From contig NZ_KB899249.1 of assembly GCF_000378105.1 (NCBI RefSeq), forward strand, positions 1 to 64,000: a stretch of 64,000 bases of DNA, read 5' to 3'. A program made the translations under genes and the position numbers. Source of the stretch: Rubritalea marina DSM 17716 (GTDB taxonomy: Bacteria; Verrucomicrobiota; Verrucomicrobiia; Verrucomicrobiales; Akkermansiaceae). Numbering within the stretch: the first letter of the stretch is position 1; every line of letters starts with the position of its first letter. Below, piece by piece: positions 1 through 64,000 of the stretch. The notes under the pieces were generated by a model. It ran no database searches, was not told the DNA's origin, and saw nothing but the letters and a program-made list of their open reading frames with translations.

Positions 1-89
1 GTTTCGCCAGCTTGGTCAAGGATGCAGATAGCGTGAGAACGATCTCCAAGATCGATTCCGATCGTATGAGTGGGAATGTGGTATTTCAT
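1..89 (-). CDS. IS110-family transposase, N-terminal fragment (cut by window edge)
   Basis: Reading the minus strand from an ATG at position 89 gives 29 codons that run off the left edge. The translation starts MKYHIPTHT and continues IGIDLGDRSHA, then ICILDQAGE. This is the characteristic start of the RuvC-like DEDD domain of IS110 transposases, with the first catalytic Asp in GIDLGD. The rest of the protein, including the C-terminal transposase domain, lies outside the window, so I cannot tell whether the element is intact. It marks the left end of an accessory stretch rich in small unknown genes and repeats. Confidence 0.7.
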   Translation of the reverse strand, partial: MKYHIPTHTIGIDLGDRSHAICILDQAGE

Positions 90-138
90 AGGGTGAGAAG
101 CATAGCAGAAAACGGTTCAATGTACCGTCTTCACCTTC

Positions 139-561
139 TCATTCTATCTTGTTCTGCAGAGGCAATTTTGAGGAGGTTAGCTTAAGTGTTAAGGGAACTA
201 ACAGTAAGAGCAACCATGGAAATTCAAATCCTGAGCGCCCGTCTTCTGTGAATATTCGGAATTTTATAGGAGATAGAGCTTCAGATCTGCGAGAGAGGAA
301 GATACCCAAATCTCCTAATTCAAGAAGTTGGTAATCAAAATCGATAATAAGAACGTCTGATTCGACTGTGTCCTCTGAGCCTTCGATATATTCGTGTCCT
401 CCGTGACATGAAATATGGCAATGTCCGTCTTCCACAGCAATAACTGCCGAACTAGTTCCAATAAATGAGTGCACTAAAATGTTCCATCCAAAGACGTTGG
501 TGAAAAATGGAATAAGCACTAGAGTAGCCGTGATTATAGTTAGAGTGCGGAGATGCTTCAT
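139..561 (-). CDS. Hypothetical membrane or secreted protein
   Basis: I do not recognise this 140-residue protein. The start is taken at the ATG giving MKHLRTLTII, because the 18 residues upstream look like read-through. It has a hydrophobic N-terminal segment (about residues 4-24) that could be a signal or anchor, a short Cys/His cluster (HCHISCHGGH, about residues 47-56), an acidic middle and a second hydrophobic stretch near the C terminus (about 114-126, rich in Leu) followed by a basic tail. That layout suggests a small protein with a central extracytoplasmic domain. It lies 50 bp upstream of the transposase start on the same strand. Confidence 0.5.
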   Translation of the reverse strand: MKHLRTLTIITATLVLIPFFTNVFGWNILVHSFIGTSSAVIAVEDGHCHISCHGGHEYIEGSEDTVESDVLIIDFDYQLLELGDLGIFLSRRSEALSPIKFRIFTEDGRSGFEFPWLLLLLVPLTLKLTSSKLPLQNKIE

Positions 562-652
562 ATTTAGCAGAACGTCCGAGCGCTGGCGCCCGCTACCGGG
601 AGCGCCGTGTCGCAACAGGGTTGAATGTTCGAGTTAAGAGGGTCATGTCAAC

Positions 653-1132
653 TCACTGCGGGGTAGCGGGTTGTCCAGCCGCGTCTTGTTCGCCTTTGGT
701 TTTTCCCTTCGGCTTTCGTTGGGTGAATTGGTGTGAAATGTCCTCAATCTTCCCTCGATTGCCGGTGGACCTGTCGTGGGGGATGATCATTCGGTAGTCG
801 GCGAGACCGTCTCCATCCTCGTCGGTTACAATCACCTCGTTTCCGTTTTCGATCCACGATCGGCTCACTTCGATGACTCCATCCTTTGACATGATCGTTA
901 TCGGAGGGATTCCTGATCCATCACTCGAAAGCTGAGCGATACCGAAATAGTTCTCAGAAATCGAGATCTCAATTTGTGGAACATGACGATCTTTTGACTT
1001 CAGGATGTAGCCCTTCCCGTCCTCAAGCTCGATAATCTCTCGTCCTGCCACTGGATCCTTGCGACTCTCTTCCTGCTTGCTGCACGCACCCGCAAAGGAT
1101 GCAATGAGAAGCACATGTATGAGGAGTTTCAT
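653..1132 (-). CDS. Hypothetical lipoprotein
   Basis: A 159-residue predicted lipoprotein. The N terminus MKLLIHVLLIASFAGAC is a short type II signal peptide with lipobox AGAC and the lipidated Cys at residue 17. The mature part is charged and has an Asp-rich stretch TDEDGDGLADY (about residues 103-113), similar to calcium-binding DxDxDGxxD loops found in many secreted proteins. The C-terminal 25 residues are Lys/Gly/Gln-rich and probably disordered. No family is recognised. A 29-bp sequence that recurs 950 bp away ends 11 bp upstream of its start codon. Confidence 0.6.
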   Translation of the reverse strand: MKLLIHVLLIASFAGACSKQEESRKDPVAGREIIELEDGKGYILKSKDRHVPQIEISISENYFGIAQLSSDGSGIPPITIMSKDGVIEVSRSWIENGNEVIVTDEDGDGLADYRMIIPHDRSTGNRGKIEDISHQFTQRKPKGKTKGEQDAAGQPATPQ

Positions 1133-1143
1133 TTTCTGAGGCG

Positions 1144-1172
1144 AACAGTTTATTCTTCAAACCCCTGAGCGA
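1144..1172 (-). repeat. 29-bp direct repeat, copy 1
   Basis: The 29 bases here recur identically at 2098-2126, in the same orientation, 954 bp away. The element starts AACAGTTTATTC and ends CCCCTGAGCGA on the plus strand. Read on the minus strand, each copy sits just upstream of the start codon of an unrelated small gene, here the lipoprotein starting at 1132. Confidence 0.8.
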
Positions 1173-1425
1173 TATCAGATCCTACCTCACCCCTTACTGA
1201 TTGATCTCTGAAAAACTGCTTCATACTTTATTTTTAAAGGGAATTCAGCCTCTTTGTCGACCTTTAAATCGAGTGTTTTGTTAGTTTTAGATGGCTTAAA
1301 ATTCAACAATCTCCACACATCTGATATCACCCTTCACGATATCGGATTATCACTCATTGTGCATTATCGTCCCTTGTTAAGCTCACGGAATGATCTTGCT
1401 TGAGGTTACCAATGTCATGTGAGCC

Positions 1426-1459
1426 TGGCACCATGTATCATGTGGCACCATGTATCATG
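1426..1459. repeat. 17-bp perfect tandem duplication
   Basis: Two adjacent identical copies of TGGCACCATGTATCATG, at 1426-1442 and 1443-1459. They lie in a non-coding stretch of the accessory segment. No function is evident. Confidence 0.85.
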
Positions 1460-1592
1460 GGGGAGCTTACATAAATGGATCACTTTCCCCTCGACTTATG
1501 TGCTTCCCCTTCAGGGAAGGTATATTTAATGAAGAGGCCTAGGGTTGCGGCTCATGCTTCGCCTTACCCTAGGCTGGTATGGGATTCGCCTT

Positions 1593-1684
1593 CAGCGAAT
1601 GGGTTATTCCTAAGGGTCTTGCCTAGATAGGGAGGTTACAGCGAATGGGTAATTCCTAAGGGTCTTGCCTAGATAGGGAGGTTA
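1593..1684. repeat. 46-bp tandem duplication
   Basis: Two adjacent 46-bp units, 1593-1638 and 1639-1684, each beginning CAGCGAATGGGT and ending GGGAGGTTA. They differ at one position (T or A after GGGT). The second copy overlaps the stop codon of the small open frame at 1682-1891. Confidence 0.85.
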
Positions 1685-1891
1685 AAAACCACTAAAGTCT
1701 AGGTAGAGTAATGAAAAACGACCATAAAAAGTCCAAAAGTCAGACAGACTATGCAGAGTGATGATCATTATGGCTACAATTGGATTTACGAAACTTAGGA
1801 CGAAACTAACTGTTGATGATGTGGATGGCCGCCCACGGAAATATTCCATGCCGGAGAACCAAATGATGCCAATGATTACGCTTATTAGCAT
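1682..1891 (-). CDS. Small hypothetical membrane protein
   Basis: A 69-residue open frame, MLISVIIGIIWF..., with two hydrophobic segments (about residues 2-13 and 27-48). It begins 2 bp after the stop codon of the similar-sized frame 1894-2076 and in another frame, so the two may be translationally coupled. No clear ribosome binding site and no recognised family. Its stop codon falls in the end of a tandem duplication, which suggests the 3' end may have been created by rearrangement. Confidence 0.35.
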   Translation of the reverse strand: MLISVIIGIIWFSGMEYFRGRPSTSSTVSFVLSFVNPIVAIMIITLHSLSDFWTFYGRFSLLYLDFSGF

Positions 1892-1893
1892 GA

Positions 1894-2076
1894 TTAGAAA
1901 TTAAGTAAGTTTCGGATTAGCGCTATTAGAAGCAGGATAATAAGCAAGAAGCATATGTTTGGGATGATCTTACGAAGAACGAACCCCAAACCACTGTCAT
2001 GTTTCATTCTCAATGAGATCCGTTCGGAAGCCGCTCCCATTATAATCAAAGAAATGATGCCGATTAGTTCTTTCAT
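1894..2076 (-). CDS. Small hypothetical membrane protein
   Basis: A 60-residue open frame with hydrophobic stretches at about residues 3-15 and 38-58, separated by a basic, polar middle. This fits a two-helix membrane protein. The second 29-bp repeat copy lies 21 bp upstream of its ATG. It is followed after 2 bp by another small hydrophobic frame. The intervening stop is TAA, so the pair is not explained by TGA recoding. Function unknown. Confidence 0.35.
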   Translation of the reverse strand: MKELIGIISLIIMGAASERISLRMKHDSGLGFVLRKIIPNICFLLIILLLIALIRNLLNF

Positions 2077-2097
2077 GTGCGCTGATTATTTTAGCAT

Positions 2098-2126
2098 AAC
2101 AGTTTATTCTTCAAACCCCTGAGCGA
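2098..2126 (-). repeat. 29-bp direct repeat, copy 2
   Basis: Identical to 1144-1172. On the minus strand it runs into a GTTATGC sequence just before the small gene starting at 2076. The flanks of the two copies differ, so only the 29-bp core is conserved. Confidence 0.8.
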
Positions 2127-2191
2127 ATCCTAGTATTGATGTTGGCTACGGTGTGTTTGATGGAGCTATAGAATCTAGGTTTACTTGATGG

Positions 2192-2434
2192 TCAAGAGCC
2201 CTCGTAGATGCCGCGTACGACTTGCTGAAGCCAGTCGAGTGTTGGGATCTCGCCAATTTCTTCGATGGAATTGGTGGCGTGGCGGAATGCGAGCTTACGT
2301 AATAGTGTGCGTAGTTGCGCGTTTCCTTGAGATTCAGCGAACAGAGCATTCAGGTCAGTGCTAAAGCTGCGAGAGGAGGAATACTGTTCCAAGGCTTCAT
2401 CGAGTATCTTGGAGAGTTGCTCAATGTCTTCCAT
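2192..2434 (-). CDS. Hypothetical cytoplasmic protein
   Basis: An 80-residue soluble, acidic, mostly helical protein (MEDIEQLSKILDEALEQ...). It starts 2 bp after the stop codon of the membrane protein 2437-2829, so the two are probably one transcript with coupled translation. No signal peptide, no membrane segment and no family that I recognise. An overlapping frame (2146-2349) is less protein-like and was not chosen. Confidence 0.5.
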   Translation of the reverse strand: MEDIEQLSKILDEALEQYSSSRSFSTDLNALFAESQGNAQLRTLLRKLAFRHATNSIEEIGEIPTLDWLQQVVRGIYEGS

Positions 2435-2436
2435 GC

Positions 2437-2829
2437 TTATTGGGTTTTCTCGAGGATGACTTGAATCGAGCTCTCACTATCGGCTCCGAATTCCTGCTGA
2501 AACCCTTCGTGACCGTGGGCGCTGATATTGATGATAAAATCATTGGCATAGCTTACATGAGCATTCAATTGACCGGGCGCCATTACGGAGAAATCATAAC
2601 TCGGGTGAATCTTATGAAAGCTGTATTTGGGAGTGATCGAGACTGTGTAGCCATCGAGAGGCTTGTTGTCGCTGTCCCTGATGTCGATATGGATGGTGCG
2701 CTGAGTGAGGCCGCGAAGTTCATGCTTGAGTTCCCAGAAATTGCTACTTTGAAACAGCAAGATGACACCCAGTATCAATACCATGGCTGAGGTGCTGATC
2801 TGTAATGACTTTAGGATTTTATTTAACAT
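2437..2829 (-). CDS. Membrane-anchored protein with beta-sandwich-like domain
   Basis: A 130-residue protein with one N-terminal transmembrane helix (about residues 11-27, STSAMVLILGVILLF) and an exported domain of about 90 residues. The run IHIDIRDSDNKPLDGYTVSI resembles the start of carboxypeptidase-regulatory or Ig-like beta-sandwich domains, which often begin with such a 'modification of a property' strand pair. This is a weak resemblance. It lies downstream of lepA on the same strand, 146 bp away, and is followed directly by 2192-2434. Confidence 0.5.
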   Translation of the reverse strand: MLNKILKSLQISTSAMVLILGVILLFQSSNFWELKHELRGLTQRTIHIDIRDSDNKPLDGYTVSITPKYSFHKIHPSYDFSVMAPGQLNAHVSYANDFIINISAHGHEGFQQEFGADSESSIQVILEKTQ

Positions 2830-2975
2830 GCAGTAGAGCTGGGTTCGATTAATTGTTTAGTAACAACTAACGCCTAACAACTACGGTGTTTTGGTCAATA
2901 TCAAATGACCACAGCAACTGACTACTTCAGATGATGCGCTAGGTGAGAGGGAGGATGCTGAAGGATAAGGAGAAC

Positions 2976-4772
2976 TTAGTCGTTCTTGAGCACCTTGATG
3001 AAAGCATCTTGTGGGATGTTGACCTTGCCGATGGCTTTCATTTTGGCTTTACCCTTCTTCTGCTTTTCGAGGAGTTTGCGCTTGCGCGAGATGTCACCAC
3101 CGTAACACTTGGCGGTTACATTTTTGCGCATCGCGGAGATGGACTCACGGGCGATGATCTTACCACCGATGGCGGCCTGGATCGCCACGACAAAGAGTTG
3201 CTGTGGGATTACGGTTTTGAGTCTCTCACAGAGCTTGCGGCCGTAGGATTCTGCTTTATCGCGGTGGACGATGGTGGAGAAGGCGTCGACTGGTTCGCCT
3301 GCGATCATGATGTCCATCTTGACCATCTTGGCGGCGCGGTAGCCATCGTGTTCGTAGTCCATGGAACCGTAGCCACGGGTCATGGATTTGAGTCGATCGT
3401 TGAAGTCGACGAGAATTTCTGAGAGTGGCAGTCGGCAAGTGAGCATGACGCGGAGGTCGTCGATGGTTTCGGTGTTCTCCATGTCGCCACGTTTTTCCAT
3501 GATGAGCTTCATGAGGTCACCGATGTAGTCGCCGGGTGTCATGATGTAGACGCGGACCATGGGCTCACGGATTTCTTGAATCTGTTGAGCTTCGGGAAGC
3601 ATGCATGGATTGTCGACGATGACTTCTTCGCCATCGGTCTGAGTGATCTCGTAGATGACCGATGGGTAGGTGGAGATGATGTCCATGTTGAACTCACGGC
3701 GGAGTCGTTCCTGGATGATCTCCATGTGGAGGAGTCCAAGGAAGCCACAGCGGAACCCAAACCCTAGGGCGGCTGAGGATTCTGACATGTAGGAGAATGC
3801 TGCGTCGTTGATTTGGAGCTTGGCGACTGCTACTTTAAGAGCTTCGTAGTCTGAGGTGTCTACTGGGTAGATGCCAGAGAAGACCATTGGCTGGATTTCT
3901 TTGAAGCCGGGGAGTGGCTCTGGGCATGGCTTGACTGAGGTGGTCATGGTGTCACCAATTTTCACGTCGTGTGCTGACTTCATGTTGGCAATCACGTAGC
4001 CTACGTCGCCAGCGTGAAGCTCGTCGCGCTTGGTCATGGCTGGAGTGAAGACGCCCACTTCTTTGATCTCGTAGGTATTTGGTGTGTGGAAGAATTTGAT
4101 GCGTGTGCCGCGCTTCATGCTGCCGGAGATCACGCGCACGTAGGATACCACGCCGCGGAAGTTGTCGTAGATTGAATCGAAGACTGAGGCTCTGAGGAAT
4201 TCATCTTCTGGTTGGACCGGTGGTGGCACGCGCTCGACGATTGCTTCGAGGATGTCTTCGATGCCAATGCCGGCCTTAGCAGATGCAGGGATCGCGTCTT
4301 CTGCTGGAATGCAGATGATGTCTTCGAGTTGCTTGTGAACCTTGGGAAGGTCTGCGGACGGGAGGTCAATTTTGTTGATCACTGGCACGATCTTCAGGTC
4401 TTGCTCGTTGGCAAGGTGGAGGTTGGCCATCGTTTGTGCTTCGACACCTTGGGCGGCGTCGACGATGAGGATCGCGCCCTCACACGCTGCGAGTGAGCGA
4501 GAAACTTCGTAGGAAAAGTCGACGTGACCTGGGGTGTCGAGGAGGTTGAGCTGGTAGCGCTTACCGTCCTTTGCGCTGTAGAACATGCTCACCGGGTGGG
4601 ATTTGATGGTGATGCCGCGTTCGCGCTCAAGATCCATTGCGTCGAGCAATTGATCTTGTTGGTCGCGTTCTGCGACAGTCTTGGTGAACTCCAAGAGGCG
4701 GTCGGAGAGGGTTGTCTTGCCGTGGTCGATGTGGGCAATGATCGAAAAGTTTCTCGTGAGCTCGATGGACAT
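2976..4772 (-). CDS. lepA: Elongation factor 4 (LepA), ribosome back-translocating GTPase
   Basis: LepA is a translation GTPase that acts on stalled or mis-translocated ribosomes. The 598-residue product has the usual length. Visible motifs are the P-loop AHIDHGKTT (residues 13-21), the G3 motif DTPGHVDF, the G4 motif NKIDLPSA, and the LepA C-terminal domain ending in KVNIPQDAFIKVLK. The start is placed at MSIELTRNFSII; an in-frame Met 19 codons upstream precedes residues not typical of the family. It is probably monocistronic, with a divergent lipoprotein gene upstream. Confidence 0.97.
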   Translation of the reverse strand: MSIELTRNFSIIAHIDHGKTTLSDRLLEFTKTVAERDQQDQLLDAMDLERERGITIKSHPVSMFYSAKDGKRYQLNLLDTPGHVDFSYEVSRSLAACEGAILIVDAAQGVEAQTMANLHLANEQDLKIVPVINKIDLPSADLPKVHKQLEDIICIPAEDAIPASAKAGIGIEDILEAIVERVPPPVQPEDEFLRASVFDSIYDNFRGVVSYVRVISGSMKRGTRIKFFHTPNTYEIKEVGVFTPAMTKRDELHAGDVGYVIANMKSAHDVKIGDTMTTSVKPCPEPLPGFKEIQPMVFSGIYPVDTSDYEALKVAVAKLQINDAAFSYMSESSAALGFGFRCGFLGLLHMEIIQERLRREFNMDIISTYPSVIYEITQTDGEEVIVDNPCMLPEAQQIQEIREPMVRVYIMTPGDYIGDLMKLIMEKRGDMENTETIDDLRVMLTCRLPLSEILVDFNDRLKSMTRGYGSMDYEHDGYRAAKMVKMDIMIAGEPVDAFSTIVHRDKAESYGRKLCERLKTVIPQQLFVVAIQAAIGGKIIARESISAMRKNVTAKCYGGDISRKRKLLEKQKKGKAKMKAIGKVNIPQDAFIKVLKND

Positions 4773-4947
4773 AGCGCTGGGTAAAATCTCAGTGATTGAA
4801 ATGGTTGCTCCTGCGGCGCGTGGCGACACAAGATGATTGCTGGACGCAAGAGAATCGAAGTTGGCATGATTTTACAGCAAAAAATTCTCTACGACTAAGA
4901 TATTTCATACTGGTGTATCGAATGCCATCCTACTAACATCGATCATT

Positions 4948-5574
4948 GTGAACCCATTGATCAGAAATCTTCTATGCGGAGTGGTGGTTGCGGCGCTGGC
5001 GAGTTGCACGACAGCGGATAAGTTTTACCAACCGATGACACAGGCTCCGAAGCTTCCATGGCAGGGAGATTCCAGAAAGTGGGGTGGGTATTCGCAGCAA
5101 AAATTAGCCGACGGCCACTATCGGGTGAGTTACACTGGCTTCAACAAACCTGAGCGTGACACCTGTGCGTATTTTGCTCTGGTGCGTGCTGCCGAGATTG
5201 CGATGCTCGACAAACAAGAGAGCTTTGTGGTGAGCCACGAATCAGCCACGACTGAGCTGGAGGAAAGTAATTTCCCTCCGAGCTCGACGCCCGGTTACTG
5301 GGAGGACGTGCCGGTGGTAGAATACGTGAGTGGGCCGAATGGCCAGGTGGTGCCGATCACCACTTTCCGATCGGTCTTTGTGCCACCGCAGCATTTTCCT
5401 GCATACACGAAGGTGAACAAGATCCATCACGCCTCTTTGATGATGCGATATCGTGGAGGTGGAAGCAAAAAAATCACTCGCGAGGTCCTCAAGGAGGCGC
5501 AGAAGTTTAGCTCAGACATCGGTGCTGTGCACTTGGACGAAAAGGTGCAGAAGGCATTAGCTGCAGGGCAATAG
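4948..5574 (+). CDS. CC0125/CC1285-like lipoprotein
   Basis: A 208-residue predicted lipoprotein starting at GTG. The signal peptide ends in the lipobox ALASC with Cys20 as the lipidation site. Residues about 51-90, with YRVSYTGFNKPERDTCAYF followed by ALVRAAEIA, match the pattern of CC0125/CC1285-type lipoproteins (a glycine-aromatic strand, then an A-L-x-R-A-A-E helix). The function of that family is unknown. There is no evident Shine-Dalgarno sequence. It is divergently placed from lepA. Confidence 0.75.
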   Translation: MNPLIRNLLCGVVVAALASCTTADKFYQPMTQAPKLPWQGDSRKWGGYSQQKLADGHYRVSYTGFNKPERDTCAYFALVRAAEIAMLDKQESFVVSHESATTELEESNFPPSSTPGYWEDVPVVEYVSGPNGQVVPITTFRSVFVPPQHFPAYTKVNKIHHASLMMRYRGGGSKKITREVLKEAQKFSSDIGAVHLDEKVQKALAAGQ

Positions 5575-5890
5575 ATGGCTTGCTCCATCGTCTTCGATGA
5601 TCGAGCGCAGGGGGGAGGTTGCGTGCGCCTGTTGATGGGGAGGCGGCGTCTAGTGCCAGCCGTTGCCACTCATGCACTTGGTTGATCGACGTCTCTCGAC
5701 GATGCTGCCCCAGAATTCTAAGGTCAGTAATCTGCGCAATCAGCTTCGGAATATTGGATAATTTACCGCCGTGCAGTGTTGAGCTAAGTGTGGTTTTTTA
5801 TGCCTAGATTTAGGGGCTGAGCTGTCCACGGTGTGCTGTGTGTGGCTTGTGGGCTTGTCTCGATATTTGCTTGCTGACACCCTATGAGAT
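5575..5890. other. 316-bp gap, nothing convincing
   Basis: Between two plus-strand genes for exported proteins. A 62-codon frame at 5619-5807 is Cys/Arg/Ser-rich without family features and is probably chance. No clear terminator was seen. Confidence 0.4.
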
Positions 5891-6553
5891 GTGATTTGGC
5901 GCTTAGTTTTTTGGATTCATCTCGTCACGCTTAGTCTAGTGATTGCGGAGGACGGGATCACTGCGAGGATTGCCGTGCTACAATTTGAGTTGGGAGCTTC
6001 TAGCTTTGTCACGCATCCGAAGCAGCAAGCGTTTGAGAGGGCGGAGCCGATGGTGCTGGGCCTTCGCTCTGGACAGGAAGTGATGACTTTATCTGAGCGC
6101 AGCGGACAGCGTGGTAGGTGGGTGACCTACAGAGGTTGCGGGGATTTGCCGTTGCTGCATCGAGTGGGGGAGCAATGGCTAGGGTGGCGCACCCTAGATA
6201 TCCCGCATTCTGGAGATTTTGTGATTCTGGTCTTGAGGCAGGAATCTCAGTCGCGCGCCGTGGTTGTTCCAGTGCATCAAGGGGGCTCAAGGACCATGCT
6301 TGGAGTCAATCTGGCTCCTCAGCCAGTAAGGCTGGAGCATGCAGGTGAGTCAGTGACCCTGAGTGTGGGGGAGCTCAGGCCTTTGGGATTTCGGGTTCAA
6401 CAGAGCACTCTCTATCTGGTGGCTAAGACCTACCAGCATGATGGCTGGAGCGCTCGCTGGGCGCGTGGCTTTTCTGTGAGCCGTAAAGCCAGCCTTTGTT
6501 GTGTGCTGTTTCAGAAGAATGGGCAGTTAGAATGCCGGGTGCTGAGCCTATGA
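5891..6553 (+). CDS. Hypothetical secreted protein
   Basis: A 220-residue protein starting at GTG with a short signal peptide (MIWRLVFWIHLVTLSLVIAEDG, cleavage probably after residue 19). The remainder is beta-rich with no membrane helix, and no domain is recognised. A repeated pattern of hydrophobic strands and Gly/Arg turns suggests an all-beta envelope protein. It ends 64 bp before folD on the same strand. Confidence 0.55.
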   Translation: MIWRLVFWIHLVTLSLVIAEDGITARIAVLQFELGASSFVTHPKQQAFERAEPMVLGLRSGQEVMTLSERSGQRGRWVTYRGCGDLPLLHRVGEQWLGWRTLDIPHSGDFVILVLRQESQSRAVVVPVHQGGSRTMLGVNLAPQPVRLEHAGESVTLSVGELRPLGFRVQQSTLYLVAKTYQHDGWSARWARGFSVSRKASLCCVLFQKNGQLECRVLSL

Positions 6554-6617
6554 AAATTCATGGTTTTGGATTCGATTAAGGGTTGTCTCACCTCGCTGCT
6601 AGGCGTATGCAAGAAGC

Positions 6618-7490
6618 ATGCAGAAAATCGACGGGAAGTTAGTAGCAGAGAAGGTTCTATTAGAATGTGCGGACGATATTGCAGCCCTCAAGGCCAAAGG
6701 GATACAGCCTGGTCTTGCGGTGGTTCTTATCGGTGAAGATCCGGCCTCTAAAGTCTATGTGGGGTCCAAGGCGCGTAAGTGCGAAGAGCTCGGCATTTAT
6801 TCTCGCAAGATTGAGCTTGCAGCCGAGTCTACCCAAGAAGAGGTGATGGCGGTAGTGGAGGAGCTCAACAACGACCCAGCCATTCATGGAATTTTAGTGC
6901 AATCACCGCCGCCAGCGCACATCGATGAAGAGGCTATCGTGCGCGCGATCAACCCCGCTAAAGATGTTGACGGATTTCACCCTGAGAATGTGGCTAAGCT
7001 CGCGCTCGAAGACCCTACAGGGTACGTGCCCTGCACACCAGCTGGGTGCATGCGTTTGTTGAAAGAAGCTGGCATTGAAACATCTGGTGCTGAAGCCGTG
7101 GTGATTGGTCGTTCGATGATCGTAGGGAAGCCAATGGCATTGCTCCTCATGGGCAAGGCTGGCAATGCGACAGTGACGGTGGCTCATTCCCGCACCAAAG
7201 ATCTAGCCGAAGTCTGCCGTCGTGCGGACATTGTCATCGCAGCCATCGGGAAGCCAGAGTTTGTTACCGCTGACATGGTGAAGGATGGTGCCACAGTGAT
7301 CGATGTGGGTATTAACCGTATCGAAGATGCATCGAAGAAGAGTGGCTTTCGATTGGTCGGCGATGTTGCCTACGATGAGGTGGCACCCAAGTGTCAGGCA
7401 ATCACTCCAGTTCCAGGAGGTGTCGGACCTATGACAATTGCGATGCTCATGCAGAACACGGTACAGGCTGCGAAGTACGCAAACCAATAG
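6618..7490 (+). CDS. folD: Bifunctional methylene-tetrahydrofolate dehydrogenase / methenyl-THF cyclohydrolase
   Basis: FolD interconverts 5,10-methylene- and 10-formyl-tetrahydrofolate in the cytoplasm, supplying one-carbon units for purine and fMet-tRNA synthesis. The 290-residue length is normal. Visible features: substrate-binding and catalytic motif [14 protein letters not shown] (about 46-59, catalytic Lys within it), VQSPPP (a variant of the usual VQLPLP), DVDGFHP, the NADP-binding GRSMIVGKP, and the C-terminal signature [12 protein letters not shown] clear intrinsic terminator follows 33 bp downstream, so it is probably the last gene of its transcript. Confidence 0.96.
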
Positions 7491-7522
7491 GTTCTTCAGC
7501 GAAAGTATTGAGACTGTTCATG

Positions 7523-7553
7523 ACCCTGAGTGCTGGTGCATTCAGGGTTTTTT
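7523..7553 (+). terminator. Intrinsic terminator after folD
   Basis: A 7-bp stem ACCCTGA/TCAGGGT with a 12-nt loop, followed directly by a run of six T. It lies 33 bp after the folD stop codon. Confidence 0.8.
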
Positions 7554-7640
7554 GCTTTAGAAAAGACACTTGAACGATTTCTTTCTACACAGAAAGGCGT
7601 TTTTGGTTTAGGCTGATCGAAGTCTAATAATTAACTATCA

Positions 7641-8180
7641 ATGAAATTTAAGTTTGTTAACCCTTTGATCGCGGTAGCTGCAGTGTCAGCTATCATTCCG
7701 CTGAGTTCCTGTAGTGATTTTGCAAACAATGGAGCATCAGCTTTGAACGGGGAGGGAGAAGGAGTGGAGGTTTTGTACGCCTTACCGGTTGGTAAGAGTT
7801 ACAGTGAGATCGGTATTGTGACTGTGGAGCAAGGTCAGCAAAAGTTTAGCACGCGAGCATTGATCGAGTCACTACGTGATCAAGCTGAAGAAATGGGGGC
7901 GGATGCAATCATCATGCACTCAGCGGAACACAACCGCTGGGGAGTCGAGAACACACGCCATGCTGGACTCAAAGACGGTGTGGCTGAGGCCTTGGCAATT
8001 CAGTATCTTGATGAGGAAGCTCAAGCTTTGATCGAAGCAGCTGAGAATGGCGAATTCCTTGAGGATGATGTCTTAGTCACAGATGCACCCGAAGATGCTG
8101 AAGTGGACACGGGTGAAGAGGCTAGCACTGAAGAAACCATCGCAGAAAATAGCTCTGAAAAGGTGGCTCCATCAGAGTGA
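7641..8180 (+). CDS. Lipoprotein with acidic tail
   Basis: A 179-residue predicted lipoprotein. The signal peptide has a lipobox LSSC (Cys24). Residues about 38-110 form a compact domain (VLYALPVGKSYSEIG, then ESLRDQAEEMGADAIIMHSA). It resembles small alpha/beta domains in which a strand, a helix and an 'A-D-A-I-I' strand alternate, as in YbjQ-like proteins, but I cannot assign a family. The last 50 residues are strongly acidic (Glu, Asp, Thr, Ser) and probably disordered. A strong terminator follows 20 bp downstream, so it is probably transcribed alone. Confidence 0.6.
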   Translation: MKFKFVNPLIAVAAVSAIIPLSSCSDFANNGASALNGEGEGVEVLYALPVGKSYSEIGIVTVEQGQQKFSTRALIESLRDQAEEMGADAIIMHSAEHNRWGVENTRHAGLKDGVAEALAIQYLDEEAQALIEAAENGEFLEDDVLVTDAPEDAEVDTGEEASTEETIAENSSEKVAPSE

Positions 8181-8200
8181 GTGGCGACTAGATATCATGG

Positions 8201-8227
8201 TGCCATGATGAGCTCATGGCATTTTTT
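8201..8227 (+). terminator. Intrinsic terminator between convergent genes
   Basis: A perfect 8-bp stem TGCCATGA/TCATGGCA with a 5-nt loop, followed by six T. It ends the lipoprotein gene 7641-8180 and lies 43 bp beyond the end of the convergent miaB gene. Confidence 0.85.
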
Positions 8228-8269
8228 GATCACTGGCTAGCTAGATAGCCATGCGCATTCATCGTTCAA

Positions 8270-9658
8270 TTAGTCTTCAATGGACTCAATGATCGGCGTG
8301 CCGTAGAGGGTGAAGCCGGTGCATTCGTCGATGCGCACCTTCATGATCTTGCCAACGAGGCGATCAGGATTCCCTTCCATGATTACAATCTTGTTCTGCG
8401 GTGTGCGCGAGGTCAGCGTGTTCGGGTTGTTCTTTGATGGGCCGGTACAGAGGACTTCTTGGACAGAGCCAACGAGCGCGTTGTTCTTGCGCTGGGCAAT
8501 CTCGTTGACCACTGCGAGGAGTCGCTGGTTGCGGTCTTCCTTGGTCTTTTCGCTGTGTTGCTCCAACATGTCCGCTGCTGGCGTGTTGCGACGCTGTGAG
8601 TAGCGGAAGACGAAGCAATTGTCGAACTCGAGCTCCTTCACGGTGTTGAGGGTGTCCATGAAGTCTTCCTCAGTCTCCCCAGGAAAGCCGACGATGATGT
8701 CGGTGGTGATTGCCATGTCTGGGCGAGCCGCCTTCATCTTCTTGATGATCTCGACAAACTTCTCGTTCTTGTACGGGCGGCGCATTGCCTTGAGGATGCG
8801 GTCACTACCGCTCTGCATCGGGAAGTGGATGTGTGAGCAAAGCTTGGGAAGGTAGGTGAAGGCTTCCACGAGGTCGTCACGGTAACCGATCGGGTGCGGC
8901 GAAGTGAAGCGGATGCGCTCGAGCCCATCAATCGCATGCACTGCTTCAAGCAACTGCACGAATGGGGACTTGCCGTCGACCTTTGGAAATTCGGTGCGAC
9001 CGTAGAGGTTCACAATTTGACCGAGCAGGGTGACTTCCTTCACGCCGCGAGCGACGAGGTCCTTGCACTCCTCCACGATGTCGGCAATCGGGCGACCACG
9101 CTCGCGACCGCGGGTGTCGGGCACGATGCAGTAGGAACACTTCATGTTGCAGCCCTGCATGATCGATACGAAGGTGGCTGGCTCGATGCTCTCCACCGTG
9201 TGGTCCTTGATGGTATTCTGTGAGTCCTTCTCCTCGTCGATGTCGCAGATGTGGTCACCTTTGTAGGTGAGTTTGAGGTCGTCCATACGACGCTCCATGC
9301 GAGTCTGGAGGATGCTATCGACGTATTCAAAAACTTTGTGGTACTTCTGAGTGCCGACCACCACATCGAGGTGGGGGATATTATCAAAGAGTTCATTGCC
9401 GCGGGATTGGGCCATGCAGCCCATGAAGCCGTAGACGACGTGTGGGCGCTTCTGGCGGTGGCGCACCATGCTTCCCATCTTGCCGAGCGCCTTTTGCTCT
9501 GCCTGATCGCGCACGGAACAGGTATTCACAAGAATCGCATCTGCCTCGAATTCGTCCTTGGTTACGGTATAACCACCTTCAGTAAACATCTGAGCAACCT
9601 GCTCAGAATCACGTTCGTTCATCTGTCATCCGTAGGTCTTGATAAATACATTAGGCAT
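8270..9658 (-). CDS. miaB: tRNA-2-methylthio-N6-dimethylallyladenosine synthase MiaB, predicted selenoprotein (Sec11 encoded by TGA)
   Basis: MiaB is a radical-SAM methylthiotransferase that adds a methylthio group to i6A37 of tRNAs reading UNN codons. The frame is open from an internal ATG at 9622 (MNERDSEQ), but the family's conserved N terminus continues upstream in the same frame. From ATG 9658 it reads MPNVFIKTYG, TGA, QMNERDSEQ. The TGA (9626-9628) replaces the first of three Cys that bind the auxiliary 4Fe-4S cluster; the other two are Cys47 (NTCS) and Cys81 (GCMAQ). The radical-SAM motif is GCNMKCSYC (Cys170, 174, 177), and a TRAM-like C terminus is present. Full length is 462 residues, normal for MiaB. 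ATG 9658 has a strong Shine-Dalgarno sequence, and a SECIS-like hairpin follows the TGA. Sec insertion is inferred; a nonsense mutation or sequencing error is the alternative. Confidence 0.85.
9589..9607 (-). promoter_or_regulatory. Candidate bacterial SECIS element inside miaB
   Basis: On the minus strand an 8-bp perfect stem TCTGAGCA/TGCTCAGA closes a 3-nt GGT loop. The loop's first G is the 27th nucleotide after the in-frame TGA at 9626-9628 (26 nt between). The general bacterial SECIS pattern is a 4-16-bp stem, a 3-14-nt loop with G in its first two positions, and about 16-37 nt from the UGA; all three are met. The apical sequence GCAGGTTGC also resembles the apex of the E. coli fdhF SECIS. 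The hairpin is in coding sequence (codons for DSEQVAQM). Confidence 0.75.
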
Positions 9659-9667
9659 GATCTTTGT

Positions 9668-9673
9668 CTCCTT
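9668..9673 (-). promoter_or_regulatory. Ribosome binding site deciding the miaB start
   Basis: AAGGAG on the minus strand, 9 nt upstream of the ATG at 9658. It places initiation before the in-frame TGA. The internal ATG at 9622 has no comparable site. Most other start codons that I checked in the window lack a clear Shine-Dalgarno sequence, so this one is notable. Confidence 0.8.
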
Positions 9674-9738
9674 TTGGTGTGAGTGCTTGCTGTGGGCGCG
9701 TACGGTAGCATCGATTCGCAATCCGCGCTAGCTGAGGG

Positions 9739-9766
9739 GGTATAACGCCAATTTCTTAGATTGCAA
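9739..9766 (-). promoter_or_regulatory. Possible miaB promoter
   Basis: On the minus strand TTGCAA (9761-9766) and TATACC (9739-9744) are separated by 16 bp. Each matches the sigma-70 consensus at four of six positions. It lies about 80 bp upstream of the miaB ATG, between miaB and the divergent tRNA gene. Confidence 0.3.
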
Positions 9767-9846
9767 GTGGATTGAAACTTGTCAGTCCCGAATTCGCTTC
9801 CTAGCATTTCGTGGTCCTGTTCAGCTGCAGGCAATCAAGTGGACGC

Positions 9847-9921
9847 GCCCTGGTAGTTCAATGGATAGAACAAGGCTCTCCTAAAGCTTAGATTCGGGTT
9901 CGACTCCCGACCAGGGTACCA
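9847..9921 (+). tRNA. tRNA-Arg (anticodon CCU), CCA encoded
   Basis: The 75 nt fold into a full cloverleaf: acceptor GCCCTGG with CCAGGGT (G-U at the first pair), D arm GTTC/GAAC, anticodon arm AGGCT/AGCTT with loop CTCCTAA (anticodon CCT at 9880-9882), T arm TCGGG/CCCGA with loop TTCGACT, discriminator A and encoded CCA. It reads AGG codons. Its 3' half is repeated in the tandem array that follows, and tRNA 3' ends are common integration sites. Confidence 0.93.
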
Positions 9922-10428
9922 GCTGAAATGCCTTCGATGGGTTCTATCCATTGAACTATAGCGAACAAGGCTTTGGCTCCTGCGTCGCCCATGCGGGAAG
10001 CTTCGCTTTTCGCTCAGAGGGATGAAGCCGCCCGGCGGCACAGCATTCCTAAAGCTTAGATGGCGGTTCGACTCCCGACCAGGGTACCAGCTGAAATGCC
10101 TTCGACGGGTTCTATCCATTGAACTATAGCGAACAAGGCTTTGGCTCCTGCGTCGCCCATGCGGGAAGCTTCGCTTTTCGCTCAGAGGGATGAAGCCGCC
10201 CGGCGGCACAGCATTCCTAAAGCTTAGATTCGGGTTCGACTCCGCCCCAGGGTACCAGCTGAAATGCCTTCGATGGGTTCTATCCATTGAACTATAGAGA
10301 ACAAGGCTTTGGCTCCTGCGTCGCCCATGCGGGAAGCTTCGCTTTTCGCTCAGAGGGGTGAAGCCGCCCGGCGGCACAGCATTCCTAAAGCTTAGATTCG
10401 GGGTCGACTCCCGACCAGGGTACCAGCT
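9879..10428 (+). repeat. 168-bp tandem array built on tRNA-Arg 3' halves
   Basis: The array has a period of 168 bp: unit starts at 9879, 10047, 10215, and a partial fourth at 10383 that ends near 10428. Each unit begins with the tRNA 3' half, from the anticodon loop (TCCTAAAGCTTAGA) to the encoded CCA. The CCA-terminal A falls at 9921, 10089, 10257 and 10425. Then come a spacer, an inverted copy of the tRNA D arm (9941-9958, 10109-10126, 10277-10294), a direct GAACAAGGCT piece, and about 75 bp with hairpins such as GCCGCC-C-GGCGGC. Units differ at a few positions. Only the first unit is attached to a complete tRNA. Because 168 is divisible by three, a 180-codon antisense frame stays open; I regard it as spurious. 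Confidence 0.9.
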
Positions 10429-10608
10429 CAGTCGAGGGGCAATTGCGGGCGTTGTTGCAATTATCCTAAAAATATACTAGCAAGGTAAGAGGATTAAGAT
10501 CAAACTAGCCTCATGAGCGAGTGCGTAAGTTCTTGCTCGTTGTTTGCAGGGTTCACAGTGGTGAAAGTTACTGAAATCCTTAAGAATATACATTTATCTG
10601 CTAGACCT

Positions 10609-11661
10609 ATGAAGAAATTACTAAGCTTTTGTCTCGTCGCCTTGATGCCAGTATCATTGGTGTGTTCTGCCGAAGAACGCTCTAACAATAAGAAGATCCT
10701 TTTTATTGCCGGGCCACAATCTCACCAAGTGGGTGAACACGAACACCGAGCTGGTTGTTTACTGCTGATCAAGGCACTGAAGGAAAGTGGGCTGGATGTG
10801 GATACTGAGCTCTATGCGATGCAGAAGGGGGATCAGCACCTTTGGCCACAGGATGAGAATCTCTTTGAAGAAGTGGATACCGCAATTGTGTATGCGGATG
10901 CGGCTGGTAGAATGGATCAAAAGACCTTGGATCGTGTCCAGCAAGCTGTGGACCGCGGCATGGGGCTGATGTTCATCCACTATGGGGTGCACCCAAGTGT
11001 CGAAGTAGGAGAGAAGTACTTCATGCAATGGATCGGTGGCTACTTTAACAACGATGTTTCAGTGAACCCGCATTGGTTTGCCACATTGACACCCAACTCT
11101 GAGCATCCAGTGAAGAATGGTATCGATAAAGTGGAAGCGAATGATGAGTGGTACTACAACATGCTTTTCAATGCGGAGCATCAGGTGCTCGCATCCGCGC
11201 TCGTGGTTCCTGAGAGAATTACCAAGTACAACAACATATGGCACCAGCCAGGTGATGATCAATTTGGTAAGCAAGTCGCCATCATGTGGGCCAACAAACC
11301 AAAAGACGAAAACGCGAGCCGAGGCGTGGGCTTCACTGGTGGCCATTACCACAGCAACTGGGCCGTGGACAATTTCCGCAAGCTAGTGCTTAACGCAATC
11401 GTCTGGACGGCTAAGATTGACGTGCCAGAGAATGGTGTGGAGTCCAAGCCACTCACCGTGGAGGACATGAACAGAAATATTGATGGTTTTGCTCCTGATG
11501 CAGTCATCGATCAGATCGCAATGCCTAGTCTCACGCTCGACACCATCAAGGTGGACGCCCGCCCTGAAGACCCAGCGAACTACATGGCAAACAAGCGTAA
11601 GGCTCGTGAAGCTGCTCAGCGCAAGAAAGAAGCTGAGCGCAAGGCTAAGGAGCAGCAATAA
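10609..11661 (+). CDS. Secreted ThuA-domain protein
   Basis: A 350-residue protein with a Sec signal peptide (MKKLLSFCLVALMPVSLVCSAEE, cleavage near residue 20) and a ThuA-like (trehalose-utilisation) class I glutamine-amidotransferase-like fold. Typical features are the N-terminal strand KILFIAGPQSHQVGEHEHRAG, GMGLMFIHYGVH in the middle and the late GGHYHSNW. Such proteins are abundant in Verrucomicrobiota and Planctomycetota, often near sugar-degradation genes. Their biochemical role is not settled. The tail from about residue 310 is Lys/Ala/Glu-rich and charged. The start is the ATG of the signal peptide; 32 in-frame codons upstream are not protein-like. Confidence 0.85.
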   Translation: MKKLLSFCLVALMPVSLVCSAEERSNNKKILFIAGPQSHQVGEHEHRAGCLLLIKALKESGLDVDTELYAMQKGDQHLWPQDENLFEEVDTAIVYADAAGRMDQKTLDRVQQAVDRGMGLMFIHYGVHPSVEVGEKYFMQWIGGYFNNDVSVNPHWFATLTPNSEHPVKNGIDKVEANDEWYYNMLFNAEHQVLASALVVPERITKYNNIWHQPGDDQFGKQVAIMWANKPKDENASRGVGFTGGHYHSNWAVDNFRKLVLNAIVWTAKIDVPENGVESKPLTVEDMNRNIDGFAPDAVIDQIAMPSLTLDTIKVDARPEDPANYMANKRKAREAAQRKKEAERKAKEQQ

Positions 11662-11688
11662 GCGCCCTCGCTCTTGATGGAGCATTAC

Positions 11689-11724
11689 AGCGGGTTCTTG
11701 GGGCATTTCCAAGAACCCGCTTTG
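11689..11724. terminator. Terminator between ThuA gene and lpxA (convergent)
   Basis: A perfect 13-bp stem AGCGGGTTCTTGG/CCAAGAACCCGCT with a 7-nt loop, followed by only three T on the plus strand. It lies between convergent genes, 28 bp after the ThuA stop codon. Confidence 0.75.
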
Positions 11725-11778
11725 CATGGAAGAATAGCAGCACAGCGCGATGTTCTAGAAATCGTCTCCCTTCAAGCG

Positions 11779-12546
11779 CTACATCATCACACCTTTTTTG
11801 GAGGGGTGGCTGACGGAGTCTATCAGCGACTGTGCAGCTGGTGACCACGTTTGTTTTTGGCATTCGATCAAGGCTTCTGCCATGTTGTGTTCACTTTTGA
11901 AGAGAAGTTTGAAGAGAGCCTTGATCTCAGAGCGGGTCTTCGGGTCGAAGCCTGCGCGGCGAAGCGCGATGGCATTGAGTCCGCCCAACTGGTTTTGGCC
12001 ATGCACCATGGCATAGGGAGGGATGTCCTTGGAGATCGCTGCGTTGCCCTGCGACATCGCGTAATCTCCAATTTTGATAAATTGGTGGAAGCCGGCACCA
12101 CCGCCGAGGAAGGCGTGGTTGCCCATGTGGATGTGCCCGGCAATCAAGACGGCATTGGCAAGGATGTTGTGATCGCCCATCTGTACGTCGTGAGCGAGGT
12201 GGCTGTTGATCATGAGCATGTTGTGGTTGCCCATCACGGTGGCGCCACCCGCGCTGGTGCTGCGGTTGATGGTGACGTGCTCGCGCAAGGTGTTGTGGTC
12301 GCCGATCCTTACAAAGGATTCTGTGGTGGGGTCAAAGGAAAGGTCTTGTGGGTCGCCACCAATGTGGGAACCATACCCGACGAAGTTATCAGAACCTAGG
12401 GTGCTTTGGTTGGTGATCCACACGTGAGGGTCGATCTTGCAGTTGTCGCCAATGGTGACATTGGCATCGATGATAGAAAAGGCTCCGATACTGACGTTTT
12501 CGCCGATGTTGGCGCTGGGATCAATGATTGCTGATGGGTGGATCAT
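11779..12546 (-). CDS. lpxA: Acyl-ACP:UDP-N-acetylglucosamine O-acyltransferase
   Basis: LpxA performs the first step of lipid A synthesis, 3-O-acylation of UDP-GlcNAc, and implies an LPS-bearing outer membrane. The 255-residue protein is mostly left-handed beta-helix hexapeptide repeats (IGENVSIGAFSII...), with the catalytic His at about 119 in SHLAHD. The C-terminal helical domain starts near residue 190 (GLNAIALRRAGF), as in true LpxA. The genes fabZ, lpxD and lpxB that often accompany it are not adjacent here; radC lies upstream. Confidence 0.93.
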   Translation of the reverse strand: MIHPSAIIDPSANIGENVSIGAFSIIDANVTIGDNCKIDPHVWITNQSTLGSDNFVGYGSHIGGDPQDLSFDPTTESFVRIGDHNTLREHVTINRSTSAGGATVMGNHNMLMINSHLAHDVQMGDHNILANAVLIAGHIHMGNHAFLGGGAGFHQFIKIGDYAMSQGNAAISKDIPPYAMVHGQNQLGGLNAIALRRAGFDPKTRSEIKALFKLLFKSEHNMAEALIECQKQTWSPAAQSLIDSVSHPSKKGVMM

Positions 12547-12597
12547 GATGGGTGAGCTTAGATTGCTGGGCTTGGGATTTACTAGTTATTGTTACCG

Positions 12598-13293
12598 TTA
12601 AAATTTTCCGTATTCACGGAATGAGTAATAAGGGCCTCGTTGTGGGTGGTGCGCTCCGATGATGAGATGGTCAATGAAGCGTACTTGAAGCAGCTGAGCT
12701 GCCTCATGGATCCGGTGCGTCATGTCCTCATCGGCCCGGCTTGGGCTTGGATCACCGCTGGGGTGGTTGTGCACCAAAATGAAGCCCCACGCTTGGTGGA
12801 GAAGGACGTGGTGGAGGATGTCGCGTGGGTGGCACACCGTTTCATTCACCGAGCCGCTAGAGAGCTCAATGGTGCGGCTGTGTTTGAGCCTTGAGTCTAC
12901 CAAGAGGAGGTAGAGCTTTTCGATGTTCTGGTGCAGCACGAGCGGCTGCATGTGTTGGAAAATTTCTTCAGGTGTTGAGAGTGAAGCTTGGGAAATAGAT
13001 TCTTTGGCTGCGCGCAAGCCGAGTTCGAAGGCTGCGGCAATTTGCGCTGCCTTGGCGGGGCCTACGCCGTGTTGGCGGGCTAATTCTTTGACATCGGCAC
13101 GCCCGAGCGACTGTAAGGAACCCTGAGCTTGAAGTAGCTCAGAAGCCACCTCGATGGCGTTCTTGCCTGGAGTGCCGACACGTAAGAATATGGCGAGTAG
13201 CTCGGCATTGCTGAGCGAGCTCGGGCCCCACTTGGCGAGTTTTTCTCTGGGCCTCTCGTCTTCAGGCAGGTCATTGATGATATTCCCTGCCAT
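12598..13293 (-). CDS. radC: RadC-family JAB-domain protein
   Basis: A 231-residue RadC (UPF0758). The N-terminal half has a helix-hairpin-helix region (about 60-95, including GVGPAKAAQIAAAFELG). The C-terminal half is a JAB/MPN metalloprotease-like domain with the zinc motif VHNHPSGDPSPSRAD (His175, His177, Asp188). The name comes from a radiation-sensitive mutant that was later traced to another gene, so its role in repair is doubtful. It begins 5 bp after the ispF stop codon, suggesting cotranscription. Confidence 0.95.
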   Translation of the reverse strand: MAGNIINDLPEDERPREKLAKWGPSSLSNAELLAIFLRVGTPGKNAIEVASELLQAQGSLQSLGRADVKELARQHGVGPAKAAQIAAAFELGLRAAKESISQASLSTPEEIFQHMQPLVLHQNIEKLYLLLVDSRLKHSRTIELSSGSVNETVCHPRDILHHVLLHQAWGFILVHNHPSGDPSPSRADEDMTHRIHEAAQLLQVRFIDHLIIGAHHPQRGPYYSFREYGKF

Positions 13294-13298
13294 GTGGC

Positions 13299-13787
13299 TT
13301 AGTTGGCTTGGTTGATGATGAGGCAGCAGGTTGCCATGGCGGCGATACCTTCCTTGCGGCCAACGAAGCCCATGGTCTCGTTGGTTGTGGCTTTGATGCC
13401 GATGTCAGCGGCCTCAAGCCCAAGGGCGTTGGCGATGTTCGCCTTCATCGCCTCGACATGGGGAAGTATCTTGGGTGCTTCGGCGACGAGTGCTGAGTCT
13501 ACGTTTTGTAGGTCAGCGCCTTTTTCATCGGCGAGTTGACGGCAGCGGCGTAGGATGTCGAGTGAGCAAATCCCCTCGATGCTCTCGTCATTTGGTGGGA
13601 AGTAGTAGCCGATATCTGGTAGTCCCAGCGCACCGAGTACGGCATCGGCAATGGCATGACAGAGAACATCGGCGTCGGAGTGCCCGAGGAGCCCCACAGA
13701 ATGGGGGATATCAACACCTCCAAGGATGCATTTGCGACCTTCGGCGAATTGGTGGACATCGTAGCCGATGCCAGTACGGATCTTCAT
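13299..13787 (-). CDS. ispF: 2-C-methyl-D-erythritol 2,4-cyclodiphosphate synthase
   Basis: IspF cyclises CDP-ME-2-phosphate in the non-mevalonate isoprenoid pathway. At 162 residues it has normal length. Metal ligands are visible as Asp10 and His12 (GYDVHQF) and His44 (ADVLCHA), matching Asp8/His10/His42 of E. coli. With ispG at 57 kb and the prenyl synthase at 50 kb, it shows that isoprenoids are made by the MEP route. radC follows after 5 bp. Confidence 0.96.
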   Translation of the reverse strand: MKIRTGIGYDVHQFAEGRKCILGGVDIPHSVGLLGHSDADVLCHAIADAVLGALGLPDIGYYFPPNDESIEGICSLDILRRCRQLADEKGADLQNVDSALVAEAPKILPHVEAMKANIANALGLEAADIGIKATTNETMGFVGRKEGIAAMATCCLIINQAN

Positions 13788-13834
13788 AGAGATTGAATGA
13801 GTGAAATGGTGCTAGGTTGGGTAGGAGCGATGTA

Positions 13835-14515
13835 TTACAGCGATACGGTCTCGCCGATTGCTGGCAGCAGGAGCTGCTTGCCAGCCTTTGTAAAGTGGTC
13901 GCGAGCTTCTGATTGATCAATTTCAATGTATGGGAAGGTATCGAAGTGGGTACCAAGGACTTTGGTAACACCTGACCATTCGGCACAGATGGCAGCATCT
14001 TCATAGCCCATGGTGAAATTATCGCCGATACAGAGCGCAGCCCAGTCGAGCTGGTGGAACTCGCCGAGCAACTTCATGTCGTAGGTGAGTGCGGTGTCGC
14101 CAGAAATGTAGAAATTGCCTTCTTCGCTTTCCACGACGAAGCCGCCAGGGTTGCCGCCGTAGGAGCCATCTGGGAGAACCGAGGAATGGACTGCATTGAC
14201 AAATTTCACTTTGCCAAAGGGTAATTGCACACTGCCACCGTGGTTGAGCGGGTGGCCATTTTCGACACCTTTCTCGCCAAACCAGCAGACAATTTCATAA
14301 TTTGAGATGAGTGTTGCCCCGGTGCGCTTGAGGATCGCTTCGGCATCAGCCACGTGGTCTTCATGACCGTGGGTGATGAGGACATAGTCAGCTTGAATCG
14401 TCTCAAGATCGAGAGCTGAGGCCTGTGGGTTTGGTGAAATAAAGGGGTCAAAAAGGATCGAAGTGCCTGCTACTTCAACTAAAAAACAAGAGTGTCCATA
14501 AAAGGTGACGTTCAT
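13835..14515 (-). CDS. UPF0173 metal-dependent hydrolase
   Basis: A 226-residue metallo-beta-lactamase-fold protein of the UPF0173 type. The start MNVTFYGHSCFLVE and the metal motif HGHEDH (His49, His51, Asp53, His54) are typical, as is the later YISGDTALTYDM. Substrate unknown. It lies 48 bp upstream of ispF on the same strand. Confidence 0.92.
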   Translation of the reverse strand: MNVTFYGHSCFLVEVAGTSILFDPFISPNPQASALDLETIQADYVLITHGHEDHVADAEAILKRTGATLISNYEIVCWFGEKGVENGHPLNHGGSVQLPFGKVKFVNAVHSSVLPDGSYGGNPGGFVVESEEGNFYISGDTALTYDMKLLGEFHQLDWAALCIGDNFTMGYEDAAICAEWSGVTKVLGTHFDTFPYIEIDQSEARDHFTKAGKQLLLPAIGETVSL

Positions 14516-14614
14516 ACGCAGACTATGACTTGCTAGAGCATTTTTTGAAGGAAAATTTTGGGTGAAGTATCGCTATCATGTTTCTGACTTGAGGTGCCAT
14601 CGCGTGGGTAACAA

Positions 14615-14640
14615 AAAAGCTGCTCGAGTGAGCAGCTTTT
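14615..14640 (-). terminator. Terminator downstream of the Mip-like isomerase gene
   Basis: An 11-bp perfect stem AAAAGCTGCTC/GAGCAGCTTTT with a 4-nt loop. Read on the minus strand it ends in a run of six T, so it fits as terminator for the gene ending at 14705. The A-rich side also makes it usable in the other direction. Confidence 0.85.
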
Positions 14641-14704
14641 GTAAGGTATTTAGTGACTCGATAATCCGAGTGTTGCCGCTGATGGGCATCCTTATGCTAG
14701 AGGT

Positions 14705-15517
14705 CTACTGACCTGGGTGACCCGGAGGGAGTGCGCCTTGTGGAAGCTGGAAGGGGAGTCCCTGAGGCATTTGACGCTTGCGAATCTCGGTGAGTTCGAT
14801 GTCGAAGATGAGAGCCGAGTTAGGCTCGATCTTTGAGCTTTGGCGTTGTGGGCCGTAGGCGAGCTTTGCTGGAATGAAGACTTTCCATTTTGCGCCGATA
14901 GGCATGGTTTTGAGTGCTTCACCAAAGCCGGGGATGACTTGGAGTGTGAGTGGTAGTGCTTGGCCTTCTGGTGACTTGTCGAATTCTGTGCCATCGAGTA
15001 GCGTGCCAGTGTAGTTCACGAGAAACTCGGACTGCGTGTCCATGCCATTTTGCATTTCGGCAGGAGCTTCATATTTTTTGTCGCCACCTTTTTCGATGAT
15101 GGTGTACTGGAGGCCGGATTCGGTGGTGACCACACCATCTTTCTTGCCATTTTCGGTGAAGAACGCGTCACTCTTGGCAAGGTTCGCTTCGCCAAGCTTG
15201 GCGTCACGTGCATCGACGATGCCTTTGAGCTGCTGCATGGCAGCGTCGAGTTCTTCTGGTTTAAATTTGAGTTCTTCTCCAGCAAGTCCGGATAGGAAGC
15301 CATTGAGCATAGCATCTTTGTCGAAGTCGCTGCCTTTGAGGCCAGCACTGGCGAGAGAAAATGCATTTTGATATCCGATGGCGTAGGATACGCGTGCCTT
15401 CACGACTGCTGGGTCGATCGGGGCTGGAGCTTCTGCTGGTGCTTGTGGTGCAGGGTTTTGTGCATAGGCAAGGGCGCTGAGGCCGATGCTGATGGTGCTA
15501 ATTAGTGTTTTTTTCAT
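14705..15517 (-). CDS. Exported FKBP-type peptidyl-prolyl isomerase (Mip/FkpA-like)
   Basis: A 270-residue protein with a Sec signal peptide (MKKTLISTISIGLSALAYA), a Pro/Ala-rich linker, an FKBP-N dimerisation domain (about 40-125, VSYAIGYQNAFSL...) and a C-terminal FKBP domain (about 130-250: FLVNYTGTLLDGTEFDKS, VIPGFGEALKTMPIGAKW, IPAKLAYG, LIFDIELTEI). It catalyses prolyl cis-trans isomerisation of exported proteins in the periplasm. The tail is Pro/Gln/Gly-rich. A strong terminator follows. Confidence 0.93.
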   Translation of the reverse strand: MKKTLISTISIGLSALAYAQNPAPQAPAEAPAPIDPAVVKARVSYAIGYQNAFSLASAGLKGSDFDKDAMLNGFLSGLAGEELKFKPEELDAAMQQLKGIVDARDAKLGEANLAKSDAFFTENGKKDGVVTTESGLQYTIIEKGGDKKYEAPAEMQNGMDTQSEFLVNYTGTLLDGTEFDKSPEGQALPLTLQVIPGFGEALKTMPIGAKWKVFIPAKLAYGPQRQSSKIEPNSALIFDIELTEIRKRQMPQGLPFQLPQGALPPGHPGQ

Positions 15518-15586
15518 ATAAGTATTTCAGTGATAGCGATAGCGTCTGAGCTTCTTGTCTTAGGAATGTTGAGCGTTTAGAATTTG

Positions 15587-16942
15587 TTAGATGCTGTATT
15601 TCTTGCTGGGTAATGGAATGATACAGTCGCAGTTCGGAAGTCTTTCAGCGAGTTGTTGCTGGAACCATTCGCTGGCTGGTAGATCGCCATGAACGAGGAA
15701 GACTTGCTTTGCTTGTACGCGGAGGATGTAGTCGAGAATGGCATCGCGAGTGGCATGGCCAGAGAAGTCGAAGATTTCGACTGGGCAGTTTAGTACGACT
15801 GGGTCTTTATCTTTTGAGAGTCGGATAATGTCTCCATGGCGTGTCTCGCGGATTGCTCCACCGGGGGAATCTGGATCGCAATAGCCCACGAAGAGGAGGC
15901 TATTTTTGGGGTTGGATACGAAGGTTTGGGCGAAGATGTTGGAGGTGGTGTTCTCGCTCATCATGCCACTAGAAAGGCAGAAAATCGCGCCTGGACGGTA
16001 GGTGATGGGAGCGCCCTTGTGCTTTTTAGAACCAGTATTGATGTCCATGTCTTCCAGGATCTTAAAGTCGGGAAGTTTGCGGCTAGTGGAGTCGGAGAGG
16101 TCATCGAAGATGTGTGTCATTTTTGTGCTCAATCCGCCCATGTAGACTGGGGTCTTTTCTGGCAGGCGTCCGTCCGACTTGAACTTATGAATCATGGTAA
16201 GTACTTCCTGGGTCTTACCCATTGCAAATACTGGGATCAGGGCTGATCCTCCACGCTCGATCGTATCGAGGATGGCTTGGAGTAGTTTGTCTTCCTCGGA
16301 CTGGCGGTCGTAACCGGGGGCGCGCGGTGCGGCGCCACGAGTCGTTTCGATGATGAGTGCGTCTATGTTTTCTTCTGGGAAACGTGCGCCGGTGATGAGG
16401 GTTTGGTCTTCGAACTGAATGTCACCAGTATAGAAAACGCGCTTTCCTTCGGATTCAATCATGACCCCAGCTGAGCCGAGGATGTGCCCCGCGTCGTAGA
16501 AACTAAGCTGGGTGTCGCGATTGATTTTCCAAGGCTTTTCGTAGGGCTTTGGCTCCCAGCGTTTGGCGAGTCGGTCGAGCTCACGGTGTCCATAGAGTGG
16601 GTACTCGGTGATGCCTAATTCGAGGCGCTTGTGCTGCATCACGTTCACGGAGTTGTGGAGCAGGGCTTTGGCTAGGTGAGAGGTGGCTTCCGTGAGGTAG
16701 AGAGGGGCGTCCTCTTGGTCGCGCATGATCACGGGGATCGTGCCTGTGTGGTCGAGGTGCGCGTGGCTCAGGACGATGGCATCGACGCTATGCGGCGGCA
16801 GTTCGTGGTGTGCCGGCAGGGCATCTGGGCCCTCGTGCTTCGGGTGCATCCCGGAATCGAGCACGATCGAGCAATCGCTAGTCTCAAGGTGATAGCAATT
16901 GGCTCCGATTTCGTTTTTGCGTGCTAGGTTCTGGAATTGCAT
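15587..16942 (-). CDS. Metallo-beta-lactamase/beta-CASP RNA-processing-type exonuclease
   Basis: A 451-residue protein with a metallo-beta-lactamase domain containing HAHLDH (His60, His62, Asp64, His65), a beta-CASP insert (about 170-360, FAMGKTQEVL, MMSENTTSN) and a C-terminal RNA-metabolising MBL segment (IFDFSGHATRDAI, QVFLVHGD). The family includes the CPSF73/Ysh1-like nucleases that cut or trim RNA. It starts 15 bp after the tyrS stop codon on the same strand, so the two are probably cotranscribed. Confidence 0.88.
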   Translation of the reverse strand: MQFQNLARKNEIGANCYHLETSDCSIVLDSGMHPKHEGPDALPAHHELPPHSVDAIVLSHAHLDHTGTIPVIMRDQEDAPLYLTEATSHLAKALLHNSVNVMQHKRLELGITEYPLYGHRELDRLAKRWEPKPYEKPWKINRDTQLSFYDAGHILGSAGVMIESEGKRVFYTGDIQFEDQTLITGARFPEENIDALIIETTRGAAPRAPGYDRQSEEDKLLQAILDTIERGGSALIPVFAMGKTQEVLTMIHKFKSDGRLPEKTPVYMGGLSTKMTHIFDDLSDSTSRKLPDFKILEDMDINTGSKKHKGAPITYRPGAIFCLSSGMMSENTTSNIFAQTFVSNPKNSLLFVGYCDPDSPGGAIRETRHGDIIRLSKDKDPVVLNCPVEIFDFSGHATRDAILDYILRVQAKQVFLVHGDLPASEWFQQQLAERLPNCDCIIPLPSKKYSI

Positions 16943-16957
16943 AATGCGTGTGATTGG

Positions 16958-18127
16958 TTAGCAGAATTTTACGGTGTGTTTTTTGGATAAGCGTAGCACA
17001 TCGCCCACTGCTAGAGTGACAACGGCATTGGGGTCGGTGAGCTTTTCACCATTGAGTTGGATCGCTCCAGGAAGGATGGCTTGCTTCTTGAGTTCGCCAT
17101 TCGATTTTTTCAGGTTGAAGCCGATCTGGAAGGCTGAGGATGCCATGCTGAGCACGGTGAGTTCAGTCGGGAAGTCGGCAAGTGTCACATCGGTAGCGCC
17201 GGCTCCTTGGTCGCCTTTGGAGCGGTCGAGCCACTTCTGCACAGCGTCGGCCGCGGAACTTTCGTCGTGATAGCGAGCGGTGATGCGGCGGGCTAGTTCG
17301 AGCTTGGCATCGCGCGGGTGCATGGATGCGTCGCGCTTGGTACCGAGGAGCATGAGGTAGTACTTGTCCATCAACGCGTCGGAGATGGACATGAGTTTAT
17401 TGACCATCTCGGGAGCTGGCTCGGAGACGCCAACGTAGTTTTTCGAAGACTTGGACATTTTCTTCACGCCGTCGAGTCCTTCGAGGAGTGGCATGAGCAT
17501 GACGATCTGCTGTGGCATGCCTTCCTCTTTCTGTAGGTCTCGACCTACGAGGATGTTGAAGAGTTGGTCTGTGCCGCCGATTTCGACATCGGACTTTACT
17601 ACGACGGAGTCCCAGCCTTGCATGATTGGGTATTGGATTTCGTGGAGGCGCACTTCCTTGCCATCAGCGAGTCGGGACTTAAAATCCTCGCGCTGGAGCA
17701 TCTGCTGCATGGTCACGCGGCCGTTGAGCTTGAGTACCTGATCGTAGGTCATCTTGTTGAACCAATCACCATTGTAGACGACTTCGGTTTTGTCTGGGTC
17801 TAGGATCTTGAACGCCTGGGTGGTGTAGGTTTCAGCATTGGAGAGGACTTCCTCGCGGGTGATTGGCGGGCGCGCAGCGGAGCGGCCAGTGGGGTCGCCC
17901 ACGGTGGCGGTGAAGTCGCCAATGATGAGTACGGCTGTGTGGCCGAGTTCTTGGAATTGGCGTAATTTTTCAATTGCCACGGTGTGTCCGAGGTGGATGT
18001 CAGGAGCGGTCGGATCGACGCCGAGCTTGACCCGCAGCGGGCGTCCGAGTTCCAGCTTTTCAGCGAGTTCTTTTTCAGAGAGGACCTTGGCGGTGCCGCC
18101 TACAAGTTGTTCTAGTGCGTTTGACAT
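16958..18127 (-). CDS. tyrS: Tyrosyl-tRNA synthetase
   Basis: Class I synthetase that charges tRNA-Tyr. The 389-residue protein has the nucleotide-binding HLGH motif at 45-48, KMSKS near residue 225 and a C-terminal S4-type RNA-binding domain (about 325-389, ILPGAIQLNGEKL). The start is the ATG giving MSNALEQL; a TTG two codons upstream is also in frame. Upstream is hisH, downstream the beta-CASP nuclease. Confidence 0.96.
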   Translation of the reverse strand: MSNALEQLVGGTAKVLSEKELAEKLELGRPLRVKLGVDPTAPDIHLGHTVAIEKLRQFQELGHTAVLIIGDFTATVGDPTGRSAARPPITREEVLSNAETYTTQAFKILDPDKTEVVYNGDWFNKMTYDQVLKLNGRVTMQQMLQREDFKSRLADGKEVRLHEIQYPIMQGWDSVVVKSDVEIGGTDQLFNILVGRDLQKEEGMPQQIVMLMPLLEGLDGVKKMSKSSKNYVGVSEPAPEMVNKLMSISDALMDKYYLMLLGTKRDASMHPRDAKLELARRITARYHDESSAADAVQKWLDRSKGDQGAGATDVTLADFPTELTVLSMASSAFQIGFNLKKSNGELKKQAILPGAIQLNGEKLTDPNAVVTLAVGDVLRLSKKHTVKFC

Positions 18128-18204
18128 TGTCAAAAAGTGATAAATTAGAAATGTGAAGTGTGGAGTGCCAGCATGCTGAAACTCTAGATTCCAGAGATTG
18201 AACC

Positions 18205-18819
18205 CTATTGGTTGAGGAAGTTCTTTAGTAGCTGGAGGCCTGCGTGTTGTGATTTTTCAGGGTGAAATTGGGTCGCCATGAGTTTGCCCCGTGTGACTGC
18301 ACCGTGGAAGGTTTGGTTGCCGTAGGTCGTGGTACAGGCCACAGCTTCTGCTTCTTCGGCCCTGGGGAAGTAGGAGTGCACGTAGTAGAAATACGGCTCA
18401 TCACTCATGCCCTGCCACATGGTGTGTTGGCTGTCGTGAGGAGTCACGCCGTTCCAGCCCATGTGGGGGACTTTGAGTCCGTCTTCTGCAGCGAACTTGA
18501 CGTTCATACCTTTAAAGACTCCAAGTCCAGGAGTGTCGGGTGATTCTTCACTGCCCTCGAAGAGCAATTGGTAGCCGACACAAATGCCCATGAATGGGCG
18601 ATCAGCCGCAATCCAATCGAGGAGCGGTTGGGTCATGCCCGAGGCTGCGAGTTTGCGCGAGCAATCGCCAAATTCGCCCTGACCCGGGAGGACTAGATGG
18701 GTGAGCCCCACGAGTTCTTCCGGTGCGGTGATTAGCTGGGCTTGAGCACCCACAGCCTTGAAGGCGTTGAGGACACTCTGCAAGTTGCCCGCGCCGTAGT
18801 CGATAATTCCTACGTTCAT
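18205..18819 (-). CDS. hisH: Imidazole glycerol phosphate synthase, glutaminase subunit
   Basis: HisH releases ammonia from glutamine and passes it to HisF in histidine synthesis. The 204-residue protein has the nucleophile Cys80 in GICVGYQLL (the family usually has GICLGMQ) and the partner residues His186 and Glu188 in FHPEKS. hisB lies 36 bp upstream on the same strand. The other his genes are not in the window, so the pathway is split here. Confidence 0.95.
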   Translation of the reverse strand: MNVGIIDYGAGNLQSVLNAFKAVGAQAQLITAPEELVGLTHLVLPGQGEFGDCSRKLAASGMTQPLLDWIAADRPFMGICVGYQLLFEGSEESPDTPGLGVFKGMNVKFAAEDGLKVPHMGWNGVTPHDSQHTMWQGMSDEPYFYYVHSYFPRAEEAEAVACTTTYGNQTFHGAVTRGKLMATQFHPEKSQHAGLQLLKNFLNQ

Positions 18820-18855
18820 ATCGAGATGTTTTAGGTCTTAGCGATGGTATTTACG

Positions 18856-19440
18856 TTAGAGGACTTCCTTGGTGCTGGGAATGCCAGTCACGCGAGGGTC
18901 GTTCTCCATGGCCATACGTAGTGCACGGGCTAAACCTTTGAAGAGAGATTCCGCAATGTGGTGACCATCGCGACCATAAAGCACTTCAGCGTGGATGTTT
19001 GCTCGGAGGTTTGAGGCGATCGCGCGGAAGAATTCCTCCACCAAGGTGAAGGGGAAGTTCTGCGCATCTGGAGTGCCTTCTGGAAATTTGAATTCGAGGT
19101 GCGGGCGGTTCGATAGATCTACCACGACGCGTGAGAGCGTCTCATCCATTGGGAGGTATGCATGGCCATAGCGTGTGATGCCTTTCTTATCTCCAAGAGC
19201 TTCTTTGAGACACTCACCGATCACGATTGCTGTGTCCTCAACAGTGTGGTGGTAGTCGACTTCAATGTCGCCATCCACGGTCACCTCAAGATCAATCAGG
19301 CCGTGGCGGGAAAATGCGGTGAGCATGTGATCGTAAAACGGAATTCCGGTCTCGATCTTTCCAGTACCTGAGCCATCAATATTGAGGCTGAGCTGAATTT
19401 TGGTTTCGGCAGTATCGCGCTGTTGTGATGCAGATCTCAT
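18856..19440 (-). CDS. hisB: Imidazoleglycerol-phosphate dehydratase
   Basis: HisB dehydrates imidazole glycerol phosphate. It is the monofunctional form of 194 residues, without the N-terminal phosphatase domain of enterobacterial HisB. Manganese-binding His-rich motifs are visible: FYDHMLTAFSRHG, DYHHTVEDTA and DGHHIAESLFKG. The start is placed at MRSASQQRDT. It is followed by hisH. Confidence 0.96.
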   Translation of the reverse strand: MRSASQQRDTAETKIQLSLNIDGSGTGKIETGIPFYDHMLTAFSRHGLIDLEVTVDGDIEVDYHHTVEDTAIVIGECLKEALGDKKGITRYGHAYLPMDETLSRVVVDLSNRPHLEFKFPEGTPDAQNFPFTLVEEFFRAIASNLRANIHAEVLYGRDGHHIAESLFKGLARALRMAMENDPRVTGIPSTKEVL

Positions 19441-19651
19441 AAAATGTATGTCACAGTGTGCGGAAGCTGACGTGAAGATCAAGAGCGAATGTGTCTGCGT
19501 TAGGATTCATCGAGTGGCAGTCAGAAAATGCTGTGCCAGCGCGGATGCCCGCGGATTGTTCGCCATGGTTCATCTTGCGATGATTGTGTTCTGACTCAGC
19601 ATCTTGCAGCCACGGGGTGCTTGTGTCGGCTGGGTGTTTTGAAGCGGAATC

Positions 19652-20251
19652 TTATACCAGGTCGTATTCGTTGAAAAAGGAGGAGGATTTGGCCTTCGGG
19701 TCATCGGTGCCCCATTGGATGGGTTTGGCGACTTTTTGGAGTTGGGGGATGTGCTTGGAGCAATGGATGTAGGCTTCCTCGATATTGATGACGACCCAGC
19801 GTTCGATAACCCGTGATTGTTCCTCGGGGGTGAGTTTGAGGGTGCTTGAGATCTGGGGGGGGAGCTCCTCGGGGCTGCAGCTTTGTGCTTCGCCATTGAT
19901 GTGGAGTCCTACCGTGCTATCGAAGAAATCGACGAAGACCATGCCGATATGAGGATTTTCTAGGATGTTGCCCAGACTGGCATAAACGCCATTGCCGCGG
20001 AATTCTGGGTAGGCGAGAGTGCGTGAGTCTACCATGTGGACAAAGCCAGGCGGTCCAAATCGGGGCGAGCAATCGCAGTTTCCTTGGGCATCTGATGTGG
20101 CGATGAAGACCATTTCTTGGCGCTGAATCATCTCGCTCATTCGCTCTGTGAGTTGGTCATGGAGGTGGTGCTTGTAGAAATTCTGGGCGCGTTCCGAGGT
20201 GCCCATTTGTTCTTGGAGTTGGCGTTCTCCAGATGGGTGTTCAGCGTTCAT
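19652..20251 (-). CDS. Pyridoxamine 5'-phosphate oxidase-family flavin-binding protein
   Basis: A 199-residue protein of the PNPOx-like split-barrel type. Features are VFIATSDAQGNCDCSPRFGPPGFV, then LAYPEFRGNGVYASLGNILENPHIGMVF, which are typical of small FMN-dependent or cofactor-binding proteins of this superfamily (the PPOX class with a DUF1791-like pattern). The substrate cannot be told from sequence. The ATG at 20251 is preferred; the longer in-frame extension lies antiphase within the upstream gene, which ends 4 bp before this start. Confidence 0.8.
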   Translation of the reverse strand: MNAEHPSGERQLQEQMGTSERAQNFYKHHLHDQLTERMSEMIQRQEMVFIATSDAQGNCDCSPRFGPPGFVHMVDSRTLAYPEFRGNGVYASLGNILENPHIGMVFVDFFDSTVGLHINGEAQSCSPEELPPQISSTLKLTPEEQSRVIERWVVINIEEAYIHCSKHIPQLQKVAKPIQWGTDDPKAKSSSFFNEYDLV

Positions 20252-20255
20252 GTGT

Positions 20256-21512
20256 CTAAATATCGGAGGCGATCGCTCGTCCAGCGTGGTGGCCGCTCGT
20301 CCAGGCATTTTGAAAGTTAAAGCCACCAGTGATGCCGTCGATATTGAGGACTTCACCGGCAAAGTAGAGGCCTTGGTGCAGCTTGCTTTGCATGGTTTTG
20401 AGGGCGACTTCTTTGAGGACGACTCCGCCAGCGGTGACGAATTCATCTTTGTTGATGCTCTTGCCTAGAACTTGGAAGGTGCAGCGATTGAGTAGCGTGC
20501 AGAGCTCTTGGCTGTGGTGTTTGCTGAGTTGGGCCCATGTTTGGTTCTCTGGGATGCCAGCGCAGCTGAGGAAGCGTGTCCAGAGACGTTTGGATATCGC
20601 GGGGAAGGGGGAGCGTGTGCTTAGCTGGCGTTTGCCCCATTCATTACGCAGGCGCTTGACCTGAGCGGCTGCGTCGAGCCCTGGTAGCCAGTTGACTTGG
20701 ATGTCAAATTGGTAATCGCGCTCGGCGAGTTCGCGTGCTCCCCAGGCAGAGACGCGGAGGATGCCTGGACCGCTGAGGCCCCAGTGGGTGATGAGCAAAG
20801 GGCCGGAGGCCTGCAGCTTGGATTGATGGATGCTGACCTCGCCATTGGGGACCGAGATGCCTTGAAGCTCGTCGAGCAGTGCATGCTTGATATTGAATGT
20901 GAAGAGAGAGGGGACAGCTGGCTCGAGCTGGTGACCGAGCTGTGCGGGAAGTTTGGCGCTGGATCCAAGGCGGATGCCCCCGCTAGCGATGAGGACTGAT
21001 CGCGTGCGTAAGCTGCCTTGTTTTTGGGTGTGCACGAGAAAGCGCGCTCCATCATCTTGCTCGGCGTCAAGTGGCTCTACCGCATCGACGCCATTTGAAC
21101 ATTGGATTTCAATACGCAGGCGCTGGGCTTCTCGCATCAAGCAATCGATGATGGTCTGTGAGTTGTCAGTGATAGGGAACATGCGTCCATCCGACTCCGT
21201 CTTGAGTTCGACTCCGCGCTCGGTAAACCAATCGACGGTGTCTTGGGCGCCCCACCGAGAGAGTGGGCCAATGAGTGATTTTTCGCCCCGTGGGTAGTAC
21301 TTGCTGAGCTCCCGTGCCTCAAAGCAATGATGGGTCACATTGCAGCGGCCTCCGCCTGAGATCTTTACCTTCCCAAGTAGCTTGGCTGACTTTTCGAGAA
21401 TGAGGACGCGGTCGCAGCCGTGTTCCGCTGCTGAGATTGAACCAAAAAATCCTGCTGCACCGCCACCGATGGTGATGAGTTCGTAGCTTGGGCTGTTGGT
21501 TTCGCTGTTCAT
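20256..21512 (-). CDS. HI0933/BaiN-family FAD-dependent oxidoreductase
   Basis: A 418-residue flavoprotein. The N-terminal dinucleotide-binding motif is ITIGGGAAGFFGSISAAEHG, followed by the family signatures KLLGKVKISGGGRCNVTH and, near the C terminus, FVTAGGVVLKEV and GLYFAGEVLNIDGITGGFNFQNAW. Physiological substrate is unknown for most members. The next gene starts 4 bp after its stop codon. Confidence 0.92.
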   Translation of the reverse strand: MNSETNSPSYELITIGGGAAGFFGSISAAEHGCDRVLILEKSAKLLGKVKISGGGRCNVTHHCFEARELSKYYPRGEKSLIGPLSRWGAQDTVDWFTERGVELKTESDGRMFPITDNSQTIIDCLMREAQRLRIEIQCSNGVDAVEPLDAEQDDGARFLVHTQKQGSLRTRSVLIASGGIRLGSSAKLPAQLGHQLEPAVPSLFTFNIKHALLDELQGISVPNGEVSIHQSKLQASGPLLITHWGLSGPGILRVSAWGARELAERDYQFDIQVNWLPGLDAAAQVKRLRNEWGKRQLSTRSPFPAISKRLWTRFLSCAGIPENQTWAQLSKHHSQELCTLLNRCTFQVLGKSINKDEFVTAGGVVLKEVALKTMQSKLHQGLYFAGEVLNIDGITGGFNFQNAWTSGHHAGRAIASDI

Positions 21513-21601
21513 ATAATGTTGGGTTGGTGGTGGCTCAGTGCGTGTTCAGTTACTGAACGCGGTAGCCATGTCCAGCCCAATGTGCTGCTGTGTGTGCCCT
21601 T

Positions 21602-21895
21602 TTACAGCGGGTAGGGGCCATCTTGGTCTTGTCCTAGCCAGCCGAGCTTGCGGAATGCGCTAAGGCAATCCTGAAGCACTTCGGACTCACTTTCGGAGGA
21701 CTCAATTGTGGCGCGAGTGGTGAGGCCGTTCATCGATTCGATAGCGATGACGGTTTCTTGGCCTTCTAGGTTGATCCAATCCCCCCATGATTGTTTGTCG
21801 TGCTTCGCTTTGAGCTTTTGCTTTTTCAGAGCAGCGACGACTTCGAGGATGGTCATCGGAAATTCTCCTTCGGGTAGCGTTACTTGTGTTTCCAT
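21602..21895 (-). CDS. Small hypothetical protein
   Basis: A 97-residue soluble protein, acidic and well folded in appearance (LEVVAALKKQKLKAKHDKQSWGDWINLEGQETVIAIE split by short loops). No family is recognised. It lies 8 bp after the stop codon of the metallo-beta-lactamase gene 21904-22524 and is probably cotranscribed with it. No signal peptide or membrane segment. Confidence 0.6.
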   Translation of the reverse strand: METQVTLPEGEFPMTILEVVAALKKQKLKAKHDKQSWGDWINLEGQETVIAIESMNGLTTRATIESSESESEVLQDCLSAFRKLGWLGQDQDGPYPL

Positions 21896-21903
21896 AAAGA
21901 GAA

Positions 21904-22524
21904 TTAGATAAATGGGTTGTTGGAGACTTCATTGCCTATCGAAGAGCAATCACCGTGGCCCGGGCAGAGCACGGTCTCAGAGGGTAAGGTGTAGAGCTTC
22001 TCACGAATGCCGTCGACGAGCTGCTGGTGTGAACCGCCAGGTAGATCGGTGCGGCCTATCGATTCTTGCATCAAGGTGTCGCCTGAGAAGACTGCTTTGA
22101 GCTCTGGAATGAAAAATGTTATAGAATCTGGTGAGTGCCCTGGGACGTGGCTGATTTTGATTTGAAGACCGTCAATTTCAATTTCACTAACATCTTCTAG
22201 CAGCTTATCAGCTTCGAATGGCTTGATGTTCACAGGAATGCCCCAGTTCTCACGTGCTTCTTTCTGGCGGATCAATACTTCTTGGTAGTTAGAATGCATG
22301 TAAACCTTGCAGCCCAGCTTCTGAAGAGCCTCAACATCTTCGGTGTGATCGAAGTGCTGGTGGGTGAGTAGAAGGTGGGTCGGCTTGAGTCCGCGTTGGC
22401 TGATCACTTCATTGATGCGCGCTGGCGCGTCGATGACGATGCAGCTGTCGCCGCGTTCGATCACGTAGCCATTGGTGAAGACGTGGCCACCCGTGTAGCT
22501 GTGGATTTGCATATCTTTGTACAT
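21904..22524 (-). CDS. Glyoxalase II-like metallo-beta-lactamase-fold hydrolase
   Basis: A 206-residue MBL-fold protein with the metal motif HQHFDH (His55, His57, Asp59, His60), GHSPDSI, FSGDTLM and CPGHGDCSSIGNE. This arrangement is that of small glyoxalase II-like hydrolases; the actual substrate is unknown. The small protein 21602-21895 follows directly. Confidence 0.9.
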   Translation of the reverse strand: MYKDMQIHSYTGGHVFTNGYVIERGDSCIVIDAPARINEVISQRGLKPTHLLLTHQHFDHTEDVEALQKLGCKVYMHSNYQEVLIRQKEARENWGIPVNIKPFEADKLLEDVSEIEIDGLQIKISHVPGHSPDSITFFIPELKAVFSGDTLMQESIGRTDLPGGSHQQLVDGIREKLYTLPSETVLCPGHGDCSSIGNEVSNNPFI

Positions 22525-22662
22525 AGAGATTCAGGCGCTGACTGCAACCATTAATGACGTAGAGCGCAGGATCTGGGTGACTTGGCAAAAATCGTAGAGT
22601 GCTTGATGATGTGGCGCTTAATGAAGGAAGTTAGCAAAATGATATGAATGTGATAAATGTGT

Positions 22663-22692
22663 TTGACGCAGAATCTTCTTTTTTTTTATGGT
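22663..22692 (+). promoter_or_regulatory. Possible promoter of the greA-like gene
   Basis: TTGACG (22663-22668) and TATGGT (22687-22692) separated by 18 bp, with a long T run in the spacer. The -35 matches five of six and the -10 four of six consensus positions. It is 42 bp upstream of the start codon, in a divergent 209-bp gap. Confidence 0.4.
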
Positions 22693-22733
22693 AAAAGGTT
22701 GCCAATTTATTTCTGAGTGGGCAAGGTGACTTC

Positions 22734-24554
22734 ATGCATTCTGATGTAGCACCACTCGTTGAGGCAGGGAAGATTTCACAGGAAATTGGAGAGCGTTTAT
22801 CACAATTGGCACCTGGGCAGTACTGCCTTCATAAAAGTTGGGGTGCTGGTAAGGTGCTTAGCTGGGATATTCGTGGTGGTAAAATCGAGATCAATTTCGA
22901 GAAAAATGAGGCTCAAGTGATGGGGTTGCAATTGGCAATTTCCAAAACTGAGCCACTAGCAGAAGATCATTTCCGCGCTCAAAAGGTGGATGCAATCGAC
23001 GAACTCCGCGAGCTCGCGACAAAAGATCCAGTAGAGCTCGTGCGACGCACACTCAGCAGTAGTGGCGGCAGCTTGAAAATTGATCAGTTAGAGCGCGAGC
23101 TCATTGGTTCTATCGTTCCCGAAGCCAATTATAAGAAGTGGTGGGATAATGCGAAGAAGCAACTGCGCGAGAGTCGTGCAGCGATCGTGCCGACCAAGCG
23201 CACCGAGCCTCTCGTTCTTCGCGATGAGAGCATCACACCTGCCGAGTCCTTAATTCAGGACTTTGACAACGCACGCGATTTTAAGGCCAAGGCCAAGGCG
23301 CTTGAGGCGATCAATAAGGACTTCAAGTATTTCAAGGACAACGCGGAAGCTCAACAGGCAATCAATGCTAGCATCGATGAATTTGTGCGTAAGGGGATGA
23401 AGCTCCACCTCGGACAAGCGCTCGATTTGTTAGTCGGACGTGATGAGCTTATCAGCGCCTCTGAAGTGATGGAGTTAGATGCATCAGCCCTTCGTCTATC
23501 AGATGTTATTGCGAATGAAGGCGAGCGTATCGGCCAGGAGCTGAGCTCCCTAGCAGCAGCACGCCAGCGTCTTGTTTTTGAAGCGTATCCGGCAGCCTTT
23601 GGAGATGCCTGGGTTGATGAACTTCTTGCTATTTTTGATGTGGTTGGACCACGTGGTTTGGCTGAGATTGCAAAGCTACTCATCGAGAATGAGAAGAGCA
23701 CGGAGCTCTTTTCATTCCTACGTTCCCACATCCTTGGCAGAACCCTCGGTGCGGATGCATTGCTCTGGGTTTGCCGTGAGCGCAGTAAGTTAGCCTCAGA
23801 GGTGTTTGATGTTGAGGTGGGAAATGCCGTGCTCAGTTTGCTTGAGCGTGACATGATGGATGACGGCCCGCGCAAGAGCAGTCGCCTTCAGTCCTATGTG
23901 ATGGAGGATCGTGAGCTCATCGTCGATCTTCTCGAAGAAGCTGAAGACAATGAAGTGCGTAACTTCGCACGCAAGCTTCACCAGAGCCAGATTTTCGCAG
24001 AACTCGATCGTAAGTCTTTGATGGCCCGTGTGATCAAGATCTCCCCAATGACCCAAGAATTGGTAAATGGCGACGCTGCAGAGAAGGAAGATGACGGAGT
24101 GATTTCCTCATGGGATAGTATTGCGCGTCGTAAGTCTGATCTTGAAGACCTCACTTCCAACCAGATTCCTCAGAACCGCGAAGATATCAAGATTGCTCGT
24201 TCATACGGAGACCTTCGCGAGAATGCTGAGTACCACATGGCGAAAGACCAGCAGAAGGTGTTGATGCGACGCAAGAGCGAGATGGAAGCATCACTCTCGA
24301 GCGTGCAAGGCACAGATTTTTCAAACGTAGACACCTCCATTGTGAACATTGGTACGCGCGTGAGCTTCAAGGGATCTGAGGGTGAAGAGATTGTCTACAC
24401 TGTTCTGGGTGCATGGGATTCCGACACAGACAACAACGTGATCTCCTATCTCTCTGAGCTTGGCGAAAGCATGCTCGGATTGAAGATCGGTGATTCGGTA
24501 GACATCCAGCGTAAGTCAGCCACGGTCACCGCGATCGAGGCATACAACGCATAG
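22734..24554 (+). CDS. greA: Long GreA-type transcription elongation factor
   Basis: A 606-residue protein. The last 160 residues are GreA-like: a coiled-coil N-terminal domain with the acidic tip motif YGDLRENAEYHMAKD (about 491-505) and an FKBP-like C-terminal domain (VNIGTRVSF, LGLKIGDSVDI). GreA makes backtracked RNA polymerase cleave its transcript. The first 440 residues are a long helical region beginning with a small barrel-like part (YCLHKSWGAGKVLSWDI) of the kind also found in chlamydial GreA, which is about 700 residues. Standard GreA is about 160. An AAGGTG site precedes the ATG. Confidence 0.85.
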   Translation: MHSDVAPLVEAGKISQEIGERLSQLAPGQYCLHKSWGAGKVLSWDIRGGKIEINFEKNEAQVMGLQLAISKTEPLAEDHFRAQKVDAIDELRELATKDPVELVRRTLSSSGGSLKIDQLERELIGSIVPEANYKKWWDNAKKQLRESRAAIVPTKRTEPLVLRDESITPAESLIQDFDNARDFKAKAKALEAINKDFKYFKDNAEAQQAINASIDEFVRKGMKLHLGQALDLLVGRDELISASEVMELDASALRLSDVIANEGERIGQELSSLAAARQRLVFEAYPAAFGDAWVDELLAIFDVVGPRGLAEIAKLLIENEKSTELFSFLRSHILGRTLGADALLWVCRERSKLASEVFDVEVGNAVLSLLERDMMDDGPRKSSRLQSYVMEDRELIVDLLEEAEDNEVRNFARKLHQSQIFAELDRKSLMARVIKISPMTQELVNGDAAEKEDDGVISSWDSIARRKSDLEDLTSNQIPQNREDIKIARSYGDLRENAEYHMAKDQQKVLMRRKSEMEASLSSVQGTDFSNVDTSIVNIGTRVSFKGSEGEEIVYTVLGAWDSDTDNNVISYLSELGESMLGLKIGDSVDIQRKSATVTAIEAYNA

Positions 24555-24613
24555 AAGAAAATAATTTAGAGGGAAGGCATAGAGTGTCTAACTCGAACAC
24601 ATACTGCTGCTAG

Positions 24614-25966
<1,353 letters not shown>

Positions 25967-25998
25967 TTTCTTCTGCTAGGAGAGTTTAGAACATTTGT

Positions 25999-26040
25999 AT
26001 CCCTCATGGCCAAATGTTTGGTCATGAGGGATTTATGTTT
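25999..26040 (+). terminator. Terminator after eno
   Basis: A long stem with arms TCCCTCATGGCCAAA and TTTGGTCATGAGGGA (one G-T pair), followed by TTTATGTTTT. It lies 33 bp beyond the eno stop codon. Confidence 0.8.
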
Positions 26041-26083
26041 TAGGTGTTAGACCTGAATATCTAACCCAATCCCCGAACGATTC

Positions 26084-26449
26084 ATGGCGAAGAAAGACGC
26101 ACAGTGCATTGACGCTAAACGACTGGCAGCAGACAGTCGCATGCGTTCGCGTACTCGATTTCTTCGCAATTGTAATGTCTTGGCGATTTACGCTGTGTCA
26201 TTATTGATCGCTGGTGTGGTGTTGGCCAAGTGCCTTCCAGAGTACAACAAGTTGCTCGACCAAAAAGACCAGCTTTCGGGTATCCAGTCACATGAGCAAT
26301 TGGTACAGGAGCAAGCAGATCAGCAATTGCGTGAGTACCGAGCACTGGAGCAGGACTCAAGCTTCTTAGAGATCTACGGACGCGATCGACTCGACTACTA
26401 CAAAGAAGGCGAGCGTGTGTTCCGCTTCTCCCGCGAGGAAAGCCTCTAA
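26084..26449 (+). CDS. DivIC/FtsB-like septum formation protein
   Basis: A 121-residue bitopic membrane protein: a basic cytoplasmic N terminus (about 1-30), one transmembrane helix (about 33-52, VLAIYAVSLLIAGVVLAKC), a coiled coil (about 55-90, rich in Gln/Glu/Leu) and a C-terminal EIYGRDRLDYYKEGERVFRF. This is the layout of FtsB/DivIC proteins, which bridge divisome components outside the membrane. A position directly after eno is also typical of ftsB in proteobacteria. Confidence 0.8.
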   Translation: MAKKDAQCIDAKRLAADSRMRSRTRFLRNCNVLAIYAVSLLIAGVVLAKCLPEYNKLLDQKDQLSGIQSHEQLVQEQADQQLREYRALEQDSSFLEIYGRDRLDYYKEGERVFRFSREESL

Positions 26450-26487
26450 GCGAGGATGAGGATGTTTGAGAATTGGACTATGGGCTT

Positions 26488-26528
26488 GCCGTCATGATAC
26501 CCAGCTCATGATTGTAGGGTGTGACGGC
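26488..26528. terminator. Possible hairpin terminator between convergent genes
   Basis: Arms GCCGTCA (26488-26494) and TGACGGC (26522-26528) enclose a second pairing ACCC/GGGT. There is no T run, so termination activity is uncertain. It lies between the convergent FtsB-like and M20 peptidase genes. Confidence 0.35.
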
Positions 26529-26564
26529 TCAGCTTAGAGCACATGAAGCATGCCATTCACAGGT

Positions 26565-27704
26565 TCATTGCATTGGCATGTCGCGGAATGATTGGATGAA
26601 TTTGCTGAAGTAATCGTGACCAGCTTCTAGGTCGGCGATCTTGATGAATTCATCTTTGGTATGGGCTTGATTGATTGAGCCCGGGCCTAAGCAGATTGAG
26701 GGGATGCCAGCATTGGCGAGATGGGCGGCATCGGAGAACCAAGGAGCTCCGACGAGTTGGGTCGCTGGATTAGCTTGAATGAGTTGCTGGATGAACGGGT
26801 CTTGTGTGCGCGTTTCCATTGGAGGGTTTTGGTGCGCTTGGGTGACTTCAAGCGGGAGTTGGCGCTCAGCGATGAACTGTTGAAGGATCTTTGCTGCGCC
26901 ACCTGCTTCGTGAAGTGAGGGAGTCAGGCGGATGTCGATTTCAGCCTCGGCGTGGTCAGGCACGATATTGGGGCGAGTGCCACCTTGGATGGTACCGATG
27001 TTGATCGATGAGGGGCCTAACACTGGGTGATCGTAGCCGGCAAGTTCTTTGCGGAGGTCTGTGTGTAGGGTTTGCAGAGCAGCTGCTAGGGTCATGATGG
27101 CGTTTGAACCGCGTTCTGGTTGTGAGGCATGGGCAGCTTGGCCTTTGGCTGCCACGGTGGCCCAGAGGCAGCCTTTGGTGGTGTAGACGATATCCAATGA
27201 GGTGGGTTCGCCTGCGATGCCGAAGACATATTCGTGAGCATGCCATTCAGCAAAGTGTTTGGAGCCATGTTGTGCTGATTCTTCTGCCATGAAGGCAACG
27301 AAGTCGATAGCGACTGGGAGCTCAGCAAGTAGCTCTTTATGTTCGATCAGTGCGGTGAGCATCGCGGCCATAGGGCCTTTGGTGTCGGAGGCACCGCGTC
27401 CAATAATTGTGTCGCAGCGCAGGTCACCGCAGAAGGGATCGAAATCCATTCCCGTGACACCTACGGTGTCGAGATGTGGTCCTAGAAAGATTCGAGGGCG
27501 ATCATCGGAACCTGGGCAGCGAGCGATGAGGTTCGGGCGCTCTGGCATCACTTCCTCTTGTTGGACTGTGAAGCCGTGAGTGTTGAGGAGGTCTTCGAGG
27601 AAATCAGCGATTGCTTGTTCTCCTACTTGATCGGTACCGGGGTCGTTGTCGGGGTTGACGCTGGGGATGCGGATCAATTGTTGGAGGAGCTCTACCGTGT
27701 TCAT
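26565..27704 (-). CDS. M20-family deacylase/peptidase (ArgE/DapE-like)
   Basis: A 379-residue zinc amidohydrolase of the ArgE/DapE/carboxypeptidase G2 group. Motifs in order: LGPHLDTVG (first zinc His and Asp, about 75-83), GRGASDTKGPMAAML, FMAEESAQHGSKH (general base Glu), GEPT, and the dimerisation domain from about 180 to 290 (GQAAHASQPERGSNAI). Candidates are acetylornithine deacetylase or succinyl-diaminopimelate desuccinylase; sequence alone does not decide. Transcribed alone, between convergent ftsB-like and divergent GH75-like genes. Confidence 0.87.
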   Translation of the reverse strand: MNTVELLQQLIRIPSVNPDNDPGTDQVGEQAIADFLEDLLNTHGFTVQQEEVMPERPNLIARCPGSDDRPRIFLGPHLDTVGVTGMDFDPFCGDLRCDTIIGRGASDTKGPMAAMLTALIEHKELLAELPVAIDFVAFMAEESAQHGSKHFAEWHAHEYVFGIAGEPTSLDIVYTTKGCLWATVAAKGQAAHASQPERGSNAIMTLAAALQTLHTDLRKELAGYDHPVLGPSSINIGTIQGGTRPNIVPDHAEAEIDIRLTPSLHEAGGAAKILQQFIAERQLPLEVTQAHQNPPMETRTQDPFIQQLIQANPATQLVGAPWFSDAAHLANAGIPSICLGPGSINQAHTKDEFIKIADLEAGHDYFSKFIQSFRDMPMQ

Positions 27705-27754
27705 ACAACGCAGTCATAAACAGAAATTCTACTTGAGGGAAGGATTAGTTAGAA

Positions 27755-29485
27755 GTGAGTAACCCTAACGTAATGTCTTCATTTGATCAGAAGAAAATTC
27801 ACGCTTTTAAGGTTTACCTAACGATCCGCTATGGCAGTCTCGTAAGAATGAAATCTGGCAACATGATGGATGAGGCTAACAAGTCACAGAAGCAGGGGTT
27901 CCCCTACATGCGTGCTTCTTTCTTTGTGATCGTTGTATTCGCTGCGGTGGTGTCGTTTACCACGGTACCAGAGCGCTTGAAAGATTGTGTTAAGGAAATC
28001 ATCCTGGCCAAGCGTGAGGCTGAGCGTATGGCTTCTGTAGAGCCTGAACTTGAGATTGAAGTGATCGAAGTGGTGGAAGAGGAGACGCGTGAGCCAGAAG
28101 TTGAAGAAGTGGTCGAAGCGGCTCCAGTTCATGCGGTGGAGGAAAACCCAGCCCCTGTAGCTGAAGCGCCAAACCCTGAACAATCTGAGGAGTATGAGCC
28201 GGGCTTTGAGCCCAAGGTCTTCACTCCGAAGCCTGAAGTTGACGAGACGCGTGGTGACATGGTGCGCTTGTCCAAGGGATTTCATTTCAAGTACGAACTA
28301 GAGACTGAAGCTGGTGGTTTGGCTTCAGAGATTCGTAATCATAAGGATAGTTACGTTGCGGAGTACAAGATGAAGATGCAGCTGCCCAAGGCGTCGACGA
28401 CGCTCGATGATCTTGAGTCGGTGAACCCGGAGCTGGGGAGCATGTTGCCTGGGCTTGAGGCGAGCCTGGAAGGTGCCGAAATCTCGAAGTTTTTTGAACA
28501 GATCTATGAGAATAAATTAAAGCGTGTGGAGCGCGATGTGCTGAAGCTCAATGTTCTGATCACTAAGCATAACTTTTTTGACTGTGAGACGATCCTCAAC
28601 CTAAAGCACCCTGAGAGTGGTCGTAAATTTCTTTTAGTGCAGGGGGATATGGATGTGGTGTCTGATGGGTCTGATGGCGACCGCCTAGCCTTGATGCCTC
28701 GCAAGATTGTCGAGTCCACACATTACCAGCCTTTCACAAGCTACGGTTGGAAAAAGCAAAGTAAGACACCCAATCCGATGGTCAAGGGCTGGGAGAAGCG
28801 CATCGGCAATGCCAAACGCGAATTGGCCGATCCAAAGACTACGGACTACCGCAAGCAATGGCTGAAGGATCGTATGAAGATGCTTCGGCGCGGGATCGAC
28901 GACATGAAAGCACGCAGCTTCCTCATCGCTGAGTACGACCCTTTCATCGTGATGCCGGTCAATGTCATCACTGATCGCAGCGACCCCTACGCAGCACGGG
29001 TGGGAGATTATGCTGTGGTGATTGTGGGCGACACAATATACCCTGCGATTGTAGGTGATGGTGGGCCGACCTACAAAGTGGGGGAAGCCTCATTACGCAT
29101 GGCCAAAGAGATTAATGAAAAGGCGAATCCGTACCGTCGTCCGGTTTCGGACCTCACTGTGAGCTACATCGTTTTCAGTCATTCAAGAGAGAAGGTGCCG
29201 GCTCCGCCAAACTATGCGAAATGGCGTGAGAAATGTGCACAACTTCTGGGAGAGATCGGCGGCCTTGGTGATGGCTACACCTTGCACGAATGGAAGGACC
29301 TCTTGAAGAAGGAAGAGCCGAAGCCGGTACCTGCTCCGACGGCACCCGCAGAGGCAAATCCTGAGACTCCCACTCCTGCTGAAGAGAACCCTGAGGCGCC
29401 AGCGGCTGAGTCCTCACCATCTTCAAGTATTCCCACTGAGCCCTCAGCTACTCCAAGCACGCCGCAGCCTAACGCGGCTGAGTAG
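27755..29485 (+). CDS. Membrane-anchored protein with GH75 (chitosanase)-like domain
   Basis: A 576-residue protein. Layout: cytoplasmic N terminus of about 50 residues, one transmembrane helix (about 53-69, ASFFVIVVFAAVVSF), a Glu/Val/Pro-rich stretch (about 90-160), a middle region, then a GH75-like domain (about 275-480) and a Pro/Ala/Glu-rich tail. GH75-like features are FDCETILNLK, then YDPFIVMPVN, GDYAVVIVGD and GDGGPTYKVGEASLRMA, where Asp and Glu nine residues apart fit the fungal chitosanase catalytic pair. GH75 enzymes hydrolyse chitosan; whether this one does is unknown. Start GTG at 27755 or ATG at 27773. Confidence 0.65.
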   Translation: MSNPNVMSSFDQKKIHAFKVYLTIRYGSLVRMKSGNMMDEANKSQKQGFPYMRASFFVIVVFAAVVSFTTVPERLKDCVKEIILAKREAERMASVEPELEIEVIEVVEEETREPEVEEVVEAAPVHAVEENPAPVAEAPNPEQSEEYEPGFEPKVFTPKPEVDETRGDMVRLSKGFHFKYELETEAGGLASEIRNHKDSYVAEYKMKMQLPKASTTLDDLESVNPELGSMLPGLEASLEGAEISKFFEQIYENKLKRVERDVLKLNVLITKHNFFDCETILNLKHPESGRKFLLVQGDMDVVSDGSDGDRLALMPRKIVESTHYQPFTSYGWKKQSKTPNPMVKGWEKRIGNAKRELADPKTTDYRKQWLKDRMKMLRRGIDDMKARSFLIAEYDPFIVMPVNVITDRSDPYAARVGDYAVVIVGDTIYPAIVGDGGPTYKVGEASLRMAKEINEKANPYRRPVSDLTVSYIVFSHSREKVPAPPNYAKWREKCAQLLGEIGGLGDGYTLHEWKDLLKKEEPKPVPAPTAPAEANPETPTPAEENPEAPAAESSPSSSIPTEPSATPSTPQPNAAE

Positions 29486-29559
29486 AGTTGGATCTTCGAG
29501 TGGCCACGCACTCTGAGAATTGACTCTCAGCCATTTCGCGCTATGTCCTGAGCAGCGCC

Positions 29560-30042
29560 ATGTCAGACATTTCTATCCATAGCCGCTTCGACGGACCTTC
29601 GCAGCACGGATCCTTTCGCCACCATTTGTGGCAGCGCCACCGTGGCTGGGTCATCGCGCGTTCATTGATGTGTGTGACTGCTGTCGGCGTGGGCGCTTTT
29701 TTGATCGAACCGGGCACCGAGGGTGGCGTGATTGGTAGCGTGCTGGTGGTGGCTGGTACGCTGGGCTTCATGCGACCGATGATCTGGCAAATGTGGCAGG
29801 AACGTATGCTACGAAAGCACCCGGCCTTTGACACCAGCATAGACTACACCTTCACCGCTCAGGGGATGCAAATGCGCGGAGAGGCTGGGGATGTCGATGT
29901 CTCATGGGCTGACCTCCATTCTGTGGTGCCCACAAAGAAGGGGCTACTCATCTACCAAGATGCAAAGCAATACATGTGGATTCCGGTGGCAGACATTACG
30001 CCTGAACAAATGGAGCAGGTTGCAGCGATGAAGAAGCGCTGA
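29560..30042 (+). CDS. YcxB-like membrane protein
   Basis: A 160-residue protein with two close transmembrane helices (about 31-48 and 53-70) and a cytoplasmic C-terminal domain of about 70 residues (DYTFTAQGMQMRGEAGDVDVSWADLHSV split by turns, then GLLIYQDAKQYMWIPVADI). This matches the YcxB-like pattern of a short PH-like domain after two membrane helices. Function unknown. Convergent with the CNNM/CBS gene. Confidence 0.7.
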   Translation: MSDISIHSRFDGPSQHGSFRHHLWQRHRGWVIARSLMCVTAVGVGAFLIEPGTEGGVIGSVLVVAGTLGFMRPMIWQMWQERMLRKHPAFDTSIDYTFTAQGMQMRGEAGDVDVSWADLHSVVPTKKGLLIYQDAKQYMWIPVADITPEQMEQVAAMKKR

Positions 30043-30073
30043 GCGAGCTTGCTGGTGTGCGTTGGTGCTTCGG

Positions 30074-31171
30074 CTATTTGTCCCCGTTGGCAGAGGTGGT
30101 TTCCTCTTCTTCAGGGATGGTGATACCCATCGACTTGGCGCGCTGAGCCCAGAGGTTCCGTGCGAGAACTTGCATGTCCTCGTTGCTATCGGCTTCATCT
30201 ACGATCTCCATGCCTAATAAGGTTTCTACAACGTCTTCCATGGTGATCACGCCTTCCATTCCACCGAACTCATCGACTGCGAGCATGAGGTGCTGTTTTT
30301 CACGCGTCATGAGTTTGAGGACATTGTAGAGCGACTCTTTGTTGGTGGTCGCTTTGATTGGCCGAGCAAAGTCGAGGAGTGTCTTCCCTTCGTCTTCACC
30401 CTTAAGTTGGGCTGACATGAGGTCGCTTTTCAGGACGAAACCGGTGATGTGGTCTCGGTCTTTACCGAAGATGGGAATACGTGAGAACGGACGCTTCATG
30501 CACTCTGGGAGGAATTCGCCAAGTGGTGTGGTTTCACGCGCTGCGTAGACTACGGTACGCGGTGTCATGATGTCGCGCACCTGGGTGGACTTGAAGAGAA
30601 GAAGGTTCTTGAGGATGGTGCTTTCATCATTTTCTAGGCCACCAGATTGGCTAGCAACATCGGCCATTGCCGCTAGTTCGTCGCGGCTCACGGCGTCACC
30701 ACCACTGTGTCCGCCAATCAAGCGGGTGATGAATTTGAGCGCAGGGAGTGGCCACGGTGGAAGGTAGGTGAGGACCCAGATCATGAAGCGCAGAGTGGAG
30801 GTGGTAGGTCCTGAGAGGGCGCGCCAGAATTTGGCACCCAAGGTCTTGGGGATGATCTCAGAGAGAACCAATACCAGCAAGGTCAGTACGGAGGCAAAGA
30901 TCGCTTCTCCGGTGTCATTATAGAGGACCTTCCACTGCGCACCGGCTCCAGCGGCACCCATGGTGTGAGCGATGGTGTTGAGCGTGAGGATGGCGGAAAG
31001 CGGGGCGTCCACATTCTCTTTCATGTGGGCGAGATGTACGGCGTACTTTTTGCCTAAGTTGAGTTCGGATTGAATGAATCCTGGAGTCACTGAGAGCAAT
31101 ACCGCCTCAAGCACCGAGCAGAGAAAGGACACGCCAAGTGCCAGAACAACATAAAAAATGAGTAGTTCCAT
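30074..31171 (-). CDS. CNNM/CBS-domain membrane protein (CorC/HlyC-related)
   Basis: A 365-residue protein. The N-terminal 190 residues are a CNNM transmembrane domain (three to four helices, FYVVLALGVSFLCSVLEAVLLSV at the start, LSEIIPKTLGAKFW late in it). Two CBS motifs follow (about 195-325, IMTPRTVVYAARETTPLGEFLPEC split, and MEGVITMEDVVETLLG). The usual C-terminal transporter-associated CorC/HlyC domain is missing: the protein ends about 25 residues after the second CBS motif. Related proteins are linked to magnesium or cobalt efflux. Confidence 0.85.
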   Translation of the reverse strand: MELLIFYVVLALGVSFLCSVLEAVLLSVTPGFIQSELNLGKKYAVHLAHMKENVDAPLSAILTLNTIAHTMGAAGAGAQWKVLYNDTGEAIFASVLTLLVLVLSEIIPKTLGAKFWRALSGPTTSTLRFMIWVLTYLPPWPLPALKFITRLIGGHSGGDAVSRDELAAMADVASQSGGLENDESTILKNLLLFKSTQVRDIMTPRTVVYAARETTPLGEFLPECMKRPFSRIPIFGKDRDHITGFVLKSDLMSAQLKGEDEGKTLLDFARPIKATTNKESLYNVLKLMTREKQHLMLAVDEFGGMEGVITMEDVVETLLGMEIVDEADSNEDMQVLARNLWAQRAKSMGITIPEEEETTSANGDK

Positions 31172-31507
31172 AGTGACTTAGATCAGTAAATCTCGACTGC
31201 GGCGGTGTGAGGAAAGCGGGAAAGGGGCTGTCTGAGATCGGTATGAGAGGCGGGGCTCTGGCTAGTGGCGGTGTCTATTGGCACGATGGTTTGAATAAGT
31301 TCTTCTAATCTAGCACGCCTATTAGCTCAGGCAAGTAGGAAGTTTGCCCCTATTTGAGGTCTTCCGAGCACCGAATCACTGGTATCACATAGCAATGGTG
31401 GGGCTAGATTGTTGGCTAGCATTATCTTTTGTGCATTGAGTTTGCGCTGCAGTGAGTCCGCTACTACATTTTGAATCTCAGACATCTCGCCATTGGTGGC
31501 TAAACTC
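31172..31507. other. 336-bp divergent gap
   Basis: The spacer separates the divergent CNNM and HAD genes, so it should carry promoters for both, but I could not pick out convincing -35/-10 pairs. A minus-strand frame at 31327-31578 overlaps the HAD start and is not protein-like. Confidence 0.35.
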
Positions 31508-32227
31508 ATGAATAAGATAGAGAAATTAGAAAAGGTCCGGGTGATTGGCTTCGATGCTGATGACACGCTATGGGTCAATGAGACTTACTTTCGTGAGGCG
31601 GAAGAGAAGTTTGCCAGCTTGCTCTCAGACTATGAGGTGCACGAGCGTGTGGGCCGCGAGTTGTTTCGCGTGGAAATCGACAACCTCGGCCGCTACGGCT
31701 ACGGGGTGAAAGGCTTTGTCTTGTCGATGATCGAGTGTGCATTGGATCTTTCTAACCACCAAGTACCACAGAAGGTGATCAGCGAGATCATGGACATGGG
31801 TAAGGAGATGCTAGAGCATCCGATCGAGCTGCTGCCGCATGTCGAGGAGGTGATGGCGAAGCTGCAGCAGCGCTACCGCCTCATCGTCGTGACTAAGGGC
31901 GACCTGCTCGATCAAGAGCGTAAGCTCCAGCGCTCAGGCATTGCCCATTATTTCCACCACGTGGAGATTCTGCACGACAAGCAGGAAGAGAATTACCGGA
32001 AGCTGCTACACCAACAAGATATTGCCCCTCAGGAGTTTCTGATGGTGGGGAATTCGCTCAAATCGGATGTCCTGCCCGTTGTCGGGATTGGAGCCCAAGC
32101 TGTGCACATTCCCTACCACACTACCTGGGCGCACGAAGAACCAGATCCGCATGCGCATGATAGCACGAGTTACCTGAGCTTGGCTTCGATTGCAGAGCTG
32201 CCGGGGCATGTGTTGAGGCCCAATTGA
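31508..32227 (+). CDS. HAD-superfamily hydrolase
   Basis: A 239-residue phosphatase-like protein. Motif I is GFDADDTLW (nucleophile Asp near the N terminus), motif II VVTKGD, motif III Lys in the region around EENYRK, and motif IV VGNSLKSDVLPVV. The helical cap between motifs I and II is of the subfamily I type. Substrate unknown. The start is placed at MNKIEKLEKV; an ATG or GTG five codons upstream is in frame. Confidence 0.85.
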   Translation: MNKIEKLEKVRVIGFDADDTLWVNETYFREAEEKFASLLSDYEVHERVGRELFRVEIDNLGRYGYGVKGFVLSMIECALDLSNHQVPQKVISEIMDMGKEMLEHPIELLPHVEEVMAKLQQRYRLIVVTKGDLLDQERKLQRSGIAHYFHHVEILHDKQEENYRKLLHQQDIAPQEFLMVGNSLKSDVLPVVGIGAQAVHIPYHTTWAHEEPDPHAHDSTSYLSLASIAELPGHVLRPN

Positions 32228-32300
32228 TGGGGAGGGAATGAGAGCTGATAGCACGCGCTATTTCTGGCCACTCTGCGAGGGTGGCGAGGAAGCTTAGCTG

Positions 32301-33875
32301 CTAGTCTGGTGTCTTATTCTCCTGATGGAATTCGCAGACTGCTTCGGCGAATTGGACGCCGGATTCTTCTTTCAGGCTCCAGGCTTTTCGAACGCCCTCG
32401 GCTTCGAGGAGTTCAGCTTGTTCGGGGTAGTCGGTGACGGCATAGCGTGTGAGTCCAAGGTGGTTGCTCTGGCGGATGACGCAGAGGTTGGTTTCGATGT
32501 CGTGAATGGCGATGAGGATGACGCGTACGTGAGCGAGCGAGATACGAATCCAGAATTCCTCATTGGTGGCGTCGGCAAGGATGACGTTACGGTTGTTGGC
32601 GCAGTGCTCTTCGACGACTTCGGGGCTGGCATCGACTCCGATCACTGCTTTGCCGAAGCGGTGTTCGAGTGTTTCATAGGCGCTTTTCCCGATACTAGCC
32701 ATTCCGACGATCATGATCTGAGCGTCACCCGTATTGATTTTGGCATCTTCTGGCAGTGGGTCCTCAGACTGGAACCGGTGGAGTTTCTCTTTGTATTTGG
32801 CGTAGTAGCTGCGTGAGCGTTTGCTCAGGGGGACGGCAATGATGAAAGTGAGGGTGAGCGCGAGTGCGATGATGATCAGCCAATCTGCGTGGAGCCAGCC
32901 TTTACGGTAGGCGATGGCACCGACGATGAGCCCAAATTCACTGTAGTTGGCCAGTGAGAGCGAGGTCATCAATGAGGTGCGAGCGCGTAACCTAAATTTG
33001 CTGAGAAAGAAGAAGTAGAGGAAGACTTTGATGCTGAGTAGCATGGTGAGAGCAAGAGCCACGCCGACACTGTGTAGGGTGATGGCACCAGTCATGCCAA
33101 TGCTGAGGAAGAATCCAACAAGCAGGAGGTCTTTGAAGCTAGAAAGTTTTTTGTAAATGCTGTGTGCGTGAGGGTGGGAGGCAACGAGGGCTCCGGCGAT
33201 CAGGGCGCCGAGGTCTCCTTTGAGGTCGAGAAATTTGAAAAGGGCTGCGAAGCCAAAGGCGAGGGTGAGGCCGAGCATGGTCATAAGCTCCCCCTTGCCG
33301 GTGCTGCTAATCAGGCGCATTAGGAAAGGGCGTAACGGTATCAGGAGTAGTAAGGCGAGTGACCAAGGTGATGGTGTTAGTCCGGAGCTAAATGCGAGGA
33401 AAATGATGGCGAAAATATCTTGGATGATGAGGATGCCAATCGAGACAACGCCATGGCGAGCGTGGAGCTCACCTTGTTCTTCAAGGTGTTTGACCGCGAA
33501 TACTGTACTGGAGAAACTCAGGGCAAAGCCGATCATTAAGGCGGTGCTAGGAGCTAGATCAAAGAGCTGCATCTGGGTAAGACTGAAGATCAGTACCAAG
33601 ACGGAAAAGAAGACGGTTGTACTCAGCATGTGGAGAGACGCGGTCCCCCAGATCGAAGGCTTCAATAAGGCTCGGATGTTGAGCTTAAGTCCGATCGTGA
33701 AGAGCAGGAGTGTGACTCCTAAATCGCCAATCATCGCCAACTGGCTGCTATTGCCATGGCCGAGTGCGTGGATTAAAAAGCCACCAGTGAGGTAGCCAAT
33801 CATCGGAGGTAAACCAACCCGAACCGCAATGAGGCCAAAGATGAGTGCTGGGCCAATCCAGATGAAATCGTTCAT
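32301..33875 (-). CDS. CPA2-family cation:proton antiporter with NAD-binding domain
   Basis: A 524-residue transporter. About 370 residues form 12 or so membrane helices of the Kef/CPA2 type (FLIHALGHGN, FALSFSSTVFAVKHLEEQGE, IGILIIQDIFAIIFL). These are followed by a soluble RCK/TrkA-N domain (about 400-515, IMIVGMASIGKSAYETL, VIGVDASPEVVEEH). KefB/KefC and YbaL are the nearest known types, exchanging K+ or Na+ for protons. Upstream start overlaps the divergent flavoprotein region. Confidence 0.88.
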   Translation of the reverse strand: MNDFIWIGPALIFGLIAVRVGLPPMIGYLTGGFLIHALGHGNSSQLAMIGDLGVTLLLFTIGLKLNIRALLKPSIWGTASLHMLSTTVFFSVLVLIFSLTQMQLFDLAPSTALMIGFALSFSSTVFAVKHLEEQGELHARHGVVSIGILIIQDIFAIIFLAFSSGLTPSPWSLALLLLIPLRPFLMRLISSTGKGELMTMLGLTLAFGFAALFKFLDLKGDLGALIAGALVASHPHAHSIYKKLSSFKDLLLVGFFLSIGMTGAITLHSVGVALALTMLLSIKVFLYFFFLSKFRLRARTSLMTSLSLANYSEFGLIVGAIAYRKGWLHADWLIIIALALTLTFIIAVPLSKRSRSYYAKYKEKLHRFQSEDPLPEDAKINTGDAQIMIVGMASIGKSAYETLEHRFGKAVIGVDASPEVVEEHCANNRNVILADATNEEFWIRISLAHVRVILIAIHDIETNLCVIRQSNHLGLTRYAVTDYPEQAELLEAEGVRKAWSLKEESGVQFAEAVCEFHQENKTPD

Positions 33876-33988
33876 GAGTGTGGGTGAGGAATTGGTGGCG
33901 CGGAGAGAAAGGAAAGATTCCTAGTCGCCAGTGAGGACGGTATTCTAACGGCATGACTCGGTTCTGTACAGAGCGGAGAGATGCGGGT

Positions 33989-35302
33989 ATGCAGGGTGGG
34001 TCTATGGATCCCCTCGAAGAACAAGCTCAAGCCGTGGTGATTGGCTCGAGTGTGGCTGGCCTTTTGGCTGCAGCCGCTCTCGCTGATCGCTATGAGCAGG
34101 TATTTGTGGTAGAGCCGATGATTGCACAGCCGCTGCCTCAGGCGCATCACGTGCATGGTTTATTGAGTTCTGGCTGGGAGGCAATGCAGCAATTGCTTCC
34201 AGGCCTCAAGCACCGTCTGATCAATGAGCGCGTGTGTTGGGTCCACTATGGGAAGGAATTTAGATGGAAACATTTTGGGCGTGATAAAGTTGGCTTTGAG
34301 GATGAGATGGTAGGGCCTTTCTGTAGCCGCCAGATTCTCCAACATGCGATTCGAACGGAGGTGCTGAGTCTTCCCAATGTCGTGGTCATTAGTGGTCGAG
34401 TGGATGCTTTGCTTGGTTCTAGCAGAAAGCTTACAGGTGTGCAGCTAAGTGATGGGGCTGAGATTACTGGCGAATTGGTGGTGGATGCCTCAGGTCGGCA
34501 GGCGATTGGCGCTCTGTGCCTGAAGAATCAGGGATTTGCAGACATTCCTGAGACGCACTACCCCGTAAATTTGAAGTACAGTTCATTGCGTGTGCAAGCT
34601 GGTCCACAGATCCACCATGCGGCTTGGAAGTCCTTATTTGTGATTCCAGAAGCGCCGAAAACCGAATCCGGTGCCATTTTCCCACTGGAAGATGGCTCAT
34701 TTCTGATCACTCTATCAGGTCGCGGAGATGACCGCATGCCGAAGACGGTTGAGGAATGGTACAGCTTTGCAGATCGTGTCGGTGATGCTGAATTTAGCGC
34801 CTGTGTGGCGGAGTGTCAGCCTCTTGATGAGATGAATCACTATCGCTTTACCGAGGCGCTATGGCGTCAGTATCACAAGGGCAAGGTGCCGAAAAACTTT
34901 TATGCAATCGGCGATGCCTTGTGTAGTTTGAACCCTCTATTTGGACAGGGAATGACGCTCTGTGCGCTTGGAGCCTTGGCTCTGCGTGACACGGTGCAGC
35001 GTAGTGGCGATGGCGCATCACGCGGCTATTTTGAGCTGGTTTCGCGTGCCGTTGGGCAGGCGTGGAATATGACCAAGCTTGAGGACATGCGCTATCCTCA
35101 ATGGGAGGAGCAATGCAGCCCCTTAAGTAAAAAACTACAGAACTACACTCGCGATGTTTACGCAGTATCGAGTCAATGCCCCAGAACGAATTTTCGTCTC
35201 TACCAAGTGATTCATTTACAAAAGTCGGTGAGTGCTCTTTTTGCTCCATGGCTGATTCGCAAGGTGCTTCAATACAGAAACTTGCCCTCGAGTACAGCAT
35301 GA
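33989..35302 (+). CDS. FAD-dependent oxidoreductase (geranylgeranyl reductase/monooxygenase type)
   Basis: A 437-residue flavoprotein if started at ATG 33989, which is preceded by GGAGAG at 8 nt; another in-frame ATG lies 12 codons upstream. The dinucleotide motif is VVIGSSVAGLLAAAALADR, followed late by YAIGDALCSLNPLFGQGMTLCALGALALRD, the FAD-phosphate-binding GD motif of PHBH-type monooxygenases and geranylgeranyl reductases. Substrate is unknown. A role on isoprenoids is possible but there is no direct context for it. Confidence 0.8.
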   Translation: MQGGSMDPLEEQAQAVVIGSSVAGLLAAAALADRYEQVFVVEPMIAQPLPQAHHVHGLLSSGWEAMQQLLPGLKHRLINERVCWVHYGKEFRWKHFGRDKVGFEDEMVGPFCSRQILQHAIRTEVLSLPNVVVISGRVDALLGSSRKLTGVQLSDGAEITGELVVDASGRQAIGALCLKNQGFADIPETHYPVNLKYSSLRVQAGPQIHHAAWKSLFVIPEAPKTESGAIFPLEDGSFLITLSGRGDDRMPKTVEEWYSFADRVGDAEFSACVAECQPLDEMNHYRFTEALWRQYHKGKVPKNFYAIGDALCSLNPLFGQGMTLCALGALALRDTVQRSGDGASRGYFELVSRAVGQAWNMTKLEDMRYPQWEEQCSPLSKKLQNYTRDVYAVSSQCPRTNFRLYQVIHLQKSVSALFAPWLIRKVLQYRNLPSSTA

Positions 35303-35399
35303 GGTGCTAATCTGTTAAGTAGGTTTGAGTGTTGCATTGCCAAGTCACTGATTTGGTGTATGAAATTATGGCGTTAGGTTAGAACTAACTGCATTTATT

Positions 35400-35621
35400 A
35401 TGAGCACAACATCATCAAAAAAAATCCTACCGGCTTTCATTCTTTGTTTTCTATTTGGCGTCTTTGGCGTGCATCGTTTTTATGTCGGTAAAGTGGGTAC
35501 TGGGGTGATCCAGATTCTTACAGCTGGCGGTTTTGGTATTTGGACAGTGATTGACTTGATTCTGATCGTGATTGGCAAATTCACCGACAAGGAAGGTAAT
35601 GCTATTACGGAATGGACATAG
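35400..35621 (+). CDS. TM2-domain protein
   Basis: A 73-residue membrane protein with two helices (about 10-25 and 43-62) joined by the TM2 signature FGVFGVHRFYVGKVGTGVIQ. Function of bacterial TM2 proteins is unknown. A strong bidirectional terminator lies 50 bp downstream, shared with tpiA. Confidence 0.88.
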   Translation: MSTTSSKKILPAFILCFLFGVFGVHRFYVGKVGTGVIQILTAGGFGIWTVIDLILIVIGKFTDKEGNAITEWT

Positions 35622-35671
35622 TCCTGAATGCCTCTCTCACAACAGCGATATTGTTGGTGTGATGTGAGCAC

Positions 35672-35709
35672 AAAAAAGCCTAGAGTTAGATTCTAACTCT
35701 AGGCTTTTT
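35672..35709. terminator. Bidirectional terminator between TM2 gene and tpiA
   Basis: A perfect 16-bp stem (arms AAAAAGCCTAGAGTTA and TAACTCTAGGCTTTTT) with a 5-nt loop, giving a T run in both directions. It sits between convergent genes. Confidence 0.92.
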
Positions 35710-35728
35710 GTTTGATAAGTATGCTCGA

Positions 35729-36490
35729 TTATTGAGCGGAATTTTCGAGGATGCCGAAGAAGCTATCAGCTTCTAGAGCAGCACCGCCGACGAGTGCTCC
35801 ATCGATGTCTTGCTGGCCAAGTAGTTCACCAGCATTGCCTGGCTTTACGGAGCCGCCGTACTGGATCTGCACTGCGTCCGCGGTTTCTTGGTTGTAGAGC
35901 TCAGCGATGACGGAGCGGACAAACTGCTGTGTGTCCTGTGCTTGTTCAGCTGTGGCGGTCACACCAGTACCGATTGCCCATACTGGCTCGTAGGCGATGA
36001 CGATGTTTTCAAGTGAATCAATGTCCTTGAGGCCATCAGTGATCTGAGTGCGGAGAACGGACTCGAGCTTGCCGCCTTCGCGTTCTTCGAGAGTTTCACC
36101 AATACAGAAGATTGGCTTGAGGCCTTGGGCCAGGATGGCTTTGTTCTTGGCGTTGATGGTGGCATCAGACTCGCCGTAGATGGAACGGCGTTCGGAGTGG
36201 CCAGTGATGATGTACTGAGCGCCTACTTCCTTAAGCATGGCTGCGCTGACCTCGCCAGTGAAGGCACCGGATTCTTGCTCAGAACAGTTTTGTGCAGCAA
36301 CTGCAATGCGGCTATTGCCTGCGAGCTGAGCGACTACTGATGGGATGGTGACGAATGGAGCCGCGATAACGATTTCTGCGGAACCTGCGAATGCTTCTAC
36401 CTTGGGTACGAAGGCGTCGAGGAATGCTGTTGCGTCTGCTGGGCCTTTGTTGAGCTTCCAGTTTGCGGCTACGATAAGATTGCGTGACAT
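35729..36490 (-). CDS. tpiA: Triose-phosphate isomerase
   Basis: Interconverts dihydroxyacetone phosphate and glyceraldehyde 3-phosphate. The 253-residue protein has AANWKLN at the N terminus (catalytic Lys), GHSERR (catalytic His), and YEPVWAIGTG (catalytic Glu), plus the phosphate-binding QYGGSVKPGNAGELL. It is the last gene of the gap-pgk-tpiA block, 75 bp after pgk, and ends before a bidirectional terminator. Confidence 0.98.
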   Translation of the reverse strand: MSRNLIVAANWKLNKGPADATAFLDAFVPKVEAFAGSAEIVIAAPFVTIPSVVAQLAGNSRIAVAAQNCSEQESGAFTGEVSAAMLKEVGAQYIITGHSERRSIYGESDATINAKNKAILAQGLKPIFCIGETLEEREGGKLESVLRTQITDGLKDIDSLENIVIAYEPVWAIGTGVTATAEQAQDTQQFVRSVIAELYNQETADAVQIQYGGSVKPGNAGELLGQQDIDGALVGGAALEADSFFGILENSAQ

Positions 36491-36565
36491 AGTGTTTGGT
36501 TGTTAGTTAATAGTTGTTGGGGTAAATGATGATGCTGGTATCGATTCGATGATCGTGCGTGTGGA

Positions 36566-37756
36566 CTACTGATCTGATAGTGCCGCCACACCTGGGAGAG
36601 TCTTCCCTTCGAGTAGTTCGAGTGAGGCTCCTCCTCCGGTTGAGAGGAAGTCAAAGTCGGATGGGTTGGCAAACTTGTTTGCTGCTGTTACGGAGTCACC
36701 GCCACCGACGATGGTGAGTGCGTCTGACTTGGCCACGGCAGCTGTCAGAGCTTTGGTGCCTATGGCGAAGTTGTCCATTTCGAACACTCCCATTGGGCCG
36801 TTCCAGAGAATGGTGCCTGCGCGAGCGACAACAGCTTCAAATTCAGGAATCGCAGCGTCTCCGATGTCGATGCCTTCCCAGCCGTCATCGATGCCACCGC
36901 CTTCAGCGTAGGGTTGGGTGACTTTAGTTTGAGCGCTTGGGCTAAATTCTTGAGTGATGCGTGTGTCGGTAGGAAGGTGGAATTTGATACCTTTTGTTTC
37001 GGCATCTTTGAGGATTTCTTTTGCAAGTTCTACAAAGTCTGGCTCAACGAGCGAGTCACCTACTTGATAGCCTTGAGCGAGACGGAAGGTGTATGCCATG
37101 GCACCGCCGATGATGAACTCATCTGCCTTGTCCATCATGGCTTTAATTACCTGAATCTTATCGGATACTTTCGCTCCGCCCATGATCGCAAGGAATGGTT
37201 TGGCCGGGCTCTCTAGCTTGCCCTCAAGGAACTCGAGTTCTTTTTCGATCAGGAAGCCCATCGCGGATTGCTCGACGAACTTTGAGACACCCTCGGTGGA
37301 TGCATGTGCGCGGTGTGCTGTACCAAAGGCGTCATTTACGAAAATGCTAGCTTCACCTGCTAGTTGCTTTGAGAGCTCTGGGCTGTTTTTGGTTTCTCCT
37401 TCTTCGAAGCGTGTGTTCTCAAGGAGTACAACCTTTCCAGCGGAAAGTGCGGCACGCTTGGCTGTGGCGTCTTCGCCTACTGTGTCGCAGGCGAATGCGA
37501 CTTCTTGGCCGAGTAGCTCAGCGAGGCGCTTGGCGACTGGTTCGAGGCTTTCTCTCTTCTTGGCTGGGCGTCCTTTGTGCGAGCAAAGCACGAGCTTGGC
37601 ACCGCCTTCTAGGAGATACTGGATTGTTGGCAGGGCACCTACGATGCGCGTGTCGTCAGTGATGTTGTTGTCGTCGTCGTATGGCACATTGAAGTCTGCA
37701 CGCATGAGGACTTCTTTGTCCTGCACATCGATGTCGCGAATGGTAAGTTTAGGCAT
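36566..37756 (-). CDS. pgk: Phosphoglycerate kinase
   Basis: Transfers phosphate from 1,3-bisphosphoglycerate to ADP. The 396-residue length is normal. Substrate-binding motifs are MRADFNVPYDD and HKGRPAKKRE; nucleotide-binding motifs are MGGAKVSDKI, NGPMGVFE and GGGDSVTAANKF. It lies between gap and tpiA on the same strand, with a terminator-like hairpin upstream separating it from gap. Confidence 0.98.
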   Translation of the reverse strand: MPKLTIRDIDVQDKEVLMRADFNVPYDDDNNITDDTRIVGALPTIQYLLEGGAKLVLCSHKGRPAKKRESLEPVAKRLAELLGQEVAFACDTVGEDATAKRAALSAGKVVLLENTRFEEGETKNSPELSKQLAGEASIFVNDAFGTAHRAHASTEGVSKFVEQSAMGFLIEKELEFLEGKLESPAKPFLAIMGGAKVSDKIQVIKAMMDKADEFIIGGAMAYTFRLAQGYQVGDSLVEPDFVELAKEILKDAETKGIKFHLPTDTRITQEFSPSAQTKVTQPYAEGGGIDDGWEGIDIGDAAIPEFEAVVARAGTILWNGPMGVFEMDNFAIGTKALTAAVAKSDALTIVGGGDSVTAANKFANPSDFDFLSTGGGASLELLEGKTLPGVAALSDQ

Positions 37757-37833
37757 AGTAGATGGAATTGTGTTAGGAATTGGTATGGTATAAGCGGGAG
37801 AGGGTGGCCGCTGCCGCGACCATGTTGGGAGAA

Positions 37834-37868
37834 AACAAAACAGGGGAGGCTTCTTGGAGCCTCCCCTG
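37834..37868 (-). terminator. Terminator between gap and pgk
   Basis: On the minus strand an 11-bp perfect stem CAGGGGAGGCT/AGCCTCCCCTG with a 6-nt loop is followed by TTTTGTTTT. It lies 85 bp after the gap stop codon and before pgk, so gap can be transcribed alone and reads through only in part. Confidence 0.85.
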
Positions 37869-37953
37869 TGTGATAGTTAGAGCATCTTGTTTAAGATGAA
37901 AATTGTTGGGCTCTGGTAGGAGCAATTGCTAGAGGTGTGAACCTCAGAAAGGC

Positions 37954-39006
<1,053 letters not shown>

Positions 39007-39034
39007 TTACCAGCCGCATTGAGTGCGGATCGGG

Positions 39035-39062
39035 ACTATAGTAGGCATCAAAACTTCGTCAA
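39035..39062 (-). promoter_or_regulatory. Predicted sigma-70 promoter of gap
   Basis: On the minus strand TTGACG (39057-39062) and TATAGT (39035-39040), five of six consensus matches each, separated by 16 bp. The -10 lies 77 bp upstream of the gap start codon. Confidence 0.65.
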
Positions 39063-39226
39063 TACCGAGTTTGTGTAATCTTAGTAGCCAGTGCTTATTG
39101 GCGATATTTACATAATCTCATAAAGGTGAGACTACTCATTGTGATCATGAATTGAATTGATCTGGAACTGTCATTGCTGAATAAATTTCACTTTTGTTTC
39201 TGAAAATCCGTGCTTAGATTCCGCGC

Positions 39227-40249
39227 ATGAGCTGTGCAGGACCAAAAATGAAGATGGACCCAACACTCCACGTGGATAAAAAGCCATCGTGGATCAAGGT
39301 GCGTTTGCCTAACAACCCTGTTTTTTGGGACACCAAGTCGATGGTGAACGATCTCAATTTGGTGACTGTGTGTGAGGAAGCTCAATGTCCTAATCGCTGG
39401 GAATGTTGGGGGCAAGGCACTGCCACTTTCATGATTGCTGGTGAGAAGTGCACGCGCGCTTGCGGCTTCTGTGCTGTGAAGACAGCACGTCCGGATGCCC
39501 TGGAAGCGGACGAACCACAGCGTGTTGCTGAAGCGACTCGCCGGATGAAGCTCAAACACGTAGTGATTACGGCGGTGGCTCGTGACGACCTTAAGGACGG
39601 TGGTGCAGAACACTTTAAGCACGTGATCAATGAGATACGAGCGGTGAACCCTGGCATCATTATTGAGGTGCTGGTCCCTGATTTCAATGATCGTGATTGG
39701 GCTCTTGAGATGGTGATGGAAGCCCGTCCACACATTTTCAATCACAACCTTGAGACGGTTGAGCGTCTCACTCCCTTGGTGCGTTCCCGTGCTAAGTATT
39801 GGCGTTCACTTGCTGTGCTTAAGAAAGCTGGTGATATGGTCGGCGGTAAAGTTGCTGTAAAGTCCGGCATCATGCTTGGGCTTGGAGAAACTCAGGAGGA
39901 AGTGGAAAAAGCAATGGACGACCTCCTCGATCATAATGTCACCGTATTGACGCTCGGGCAGTACCTCAGACCAACACCTCGTCACCTTCCCGTTGTGGAG
40001 TACATCAAGCCAGAAAAGTTTGATGAGCTTAAAGAAATTGCATTGCAGAAGGGTTTTCGTCATGTGGCTTCAGGCCCATTGGTGCGTTCGTCCTATCACG
40101 CCGCGGACTTCCGTCCGGAACTAGATGTGGTTGACGATATTGAGGCCGCTCTACGTGGTACTACTGAGCTCGAAGTGAAGCCAAGCGACCTTCCGATTCC
40201 TCAAGCGCGTGCTGATGTCTTTCAAGAGACGCTGGGTAACGACGCGTAA
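39227..40249 (+). CDS. lipA: Lipoyl synthase
   Basis: A radical-SAM enzyme that inserts two sulfurs into octanoyl groups on lipoyl-dependent enzymes. The 340-residue protein has both cluster motifs: auxiliary cluster CEEAQCPNRWEC (Cys49, 54, 60) and radical-SAM CTRACGFC (Cys75, 79, 82), and the C-terminal RSSYHA that supplies the serine ligand of the auxiliary cluster. The start may be the first Met or one of two Met seven and nine codons later. Convergent with the DUF2851 gene. Confidence 0.97.
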   Translation: MSCAGPKMKMDPTLHVDKKPSWIKVRLPNNPVFWDTKSMVNDLNLVTVCEEAQCPNRWECWGQGTATFMIAGEKCTRACGFCAVKTARPDALEADEPQRVAEATRRMKLKHVVITAVARDDLKDGGAEHFKHVINEIRAVNPGIIIEVLVPDFNDRDWALEMVMEARPHIFNHNLETVERLTPLVRSRAKYWRSLAVLKKAGDMVGGKVAVKSGIMLGLGETQEEVEKAMDDLLDHNVTVLTLGQYLRPTPRHLPVVEYIKPEKFDELKEIALQKGFRHVASGPLVRSSYHAADFRPELDVVDDIEAALRGTTELEVKPSDLPIPQARADVFQETLGNDA

Positions 40250-40267
40250 TCTTGAGTTGAGGCGGTG

Positions 40268-41647
40268 TTAGAATTTGAGCTGCTCAGGGAATGGGCAGCT
40301 ATGGCAGTCGCTGTTGTCTTCTAGACAGAAGTCTTGGTAGATTTGTAGCAGGGCTTGATGGTGCCATGCTTTGCGGAGAAATTGTTCCTGAACTGGATTC
40401 TCCGCGAAGAGTCTGTAGGCAACTCGTTTGATATTCTGGCTTTTGCTAGGAGCTGCTAGTTGGTGATAGAGTGCTTGAGCGTCATCTTGTCCTTGGCTGA
40501 TAGCGAATGGCAGTAAGTGATTGATTAAGAAGTCATGAGCACGTTGTTTTCCGATAAGCGCTAATTTTTTTTGATTCATTTTGGATTGCAAGGTGTGGTG
40601 GTGGTTCCAGAATGGATCTTCTAGGTGGTTGAGGTATTGAGCGAGTGCGCGCGGCGAGCTACTCAACGAAAGGATTTTTGGCCAGTGAGAGGCGATCGCG
40701 GCGAGGGCTGCGACTCGTCGGTGGGGGTGGTTTACTGGGCGGTTTCCTGAGTAGTTCCACTGCATTGCTCGGTCCTTACTCAGTTCATATTTGGTTCTTA
40801 GCTTCCACCAGCTGGACCACAAGGTATCTAGCCATGATTGAGTATCTTCTGGAGCTGCGCTGTGACTTTTGCTGGTGAGGAAACCGGCGACTCCGAAGAG
40901 TAGCGATGGGATGAATTCTTGTTGGGTACTTAGCTGATGGATTGGTAGGCGCTGGGCTAACAAAGTCATTGGGTCACGGTTGTTGCTATAGCCGAGGGTG
41001 CTGGCGAGTGCCACCCACAAGGCTTGGCTGAAGCTATGCGCCTGGACGGTGGCGGCGAAGCGTTTCGCCTTGAGTTGACAACGATGGTGGGCGGCTTGCT
41101 GGAGTAGCTCATGAACTTGCGACTCTGTGGCGCGTTTTAGAGGGTAATGGCACCTGCCAATACTGGAGCTAGCGCGTGCGAAGCGTGGGTGTTGCATCGC
41201 TGCTTCAAGCTTCGCAGGAGGAACGAGAATTCGCGGGATTGCTTGGTGGTTTTCACTGCGTGTGAAGTAGGTGGTGGCGAGGTCAGCGAACACGACGTGA
41301 AGGACGACCGAGTTATAGACTGGGTTGCTGTGATGCTGATGGTTTTCCCAGTCTTTGGTGTGGCTATCGAGTTCGATGGCACCACTTAGTCTATTGCCAT
41401 CGAGTCGGATTGCCGCGTGGAGAAAATCGGGGCCAGAGGCATGATTCCAAAAGCCGAATTGGACGATTTCAACCTTTCGCCCTTCGGTGTCAGTGAAGTG
41501 TTTGCCGAACTGGCCATTGAACCAAAGCGATTGGAGGCTGAGCTCATCGGGGAGCTCTACTGGTGCTGGCTCCGAAAGATAGGGGGCGGAGCATGCCTTG
41601 AGGAGTTGTTGGTAGGATGGCATGTGGGAGGAGGGAGTGGCTGCCAT
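40268..41647 (-). CDS. DUF2851-family protein
   Basis: A 459-residue protein of unknown function with the DUF2851 pattern in its first 140 residues: LQSLWFNGQFGKHFTDTEGR, VQFGFWNHASGPDFLHAAI, GAIELDSHTKDWENHQHHSN and VYNSVVLHVVF. The His/Asp-rich conserved blocks suggest a nuclease- or hydrolase-like active site; this is inference. The C terminus contains CxxCxF-like Cys residues (DNSDCHSCPF). It starts 6 bp after the stop codon of the TIGR03790 gene. Confidence 0.85.
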   Translation of the reverse strand: MAATPSSHMPSYQQLLKACSAPYLSEPAPVELPDELSLQSLWFNGQFGKHFTDTEGRKVEIVQFGFWNHASGPDFLHAAIRLDGNRLSGAIELDSHTKDWENHQHHSNPVYNSVVLHVVFADLATTYFTRSENHQAIPRILVPPAKLEAAMQHPRFARASSSIGRCHYPLKRATESQVHELLQQAAHHRCQLKAKRFAATVQAHSFSQALWVALASTLGYSNNRDPMTLLAQRLPIHQLSTQQEFIPSLLFGVAGFLTSKSHSAAPEDTQSWLDTLWSSWWKLRTKYELSKDRAMQWNYSGNRPVNHPHRRVAALAAIASHWPKILSLSSSPRALAQYLNHLEDPFWNHHHTLQSKMNQKKLALIGKQRAHDFLINHLLPFAISQGQDDAQALYHQLAAPSKSQNIKRVAYRLFAENPVQEQFLRKAWHHQALLQIYQDFCLEDNSDCHSCPFPEQLKF

Positions 41648-41653
41648 CCAGCG

Positions 41654-43267
41654 CTAGGAATCTTCGCGAGGGGTGGCGGGAGGAGGTGGTGGGGGATCTA
41701 AGATATCTATCATAGATTTTAGAGGAATACCACTAGTGTGTTTCTCTCGGCCAATCAGGGCATCGCGCAGTACAATGAGTGCAGCCTTTTTGTTCTTTTG
41801 CTTTCGGAAGAGGTTGGCATTGTGGAGAGCGATGCGTACCTTGTCGGAGTTGAAGCTATATTTTTTGTCGGCAAATTGGTAGTAGCTCAGCGCCTCGTTG
41901 TTGAGTCCGAGGTACTGGCTCCAGAGCCCGAGCGTTTCGTAATATCGGGCGTCATTGCTCTTGATCGCGGCAGTGGTTAGCTTTTGTTTGATTTTTTCGT
42001 CATCACCTTGCCATGCTCTGAATGCTAGATTGATTGCTCGAAATGCTTTGTCTTCATCCTTCACTACTCCTGAGGCATCGATGCGCAAGAATGGGCGATA
42101 GAGTGGGTCGCCGACACTCATGTTTTGCCATGAAAGAATCGGTAGCGCCATTGCACATGCTTCAGCGAAACAATGCCCATCGAGCAGGGCTTGTTGGAGG
42201 ATGTCGAAGTGGTGCGTCGTGGCCAAATATGGCTCAAAGACATTGCCCACGGTGGCAGCAGCACCACGTGCCAAGAGAGGGCCAACCCAGTGGGTGTTCG
42301 GATCTCTGAATTTGGCTGCGGAGAATGAATGCAAATGAATGGCTACAGCCCCGCGTTTGAATTGGAATTCGGGATCCTTGAAGGGGCCATTCACATGGGT
42401 CGTGTACCAGCCATAGTAGAGGGCCACATCGCGCATCGGGTAGTGGTTCAGGTAAGTTTGGCGGTTGGCATCGGTGATGCTTGGAATGCCTCGTTCCCAA
42501 TTTGCTTTTTCGATGTGATCCAGCCAGTTGTCACCTTGCTTGTAAGCGCCAGACTTGAGTGACTTGTCGAGGTAGCAGAAGCCCCAGAGCCCTTGCTTTT
42601 CTGTCGCGATGGCGTCGTCTATCAGGCGCTTTGCAGTTTTGTAGTTAGGTCCATCTATACGTCCCACGAGGAAAAACGGAGTGCTCTCTGGGTGGTTTTT
42701 AAAGGAAGTGTTTGCCTTGTGATAGGGGTTGCGCGTTGGCCCATCGATGGGGAGTTCGTGGATTGCGGCACATGCGAGTTCGGAGTCGACTGCTGCATGG
42801 TTGACCATGCCAGGCTGGACTTTTGGGCGTTCCTCGCCGGCTGGGGCTGGTGGGTTTTTTTGGGAGATGCGATACGGCATCCCGAAGGTCGTGACGATTA
42901 AGCGTATTTTGTTGCGTGTGGGCGCACGCATTTTCCCCCCTACAGCTCGGAGGGTCCAAAGGCGATTGTCTCTCAGGTGATGGCGTAAAGGATCGCGGAT
43001 GTCGGCATCGTAAGTGTCACGAGAGATAGTTTCTTTGTTAGGAACGTCTAACTCTAAAATATTTTCTGAGGGGATGGCTCGTTGTACTGCATAGTACTTG
43101 GCCAATTTGATAGATTCTGGGACGTTTTTATTAGCGAGAATAAGCACTTCGTGAGGCTGGGGGATTTCAGCCTTCGTGTTTAGAATCGAGAGAGCCCAGA
43201 CAAAGAGGATGGCGGCCTTGGTGAGCGAGGTGAAGGGTTTAGCTGATGGTGAGACCGTCATATGCAA
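41654..43267 (-). CDS. TIGR03790-family secreted protein
   Basis: A 537-residue protein with an N-terminal signal sequence (about residues 1-33, ending TKA). The family signature begins HEVLILANKNVPESIKLAKYY, followed by conserved LIVTTFGMPYRIS, ACAAIHELPIDGPT, VGRIDGPNYKTAKRLIDDA, and ALYYGWYTTHVNGPF. TIGR03790 proteins are known mainly from PVC-group and related bacteria and have no assigned function. Start Met is 43267 or 43261. Its 5' end overlaps the end of the PhnP-like gene by about 25 bp, so they are cotranscribed. Confidence 0.85.
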   Translation of the reverse strand: MHMTVSPSAKPFTSLTKAAILFVWALSILNTKAEIPQPHEVLILANKNVPESIKLAKYYAVQRAIPSENILELDVPNKETISRDTYDADIRDPLRHHLRDNRLWTLRAVGGKMRAPTRNKIRLIVTTFGMPYRISQKNPPAPAGEERPKVQPGMVNHAAVDSELACAAIHELPIDGPTRNPYHKANTSFKNHPESTPFFLVGRIDGPNYKTAKRLIDDAIATEKQGLWGFCYLDKSLKSGAYKQGDNWLDHIEKANWERGIPSITDANRQTYLNHYPMRDVALYYGWYTTHVNGPFKDPEFQFKRGAVAIHLHSFSAAKFRDPNTHWVGPLLARGAAATVGNVFEPYLATTHHFDILQQALLDGHCFAEACAMALPILSWQNMSVGDPLYRPFLRIDASGVVKDEDKAFRAINLAFRAWQGDDEKIKQKLTTAAIKSNDARYYETLGLWSQYLGLNNEALSYYQFADKKYSFNSDKVRIALHNANLFRKQKNKKAALIVLRDALIGREKHTSGIPLKSMIDILDPPPPPPATPREDS

Positions 43268-44015
43268 AGGTGATATTAGGAGGAAGCTTCGCTTGTTCGA
43301 GCTTATAATCTGTCTCGTGAGAGATATGTGTGAGCCAGGTTTGCTTTGGGTTTAGAGCTAGAGCAATTTCAACTGACTCAGGAATAGAGAGGTGTGTGTT
43401 GTGCGGGGTGGGGCGCAGAGCGTCTATGATTAAGTGGTCGAGTCCGTGGAGTAGGTCTAGGTTCGAGTTTGGAATGACTTTGGCATCAGGGATGTAAGCA
43501 ATTTTTGAGCCAGCCTCTTCATCGAATCGATATCCAAGGGTCTCCACTGAACCATGTTCCACGGGGATGGGAGTGATCGTGGTCTTGCCGAGGGCAAAGG
43601 GTTTGGTGATTGGGCGAGGGTCCGGCTTGATGTAGCCTTTGTAGATATTTTTAGGAGAAAATGCCCAGGCAAACATATGTGCTAATTGATCCAAACAAGC
43701 TTGACTGGAATACATGGGAAGCGGTTCGTCACGTCTCCAGCAAAAGGCGCGTAGCTCATCAAAGCCAGTGATGTGATCTAGGTGGCTATGGGTGTAGAGT
43801 ACCGCATCGACTTGCTTCAAATTGTGTTTGAGTGCTTGTTGGCGTAGGTCGGGGCCCGAGTCTACGAGGATCGAATGGCTCTCAGTCTGAAGGTACACTG
43901 ATGACCGCATGCGTTGGTCTTTTGGATCATGTGAGATGCAGCTTGGGCAGTCACAGCCGATTACGGGAATTCCGACAGAGGTAGAGGTTCCTAAGAATGT
44001 GAGAGTGGTTTTCAC
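43239..44015 (-). CDS. PhnP-like metallo-beta-lactamase-fold phosphodiesterase
   Basis: A 258-residue MBL protein of the PhnP/LipB-associated type. The usual N terminus LTFLGTSTSVGIPVIGC is present, with the structural zinc motif GCDCPSC (residues 20-26), metal motif HSHLDH (about 74-79) and DALRPTPHNTHLS. I place the start at GTG 44015, where the family normally begins; ATG 44045 gives ten extra hydrophobic residues. PhnP cleaves cyclic ribose phosphates; here the substrate is unknown. Overlaps the following gene. Confidence 0.85.
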   Translation of the reverse strand: MKTTLTFLGTSTSVGIPVIGCDCPSCISHDPKDQRMRSSVYLQTESHSILVDSGPDLRQQALKHNLKQVDAVLYTHSHLDHITGFDELRAFCWRRDEPLPMYSSQACLDQLAHMFAWAFSPKNIYKGYIKPDPRPITKPFALGKTTITPIPVEHGSVETLGYRFDEEAGSKIAYIPDAKVIPNSNLDLLHGLDHLIIDALRPTPHNTHLSIPESVEIALALNPKQTWLTHISHETDYKLEQAKLPPNITFAYDGLTIS

Positions 44016-44127
44016 TAGGCAAATGATAGATATGAAATCCACCACTTGAAAAGGTTGATTTCGTATGGATGTGAAGTTGCATTTTATCGATCTAGCACAT
44101 CATACTCCTGCAACATCAATTTGTATT

Positions 44128-45771
44128 ATGCTCACTCATCTATCTATCAAGAATCTGGCATTAGTGGACCAACTTACTTGGCAGCTTGGTGCCGGATTAA
44201 TTGGCGTGACTGGGGAGACGGGCGCAGGGAAATCCGTGATTGTCGGGGCCTTAAAGTTGGTGCTGGGAGAGCGCGCGTCTAAGGGATTGATCCGTACTGG
44301 AGAGAGTTCATGCACGGTGGAGGCGGTGTTTGAGCTGAGGGATGAGGTAGCGATCAATCGCTCACTGGAGGATGTTGGTATTGATCCTTGCGATGGCAAG
44401 CAATTGATTATTAGGCGGGTGATGGGGCAGACCTCAAACAAACAGTTCGTGAATAACTGTCCTGCGACGCTCTCGGTTTTGAAACATTTAGGTGAGCAGT
44501 TGGTCGACCTCCACGGTCCGCACGACCACCAGTCCTTGTTGTCTGTAGAGCGTCAACTCTCGATGTTAGATGCTTACGCTGGAGCGCATCATGAGCGGAA
44601 TCATTATATCGGAGCCTATCAGCAATGGCGTGAGAAGAAGCTGGAGTTAGAAAGCTTGCAACAGAGTGAGCAAGCGAATGAACAAGAAATGGATTTGTTG
44701 CGTTTTCAGGTCGAGGAAATTGCTGCTGCCGATCTGCGTCCCGACGAGGAGAACGACATTGAGGAAAGGTACCGACGTGCCAGTAATAGTGCACGTTTGG
44801 TCGAGAATGCTGCTCAGATTGCAGGTGTTCTAGGGGCAGAGGTGAATGAGCGCTTAGGCGAAGTGCAGCGACTTGCGCGTGAGTTGGAGAGCCTGGATCC
44901 AAGTTCTGTTGAGCTACTTGGTGGACTTGACTCCGCGATTGTCGAGCTACAGGAGCTGGAGCGAGGTATGGCTGACTATAGTGCGAGCATGGAAATCGAT
45001 CCGGCTGAGGCTGCTGCGCTGGAGGATCGAATCAACACTTTTGAGACATTGAAGCGTAAGTATGGAGCTAGCCTCGAGGCTGTGCTGGAGCATCATGCCC
45101 AAGCGAGCGAACGATTGGATCGTATCGAGAATCGCGGCGACAGAATTGAAGCATTGCGCAGCGAGGTTGCTGCTGCTGAGGTGAAGTTGGTGCAATGTGG
45201 AAATAAACTTGGGGCGAAGCGAAAGAAATTTGCGCCAAAGCTTGCGAAAGAGATTTCTAAGCACCTGGTGGAGCTAGGGTTCAAGCAGGCGTCTTTTGAG
45301 TTGGATGTGGTTCCACATTCTCAGCCGCAGAGTGCTGGCCTTGAGGGGGTGGATTTTCAATTTGGGCCCAACCCAGGTGAGCCACTCAAGCCGCTGCGAG
45401 AGGTGGCTTCCAGCGGGGAAATTTCACGTGTGATGTTGGCTGTGAAAAGTGCTCTAGCAGATCAAGATGCCACCCCACTCATGGTCTTCGATGAGATCGA
45501 TGCCAACGTTGGTGGTGAAATCGCGCGCGCAGTCGGTGAGAAAATGGCGATGCTTGGCGATAGACACCAAGTAATTTCAATCACGCACTTCCCGCAGGTC
45601 GCGGCAGTAGCCTCAGAGCACTTTGTGGTGGAGAAGACTGTGGAGGAGGGGCGCACGCGCTCGCAATTGCGACTTGTCGATGGAGAAATGCGCATCGAAG
45701 AATTGGTGCGCATGCTCGGTGGTGGAGATGGTGGCCTGGCGCGTGCTATGGCTCAGAGCCTCTTATCTTAG
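44128..45771 (+). CDS. recN: DNA repair ATPase RecN
   Basis: An SMC-like ATPase that acts on DNA double-strand breaks. The 547-residue protein has the N-terminal SIKNLALVD and Walker A GETGAGKS (about 30-37), a long coiled-coil middle, then the ABC signature region SSGEISRVMLAV, Walker B MVFDEIDANVGG and ISITHFPQVAA. The start is the ATG of MLTHLSIKN; an ATG 21 codons upstream is in frame but not typical. A perfect hairpin overlaps the stop codon. Confidence 0.96.
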   Translation: MLTHLSIKNLALVDQLTWQLGAGLIGVTGETGAGKSVIVGALKLVLGERASKGLIRTGESSCTVEAVFELRDEVAINRSLEDVGIDPCDGKQLIIRRVMGQTSNKQFVNNCPATLSVLKHLGEQLVDLHGPHDHQSLLSVERQLSMLDAYAGAHHERNHYIGAYQQWREKKLELESLQQSEQANEQEMDLLRFQVEEIAAADLRPDEENDIEERYRRASNSARLVENAAQIAGVLGAEVNERLGEVQRLARELESLDPSSVELLGGLDSAIVELQELERGMADYSASMEIDPAEAAALEDRINTFETLKRKYGASLEAVLEHHAQASERLDRIENRGDRIEALRSEVAAAEVKLVQCGNKLGAKRKKFAPKLAKEISKHLVELGFKQASFELDVVPHSQPQSAGLEGVDFQFGPNPGEPLKPLREVASSGEISRVMLAVKSALADQDATPLMVFDEIDANVGGEIARAVGEKMAMLGDRHQVISITHFPQVAAVASEHFVVEKTVEEGRTRSQLRLVDGEMRIEELVRMLGGGDGGLARAMAQSLLS

Positions 45772-45780
45772 GCTCTGAGC
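45751..45780. terminator. Hairpin over the recN stop codon
   Basis: Arms GCTCAGAGCC (45751-45760) and GGCTCTGAGC (45771-45780) form a perfect 10-bp stem with a 10-nt loop that contains the end of recN. No T run follows. The genes on either side are convergent, so it may end or block transcription from both sides. Confidence 0.5.
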
Positions 45781-45788
45781 GAGAGTGC

Positions 45789-46949
45789 TCACTGAAATAC
45801 TTCGAGAGGCTGTGGCTCTGGATAGGTGAATTTTTTGTTCTCGTAGTTGCGCAGTGTGACGTGGTTGTCAGTGTGTTCGACGATGTAGTTGGGGTTGAGT
45901 GGGATTTTTCCACCACCTCCTGGGCCATCGATTACGTACTGCGGGATCGCGTAGCCAGTCGTGTGGCCGCGAAGGCCTTCAATAATATCAAGCCCTTTTT
46001 GGACGCTGGTTCGCAGGTGTGAAGAACCTTTGATGAGGTCACACTGGTAGAGGTAGTAGGGTTTGACGCGGCACATCAGGAGCTTGTGCACGAGTGCGCG
46101 CTGGGTTTCCACGTCGTCGTTGACTCCCTTGAGTAGTACTGATTGGTTGCCCATCGGGATGCCAGCTTCTGCGAGCCTAATGAGTCCTTCTTGTACTTCG
46201 CTGGTGAGTTCTTTTGGGTGATTGGTGTGTACCGATATGAAGAGCGGATGATGCTTTTTAAGCATGTTGCATAGCTCTGGGGTGATGCGTTGTGGTAGGA
46301 AAATCGGGATGCGTGAGCCAATGCGTACGAATTGGATGTGCGGGATCTGGCGTAGTCGCGTGAGGATGCGGTCGAGCTTGGCGTCGGTGAACAAGAGGGG
46401 ATCACCGCCTGAGAGTAGGACATCGCGCACGCTAGGGGTTCTCTCTAGGTATTCGAAGGCTGCTTCGTACTGTGTTTCTAGCTGCTGTTCACCCACGCCA
46501 GAGACAACGCGAGAGCGTGTGCAGTAGCGGCAGTATGAGGCGCAGCGGTCCGTCACGAGGAAGAGCACGCGATCTGGGTAGCGGTGTACTAGACCGGGAA
46601 CGGGCATGTGGCTATCTTCACCACATGGGTCGGTGAGTTCCATGGGGTCATCAAGTGTTTCTTCGACACGTGGGATGATTTGGCGGCGAATCGGGCAGTT
46701 GGGATCGGTTCGGTCTACCAAATTCATAAAGTGCGGTGTGATCGACATCGCGAGCTTGTTGCCTGATAGAAGGATGCCGGAGCGTTCTTCGCGGCTGAGT
46801 TCGATGTGTTTTTCGAGCTCAACCAAGGAATTGATACGGTTACGAAGCTGCCATTTGTGGTCATTCCATTTTTCTGGGGTGACGTTTGGCCAATAGCCTG
46901 GGGCGTGAGATTGGATCTGAATGGAGCTGTCGTACTGTGCTGAATTCAT
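45789..46949 (-). CDS. Lysine 2,3-aminomutase (KamA/EpmB family)
   Basis: A 386-residue radical-SAM, PLP-dependent aminomutase. The radical-SAM motif is DRCASYCRYC (Cys136, 140, 143), and the PLP-lysine motif GPGGGGK lies near residue 338. Others are LLSGGDPL and PYYLYQCDL. Length and the C-terminal region favour a KamA-type 2,3-aminomutase, making beta-lysine, used for osmoprotection or EF-P modification, over the shorter EpmB; no efp gene is adjacent, so the physiological role stays open. Confidence 0.87.
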   Translation of the reverse strand: MNSAQYDSSIQIQSHAPGYWPNVTPEKWNDHKWQLRNRINSLVELEKHIELSREERSGILLSGNKLAMSITPHFMNLVDRTDPNCPIRRQIIPRVEETLDDPMELTDPCGEDSHMPVPGLVHRYPDRVLFLVTDRCASYCRYCTRSRVVSGVGEQQLETQYEAAFEYLERTPSVRDVLLSGGDPLLFTDAKLDRILTRLRQIPHIQFVRIGSRIPIFLPQRITPELCNMLKKHHPLFISVHTNHPKELTSEVQEGLIRLAEAGIPMGNQSVLLKGVNDDVETQRALVHKLLMCRVKPYYLYQCDLIKGSSHLRTSVQKGLDIIEGLRGHTTGYAIPQYVIDGPGGGGKIPLNPNYIVEHTDNHVTLRNYENKKFTYPEPQPLEVFQ

Positions 46950-47058
46950 AAAGTTTCGGGATAATACGTAGATTCGTCAGGATGTCAAAACTGTGAATTT
47001 ACGAGGTGGTGATAAAATGTGCTGGAAAATTAGTAAAGTTAGGTAATCTATTGCCGCC

Positions 47059-47712
47059 ATGTTTAATGACGCCTATCGAGATCTGACCCGCCCGAATGTT
47101 CTTCGCATCATTGAATGCCTGAAGAAGTCTCAGGGGATGACCGTGACCGCTCTTTCGAAGGAATTGGAAATGAGTTATATGGGTGTGAAACAGCAATGTG
47201 AGAAATTAGAAACGGCTGGATATTTATCGACTTGGCGGGTGCCGCGTAAGGCGGCTGGCCGGCCGGAGAAGTTGTACCTTTTGACGCAGAAGTGTGATGC
47301 TTTATTCCCACAAGCGGGTGTTGAATTGTCAATTAATGTGATGGAGGGGGTGAAGCGTTTTTTTGGTGAGTCTGCGCCTGAGAAGATCCTATTCCACCAC
47401 TTTGAGCAGCAACGCGCAAGCTGGGCTGGCCAAGTGGGGCGAGGGAAGTCTCTGGTGGAGAAAGCCACGCGATTGGTCGAGCTTCGTGAGAAGGCTGGGG
47501 TGTTTTGCCGCTGCCATTACTCACGCGAAGATGGGTTTCGTATCGAAGAGTTTCACCATCCGATGCAGGAACTCTTTGTCATTTACCCCTCTGCGATCCG
47601 CCAAGAAATTCGCATGATGGAGCAATTGTTGGGGACGAAGGTGGAGCGCACTCTTGTGCAGCAAGAGAAGGGTGGAGAACTCGTTGTTTATCGCATTGGG
47701 GTTCTAGGGTAG
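47059..47712 (+). CDS. Winged-helix transcriptional regulator
   Basis: A 217-residue regulator. The N-terminal 75 residues form a winged helix-turn-helix (VLRIIECLKKSQGMTV, ALSKELEMSYMGVKQQ, then AGRPEKLYLL in the wing). The layout is that of MarR/ArsR-like SufR-type regulators. A CRC motif lies at about 153-155. The cysteines that bind a cluster in SufR are not clearly all present. Targets are unknown. It is flanked by the divergent aminomutase gene and the convergent YyaL gene. Confidence 0.75.
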   Translation: MFNDAYRDLTRPNVLRIIECLKKSQGMTVTALSKELEMSYMGVKQQCEKLETAGYLSTWRVPRKAAGRPEKLYLLTQKCDALFPQAGVELSINVMEGVKRFFGESAPEKILFHHFEQQRASWAGQVGRGKSLVEKATRLVELREKAGVFCRCHYSREDGFRIEEFHHPMQELFVIYPSAIRQEIRMMEQLLGTKVERTLVQQEKGGELVVYRIGVLG

Positions 47713-47736
47713 AGACTGAGGGGGTAGCCAGAAACT

Positions 47737-49878
47737 TTAGGCGAAGAGATTCTGAGGTAGATTGCTTGGCGGGCTACAGCTTTCACCTTCACAAAGGTAG
47801 GCAGTGGGGCTGTCATTTTGTGATTTCAGTCCAGATTCAAATGATGCTACTGGGCCTTGATTCCCCATCACAGTGAGGTGCGGGCGGTAGCCATTGTGGA
47901 TGGCTGCTGAAAAATGTTCGATGCCATTGGATCCATTTGTCACGACGAGGCGTTGCTTTTTGCTATGATAGAAGTCGAGCGCAGCGAGCATTCCAGTGAG
48001 TGAGCTTGGGGTCTGGCTGAGGCTCTCAGCGTGTGCCTTGAAGGTCATGTTTGCGACTTCTGCAAAATCATTGCGTCCGGTGATTTCAGCGAGCTTGAGA
48101 AACTCCATCACTGCAATCGAGCTGGCGGTGGGCATCGCACCATCATAGTCGCCTTTGAGGCGTACAATGACGTCGTCTGAGACAGCACTTTCAAAGAAGC
48201 CTCCATGATCGGGATCGTAGAATTCTTTTATGCTAGATTCTGCTAGGTGTACAGCGAGCTCGAGCAGCTTGGGATCGAGTGTGAGTTCATAGCGGCGGCG
48301 TGTGGCCTGGAGGAAGAGTAAGTAGGACTCAGCCTGAGCGGAGTGATCGATGCCAGAGTGGTGCCAGCGGTGGGCGAGTTTCTTGCCATCCCAGAGCGTC
48401 TCGACGATGAATTGGTGGGCACGCTCTGCAGCTTTAGCATATTCTTGTTTGCCTAGGACCACGGCGGCACGCTCCATGGCACCGATCATCATGCCATTCC
48501 AGGAGGCCAGGACCTTTTCATCGCTCGCAGGGCGCACACGTTGACCACGCGCTTGCTTCATCTTGGTGATGGATGATTCGACGTGCGCTGTGCGCTCCGG
48601 CGATGCATTTAGCCATTGCTCATCTTTGACAACGGAGAGCACATTTTGGTTCTCCAGTGCTTCTGGGTCACTGTGGTCGTAGAAGTTGCCTTTGTCAGTG
48701 AGGCCAAAGTAGCTGCTAGCAGTAGCGAATTCTTCTGCGCTGAGCAGCTCACGTAGTTCTTGTGTGGTCCAACAGAAGAACTTGCCTTCCTTGCCTTCGC
48801 TTTGCGCATCTTCAGCACAGTGGAAGGCTCCTTGACTTGTCTGCATCTGTGCGATGGTAAAGTCGCAAATCTCCTGAGCTATCTGAGCGTGACAGGCTTT
48901 GCGAGTGACCTGATAGAGGTCAAGATAGACGTCGAGCAGCTGCGCTTGATCATAGAGCATGATCTCGAAATGAGGGACGAGCCACTTGCCGTCGACTGCG
49001 TAGCGGTGGAAGGCGCCGCTGAGCTGGTCGCGGATGCCGCCATTTGCCATTTTCTCGGCGGTCATCTCTACAAAGTTTAAGAGGCGTTCATCCTCTGAGC
49101 ATTGCCAGGCACGGAGCAAGAAGCTCAGGTGCGAAGGCATTGGGAACTTTGGTCCTGCGCCCCAGCCGCCTTCTAGCGTGTCAGCATTTTCCATGAGCAT
49201 GATCGCCGCGCGGTCAAGCGTGATGGACTCAGGGATTTCACTGCCCGCTGAATTACCAGCACTCTGTTCCAAGATGTGCTGCTTGAGCGCTGCTGCGGAA
49301 TCTACCACCTTACCATGTTTCTCAGTCCAAGCTTCGTGAAGTTGCTCGAGCACGCTGTCGAAACCCACGCGGCCACCGCGGTTCTCTGGTGGGAAGTAGG
49401 TTCCGCCGTAAAAAGGCTCTAGCTTAGGTGTTAGAAACACATTCAGCGGCCAGCCACCATTCTCACCAGTCATCATTTGGTAGGCTGTCATGTAGACTTT
49501 ATCGATGTCAGGGCGCTCCTCGCGGTCGAGCTTGATGGCCACAAAATGCTCATTGAGAATCTCGGCAATCGCATCGCTCTCAAAGCTTTCGCGTTCCATG
49601 ACATGGCACCAATGGCAGGTGGAATAGCCGATGCTCAGTAGGATCGGCTTGTTTTCGCGGTGCGCCTTGTCGAAAGCTTCATTGCCCCATGGGAACCAAT
49701 TCACTGGGTTCTTGGCGTGTTGTCGAAGGTACGGTGAGGCTTCTTTGGCGAGGCGATTTTCTTTCACGGTCGGGTGCGTTGTGGGTGCTGATAATGAGTC
49801 GGGTGTCGCCGCTAGAGTGCCGGAACTATGTATCAATGTGCTCCTGACCAACAAGCGGCTAGGCAATGATACAATCAT
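47737..49878 (-). CDS. YyaL-type thioredoxin-domain protein (DUF255)
   Basis: A 713-residue protein with an N-terminal thioredoxin-like domain: [21 protein letters not shown], then [16 protein letters not shown] with a CxxC-like pair (Cys88, Cys91), and [11 protein letters not shown]. An (alpha/alpha)6 barrel of about 500 residues follows ([27 protein letters not shown]). This is the family of YyaL and spermatogenesis-associated protein 20. It is probably not secreted despite a mildly hydrophobic start; the family usually begins near residue 40. Confidence 0.92.
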
Positions 49879-49956
49879 AGGAGCCGAAAATATCAGAATC
49901 TAACAATTGCTAACTTATGAGCAGCATGTGAGTACGGCGGATTGGGGGATTGCCAA

Positions 49957-50778
49957 TTAGAATTGGGAGCTGATGAGGTAGACGAGCTTCTTCCATCTTG
50001 GGATGGTGTAGCGTGTATCGAATACTTTGAAGCCATCGAGGTCGGCGCGGCTGAGGATCGCGGAGTAGATCTTGCGCATTCCTTCAGCTGGGCGTAGGGC
50101 GGCAGCGTCTTCCTCGGGAAGCACTTGGATTGCCTTTTGGTAGTATTGCTGGGCACGCTGGGCAATTTCTTGGCACATGGCAGAGAAGGCAGCATTGTAC
50201 TCACGATTTTGCAGGGCTTCCTCAGTGTAGCCATGCTTCTGCATTAGCTCGATAGGGAGGTAGATCCGTCCTTGGTCGTCGAGGTCTTCACCAATGTCGC
50301 GCAGGATATTGGTGAATTGGAGTGCGTGGCCGAGGGCGATCGCATAGTCGTCTGATTTTGGATGTTTGCAGCCGAAGATTGAGAGCGAAATGAGTCCAAC
50401 ACAGCATGCGACTTGGTAGGTGTATTGTTCGAGTTCTTCCCAATTTTGGAAGCGTCGGCTCGGGTGGAGGTCTGATTCGCAGCCGGCGATGAGCTCGAGA
50501 AACAAGTTGTTGTCGATACGGTAGCGATCGCGCAGATTGAGTGTGTCTTGTTGCAGCGGGAGCTCTGGCTTAGCGTCGCCTTTGAAGCAAGCGATCCAGC
50601 TGTCGAGGCCGGCGCGGCGTTCTTCTAGTGGGATACTTGCTTCATCCGCGAGATCGTCGATCACCCTGCAGAATGCATAGAAGGTGACCATATCATTGCG
50701 CCTTTCTTTGGGCATGAACAAGAATGCGAATGCGAGGTTAGATTTCGCGTTCTGAGTAATCGATAGTGCTTCCGACAT
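49957..50778 (-). CDS. Squalene/phytoene synthase family (HpnD-like)
   Basis: A 273-residue trans-isoprenyl diphosphate synthase. Two Asp-rich substrate motifs are visible: DDLADE (41-46) and DIGEDLDDQ (161-169). The N-terminal LFMPKERRNDMVTFYAFCRVID resembles HpnD, which makes presqualene diphosphate in the HpnCDE squalene pathway; a phytoene synthase (CrtB) is the alternative. HpnC and HpnE are not adjacent. It fits known production of squalene and carotenoids in marine Verrucomicrobiales. Starts 28 bp after the lepB stop codon. Confidence 0.85.
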   Translation of the reverse strand: MSEALSITQNAKSNLAFAFLFMPKERRNDMVTFYAFCRVIDDLADEASIPLEERRAGLDSWIACFKGDAKPELPLQQDTLNLRDRYRIDNNLFLELIAGCESDLHPSRRFQNWEELEQYTYQVACCVGLISLSIFGCKHPKSDDYAIALGHALQFTNILRDIGEDLDDQGRIYLPIELMQKHGYTEEALQNREYNAAFSAMCQEIAQRAQQYYQKAIQVLPEEDAAALRPAEGMRKIYSAILSRADLDGFKVFDTRYTIPRWKKLVYLISSQF

Positions 50779-50806
50779 GAGATCTTTAGGATTTCTGAGT
50801 CGTGAA

Positions 50807-52054
50807 TTATTTGATCAATCCCCAGTGGCCGGAACCAAATGGCCACAGAACGAAGGCTGCTGGGCCGACGAGGTTGAATTCTTTCACGGTGCCCCACATG
50901 CGGGAGTCGGAGGAGTTGTAGGAATTGTCGCCTTGAGCCCAAAATTCGGACTTGCCGGTGGATGGGCGGTCGGCCAGGAGTACTGAGCGGCCGGGTGCGA
51001 GGCGTGCAGTGGCTTGGTAGCCGCCGTAGCCATTCAGCCCTGATTCCACAGCGAGCACTCCAGGGTGCTGCATTTTTGCCCCGTCGATGAAGACTTGAGC
51101 TTGGTCGGCTACCTGCATCACTTTGATGCCGCTATTGGTGCGGTAGGAGAGGTCGCGTTTCTCGCCACCTTGGAGTTCGACGCGTTGGCCAGGAGTGGCA
51201 ATGAGACGCTTGATGTAGTGAGACCCTGGGTTTTCACCTTCTTGGATTTGCTTGATTTTGCGGGTGTCGAAGACGAATACCTCACCTGCGTTCGGTTGGC
51301 GGAAATGGTAGGAGAATTTGTCTACGAGCACGAGGTCGCCTGTCTCGATATAACCTTCAGCGACCTTGAAGTCTTTGGGTAACTGGATTTGAGCAAGTTG
51401 GTGGACGAGTTCGCTTGGGTTGCGGCTCAGGCGTTGTCCGACGAGTTGTTCCAATCCGTCGCGGTTGATGGTCTCAAGAAAGGCAGTGACCGAGCCAGAG
51501 ACACTCTGGGTGTCACCACTTGCGAAGCTAACAACGGTACGGGTGAAAAAGTGGAATGTTTGTTTTTGCCTGATATCGACGATGCGATCGCCGGCTTTCT
51601 GGTTGATCACGGAGTCATAGCTTCGTCCGTGGGTAAATTGTTGGACCGCCCTGACGGGGAAGCTTGGCCATTGGTCTTTATCTTCGACGTGGCCAATGAT
51701 GCCGTTGAGGGTGGGGCGCATTGAACCTGTCGGAATGCGGAAGGGCTGGAGGTAGTAGGCGCGCAGGCCAAGGGCGATGGCGATGGCAACGAAAAGGACT
51801 TCGACATTTTCAGCGAGAGCACTGGGGCTATGGTAGTGGCGCAGTGATTTTTCGCAGGTGTCTTGGAGCATTTTGCTGGCTTCAATGGCGGCTTCGCGAT
51901 CACCGGCTTTCCAAGCTTTCTTGAGGTCGGCGCGACGTGATTCAATTTCATGCACGCGGTCCTCATCGATGAGATCACGCTTGTAGTGAATGAATTTTTT
52001 AGCACTTTTGTAGAGAAGCTGTGCTTCCTTTTTCCATTTTGGAGTGAACATCAT
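50807..52054 (-). CDS. lepB: Signal peptidase I
   Basis: Cleaves Sec signal peptides from exported proteins at the cytoplasmic membrane. The 415-residue protein has about 85 charged cytoplasmic residues first, then one membrane helix (about 87-105), the catalytic Ser111 in RIPTGSMRPT and Lys282 in YIKRLIATPG. The 170 residues between Ser and Lys are longer than in E. coli-type enzymes of similar size. The C-terminal box is GDNSYNSSDSRMWG. HpnD-like synthase follows. Confidence 0.93.
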   Translation of the reverse strand: MMFTPKWKKEAQLLYKSAKKFIHYKRDLIDEDRVHEIESRRADLKKAWKAGDREAAIEASKMLQDTCEKSLRHYHSPSALAENVEVLFVAIAIALGLRAYYLQPFRIPTGSMRPTLNGIIGHVEDKDQWPSFPVRAVQQFTHGRSYDSVINQKAGDRIVDIRQKQTFHFFTRTVVSFASGDTQSVSGSVTAFLETINRDGLEQLVGQRLSRNPSELVHQLAQIQLPKDFKVAEGYIETGDLVLVDKFSYHFRQPNAGEVFVFDTRKIKQIQEGENPGSHYIKRLIATPGQRVELQGGEKRDLSYRTNSGIKVMQVADQAQVFIDGAKMQHPGVLAVESGLNGYGGYQATARLAPGRSVLLADRPSTGKSEFWAQGDNSYNSSDSRMWGTVKEFNLVGPAAFVLWPFGSGHWGLIK

Positions 52055-52197
52055 GCAGGGGAGAGATTGGCAGTCTTACCGCGGATGAAAAGCAAAAATA
52101 TGGATTTGTTCTGAGTCGTCGAGTCTGTGGAATGGATCGACATGGCGGCCTTGGAGGCGAAGACCTAGGGAAATGCACAATGCTGCAAGCAATTTGC

Positions 52198-53622
52198 TTA
52201 ATTGCTTGTGGGTTCCTGAGTGAAGAAGTCACCTCCTAGTGCGAGGTGGAGTTCAATTCTGTTTTGGAGACGGCGGTTTTGTAGCGCAATGAGTTGGGCG
52301 CGCGAGTTGTTGGCGCGGCGCTGAGACTCAAGGATTTCGAGAATTCCTGTACTATCGAGTCCTTCGGAATAGTCTTGCTCAGCGGATTGTACGGCGAGGG
52401 TGGCCTGGCGCACTTCGACGAGTAGGTATTTTTCTTGTTCAACTAGCGAGCGGTCGTCTGCTAGAGCATTTTCCACTTCTTTGAATGCGGCGATGGCGCG
52501 GTCAGAGAAATTGTAGATGGCTACTTTGTTGCGTTCGAGCTCCGCCTGAGCGTTGGCTTTGAGCCTGCCACCATTGTAAACGGTCTGAGTGAGAGAAGCG
52601 GCGATGTTAGAGGCTATGAAATTGGGGTTGAAGACATTGCTGAGGTCACCTTCGTTGTTGCGCAGGTTGCCAGTGAGGCGGATGGCTGGGAGTAGGTTCT
52701 TTTGTGCGGCATCGGCAGTCTTGGCTGATTGATAGATAGCTAGCTGTGCAGCTGCAAGGTCGGGGCGTCTCACTAGCAATTGAGCGGGGACGCTTGCTGG
52801 GGGGGATTTAGTGAGTTTTGGCAGATTGGGCACGGCGGTGATGCTGGCGGACGGGTAGCGTCCTAACAATTCTTCGAGATTTCGTGCGGCTTCCTTCCGT
52901 GATTGGGTGCGGCTGAAGAGCGAGCGTTGAGCGGAGGCTACGTTGTTGCGGCTGAGCTGGACGTCGATGGCGCGGGTGCCTGGGACTCCTGCTTTGTAGT
53001 TTCGCTCTACGATGGCGACGTTTTTGTTGAAGCTTTTGAGGATGTCTTCAGCGAGAGCGAGCTGCATGTCCGCGGCGATGAGGTTGCACCATGCGCGTGC
53101 GGTGTTGGCTGCGAGTGAGAGTCGGGCGCCACGGTATTCTTCGATGCTTGCTTGGTATGAGAAATCGGCGGCGCGCGTGAGGTCGGAGAGTCGTCCCCAT
53201 AGATCGACTTCCCAGGAGGCGGATAAGCCTAGGTTGTAATTGCTAGAGTAGATTCCGGGGTTGTCACCATTTCCCAGGTAGGCGCGTGAGCCTCCAGCAT
53301 TGAGACCAAACTCGGGGAGTTGATTGGAGCGGGCGTTGACTGTGCTAGCGTAGCTTGCGCGGAGTCTTGCTGCTGAGGCTTGGAGGCTAGGGTTCTGCGT
53401 GAGTGCTTCGCGCACCAAGCGGTTCATCTGGGGGGAATCAAATTCCTCGAGCCAACCGGTGGATATTTTATTGTGTTGTCCCTGACTTGCTTCTCCCCAG
53501 CTGCTAGGAGCTTTGATGGAGTGTTCGGTTTCGCTTTTGGTTTTGACGAGCTGTGAGCAGCTGGTGCTGGCCGTGCTGAGGACGGCGCCAAGTAGGGCGA
53601 TGGATGGGACAAAACGCGGCAT
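52198..53622 (-). CDS. TolC/NodT-like outer-membrane efflux lipoprotein
   Basis: A 474-residue outer-membrane channel of the NodT/OprM type. The signal peptide ends in a lipobox with SCSQ (lipidated Cys21). The two OEP repeats are seen at ALTQNPSLQASAARLRASYAS and, in the second half, LLVRRPDLAAAQLAIYQSAKTADA. Such proteins end tripartite efflux pumps; no inner-membrane or adaptor gene is next to it here. The start is the ATG of MPRFVPSIALL; the MoxR gene ends 7 bp upstream. Confidence 0.9.
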   Translation of the reverse strand: MPRFVPSIALLGAVLSTASTSCSQLVKTKSETEHSIKAPSSWGEASQGQHNKISTGWLEEFDSPQMNRLVREALTQNPSLQASAARLRASYASTVNARSNQLPEFGLNAGGSRAYLGNGDNPGIYSSNYNLGLSASWEVDLWGRLSDLTRAADFSYQASIEEYRGARLSLAANTARAWCNLIAADMQLALAEDILKSFNKNVAIVERNYKAGVPGTRAIDVQLSRNNVASAQRSLFSRTQSRKEAARNLEELLGRYPSASITAVPNLPKLTKSPPASVPAQLLVRRPDLAAAQLAIYQSAKTADAAQKNLLPAIRLTGNLRNNEGDLSNVFNPNFIASNIAASLTQTVYNGGRLKANAQAELERNKVAIYNFSDRAIAAFKEVENALADDRSLVEQEKYLLVEVRQATLAVQSAEQDYSEGLDSTGILEILESQRRANNSRAQLIALQNRRLQNRIELHLALGGDFFTQEPTSN

Positions 53623-53629
53623 AGATGCT

Positions 53630-54613
53630 CTATGGTACGATCGTCTTGTTGAGGATCCTTTCAACAATGAGGTCCGTACTGATATCTTCGGCTTCTGCTT
53701 CGTAGCTAGGTAGGATGCGGTGGCGCAGCACATCAGTGGCGAGATCTTTCACATCTTGAGGGGTGACGAATGCACGTCCTTGGCTGAAGGCGTGAGCCTT
53801 GGAGGCGAGCGCGAGGTTGATGGTGGCACGCGGTGAAGCGCCGCTGCGGATGAGTGGCACGAGCTCTGGGTCGACATTGCCCGGGTTACGGGTGTTGTGT
53901 ACCAATTCCACGATGTATTCACGGATTGAGGGGTCGATGTAAATGTCATTCACCAAGGCGCGCGAGGCGATGACTTTATCGATGTCGACGACCTGTTTGG
54001 TTCCCGCGATTTCGGCCGAGGTTGCCATGCGTTCAAGGATGGTGAGTTCCTCTTGTTTGTTGGGGTAGTCGATGTTGACTTTGACGAGGAATCGATCGAG
54101 CTGGGCTTCTGGGAGGGTGTAGGTTCCCTCTTGGTCAATCGGGTTTTGTGTCGCTAGCACAAGGAATGGATCTGGGAGTGGGTAGCTTTTGCTACCGATG
54201 GTGACTTGGCGTTCTTGCATCGCTTCCAGCAATGCAGATTGCACCTTAGCTGGGGCTCGATTGATTTCGTCGGCGAGCACGAGGTTGGAGAAAATTGGGC
54301 CAAGTTTGGCGGAGAAATCGCCGCTCTCTTGGTTGTATACCATGGTGCCTAGGAGGTCGGCAGGTAGAAGGTCGGGGGTGAATTGCAGGCGAGCAAAGTC
54401 TGAGTTTAGGCAGCCCGCTAGCGATTTGATTGCGAGTGTTTTGGCGAGTCCAGGGACTCCTTCTAGGAGGATGTGGCCATTGGTGAGCAGGCCAATGATG
54501 AGGCGTTCCACGAGGGAACTTTGGCCTACTAGGACGCGTCCCATTTCTTGTTTGATGCCATCTACCCATTGGTAGGATTTAGTGATTTTTGCTGCGAGTG
54601 CTTCGTGATCCAT
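53630..54613 (-). CDS. MoxR-family AAA+ ATPase
   Basis: A 327-residue AAA+ ATPase of the MoxR group, chaperones that help assemble or insert metal centres and complexes. Walker A is GVPGLAKT (52-59), Walker B LADEINRA (about 113-120), sensor I ATQNPID. MoxR genes often precede von Willebrand-domain genes; here the next gene is a TolC-like lipoprotein after 7 bp. Confidence 0.93.
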   Translation of the reverse strand: MDHEALAAKITKSYQWVDGIKQEMGRVLVGQSSLVERLIIGLLTNGHILLEGVPGLAKTLAIKSLAGCLNSDFARLQFTPDLLPADLLGTMVYNQESGDFSAKLGPIFSNLVLADEINRAPAKVQSALLEAMQERQVTIGSKSYPLPDPFLVLATQNPIDQEGTYTLPEAQLDRFLVKVNIDYPNKQEELTILERMATSAEIAGTKQVVDIDKVIASRALVNDIYIDPSIREYIVELVHNTRNPGNVDPELVPLIRSGASPRATINLALASKAHAFSQGRAFVTPQDVKDLATDVLRHRILPSYEAEAEDISTDLIVERILNKTIVP

Positions 54614-54700
54614 CGTTGCTGTGTTGGTGAAGTAATGAGCAGTTCGAGGTACGCTGCTCAGAGATGTTTTATCTACCTATAGCGATACAAAATGGGGAAA

Positions 54701-55195
54701 TTATTTGGCAACATGTAATTCGGCCAATTTTTCCATGACCGGCTCGGGCACGTATTGGCTTACGATATCACGCCAGCCGTCGGGGCCAATGAGTCCTTTG
54801 ATCATGCTGGATGATAGCTCTGAGATGTTGCGTGGTGGCATGAGGAAGGTCGTAGAAATCTCGCTGGCCATGTCGCCATTGATCTGGCGCATGACACGTT
54901 CGTATTCATAGTCAGAGGAGGATCGGATGCCGCGGAGGATGTAATGGGCATCGACCATGCGCGCAAAGTCGACGAGGAATTTGTTGTCGAACTTGGTGAT
55001 AATGAGGTTGTTTTTTTGTGGGAGTGCGGCACGCAACATTTCGATGCGAGTGGTGACATCAAAGGTGTATTTTTTGGAGGGATTGGAACCGATCGCGACG
55101 TAGAGGGTATCGAAGAGTTCGAGTCCTCGTTCGATCATCCAGAGGTGGCCGTTGGTTGGTGGGTCGAATGACCCAGCGTAGACTGCGGTGCGCAT
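54701..55195 (-). CDS. coaD: Pantetheine-phosphate adenylyltransferase
   Basis: Adenylates 4'-phosphopantetheine in coenzyme A synthesis. The 164-residue length is normal. Signature motifs are YAGSFDPPTNGHLWMI with the HxGH-like nucleotide site and the late ISELSSSMIKGL. Cytoplasmic. It lies 87 bp downstream of thiL on the same strand and 87 bp upstream of the MoxR gene. Confidence 0.96.
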   Translation of the reverse strand: MRTAVYAGSFDPPTNGHLWMIERGLELFDTLYVAIGSNPSKKYTFDVTTRIEMLRAALPQKNNLIITKFDNKFLVDFARMVDAHYILRGIRSSSDYEYERVMRQINGDMASEISTTFLMPPRNISELSSSMIKGLIGPDGWRDIVSQYVPEPVMEKLAELHVAK

Positions 55196-55282
55196 GGCTT
55201 GCTTTTGCGTTATTTCCAGTGAGTTGTCAGTAGAAAAGTGGAGTGGTCAGTGGCTGGGGTGTCGTGAGCTAGGTGGTGAGGC

Positions 55283-56170
55283 TTAGGCGAAGTGGTCCCA
55301 CCCGCCGGAGGGGAGTTGCTGGGTGTTTGCGTCGATGGCGTGGAGGGTGCCAATGTGAGTGAGTGGGGCGAGATCTTTGGGCCAGCGTTTCATGAGATCG
55401 TCTGCGTCTGCTGCGGCGATGGAAAAAAGTAGCTCGTAGTCTTCTCCGTCGTTGAGAGCTTCCTCTACTGAGCACTGCGCTCGGCAGGGGAGGGATGCTC
55501 TATCGAGGGTGTAGCCAAGCTGGCTGAGTTTGCACAAACGCGGTAGGTCTTTGGCGAGACCGTCAGAGAGGTCCATCATCGCATTGGGTTTGTGTTGCTG
55601 CACGAGGTGCTGTGCTTCAGCAAGCCTCGGGATGAAGTCGAGATGGTGCCCGGAAAGCGAGCCTCCAAGCTCTCCGGTGACAAAGAGCTGATCACCCTCC
55701 TGAGCGGTGCTGCGCAAGACAAATTGGTCGGTGCGGACGCGGCCAGTCCCGGCGATACTGATGGCGTTCATCGAGCCAGGTGCTAGGGAGGATGTTTCTC
55801 CACCTACAATTGTGGTGTGGAAGTGTGACGCACAGGCTTCGAGCCCTTGATAGAGTGATTCGAGCCAGAGCATGTTGGTGTCTTTGCGCAGCATGACTGT
55901 GACGAGGAGGTGCTCTGGAGTGCCCCCCATGGCGGCGATGTCGCTGATCACGCGGGCAGCGGCCTTCCACCCCACACGCTTGGGGTCTTCTTGGGGAAGG
56001 AAATGCACCGATTCTATGACGCAGTCAGTCTTGAGAAGGCTGTGGTGTTGCGCATTGCGGCGAACGACAGCGCAGTCGTCGCCAGGGCCGACAATGACCT
56101 GATCTGAGCTGCTAAGTCTGCTGCAGATGGTTTCAATGATTGCGTCTTCGTTACTTTGCGAAAGCTTCAT
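55283..56170 (-). CDS. thiL: Thiamine-monophosphate kinase
   Basis: Phosphorylates thiamine monophosphate to thiamine pyrophosphate. The 295-residue protein has VIVGPGDDCAVV, SIAGTGRVRTDQ, and MMDLSDGLAKDL of the PurM-like ATP-binding fold. ThiL is a paralogue of selenophosphate synthetase SelD, but the N terminus lacks the SelD active-site Cys/Sec-Gly-Cys, so this is ThiL. It overlaps the CPBP gene by 4 bp (ATGA-type coupling). Confidence 0.93.
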   Translation of the reverse strand: MKLSQSNEDAIIETICSRLSSSDQVIVGPGDDCAVVRRNAQHHSLLKTDCVIESVHFLPQEDPKRVGWKAAARVISDIAAMGGTPEHLLVTVMLRKDTNMLWLESLYQGLEACASHFHTTIVGGETSSLAPGSMNAISIAGTGRVRTDQFVLRSTAQEGDQLFVTGELGGSLSGHHLDFIPRLAEAQHLVQQHKPNAMMDLSDGLAKDLPRLCKLSQLGYTLDRASLPCRAQCSVEEALNDGEDYELLFSIAAADADDLMKRWPKDLAPLTHIGTLHAIDANTQQLPSGGWDHFA

Positions 56171-57015
56171 ATCTTGTCGCCCATGGTGAGCATGAAGAAG
56201 ACATTGATTGAATTGAATAGCGCGTGACAGAGGATGCAGGCCCAGATGCTGCCACTTTTTTCGTAGAGTACGGCGAGAAGGATGCCGAAGATCGAGAGTG
56301 GGATCACGGCCCAGATTTGTCCGTGGATGGCACCGAAGAGCACACCTGTGAGAATGGCTGCAATGGCTGGCTCGGTGAAGCGTTTGAGCACCGGGTAGAG
56401 GTAGCCTCGGAAGATGATTTCTTCTGCTAGAGGGGCAATGACGCAGGCACCGAGGATCAAGACCAGGCGTTTGTTGGTATTCTGCGCATTCAGTAGTTCA
56501 TTGACCACGTCTTGGTTTTGTTTTTCGCCGAGGCGTTCTGAGAGCCAGTCTTCCATTCCGGACATGCCTAAGGCGATAAGGATGACAAAGAAGGCGATGT
56601 AGGTGCCAATGGACCACGCAACGGTATGTGTTGGGTTTTCGGGGCGGATGCCGAGGGCGTCTTCGAGGACTCCGCGTTGTTGGTAGAGAGCCACCACGAT
56701 ACCGGCCATCATGAGTAGGATGGAGAAGTTGATGATGACGGCGAAGGTGGTGATTTGCGTTTCTGAGTTATCCTGAAACGGAGTCATCAAGGTGAGCGTG
56801 AAGGGGAGAATCACCAATAGGCAGCCGAGAACATCGATAGGCTGGACAAAATACGTGGGGACTTTGCCCGCATTGTGCCATTGCAACGAAGGTGCCGCTC
56901 GGCGAAGCCATGCATAGAGGATGGCTGAGAGGACGGCACCGATGGCGCAGATCAGTCCAATGTCCTGCAGGACGTGGTGGCCAAACTCGGCTACCTCTAG
57001 CTCGCTGGGTGTCAT
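56167..57015 (-). CDS. CPBP-family intramembrane metalloprotease
   Basis: A 282-residue membrane protein of about eight helices with the CPBP (Abi, CAAX protease-like) motifs EEIIFRGYLYPVL, FGAIHGQIW and HALFNSIN, which hold the active-site Glu and two His. Related proteins act in bacteriocin self-immunity or membrane proteolysis. Substrate unknown. Cotranscribed with thiL, whose start overlaps its end by 4 bp. Confidence 0.88.
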   Translation of the reverse strand: MTPSELEVAEFGHHVLQDIGLICAIGAVLSAILYAWLRRAAPSLQWHNAGKVPTYFVQPIDVLGCLLVILPFTLTLMTPFQDNSETQITTFAVIINFSILLMMAGIVVALYQQRGVLEDALGIRPENPTHTVAWSIGTYIAFFVILIALGMSGMEDWLSERLGEKQNQDVVNELLNAQNTNKRLVLILGACVIAPLAEEIIFRGYLYPVLKRFTEPAIAAILTGVLFGAIHGQIWAVIPLSIFGILLAVLYEKSGSIWACILCHALFNSINVFFMLTMGDKI

Positions 57016-57041
57016 GTTTTTTTAATCTTAGACTCTAATGC

Positions 57042-58844
57042 TCAAATTTCAACCGTCTCGGTGGGAGCATCGATCCACTTGTCATTCTCTTTGATCAAGT
57101 CGATGAGGCGATCCACTGCTTCCGCTTCTGGGATGTTGAACTGCACCGGTGTTTTATTGATGTAGAGATTGATTTTGTTAGGGGCGCCACCGACGTAGCC
57201 GAAGTCTGCGTCAGCCATTTCGCCAGGGCCATTGACGATGCAGCCCATGACCGCGATTCTGACTCCTTTGAGGTGACCGGTGGCTGCGCGAATGCGTTGG
57301 GTGGTTTCTTGCAAGTTGAAGAGTGTGCGTCCACAGCTAGGGCAGGCGACATAGTCAGTCTTGAAGATGCGCGTGCCCGCTGCTTGAAGAATATTGTATG
57401 AGAGTCTGAGTGACTGACCAGGAGCCTCCTCACCCTGCACGATCACGGCATCTCCAATGCCATCACAAAGGAGTGAACCAATGTTTCTAGCAGCGGTTAG
57501 CAATGTGTCTTGGAAGTCTTTGTTGGAGTCCTTGGATGGGTGGAAGGTGTCTTTGAGGAGGATGGGGTGGCGTGCATCGAGCTTGCAGGCTAGCATGCGG
57601 TAAGCGTGGATGACGGCCATTGGGTGCCCGTCCGGAATCGTCACCAACTGGGGGCTGGTAGAGGCATTGATGGTGGCAATTTCTTTGGAGTTCTCGGGAT
57701 CAACTGCAATCACTCCGGAGTTTTCGATAACAATTTCTGGTGTGAAGTCACCTAGTTTATCGAGTTTGTGTGAGAGCGCGTCGTACTTTTCTTTGGAAGT
57801 GAAGACTCTGACAGTATTGGCTCCGCCAAGTTTGATCTCGTTGAGGACGATTTCTTGTGAGGCGCGTCGTTGGTAGGAGAATGGGTTGTAGCTGAGAGTG
57901 CCTTTTTGTTGGTCTTGGGGGTCATGTGGAAGGTGGCTGTCCGCAATGTTATTGACCAGGGCGAGCGCCACAGGGACTTCTTTGACTGGATCCTCAGTGA
58001 GGGAGACGCGAATGGTGTCGCCAATGCCGTCGGCGAGCAAGGAACCGATGCCGATGGCGGATTTGATACGACCATCTTCGCCATCTCCGGCTTCCGTCAC
58101 ACCGAGGTGGATCGGGTAGTTCCAGTCTGGGCCTTCAGCCATGAGGCGGGCGACTAACAAGCGATAAGCTTCGACCATGACCTTAGGATTCGAGGCCTTC
58201 ATCGAGAAAATGAAATTGTGGTAGTTGTTGTCGCGGGCGATGCGGGCGAACTCGAGTGCGCTTTCGACCATACCTAGCGGGGTGTCACCGTAGCGGTTCA
58301 TGATGCGATCGGAAAGTGAGCCGTGGTTGGTACCGATGCGCATGGCACGATTTTTGTCGCGGCAGAGGTGGACGAGTGGGGTGAATTCTTCGCGGATACG
58401 TTCGAGTTCTTCGTCGTATTGTGCGTCGGTGTACTCGCGGATTTCGAATTTCTTTTTGTCGGCGTAGTTGCCTGGGTTGACGCGGATTTTTTCTACCCAT
58501 TTGGCCGCTTCAAGAGCGGCATCGGGTTTGAAGTGGATGTCTGCGACAATGGGCACTTCACAGCCTGCTGCTCGTACTTCGCGCACGATGTTTTCTAGGT
58601 TTTCGGCGTATTTACGGGTCTGGGCTGTGACACGCACTAATTCGCATCCAGCTTCTGCTAGTTCGAGGATTTCCTTCACACATGCAGGAGTGTCGCGAGT
58701 GTCTGAGGTGATCATCGATTGGATTCTCACCGGGTTGTCACCACCGAACTTGATGTTTCCAACATGGATCTCGCGGGAGACTCGGCGTTGGTAAGCGAAT
58801 AGGTCTGAACAGTATTGGAGTGCGTTAGATGCCTCAGCAGTCAT
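57042..58844 (-). CDS. ispG: (E)-4-hydroxy-3-methylbut-2-enyl-diphosphate synthase, long form
   Basis: IspG (GcpE) is the 4Fe-4S enzyme making HMBPP in the MEP isoprenoid pathway. At about 600 residues it is the long form known from plants, chlamydiae and Bacteroidetes, with a domain of about 200 residues inserted between the TIM barrel and the cluster domain. Cluster cysteines lie in ACPSCGRT and GCIVNGPGEMADADFG. The barrel starts IHVGNIKFGGDNPVRIQSM. The start is the ATG of MTAEASNALQ; an alternative Met is three codons upstream. Confidence 0.95.
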   Translation of the reverse strand: MTAEASNALQYCSDLFAYQRRVSREIHVGNIKFGGDNPVRIQSMITSDTRDTPACVKEILELAEAGCELVRVTAQTRKYAENLENIVREVRAAGCEVPIVADIHFKPDAALEAAKWVEKIRVNPGNYADKKKFEIREYTDAQYDEELERIREEFTPLVHLCRDKNRAMRIGTNHGSLSDRIMNRYGDTPLGMVESALEFARIARDNNYHNFIFSMKASNPKVMVEAYRLLVARLMAEGPDWNYPIHLGVTEAGDGEDGRIKSAIGIGSLLADGIGDTIRVSLTEDPVKEVPVALALVNNIADSHLPHDPQDQQKGTLSYNPFSYQRRASQEIVLNEIKLGGANTVRVFTSKEKYDALSHKLDKLGDFTPEIVIENSGVIAVDPENSKEIATINASTSPQLVTIPDGHPMAVIHAYRMLACKLDARHPILLKDTFHPSKDSNKDFQDTLLTAARNIGSLLCDGIGDAVIVQGEEAPGQSLRLSYNILQAAGTRIFKTDYVACPSCGRTLFNLQETTQRIRAATGHLKGVRIAVMGCIVNGPGEMADADFGYVGGAPNKINLYINKTPVQFNIPEAEAVDRLIDLIKENDKWIDAPTETVEI

Positions 58845-59038
58845 GCAGGACATCGTATACAGTGCTTGGATTTGTCCAACTATAAAACGAGGGAAATCGA
58901 CTTGCTAGAATTGAACATTAGAGCGCTAACAAGATAGGTGAGACCCTTGTTGCCTGAAGGTGTGACTGAGGGGGCTCTGGGCTATCAGCACGGGGGCTGA
59001 GAGTTTCATCGTGCCAATGGTTCTGGCGCGAGAGAGAT

Positions 59039-59401
59039 TCAGTCAGACAACCATTTGGTAGCCGCATCTTTGGCATCGAAGTCAAAGTGTCGTACCTCCG
59101 CAGAGACGAAGTGCGAGGCGAGTTTAGGTGCTAGAGTGGCGAGTGCGCTGTCACTGACGAGAGCCACTTTATGGAGGGTTTGGTGGTGGTCCTTGATGAA
59201 CTTGAAGTGTTGGATCATGGCACTGAGGGTTTCCCAGCCTGGGAATTCTTCGGCGATGATCATCAAGTCTTGGAGTGAGTGACCATTCTCGATGGATGTG
59301 TCGACTATTTGTGCGAGCTGAACGAAGTCATCTTGGCTAAGTGGACCACTAGGTTCTACGATGAGGAGGGATTGTTGATAGTGGAAGTGGTGCTTGAGCA
59401 T
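59039..59401 (-). CDS. SpoIIAA-like STAS/SEC14-domain protein
   Basis: A 120-residue protein with a SpoIIAA-like (STAS/SEC14) fold pattern: LIVEPSGPLSQDDFVQLAQIVD, DLMIIAEEFPGWETLSAMIQH, VALVSDS. Members bind or sense small hydrophobic ligands; roles are mostly unknown. The start at MLKHHFHYQQ is preferred over the 24 codons upstream. It lies 105 bp downstream of nuoN on the same strand. Confidence 0.75.
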   Translation of the reverse strand: MLKHHFHYQQSLLIVEPSGPLSQDDFVQLAQIVDTSIENGHSLQDLMIIAEEFPGWETLSAMIQHFKFIKDHHQTLHKVALVSDSALATLAPKLASHFVSAEVRHFDFDAKDAATKWLSD

Positions 59402-59506
59402 GAGAACGCGATGAGGGTGGTGATTCGTGTATGAAACGCAATGTTGATTATTTGGGAGGAATGGCTGTCTCAATCGCGATCCTGGAGCCTTGGGCTAGCT
59501 TGTTCT

Positions 59507-61069
59507 TTATTGAATTAAAGCATAGATCGGCTGTGGGATGATTCCGAAGAGGATGATGGCAAGACAGAGAATGGTGATGGCTAGCTTTGAGATCAGTGGC
59601 ACTTGGATGGGGGTCTCAGATTTCGGGTCGTGCCAGTAGATGGCTTTGATGATTTTGAAGTAGTAGTAGAAGCCTGAGATCGCACCGAGGAAGGCGAGGG
59701 AAATGACGAGCCAACCAACGGTTTGGAGGTGGCTAAAAGCTGCTTCAAACATCAGGAATTTGCCGATAAATCCAGCAGTGAGCGGAACGCCTGCCATCGC
59801 TGCCATAATGATGGTCAGAGCCACGGCTAACAGTGGGTTGCGTTTGCCTAGACCATTGAATGTGTCAATTTCATCTGAGTCGTCTTGTGTGCGAACGATT
59901 GCGAGCACAAAGAAGGCGGCGAAGGTCATGATGAGGTAGGTGGCGAGATAGAAGGATACCGCGGCGAATTGGGAGGTGGCCAAGCCAATGAGGAGGAAGC
60001 CAGCGTGAGCGATCGAAGAGTAAGCCAGCAGTCGCTTGAAGTTCGTCTGCGCAAGGGCGGCTAGATTCCCGTAGAGGAGAGTGAGGCCAGCGAGTACTAC
60101 AAGGATGAGAGCCACTTGGCTGCTAGTAGACTCTGCGGCGAGGAACGGGCGTAGGATGGTGATGGCGACGCCGAATCCAGCAGCTTTTGAAGCCACGGAA
60201 AGGAAGCTGGTGATCGGAGTTGGGGCCCCTTGGTAGACATCTGGGATCCAGAGTTGCATTGGAGCGGCTCCTACTTTGAAGCCTAGAGCGATGATGATGA
60301 GCCCGAGCCCGAACATCAGTGCTGGGCTAGAGCTGATGGATTGAAGGCTGTGGACATGGTGGAGATTGTGCGTCGCGAGGGCTTCAGCCAGCTCTGAGGA
60401 GGGGTTGGCATGAGCAAAGGAGTAGAGCTTGGCGTATTCGATTGCCTGGTCTGGGGTGATGCTGAGTCCTAGGGTGATACTAGGAAGGTGGGTGGTCTGA
60501 GTGGCACCATAGACCCATGCGATCCCGTAGACTAAGAAACCAGTGGATAGGGCGCCGAGGATGAGGTATTTCGCGCCTGCTTCCAGTGAACCGACATTGC
60601 GGCGCATGTAGGTGACCATGACGTAGAAGGATATGGTGACGAGTTCGAGCGCGACAAAGATGGATACGAGGTCTTTGGCGGAGGCCATCCACATCAGGCC
60701 AGCACAGGCAAATAATGGTAGGCAGTAGAATTCCCCCACATTTTCATCACTGCCGTCTGGGCTGGTGAATTTATTGAGCACGCTTTGGAAATCGATGCTC
60801 ATGAGTAGCACGAGGATGGTGCTGATGAGTGCGAAGCCTTTGAAGAATGCGGAGTAATGATCGTGGCCATAGAAGCGAGACATCCACGCGGGTGCCTCTT
60901 GAGCGTGGCTGCCACACGATCCGATGATCAAAAGAACCAAGACGGCGGCGAGGCCAGCGGCACCCACCAGGCCCAGGGTGGCTTTATTTTTCGGCGAGGC
61001 GAAGGCCTCCCACATGAGCAGGATGAGGCCAATTCCAACGACGATGAATTCGAGGTAGTTGTAGAGCAT
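59507..61069 (-). CDS. nuoN: NADH-quinone oxidoreductase subunit N
   Basis: An antiporter-like proton-pumping subunit of respiratory complex I. The 520-residue protein has about 14 membrane helices, with the proton-antiporter motif region around VGAAPMQLWIPDVYQGAP and LLAYSSIAHAGFLLIG. It is the last nuo gene, beginning 21 bp after the nuoM stop codon. The order nuoL-nuoM-nuoN is the standard one. Confidence 0.95.
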   Translation of the reverse strand: MLYNYLEFIVVGIGLILLMWEAFASPKNKATLGLVGAAGLAAVLVLLIIGSCGSHAQEAPAWMSRFYGHDHYSAFFKGFALISTILVLLMSIDFQSVLNKFTSPDGSDENVGEFYCLPLFACAGLMWMASAKDLVSIFVALELVTISFYVMVTYMRRNVGSLEAGAKYLILGALSTGFLVYGIAWVYGATQTTHLPSITLGLSITPDQAIEYAKLYSFAHANPSSELAEALATHNLHHVHSLQSISSSPALMFGLGLIIIALGFKVGAAPMQLWIPDVYQGAPTPITSFLSVASKAAGFGVAITILRPFLAAESTSSQVALILVVLAGLTLLYGNLAALAQTNFKRLLAYSSIAHAGFLLIGLATSQFAAVSFYLATYLIMTFAAFFVLAIVRTQDDSDEIDTFNGLGKRNPLLAVALTIIMAAMAGVPLTAGFIGKFLMFEAAFSHLQTVGWLVISLAFLGAISGFYYYFKIIKAIYWHDPKSETPIQVPLISKLAITILCLAIILFGIIPQPIYALIQ

Positions 61070-61090
61070 GTTCGGTAGCTTGAGTAAACG

Positions 61091-62539
61091 TTACTTGAGA
61101 AGGTTGAGAAGGAGGTTGGGGCAAAGGCCAACAGCGAGGAGTACCAGGCTGAGTAGGATAGCAGGGGCTTTTTCTGCAAATGTGAGGTCGCTGGCGCTGG
61201 CGCAGCGGTCGGCGGCTGGCCCATGGAAGGTGTTGCGGAAGGCGCGCAGCATGTAGACAGCGCTGATCACCACGCCCCAGATGGCGATGATGGTGGTGAT
61301 TTGCACGGGTCCGAGTGCTTGCTCTGGGGACCAGCCTTCAAAGCCGGAGAAGAATACCATGATTTCACCAGCGAAGTTAGCGAGGCCGGGAAGTCCAATT
61401 GATGCCATGGCTACGAGCCCGAATAAGAAGGCGAGCTTTGGTGCCGCCTTAGCGAGTCCGCCGAGTTTGTTCATTTCGAGGGTGCCGGTTTTGGCCTCAA
61501 TACGATCGGCGAGTGAGAAGGAAAGAGCGATCGAGATGCCATGGGCAAACATGAGTAGGACTGCGGCGGAGGCGGCTAGTGTCAGTGATTGCGTTGTGGG
61601 GTCAACGATATTGCCTCCCGCTGCAATGGCTGCGCCAATGGCTAGGAAGATGTAACCCATGTGCATCACTGAGGAAGCGCCTAGCATGTTATCGAGACGC
61701 TTTTGGTTGATGGTCACTAGTCCCATCCAGAGGATGTTGAAGAGCAGCAAGACGAGGAGGAGGTTGAGCCAATGTTTCATGCCATCCGGGGCGACGGCTA
61801 GGCCGATGCGGAGGAGACCGTAGAGTCCAAATTTTTTGAGAACGCCTGCGTGAAGCATGGCGACGGGTGCGGGAGCTGAAGCGTAGGCTGGAGCTGCCCA
61901 TGAATGGAATGGGAACAGCGAGACGAGGGTGCCGAAGCCGATAATGAGCAAAAGGGCGATGGCGTTCTGATGTTCAGCCACTGGCTGAAGAGAGCTAAAG
62001 GATAGGTCTTCGAGCTGGATTCCAGCGAGGATCAAACCACCGAGAAGGATGATGGAGCCAAAGGCGAGGTAGATGGTAGTTTTCCATGCGATGTTGACGC
62101 GCTCGTGACCACCTCGGCCTAAAATACCAATCATGAGGAAGGTGGGGATCAGAGCGAGCTCGTGGAAGGCGTAGAAGAAAAATAAGTTGGTAGAAACGAA
62201 GGCTCCGATGGCGCCTGCGGCGATGAGGTTGATCGATGCATACCAGAGTCTTTCACGTCCGTCGGGACAGGAACCACTGAGGGCGGCGGCGAGAGTGACA
62301 ATCACAGTGAGGGAGAGCATGACTGCACTCATGCCATCGAGTCCAAGGCTGAAGCTGATTGCTGGGTTTTCAAGTACCAAGACATCCATCGTGCCTGCGC
62401 AGGTAGGACAGAGTGCCGCATAGAGCCCCAAAATCAGGTTGATGCCAGCAGCTCCGAGTGTGATCGTGCGCGCTGGCAGCTTCGCAAAGACTGCAAGAGC
62501 TGCGAGTATGGGAATGAGAATGAGTGCGAGTAGTAGCAT
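61091..62539 (-). CDS. nuoM: NADH-quinone oxidoreductase subunit M
   Basis: A proton-pumping membrane subunit of complex I, 482 residues, about 14 helices. Visible motifs: FSLGLDGMSAVMLSL at the N terminus, FYAFHELALIPTFLMIGILG with the conserved Glu, and the antiporter region VSLFPFHSWAAPAYASAPAPV. Part of the nuoL-M-N block. Confidence 0.96.
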   Translation of the reverse strand: MLLLALILIPILAALAVFAKLPARTITLGAAGINLILGLYAALCPTCAGTMDVLVLENPAISFSLGLDGMSAVMLSLTVIVTLAAALSGSCPDGRERLWYASINLIAAGAIGAFVSTNLFFFYAFHELALIPTFLMIGILGRGGHERVNIAWKTTIYLAFGSIILLGGLILAGIQLEDLSFSSLQPVAEHQNAIALLLIIGFGTLVSLFPFHSWAAPAYASAPAPVAMLHAGVLKKFGLYGLLRIGLAVAPDGMKHWLNLLLVLLLFNILWMGLVTINQKRLDNMLGASSVMHMGYIFLAIGAAIAAGGNIVDPTTQSLTLAASAAVLLMFAHGISIALSFSLADRIEAKTGTLEMNKLGGLAKAAPKLAFLFGLVAMASIGLPGLANFAGEIMVFFSGFEGWSPEQALGPVQITTIIAIWGVVISAVYMLRAFRNTFHGPAADRCASASDLTFAEKAPAILLSLVLLAVGLCPNLLLNLLK

Positions 62540-62584
62540 GGAGGTGAAGTGTGAAGTGAGGTGTGAGCTGTGGGTAACGCAGTC

Positions 62585-64000
62585 TTAGAGAAAGGTGACG
62601 ATGTAGATAATGACGATGGCACCCAGACCTAAAAGGGTGGCGTAGCCTTGGAGTCGGCCGGATTGGCAATGATTACGGAAGAGGTTGCCCGTACCCTGAG
62701 CGATGCGGGTGAGGCCACCCACGAGGAGTCCATTGATGAAGAATTCGTCAATGAAGTGGACGATGGCAGCCACGAGGTCTTGGAAGATCTTGATGAGTAT
62801 CGCGTAGGCTTCGTCAACGTAGAACTTGTTGCGGAAGAGCTGCATCACTTTGTTGTTCGCGAGCGGGTCGCTTTCTTTTCCTTTGTAGAAGACGACGGCC
62901 GCAGCGAGGCCGACCACGAAGGCGGCGATGGAAGCGATGGTGACGCTATTCATTTCAAGGCCGATGTGGGGGTGGAAGTCGTTGAGCGCAGGGATCGCTT
63001 TACCAATCCAGGGTGAAGCAAGCGACATGAGACCGAGGATGAGGAGTGGCACGGCCATGACGAGAGGTACTTCTTTGGCGTGGGCCGCGTGTTCGTCTTT
63101 GGCCTTACCGAAGAAGGCGATGAAGAGCAGGCGGAACATGTAGAATGTGGTGAGCGCGGCTACTGCTACAGCGATGTAAAAGAGCGCGGGGTTGCTCTCG
63201 TGTGCGGCGTGGAGGATGCCTTCTTTAGAGAAGAATCCTGAGGTGAATGGGACTGCAGTCAAACACAGGGTGCCGATAACGAAGGTGATGCCGGTGATGG
63301 GCATTTTCTTGAAGAGGCCACCCATCTTCCAGATGTTTTGTTCGTGGTGGCAGGCGTAGATGACGGCACCAGAGCCTAGGAAGAGGAGCGCCTTGAACCA
63401 TGCGTGGGTGTAGAGGTGGAACATCCCGGCATTCGGGTCGACCAAGCCAACAGCCATCACCATGTAGCCGAGCTGCGAGAGCGTCGAGTAGGCGAGGATC
63501 TTTTTGATGTCGTCTTGCTGAGTGGCCATGAGGGCGGCAGCCAATGAAGTGATCCCACCGATCCAGGCGATAGTGACCGCTGAGCAATCCGGGATGACAT
63601 CGAAGCCGATTGAGAAAAAGAAGCGTGCCATCATGTAGACACCCGCTGCTACCATGGTGGCAGCGTGGATCAGAGCTGAGACTGGAGTTGGTCCCTCCAT
63701 GGCATCGGGAAGCCAGACGTGGAGCGGGAGTTGGGCGGATTTACCAATGGCACCGCAGAAGACGAGGAGGACGGCGGCTCCGAGGAAGGGAGTGGCTGCG
63801 CTGAGAGCCATTTGATCAAAGACGATGGAGCCGGTGATGCCCCAGATCATGAGAATGCCGATGAGGAAACCAAAGTCGCCCACGCGGTTGGAGAGGAAGG
63901 CTTTCTTTGCCGCGTCTGCAGCACTGTCTTTTTGATACCAATGGCCGATGAGCAGGTAGGAAGAAAGACCAACGAGCTCCCAGAAGATAAACATCATGAC
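62585..64000 (-). CDS. nuoL: NADH-quinone oxidoreductase subunit L (5' end outside window)
   Basis: The C-terminal 470 or so residues of the largest antiporter-like complex I subunit, which is normally about 620. It opens mid-protein at MMFIFWELVGLSSYLLIGHWYQ, so the first quarter lies beyond 64000. Visible: LPLHVWLPDAMEGPTPVSALIHAATMVAAG (a typical NuoL/ND5 signature, in two blocks), LAYSTLSQLGYMVMA, and the long C-terminal lateral helix before FINGLLVGG. Confidence 0.95.
   Translation of the reverse strand, partial: VMMFIFWELVGLSSYLLIGHWYQKDSAADAAKKAFLSNRVGDFGFLIGILMIWGITGSIVFDQMALSAATPFLGAAVLLVFCGAIGKSAQLPLHVWLPDAMEGPTPVSALIHAATMVAAGVYMMARFFFSIGFDVIPDCSAVTIAWIGGITSLAAALMATQQDDIKKILAYSTLSQLGYMVMAVGLVDPNAGMFHLYTHAWFKALLFLGSGAVIYACHHEQNIWKMGGLFKKMPITGITFVIGTLCLTAVPFTSGFFSKEGILHAAHESNPALFYIAVAVAALTTFYMFRLLFIAFFGKAKDEHAAHAKEVPLVMAVPLLILGLMSLASPWIGKAIPALNDFHPHIGLEMNSVTIASIAAFVVGLAAAVVFYKGKESDPLANNKVMQLFRNKFYVDEAYAILIKIFQDLVAAIVHFIDEFFINGLLVGGLTRIAQGTGNLFRNHCQSGRLQGYATLLGLGAIVIIYIVTFL

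Follow-up and report, generated by a model that had tools for sequence, protein, structure and literature searches.

Is the in-frame TGA in the miaB gene of Rubritalea marina DSM 17716 a mistake, part of an upstream leader, or a codon for selenocysteine (Sec)? MiaB is a radical-SAM enzyme that converts i6A37 of tRNA to ms2i6A37 by a mechanism that is debated. The gene lies within 64,000 nucleotides of contig NZ_KB899249.1 (assembly GCF_000378105.1), the whole stretch of DNA that was analyzed and is here called the window. A preliminary description of the window proposed that this MiaB is a selenoprotein. The conserved UGA, the exchange with Cys in relatives, a constrained hairpin and the presence of the Sec machinery all support that proposal at the level of sequence, and we consider it very probable that the gene encodes a selenoprotein, Sec-MiaB.

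The miaB gene of the window

The gene occupies 8270..9658 on the minus strand and encodes 462 residues up to a TAA stop if the TGA is read through. From ATG 9658 it opens with MPNVFIKTYG-TGA-QMNERDSEQ. The TGA (codon 11, 9626..9628, minus strand) is the sole inner stop. In a profile search in which U was replaced by C, the MiaB equivalog TIGR01574 gave 470.9 bits (cut-off 355.3), and the protein falls under the cut-offs of the RimO and MtaB models. The domains, all on the minus strand, are UPF0004, which holds the auxiliary cluster (PF00919, 9353..9649, 100.4 bits), Radical SAM (PF04055, 8642..9169, 107.3 bits) and TRAM (PF01938, 8294..8476, 38.4 bits).

The TGA stands in place of the first auxiliary-cluster cysteine, as had been claimed: residue 11 (TYG-U-QMN) aligns with the Cys of TYGCQMN in the solved MiaB 7mjz. 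The auxiliary-ligand motif of MiaB given in PMC5352715 is C-x35-36-C-x32-33-C, which the spacing C11-x35-C47-x33-C81 matches. Two of the three motif cysteines are present on the minus strand, Cys47 (9518..9520) as the second ligand (C-x35-C) and Cys81 (9416..9418) as the third (C-x33-C); the first is UGA, and the spacing is kept if this is Sec. Because the first motif Cys is UGA, the protein is classed as a Sec variant and not as a standard MiaB. The radical-SAM motif CNMKCSYC (9128..9151, minus strand; C170-x3-C174-x2-C177) is intact, and the positions read in the gene bear out the earlier statement that all the remaining cluster cysteines are in place. Compared with MiaB as known (TIGR01574; solved as 7mjv-7mjz), the whole length, the three domains, the radical-SAM motif and the presence of MiaA in the genome are the same, whereas the first auxiliary-cluster Cys is here UGA/Sec.

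MiaA, which makes the substrate of MiaB, scores 244 bits in the genome of the window (cut-off 148.65). Its presence is only a precondition for the formation of ms2i6A37. A second MiaB was not found in this genome; apart from miaB itself, the search matched only a sequence with 28% identity over residues 261-390.

Upstream of miaB, positions 9879-10428 of the window hold a tandem array of approximately 3.3 units of 168 bp that are 95% alike. The array begins inside a tRNA-Arg(CCT) gene (9847-9921) and so repeats the 3' portion of that tRNA. The arrangement suggests repeated insertion or duplication at the tRNA 3' end.

Codon 11 across relatives

In a search of the family to which the window belongs, 255 of 260 genomes had a match, in some cases to weaker relatives of the enzyme only. 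A flag for one inner TGA in the resulting table was rejected as a guide, as it often marked the terminal stop (e.g. L117, L120, L136), and codon 11 was instead read from the DNA. This was done for all listed matches that carried this flag and for some chosen from the rest; among the matches listed, those without an inner TGA cannot carry TGA at codon 11. Another 16 genomes with unlisted or split matches were searched, and 14 gave a MiaB start. The count covers 96 genomes and leaves aside the other 164 of the family, mostly of genera g2 and g8; the selA-bearing genomes G215, G221, G228 and G235, without a MiaB start to read, are also outside the counts.

Codon 11 is TGA in 59 of the 96 genomes and encodes Cys in 37 (TGC in 30, TGT in 7). 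The TGA genes belong to seven genera, with 10 of the 11 genomes read in g1, 1/1 in g4, 2/2 in g7, 12/14 in g9, 1/4 in g11, 10/14 in g12 and 23/24 in g13. Genera g3, g6, g8, g10, g14, g15 and g16 have Cys in all 26 matches read. The other 58 TGA proteins are 67-81% identical to that of the window. The preliminary description had named three outcomes that would speak against Sec: TGC or TGT on re-sequencing, a genome lacking selB, selA and tRNA-Sec, and relatives that all have Cys and no hairpin. None of these was borne out, the first as judged from the recurrence of the TGA. The assembly of the window is in 30 contigs and errors are possible, so that the TGA might be a mistake or, in a decaying pseudogene, an inactivating mutation. 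Against this, the same TGA recurs in 59 of 96 genomes and in one genome of another family (G620, below), by which a sequencing error at codon 11 is excluded, and the miaB of the window has no further inner stop. The probability left to error or decay is negligible.

Where translation begins also bears on the TGA. A purely mechanical list of open reading frames begins the gene past the TGA, at ATG 9622 (Met14), with 450 residues, and miaB is therefore probably truncated in annotation. If Met14 were the true start, the enzyme would work without its first cluster Cys and the upstream part would be a leader. However, codons 2-10 keep their amino acids, and nearly all of their variation among the 59 TGA genes is synonymous, so they are translated in frame; relatives carry TGC or TGT at codon 11. 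A start at Met14 alone is thus highly improbable, although both forms of MiaB could be made, the short one under selenium lack. The preliminary description had taken the AAGGAG site (9668..9673, minus strand) as proof that translation begins before the TGA. This Shine-Dalgarno-like site does lie 9 nt upstream of ATG 9658. As a general argument it carries less weight, since only 17 of the 59 TGA genes have a Shine-Dalgarno-like 4-mer in the 20 nt upstream, and the conservation of codons 2-10 is the stronger argument for a start at ATG 9658.

Pattern scans, whose draws of genomes overlap, extended the survey. A stricter TGA pattern gave 52 matches in 386 genomes of the order, of which 51 are in the family of the window and all among the 59. 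The remaining match, in G620 (L246) of another family, proved to be a MiaB gene that has the TGA and shares the hairpin core. The protein encoded there is 67-69% identical to those members of the family set that match it best, and its identity to the Cys-type relative L025 is 75%. With the pattern tightened further, 384 genomes of the class yielded seven matches, all known already. Thus TGA homologues, which had been suggested as a thing to look for across Verrucomicrobiota, do exist there. The origin of the gene in G620 may be vertical descent, transfer or independent gain.

A loose motif pattern in 387 genomes of the phylum gave five matches; four were unrelated sequence and were discarded, and only that of the window is a MiaB. 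Genomes beyond the phylum were covered through 80 loci, the best of the matches listed, in a scan that was biased against TGA because a Cys-containing peptide was among its patterns. The only TGA among these loci was that of L017, a Rubritalea MAG. Its start region is that of G216, and so it is uncounted in the 59.

Selenocysteine machinery and the predicted SECIS hairpin

In bacteria, SelB with Sec-tRNA reads UGA at a hairpin that follows the codon. The genome of the window (3.0 Mb, 30 contigs, 95.5% complete) was searched for this machinery, as the preliminary description had advised, and selA, selB, selD and tRNA-Sec were all found over their cut-offs. SelA scores 494.8 bits (1 of 14 control genomes is also over the cut-off), SelB 290.9 bits for a cut-off of 242.25 (2/14 controls over it) and SelD 381.2 bits, with one inner TGA (2/14 controls). 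The tRNA-Sec scores 54.3 bits for a gathering score of 47, which 5 of the 14 controls also exceed; ARAGORN also calls a tRNA-SeC with anticodon TCA.

The SelD of this genome (L097, G000:C4:174005-174934) has a CGGU motif with an in-frame TGA and is likely a selenoprotein itself, as judged from its gene. Behind this TGA a hairpin of 8 pairs with a GUU loop can be folded (z -2.41, 5/200 shuffles as good).

A selA match was found in 70 of the 260 family genomes, 69 of them over the cut-off. Among the 96 genomes read, 54 have TGA with selA, 5 TGA without selA, 12 Cys with selA and 25 Cys without selA; Fisher's p of 1.4e-9 for TGA versus selA is a guide only, since the genomes are related and no random draw. 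The 54 include G175, in which the match is in two pieces under the cut-off. All 25 genomes read from genera in which selA had no match have Cys. The five TGA genomes in which no selA was found are G208, G184, G240 and G243, which are 72-86% complete, and G183. The last (L127) is 96% complete in approximately 290 contigs, and either a missing contig or another route could account for it.

The UGA might also be read by another route, such as general reassignment, a suppressor tRNA or a tRNA-Sec charged with Cys, which would place Trp, Cys or some other residue at position 11. Relatives have Cys at this codon, and UGA re-coding with other residues is known in other bacteria. However, 14 of the 59 TGA genes terminate in TGA, so UGA is still a stop in these cells and is not reassigned. 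The presence of SelA, SelD and a Sec-type tRNA (TCA), and the in-frame UGA of SelD itself, likewise speak against insertion of another residue, which we regard as very improbable.

The preliminary description also placed a SECIS hairpin just downstream of the TGA, and it is recovered here as a predicted bacterial SECIS on the basis of its fold, conservation and synonymous constraint. The apical stem-loop (9589..9607, minus strand) is UCUGAGC-AGGUU-GCUCAGA and is conserved in the TGA genes. The first base of the stem lies 21 nt behind the U of UGA. The fold of minimum energy has one more pair, between the outer A and U of the loop, which leaves GGU.

The folding energy alone is modest, and the strong evidence is conservation. 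The 66-nt fold (9635-9570) has a z of -1.74 (8/200 shuffles as good), the 53 nt from the TGA -2.48 (5/200) and the 24-nt apical part, which was picked after seeing the fold, -3.43 (0/200). Codon-shuffle z values are -2.36 for the Sec group and -1.47 for the Cys group over 27 nt, and -1.64 and -1.23 over 51 nt. With RNAalifold over 66 nt the Cys genes take a different fold of lower energy (-24.4 vs -21.7), and over 45 nt the reverse is seen. Folding energy alone separates the Sec and Cys groups poorly and was rejected as evidence for a SECIS. Rfam at gathering scores gave no match in the window except the tRNA.

Conservation separates the two groups more clearly. Ranked by synonymous constraint, the 9-codon windows from residues 18, 17 and 16 take places 1-3 out of 359 when the 59 TGA genes are compared, and places 18, 37 and 50 out of 361 when the 37 Cys genes are. 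Codons 19-22 are nearly fixed in the TGA genes (GAG in 59, CAG in 59, GTT in 54, GCT in 47 with GCC in the other 12). The core GAGCAGGT is present in 59/59 TGA genes vs 15/37 Cys genes, and the longer core GAGCAGGTTGC in 54/59 vs 6/37, five of those six being from selA-bearing genomes. A decaying pseudogene would not keep its strongest synonymous constraint right behind the TGA, and this constraint also argues against a start at Met14.

Among 50 distinct TGA sequences, stem pair 23/37 covaries (UA 18, CG 14, UG 14, CA mismatch 4). At pair 25/35, 42 of these 50 have AU and 8 have A-C, whereas the pair forms in only 3 of 36 distinct Cys sequences. The stem mismatches in the 50 hairpins are A-C in 8, C-A in 4 and C-U in 1. 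Some mismatches included, a conserved hairpin directly behind the UGA is what is expected of a SECIS, and it is treated here as a predicted element.

Sec/Cys exchange and the role of residue 11

We propose that UGA codon 11 would be decoded as Sec by SelB and tRNA-Sec, directed by the hairpin. Sec11 would replace the first of three cysteines and, together with Cys47 and Cys81, hold the auxiliary [4Fe-4S] cluster. This ligand role follows the homology with MiaB. Both parts of the proposal taken together, that the cell inserts Sec and that its selenium binds the cluster, appear probable from the gene and its relatives. PMC13188914 describes many known selenoproteins as thiol-based oxidoreductases or as proteins with redox motifs, and Sec11 might instead be a redox or sulfur-relay residue beside the cluster. 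Its position, however, is that of the first Cys of the three-Cys ligand motif in PMC5352715, and Sec and Cys interchange repeatedly at this codon. A Sec that is inserted but is no ligand seems unlikely.

The exchange was followed in a tree of the 96 MiaB proteins (LG+G4, codon 11 masked). The best tree has 13 Sec/Cys changes, in which gains and losses are indistinguishable; 10 of them are forced by starred (well-supported) branches, and bootstrap trees have 12-13. According to PMC12013277, Cys homologues exist for almost all selenoproteins. In g12, four TGT genes with an intact hairpin core (L170, L171, L172, L183) stand beside very similar TGA genes. These four and one g9 gene (L190) are TGT MiaB genes of selA-bearing genomes in which the SECIS-like core is intact. 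From their sequences the four g12 genes look like recent Sec-to-Cys reversions, and the g9 gene (G174) looks alike. Such Cys genes are a natural control. With the repeated swap at one site, they make the ligand role testable through close natural pairs. The 12 selA-bearing genomes with Cys at codon 11 indicate that Sec is dispensable.

The advantage of Sec is the weakest step. A selenolate ligand may ease repair of the sulfur-handling cluster after oxidation, ease its rebuilding, or resist oxidation. That the benefit lies in easier repair or rebuilding is a tentative suggestion. Since no second MiaB was found in the genome, full-length MiaB and ms2i6A would be possible only with selenium, unless the portion that the assembly lacks contains another copy. 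The tRNA-Sec carries A36-A37-A38, the usual context for MiaA, and may therefore itself be a substrate of MiaA and MiaB. It is conceivable, if rather doubtful, that ms2i6A37 on UNN-reading tRNAs falls when selenium is short, that with tRNA-Sec as a substrate the enzyme helps to decode its own UGA, and that a sulfur-supplying cluster is here naturally ligated by selenium.

If the proposal is true, Sec-MiaB is an unusual addition to the selenoprotein families: a radical-SAM enzyme with a housekeeping role in tRNA modification that carries Sec where a ligand of the auxiliary Fe-S cluster normally stands. A routine enzyme of translation in some Verrucomicrobiota may depend on selenium, which may link selenium supply to decoding.

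Sec-MiaB is apparently an undescribed selenoprotein family, in keeping with the earlier remark that no established description exists. The 2026 table in PMC13188914, which covers 119 families and subfamilies of prokaryotic selenoproteins, lists neither MiaB nor any methylthiotransferase. A term search of the accessible text of PMC12013277, PMC9312934, PMC2398784 and PMC4807772 found no Sec-MiaB. The same holds for the open-access papers listed on selenoproteins in connection with MiaB, methylthiotransferases, radical SAM, Verrucomicrobi, ms2i6A and the auxiliary cluster. The best 25 of 37 NCBIfam hits of the protein include no selenoprotein model of MiaB.

Other proteins share single features with Sec-MiaB. 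HdrA and the NF005503 protein are not known to be methylthiotransferases or to have a tRNA substrate; like Sec-MiaB, both (the latter an Fe-S cluster domain protein) carry Sec in an iron-sulfur protein, according to the PMC13188914 table. TIGR04167 and TrsS (NF045646) are radical-SAM enzymes with Sec in the same table, where GxxU is listed as the motif of TIGR04167 and no motif is listed for TrsS, whereas the motif here is TYGUQMN. They appear to be other families, and neither is among the best 25 of the 37 NCBIfam hits. MnmH/SelU, which makes selenouridine in tRNA, also ties tRNA modification to selenium, but it places the selenium in the tRNA (PMC5372745), whereas in Sec-MiaB the selenium would be in the enzyme.
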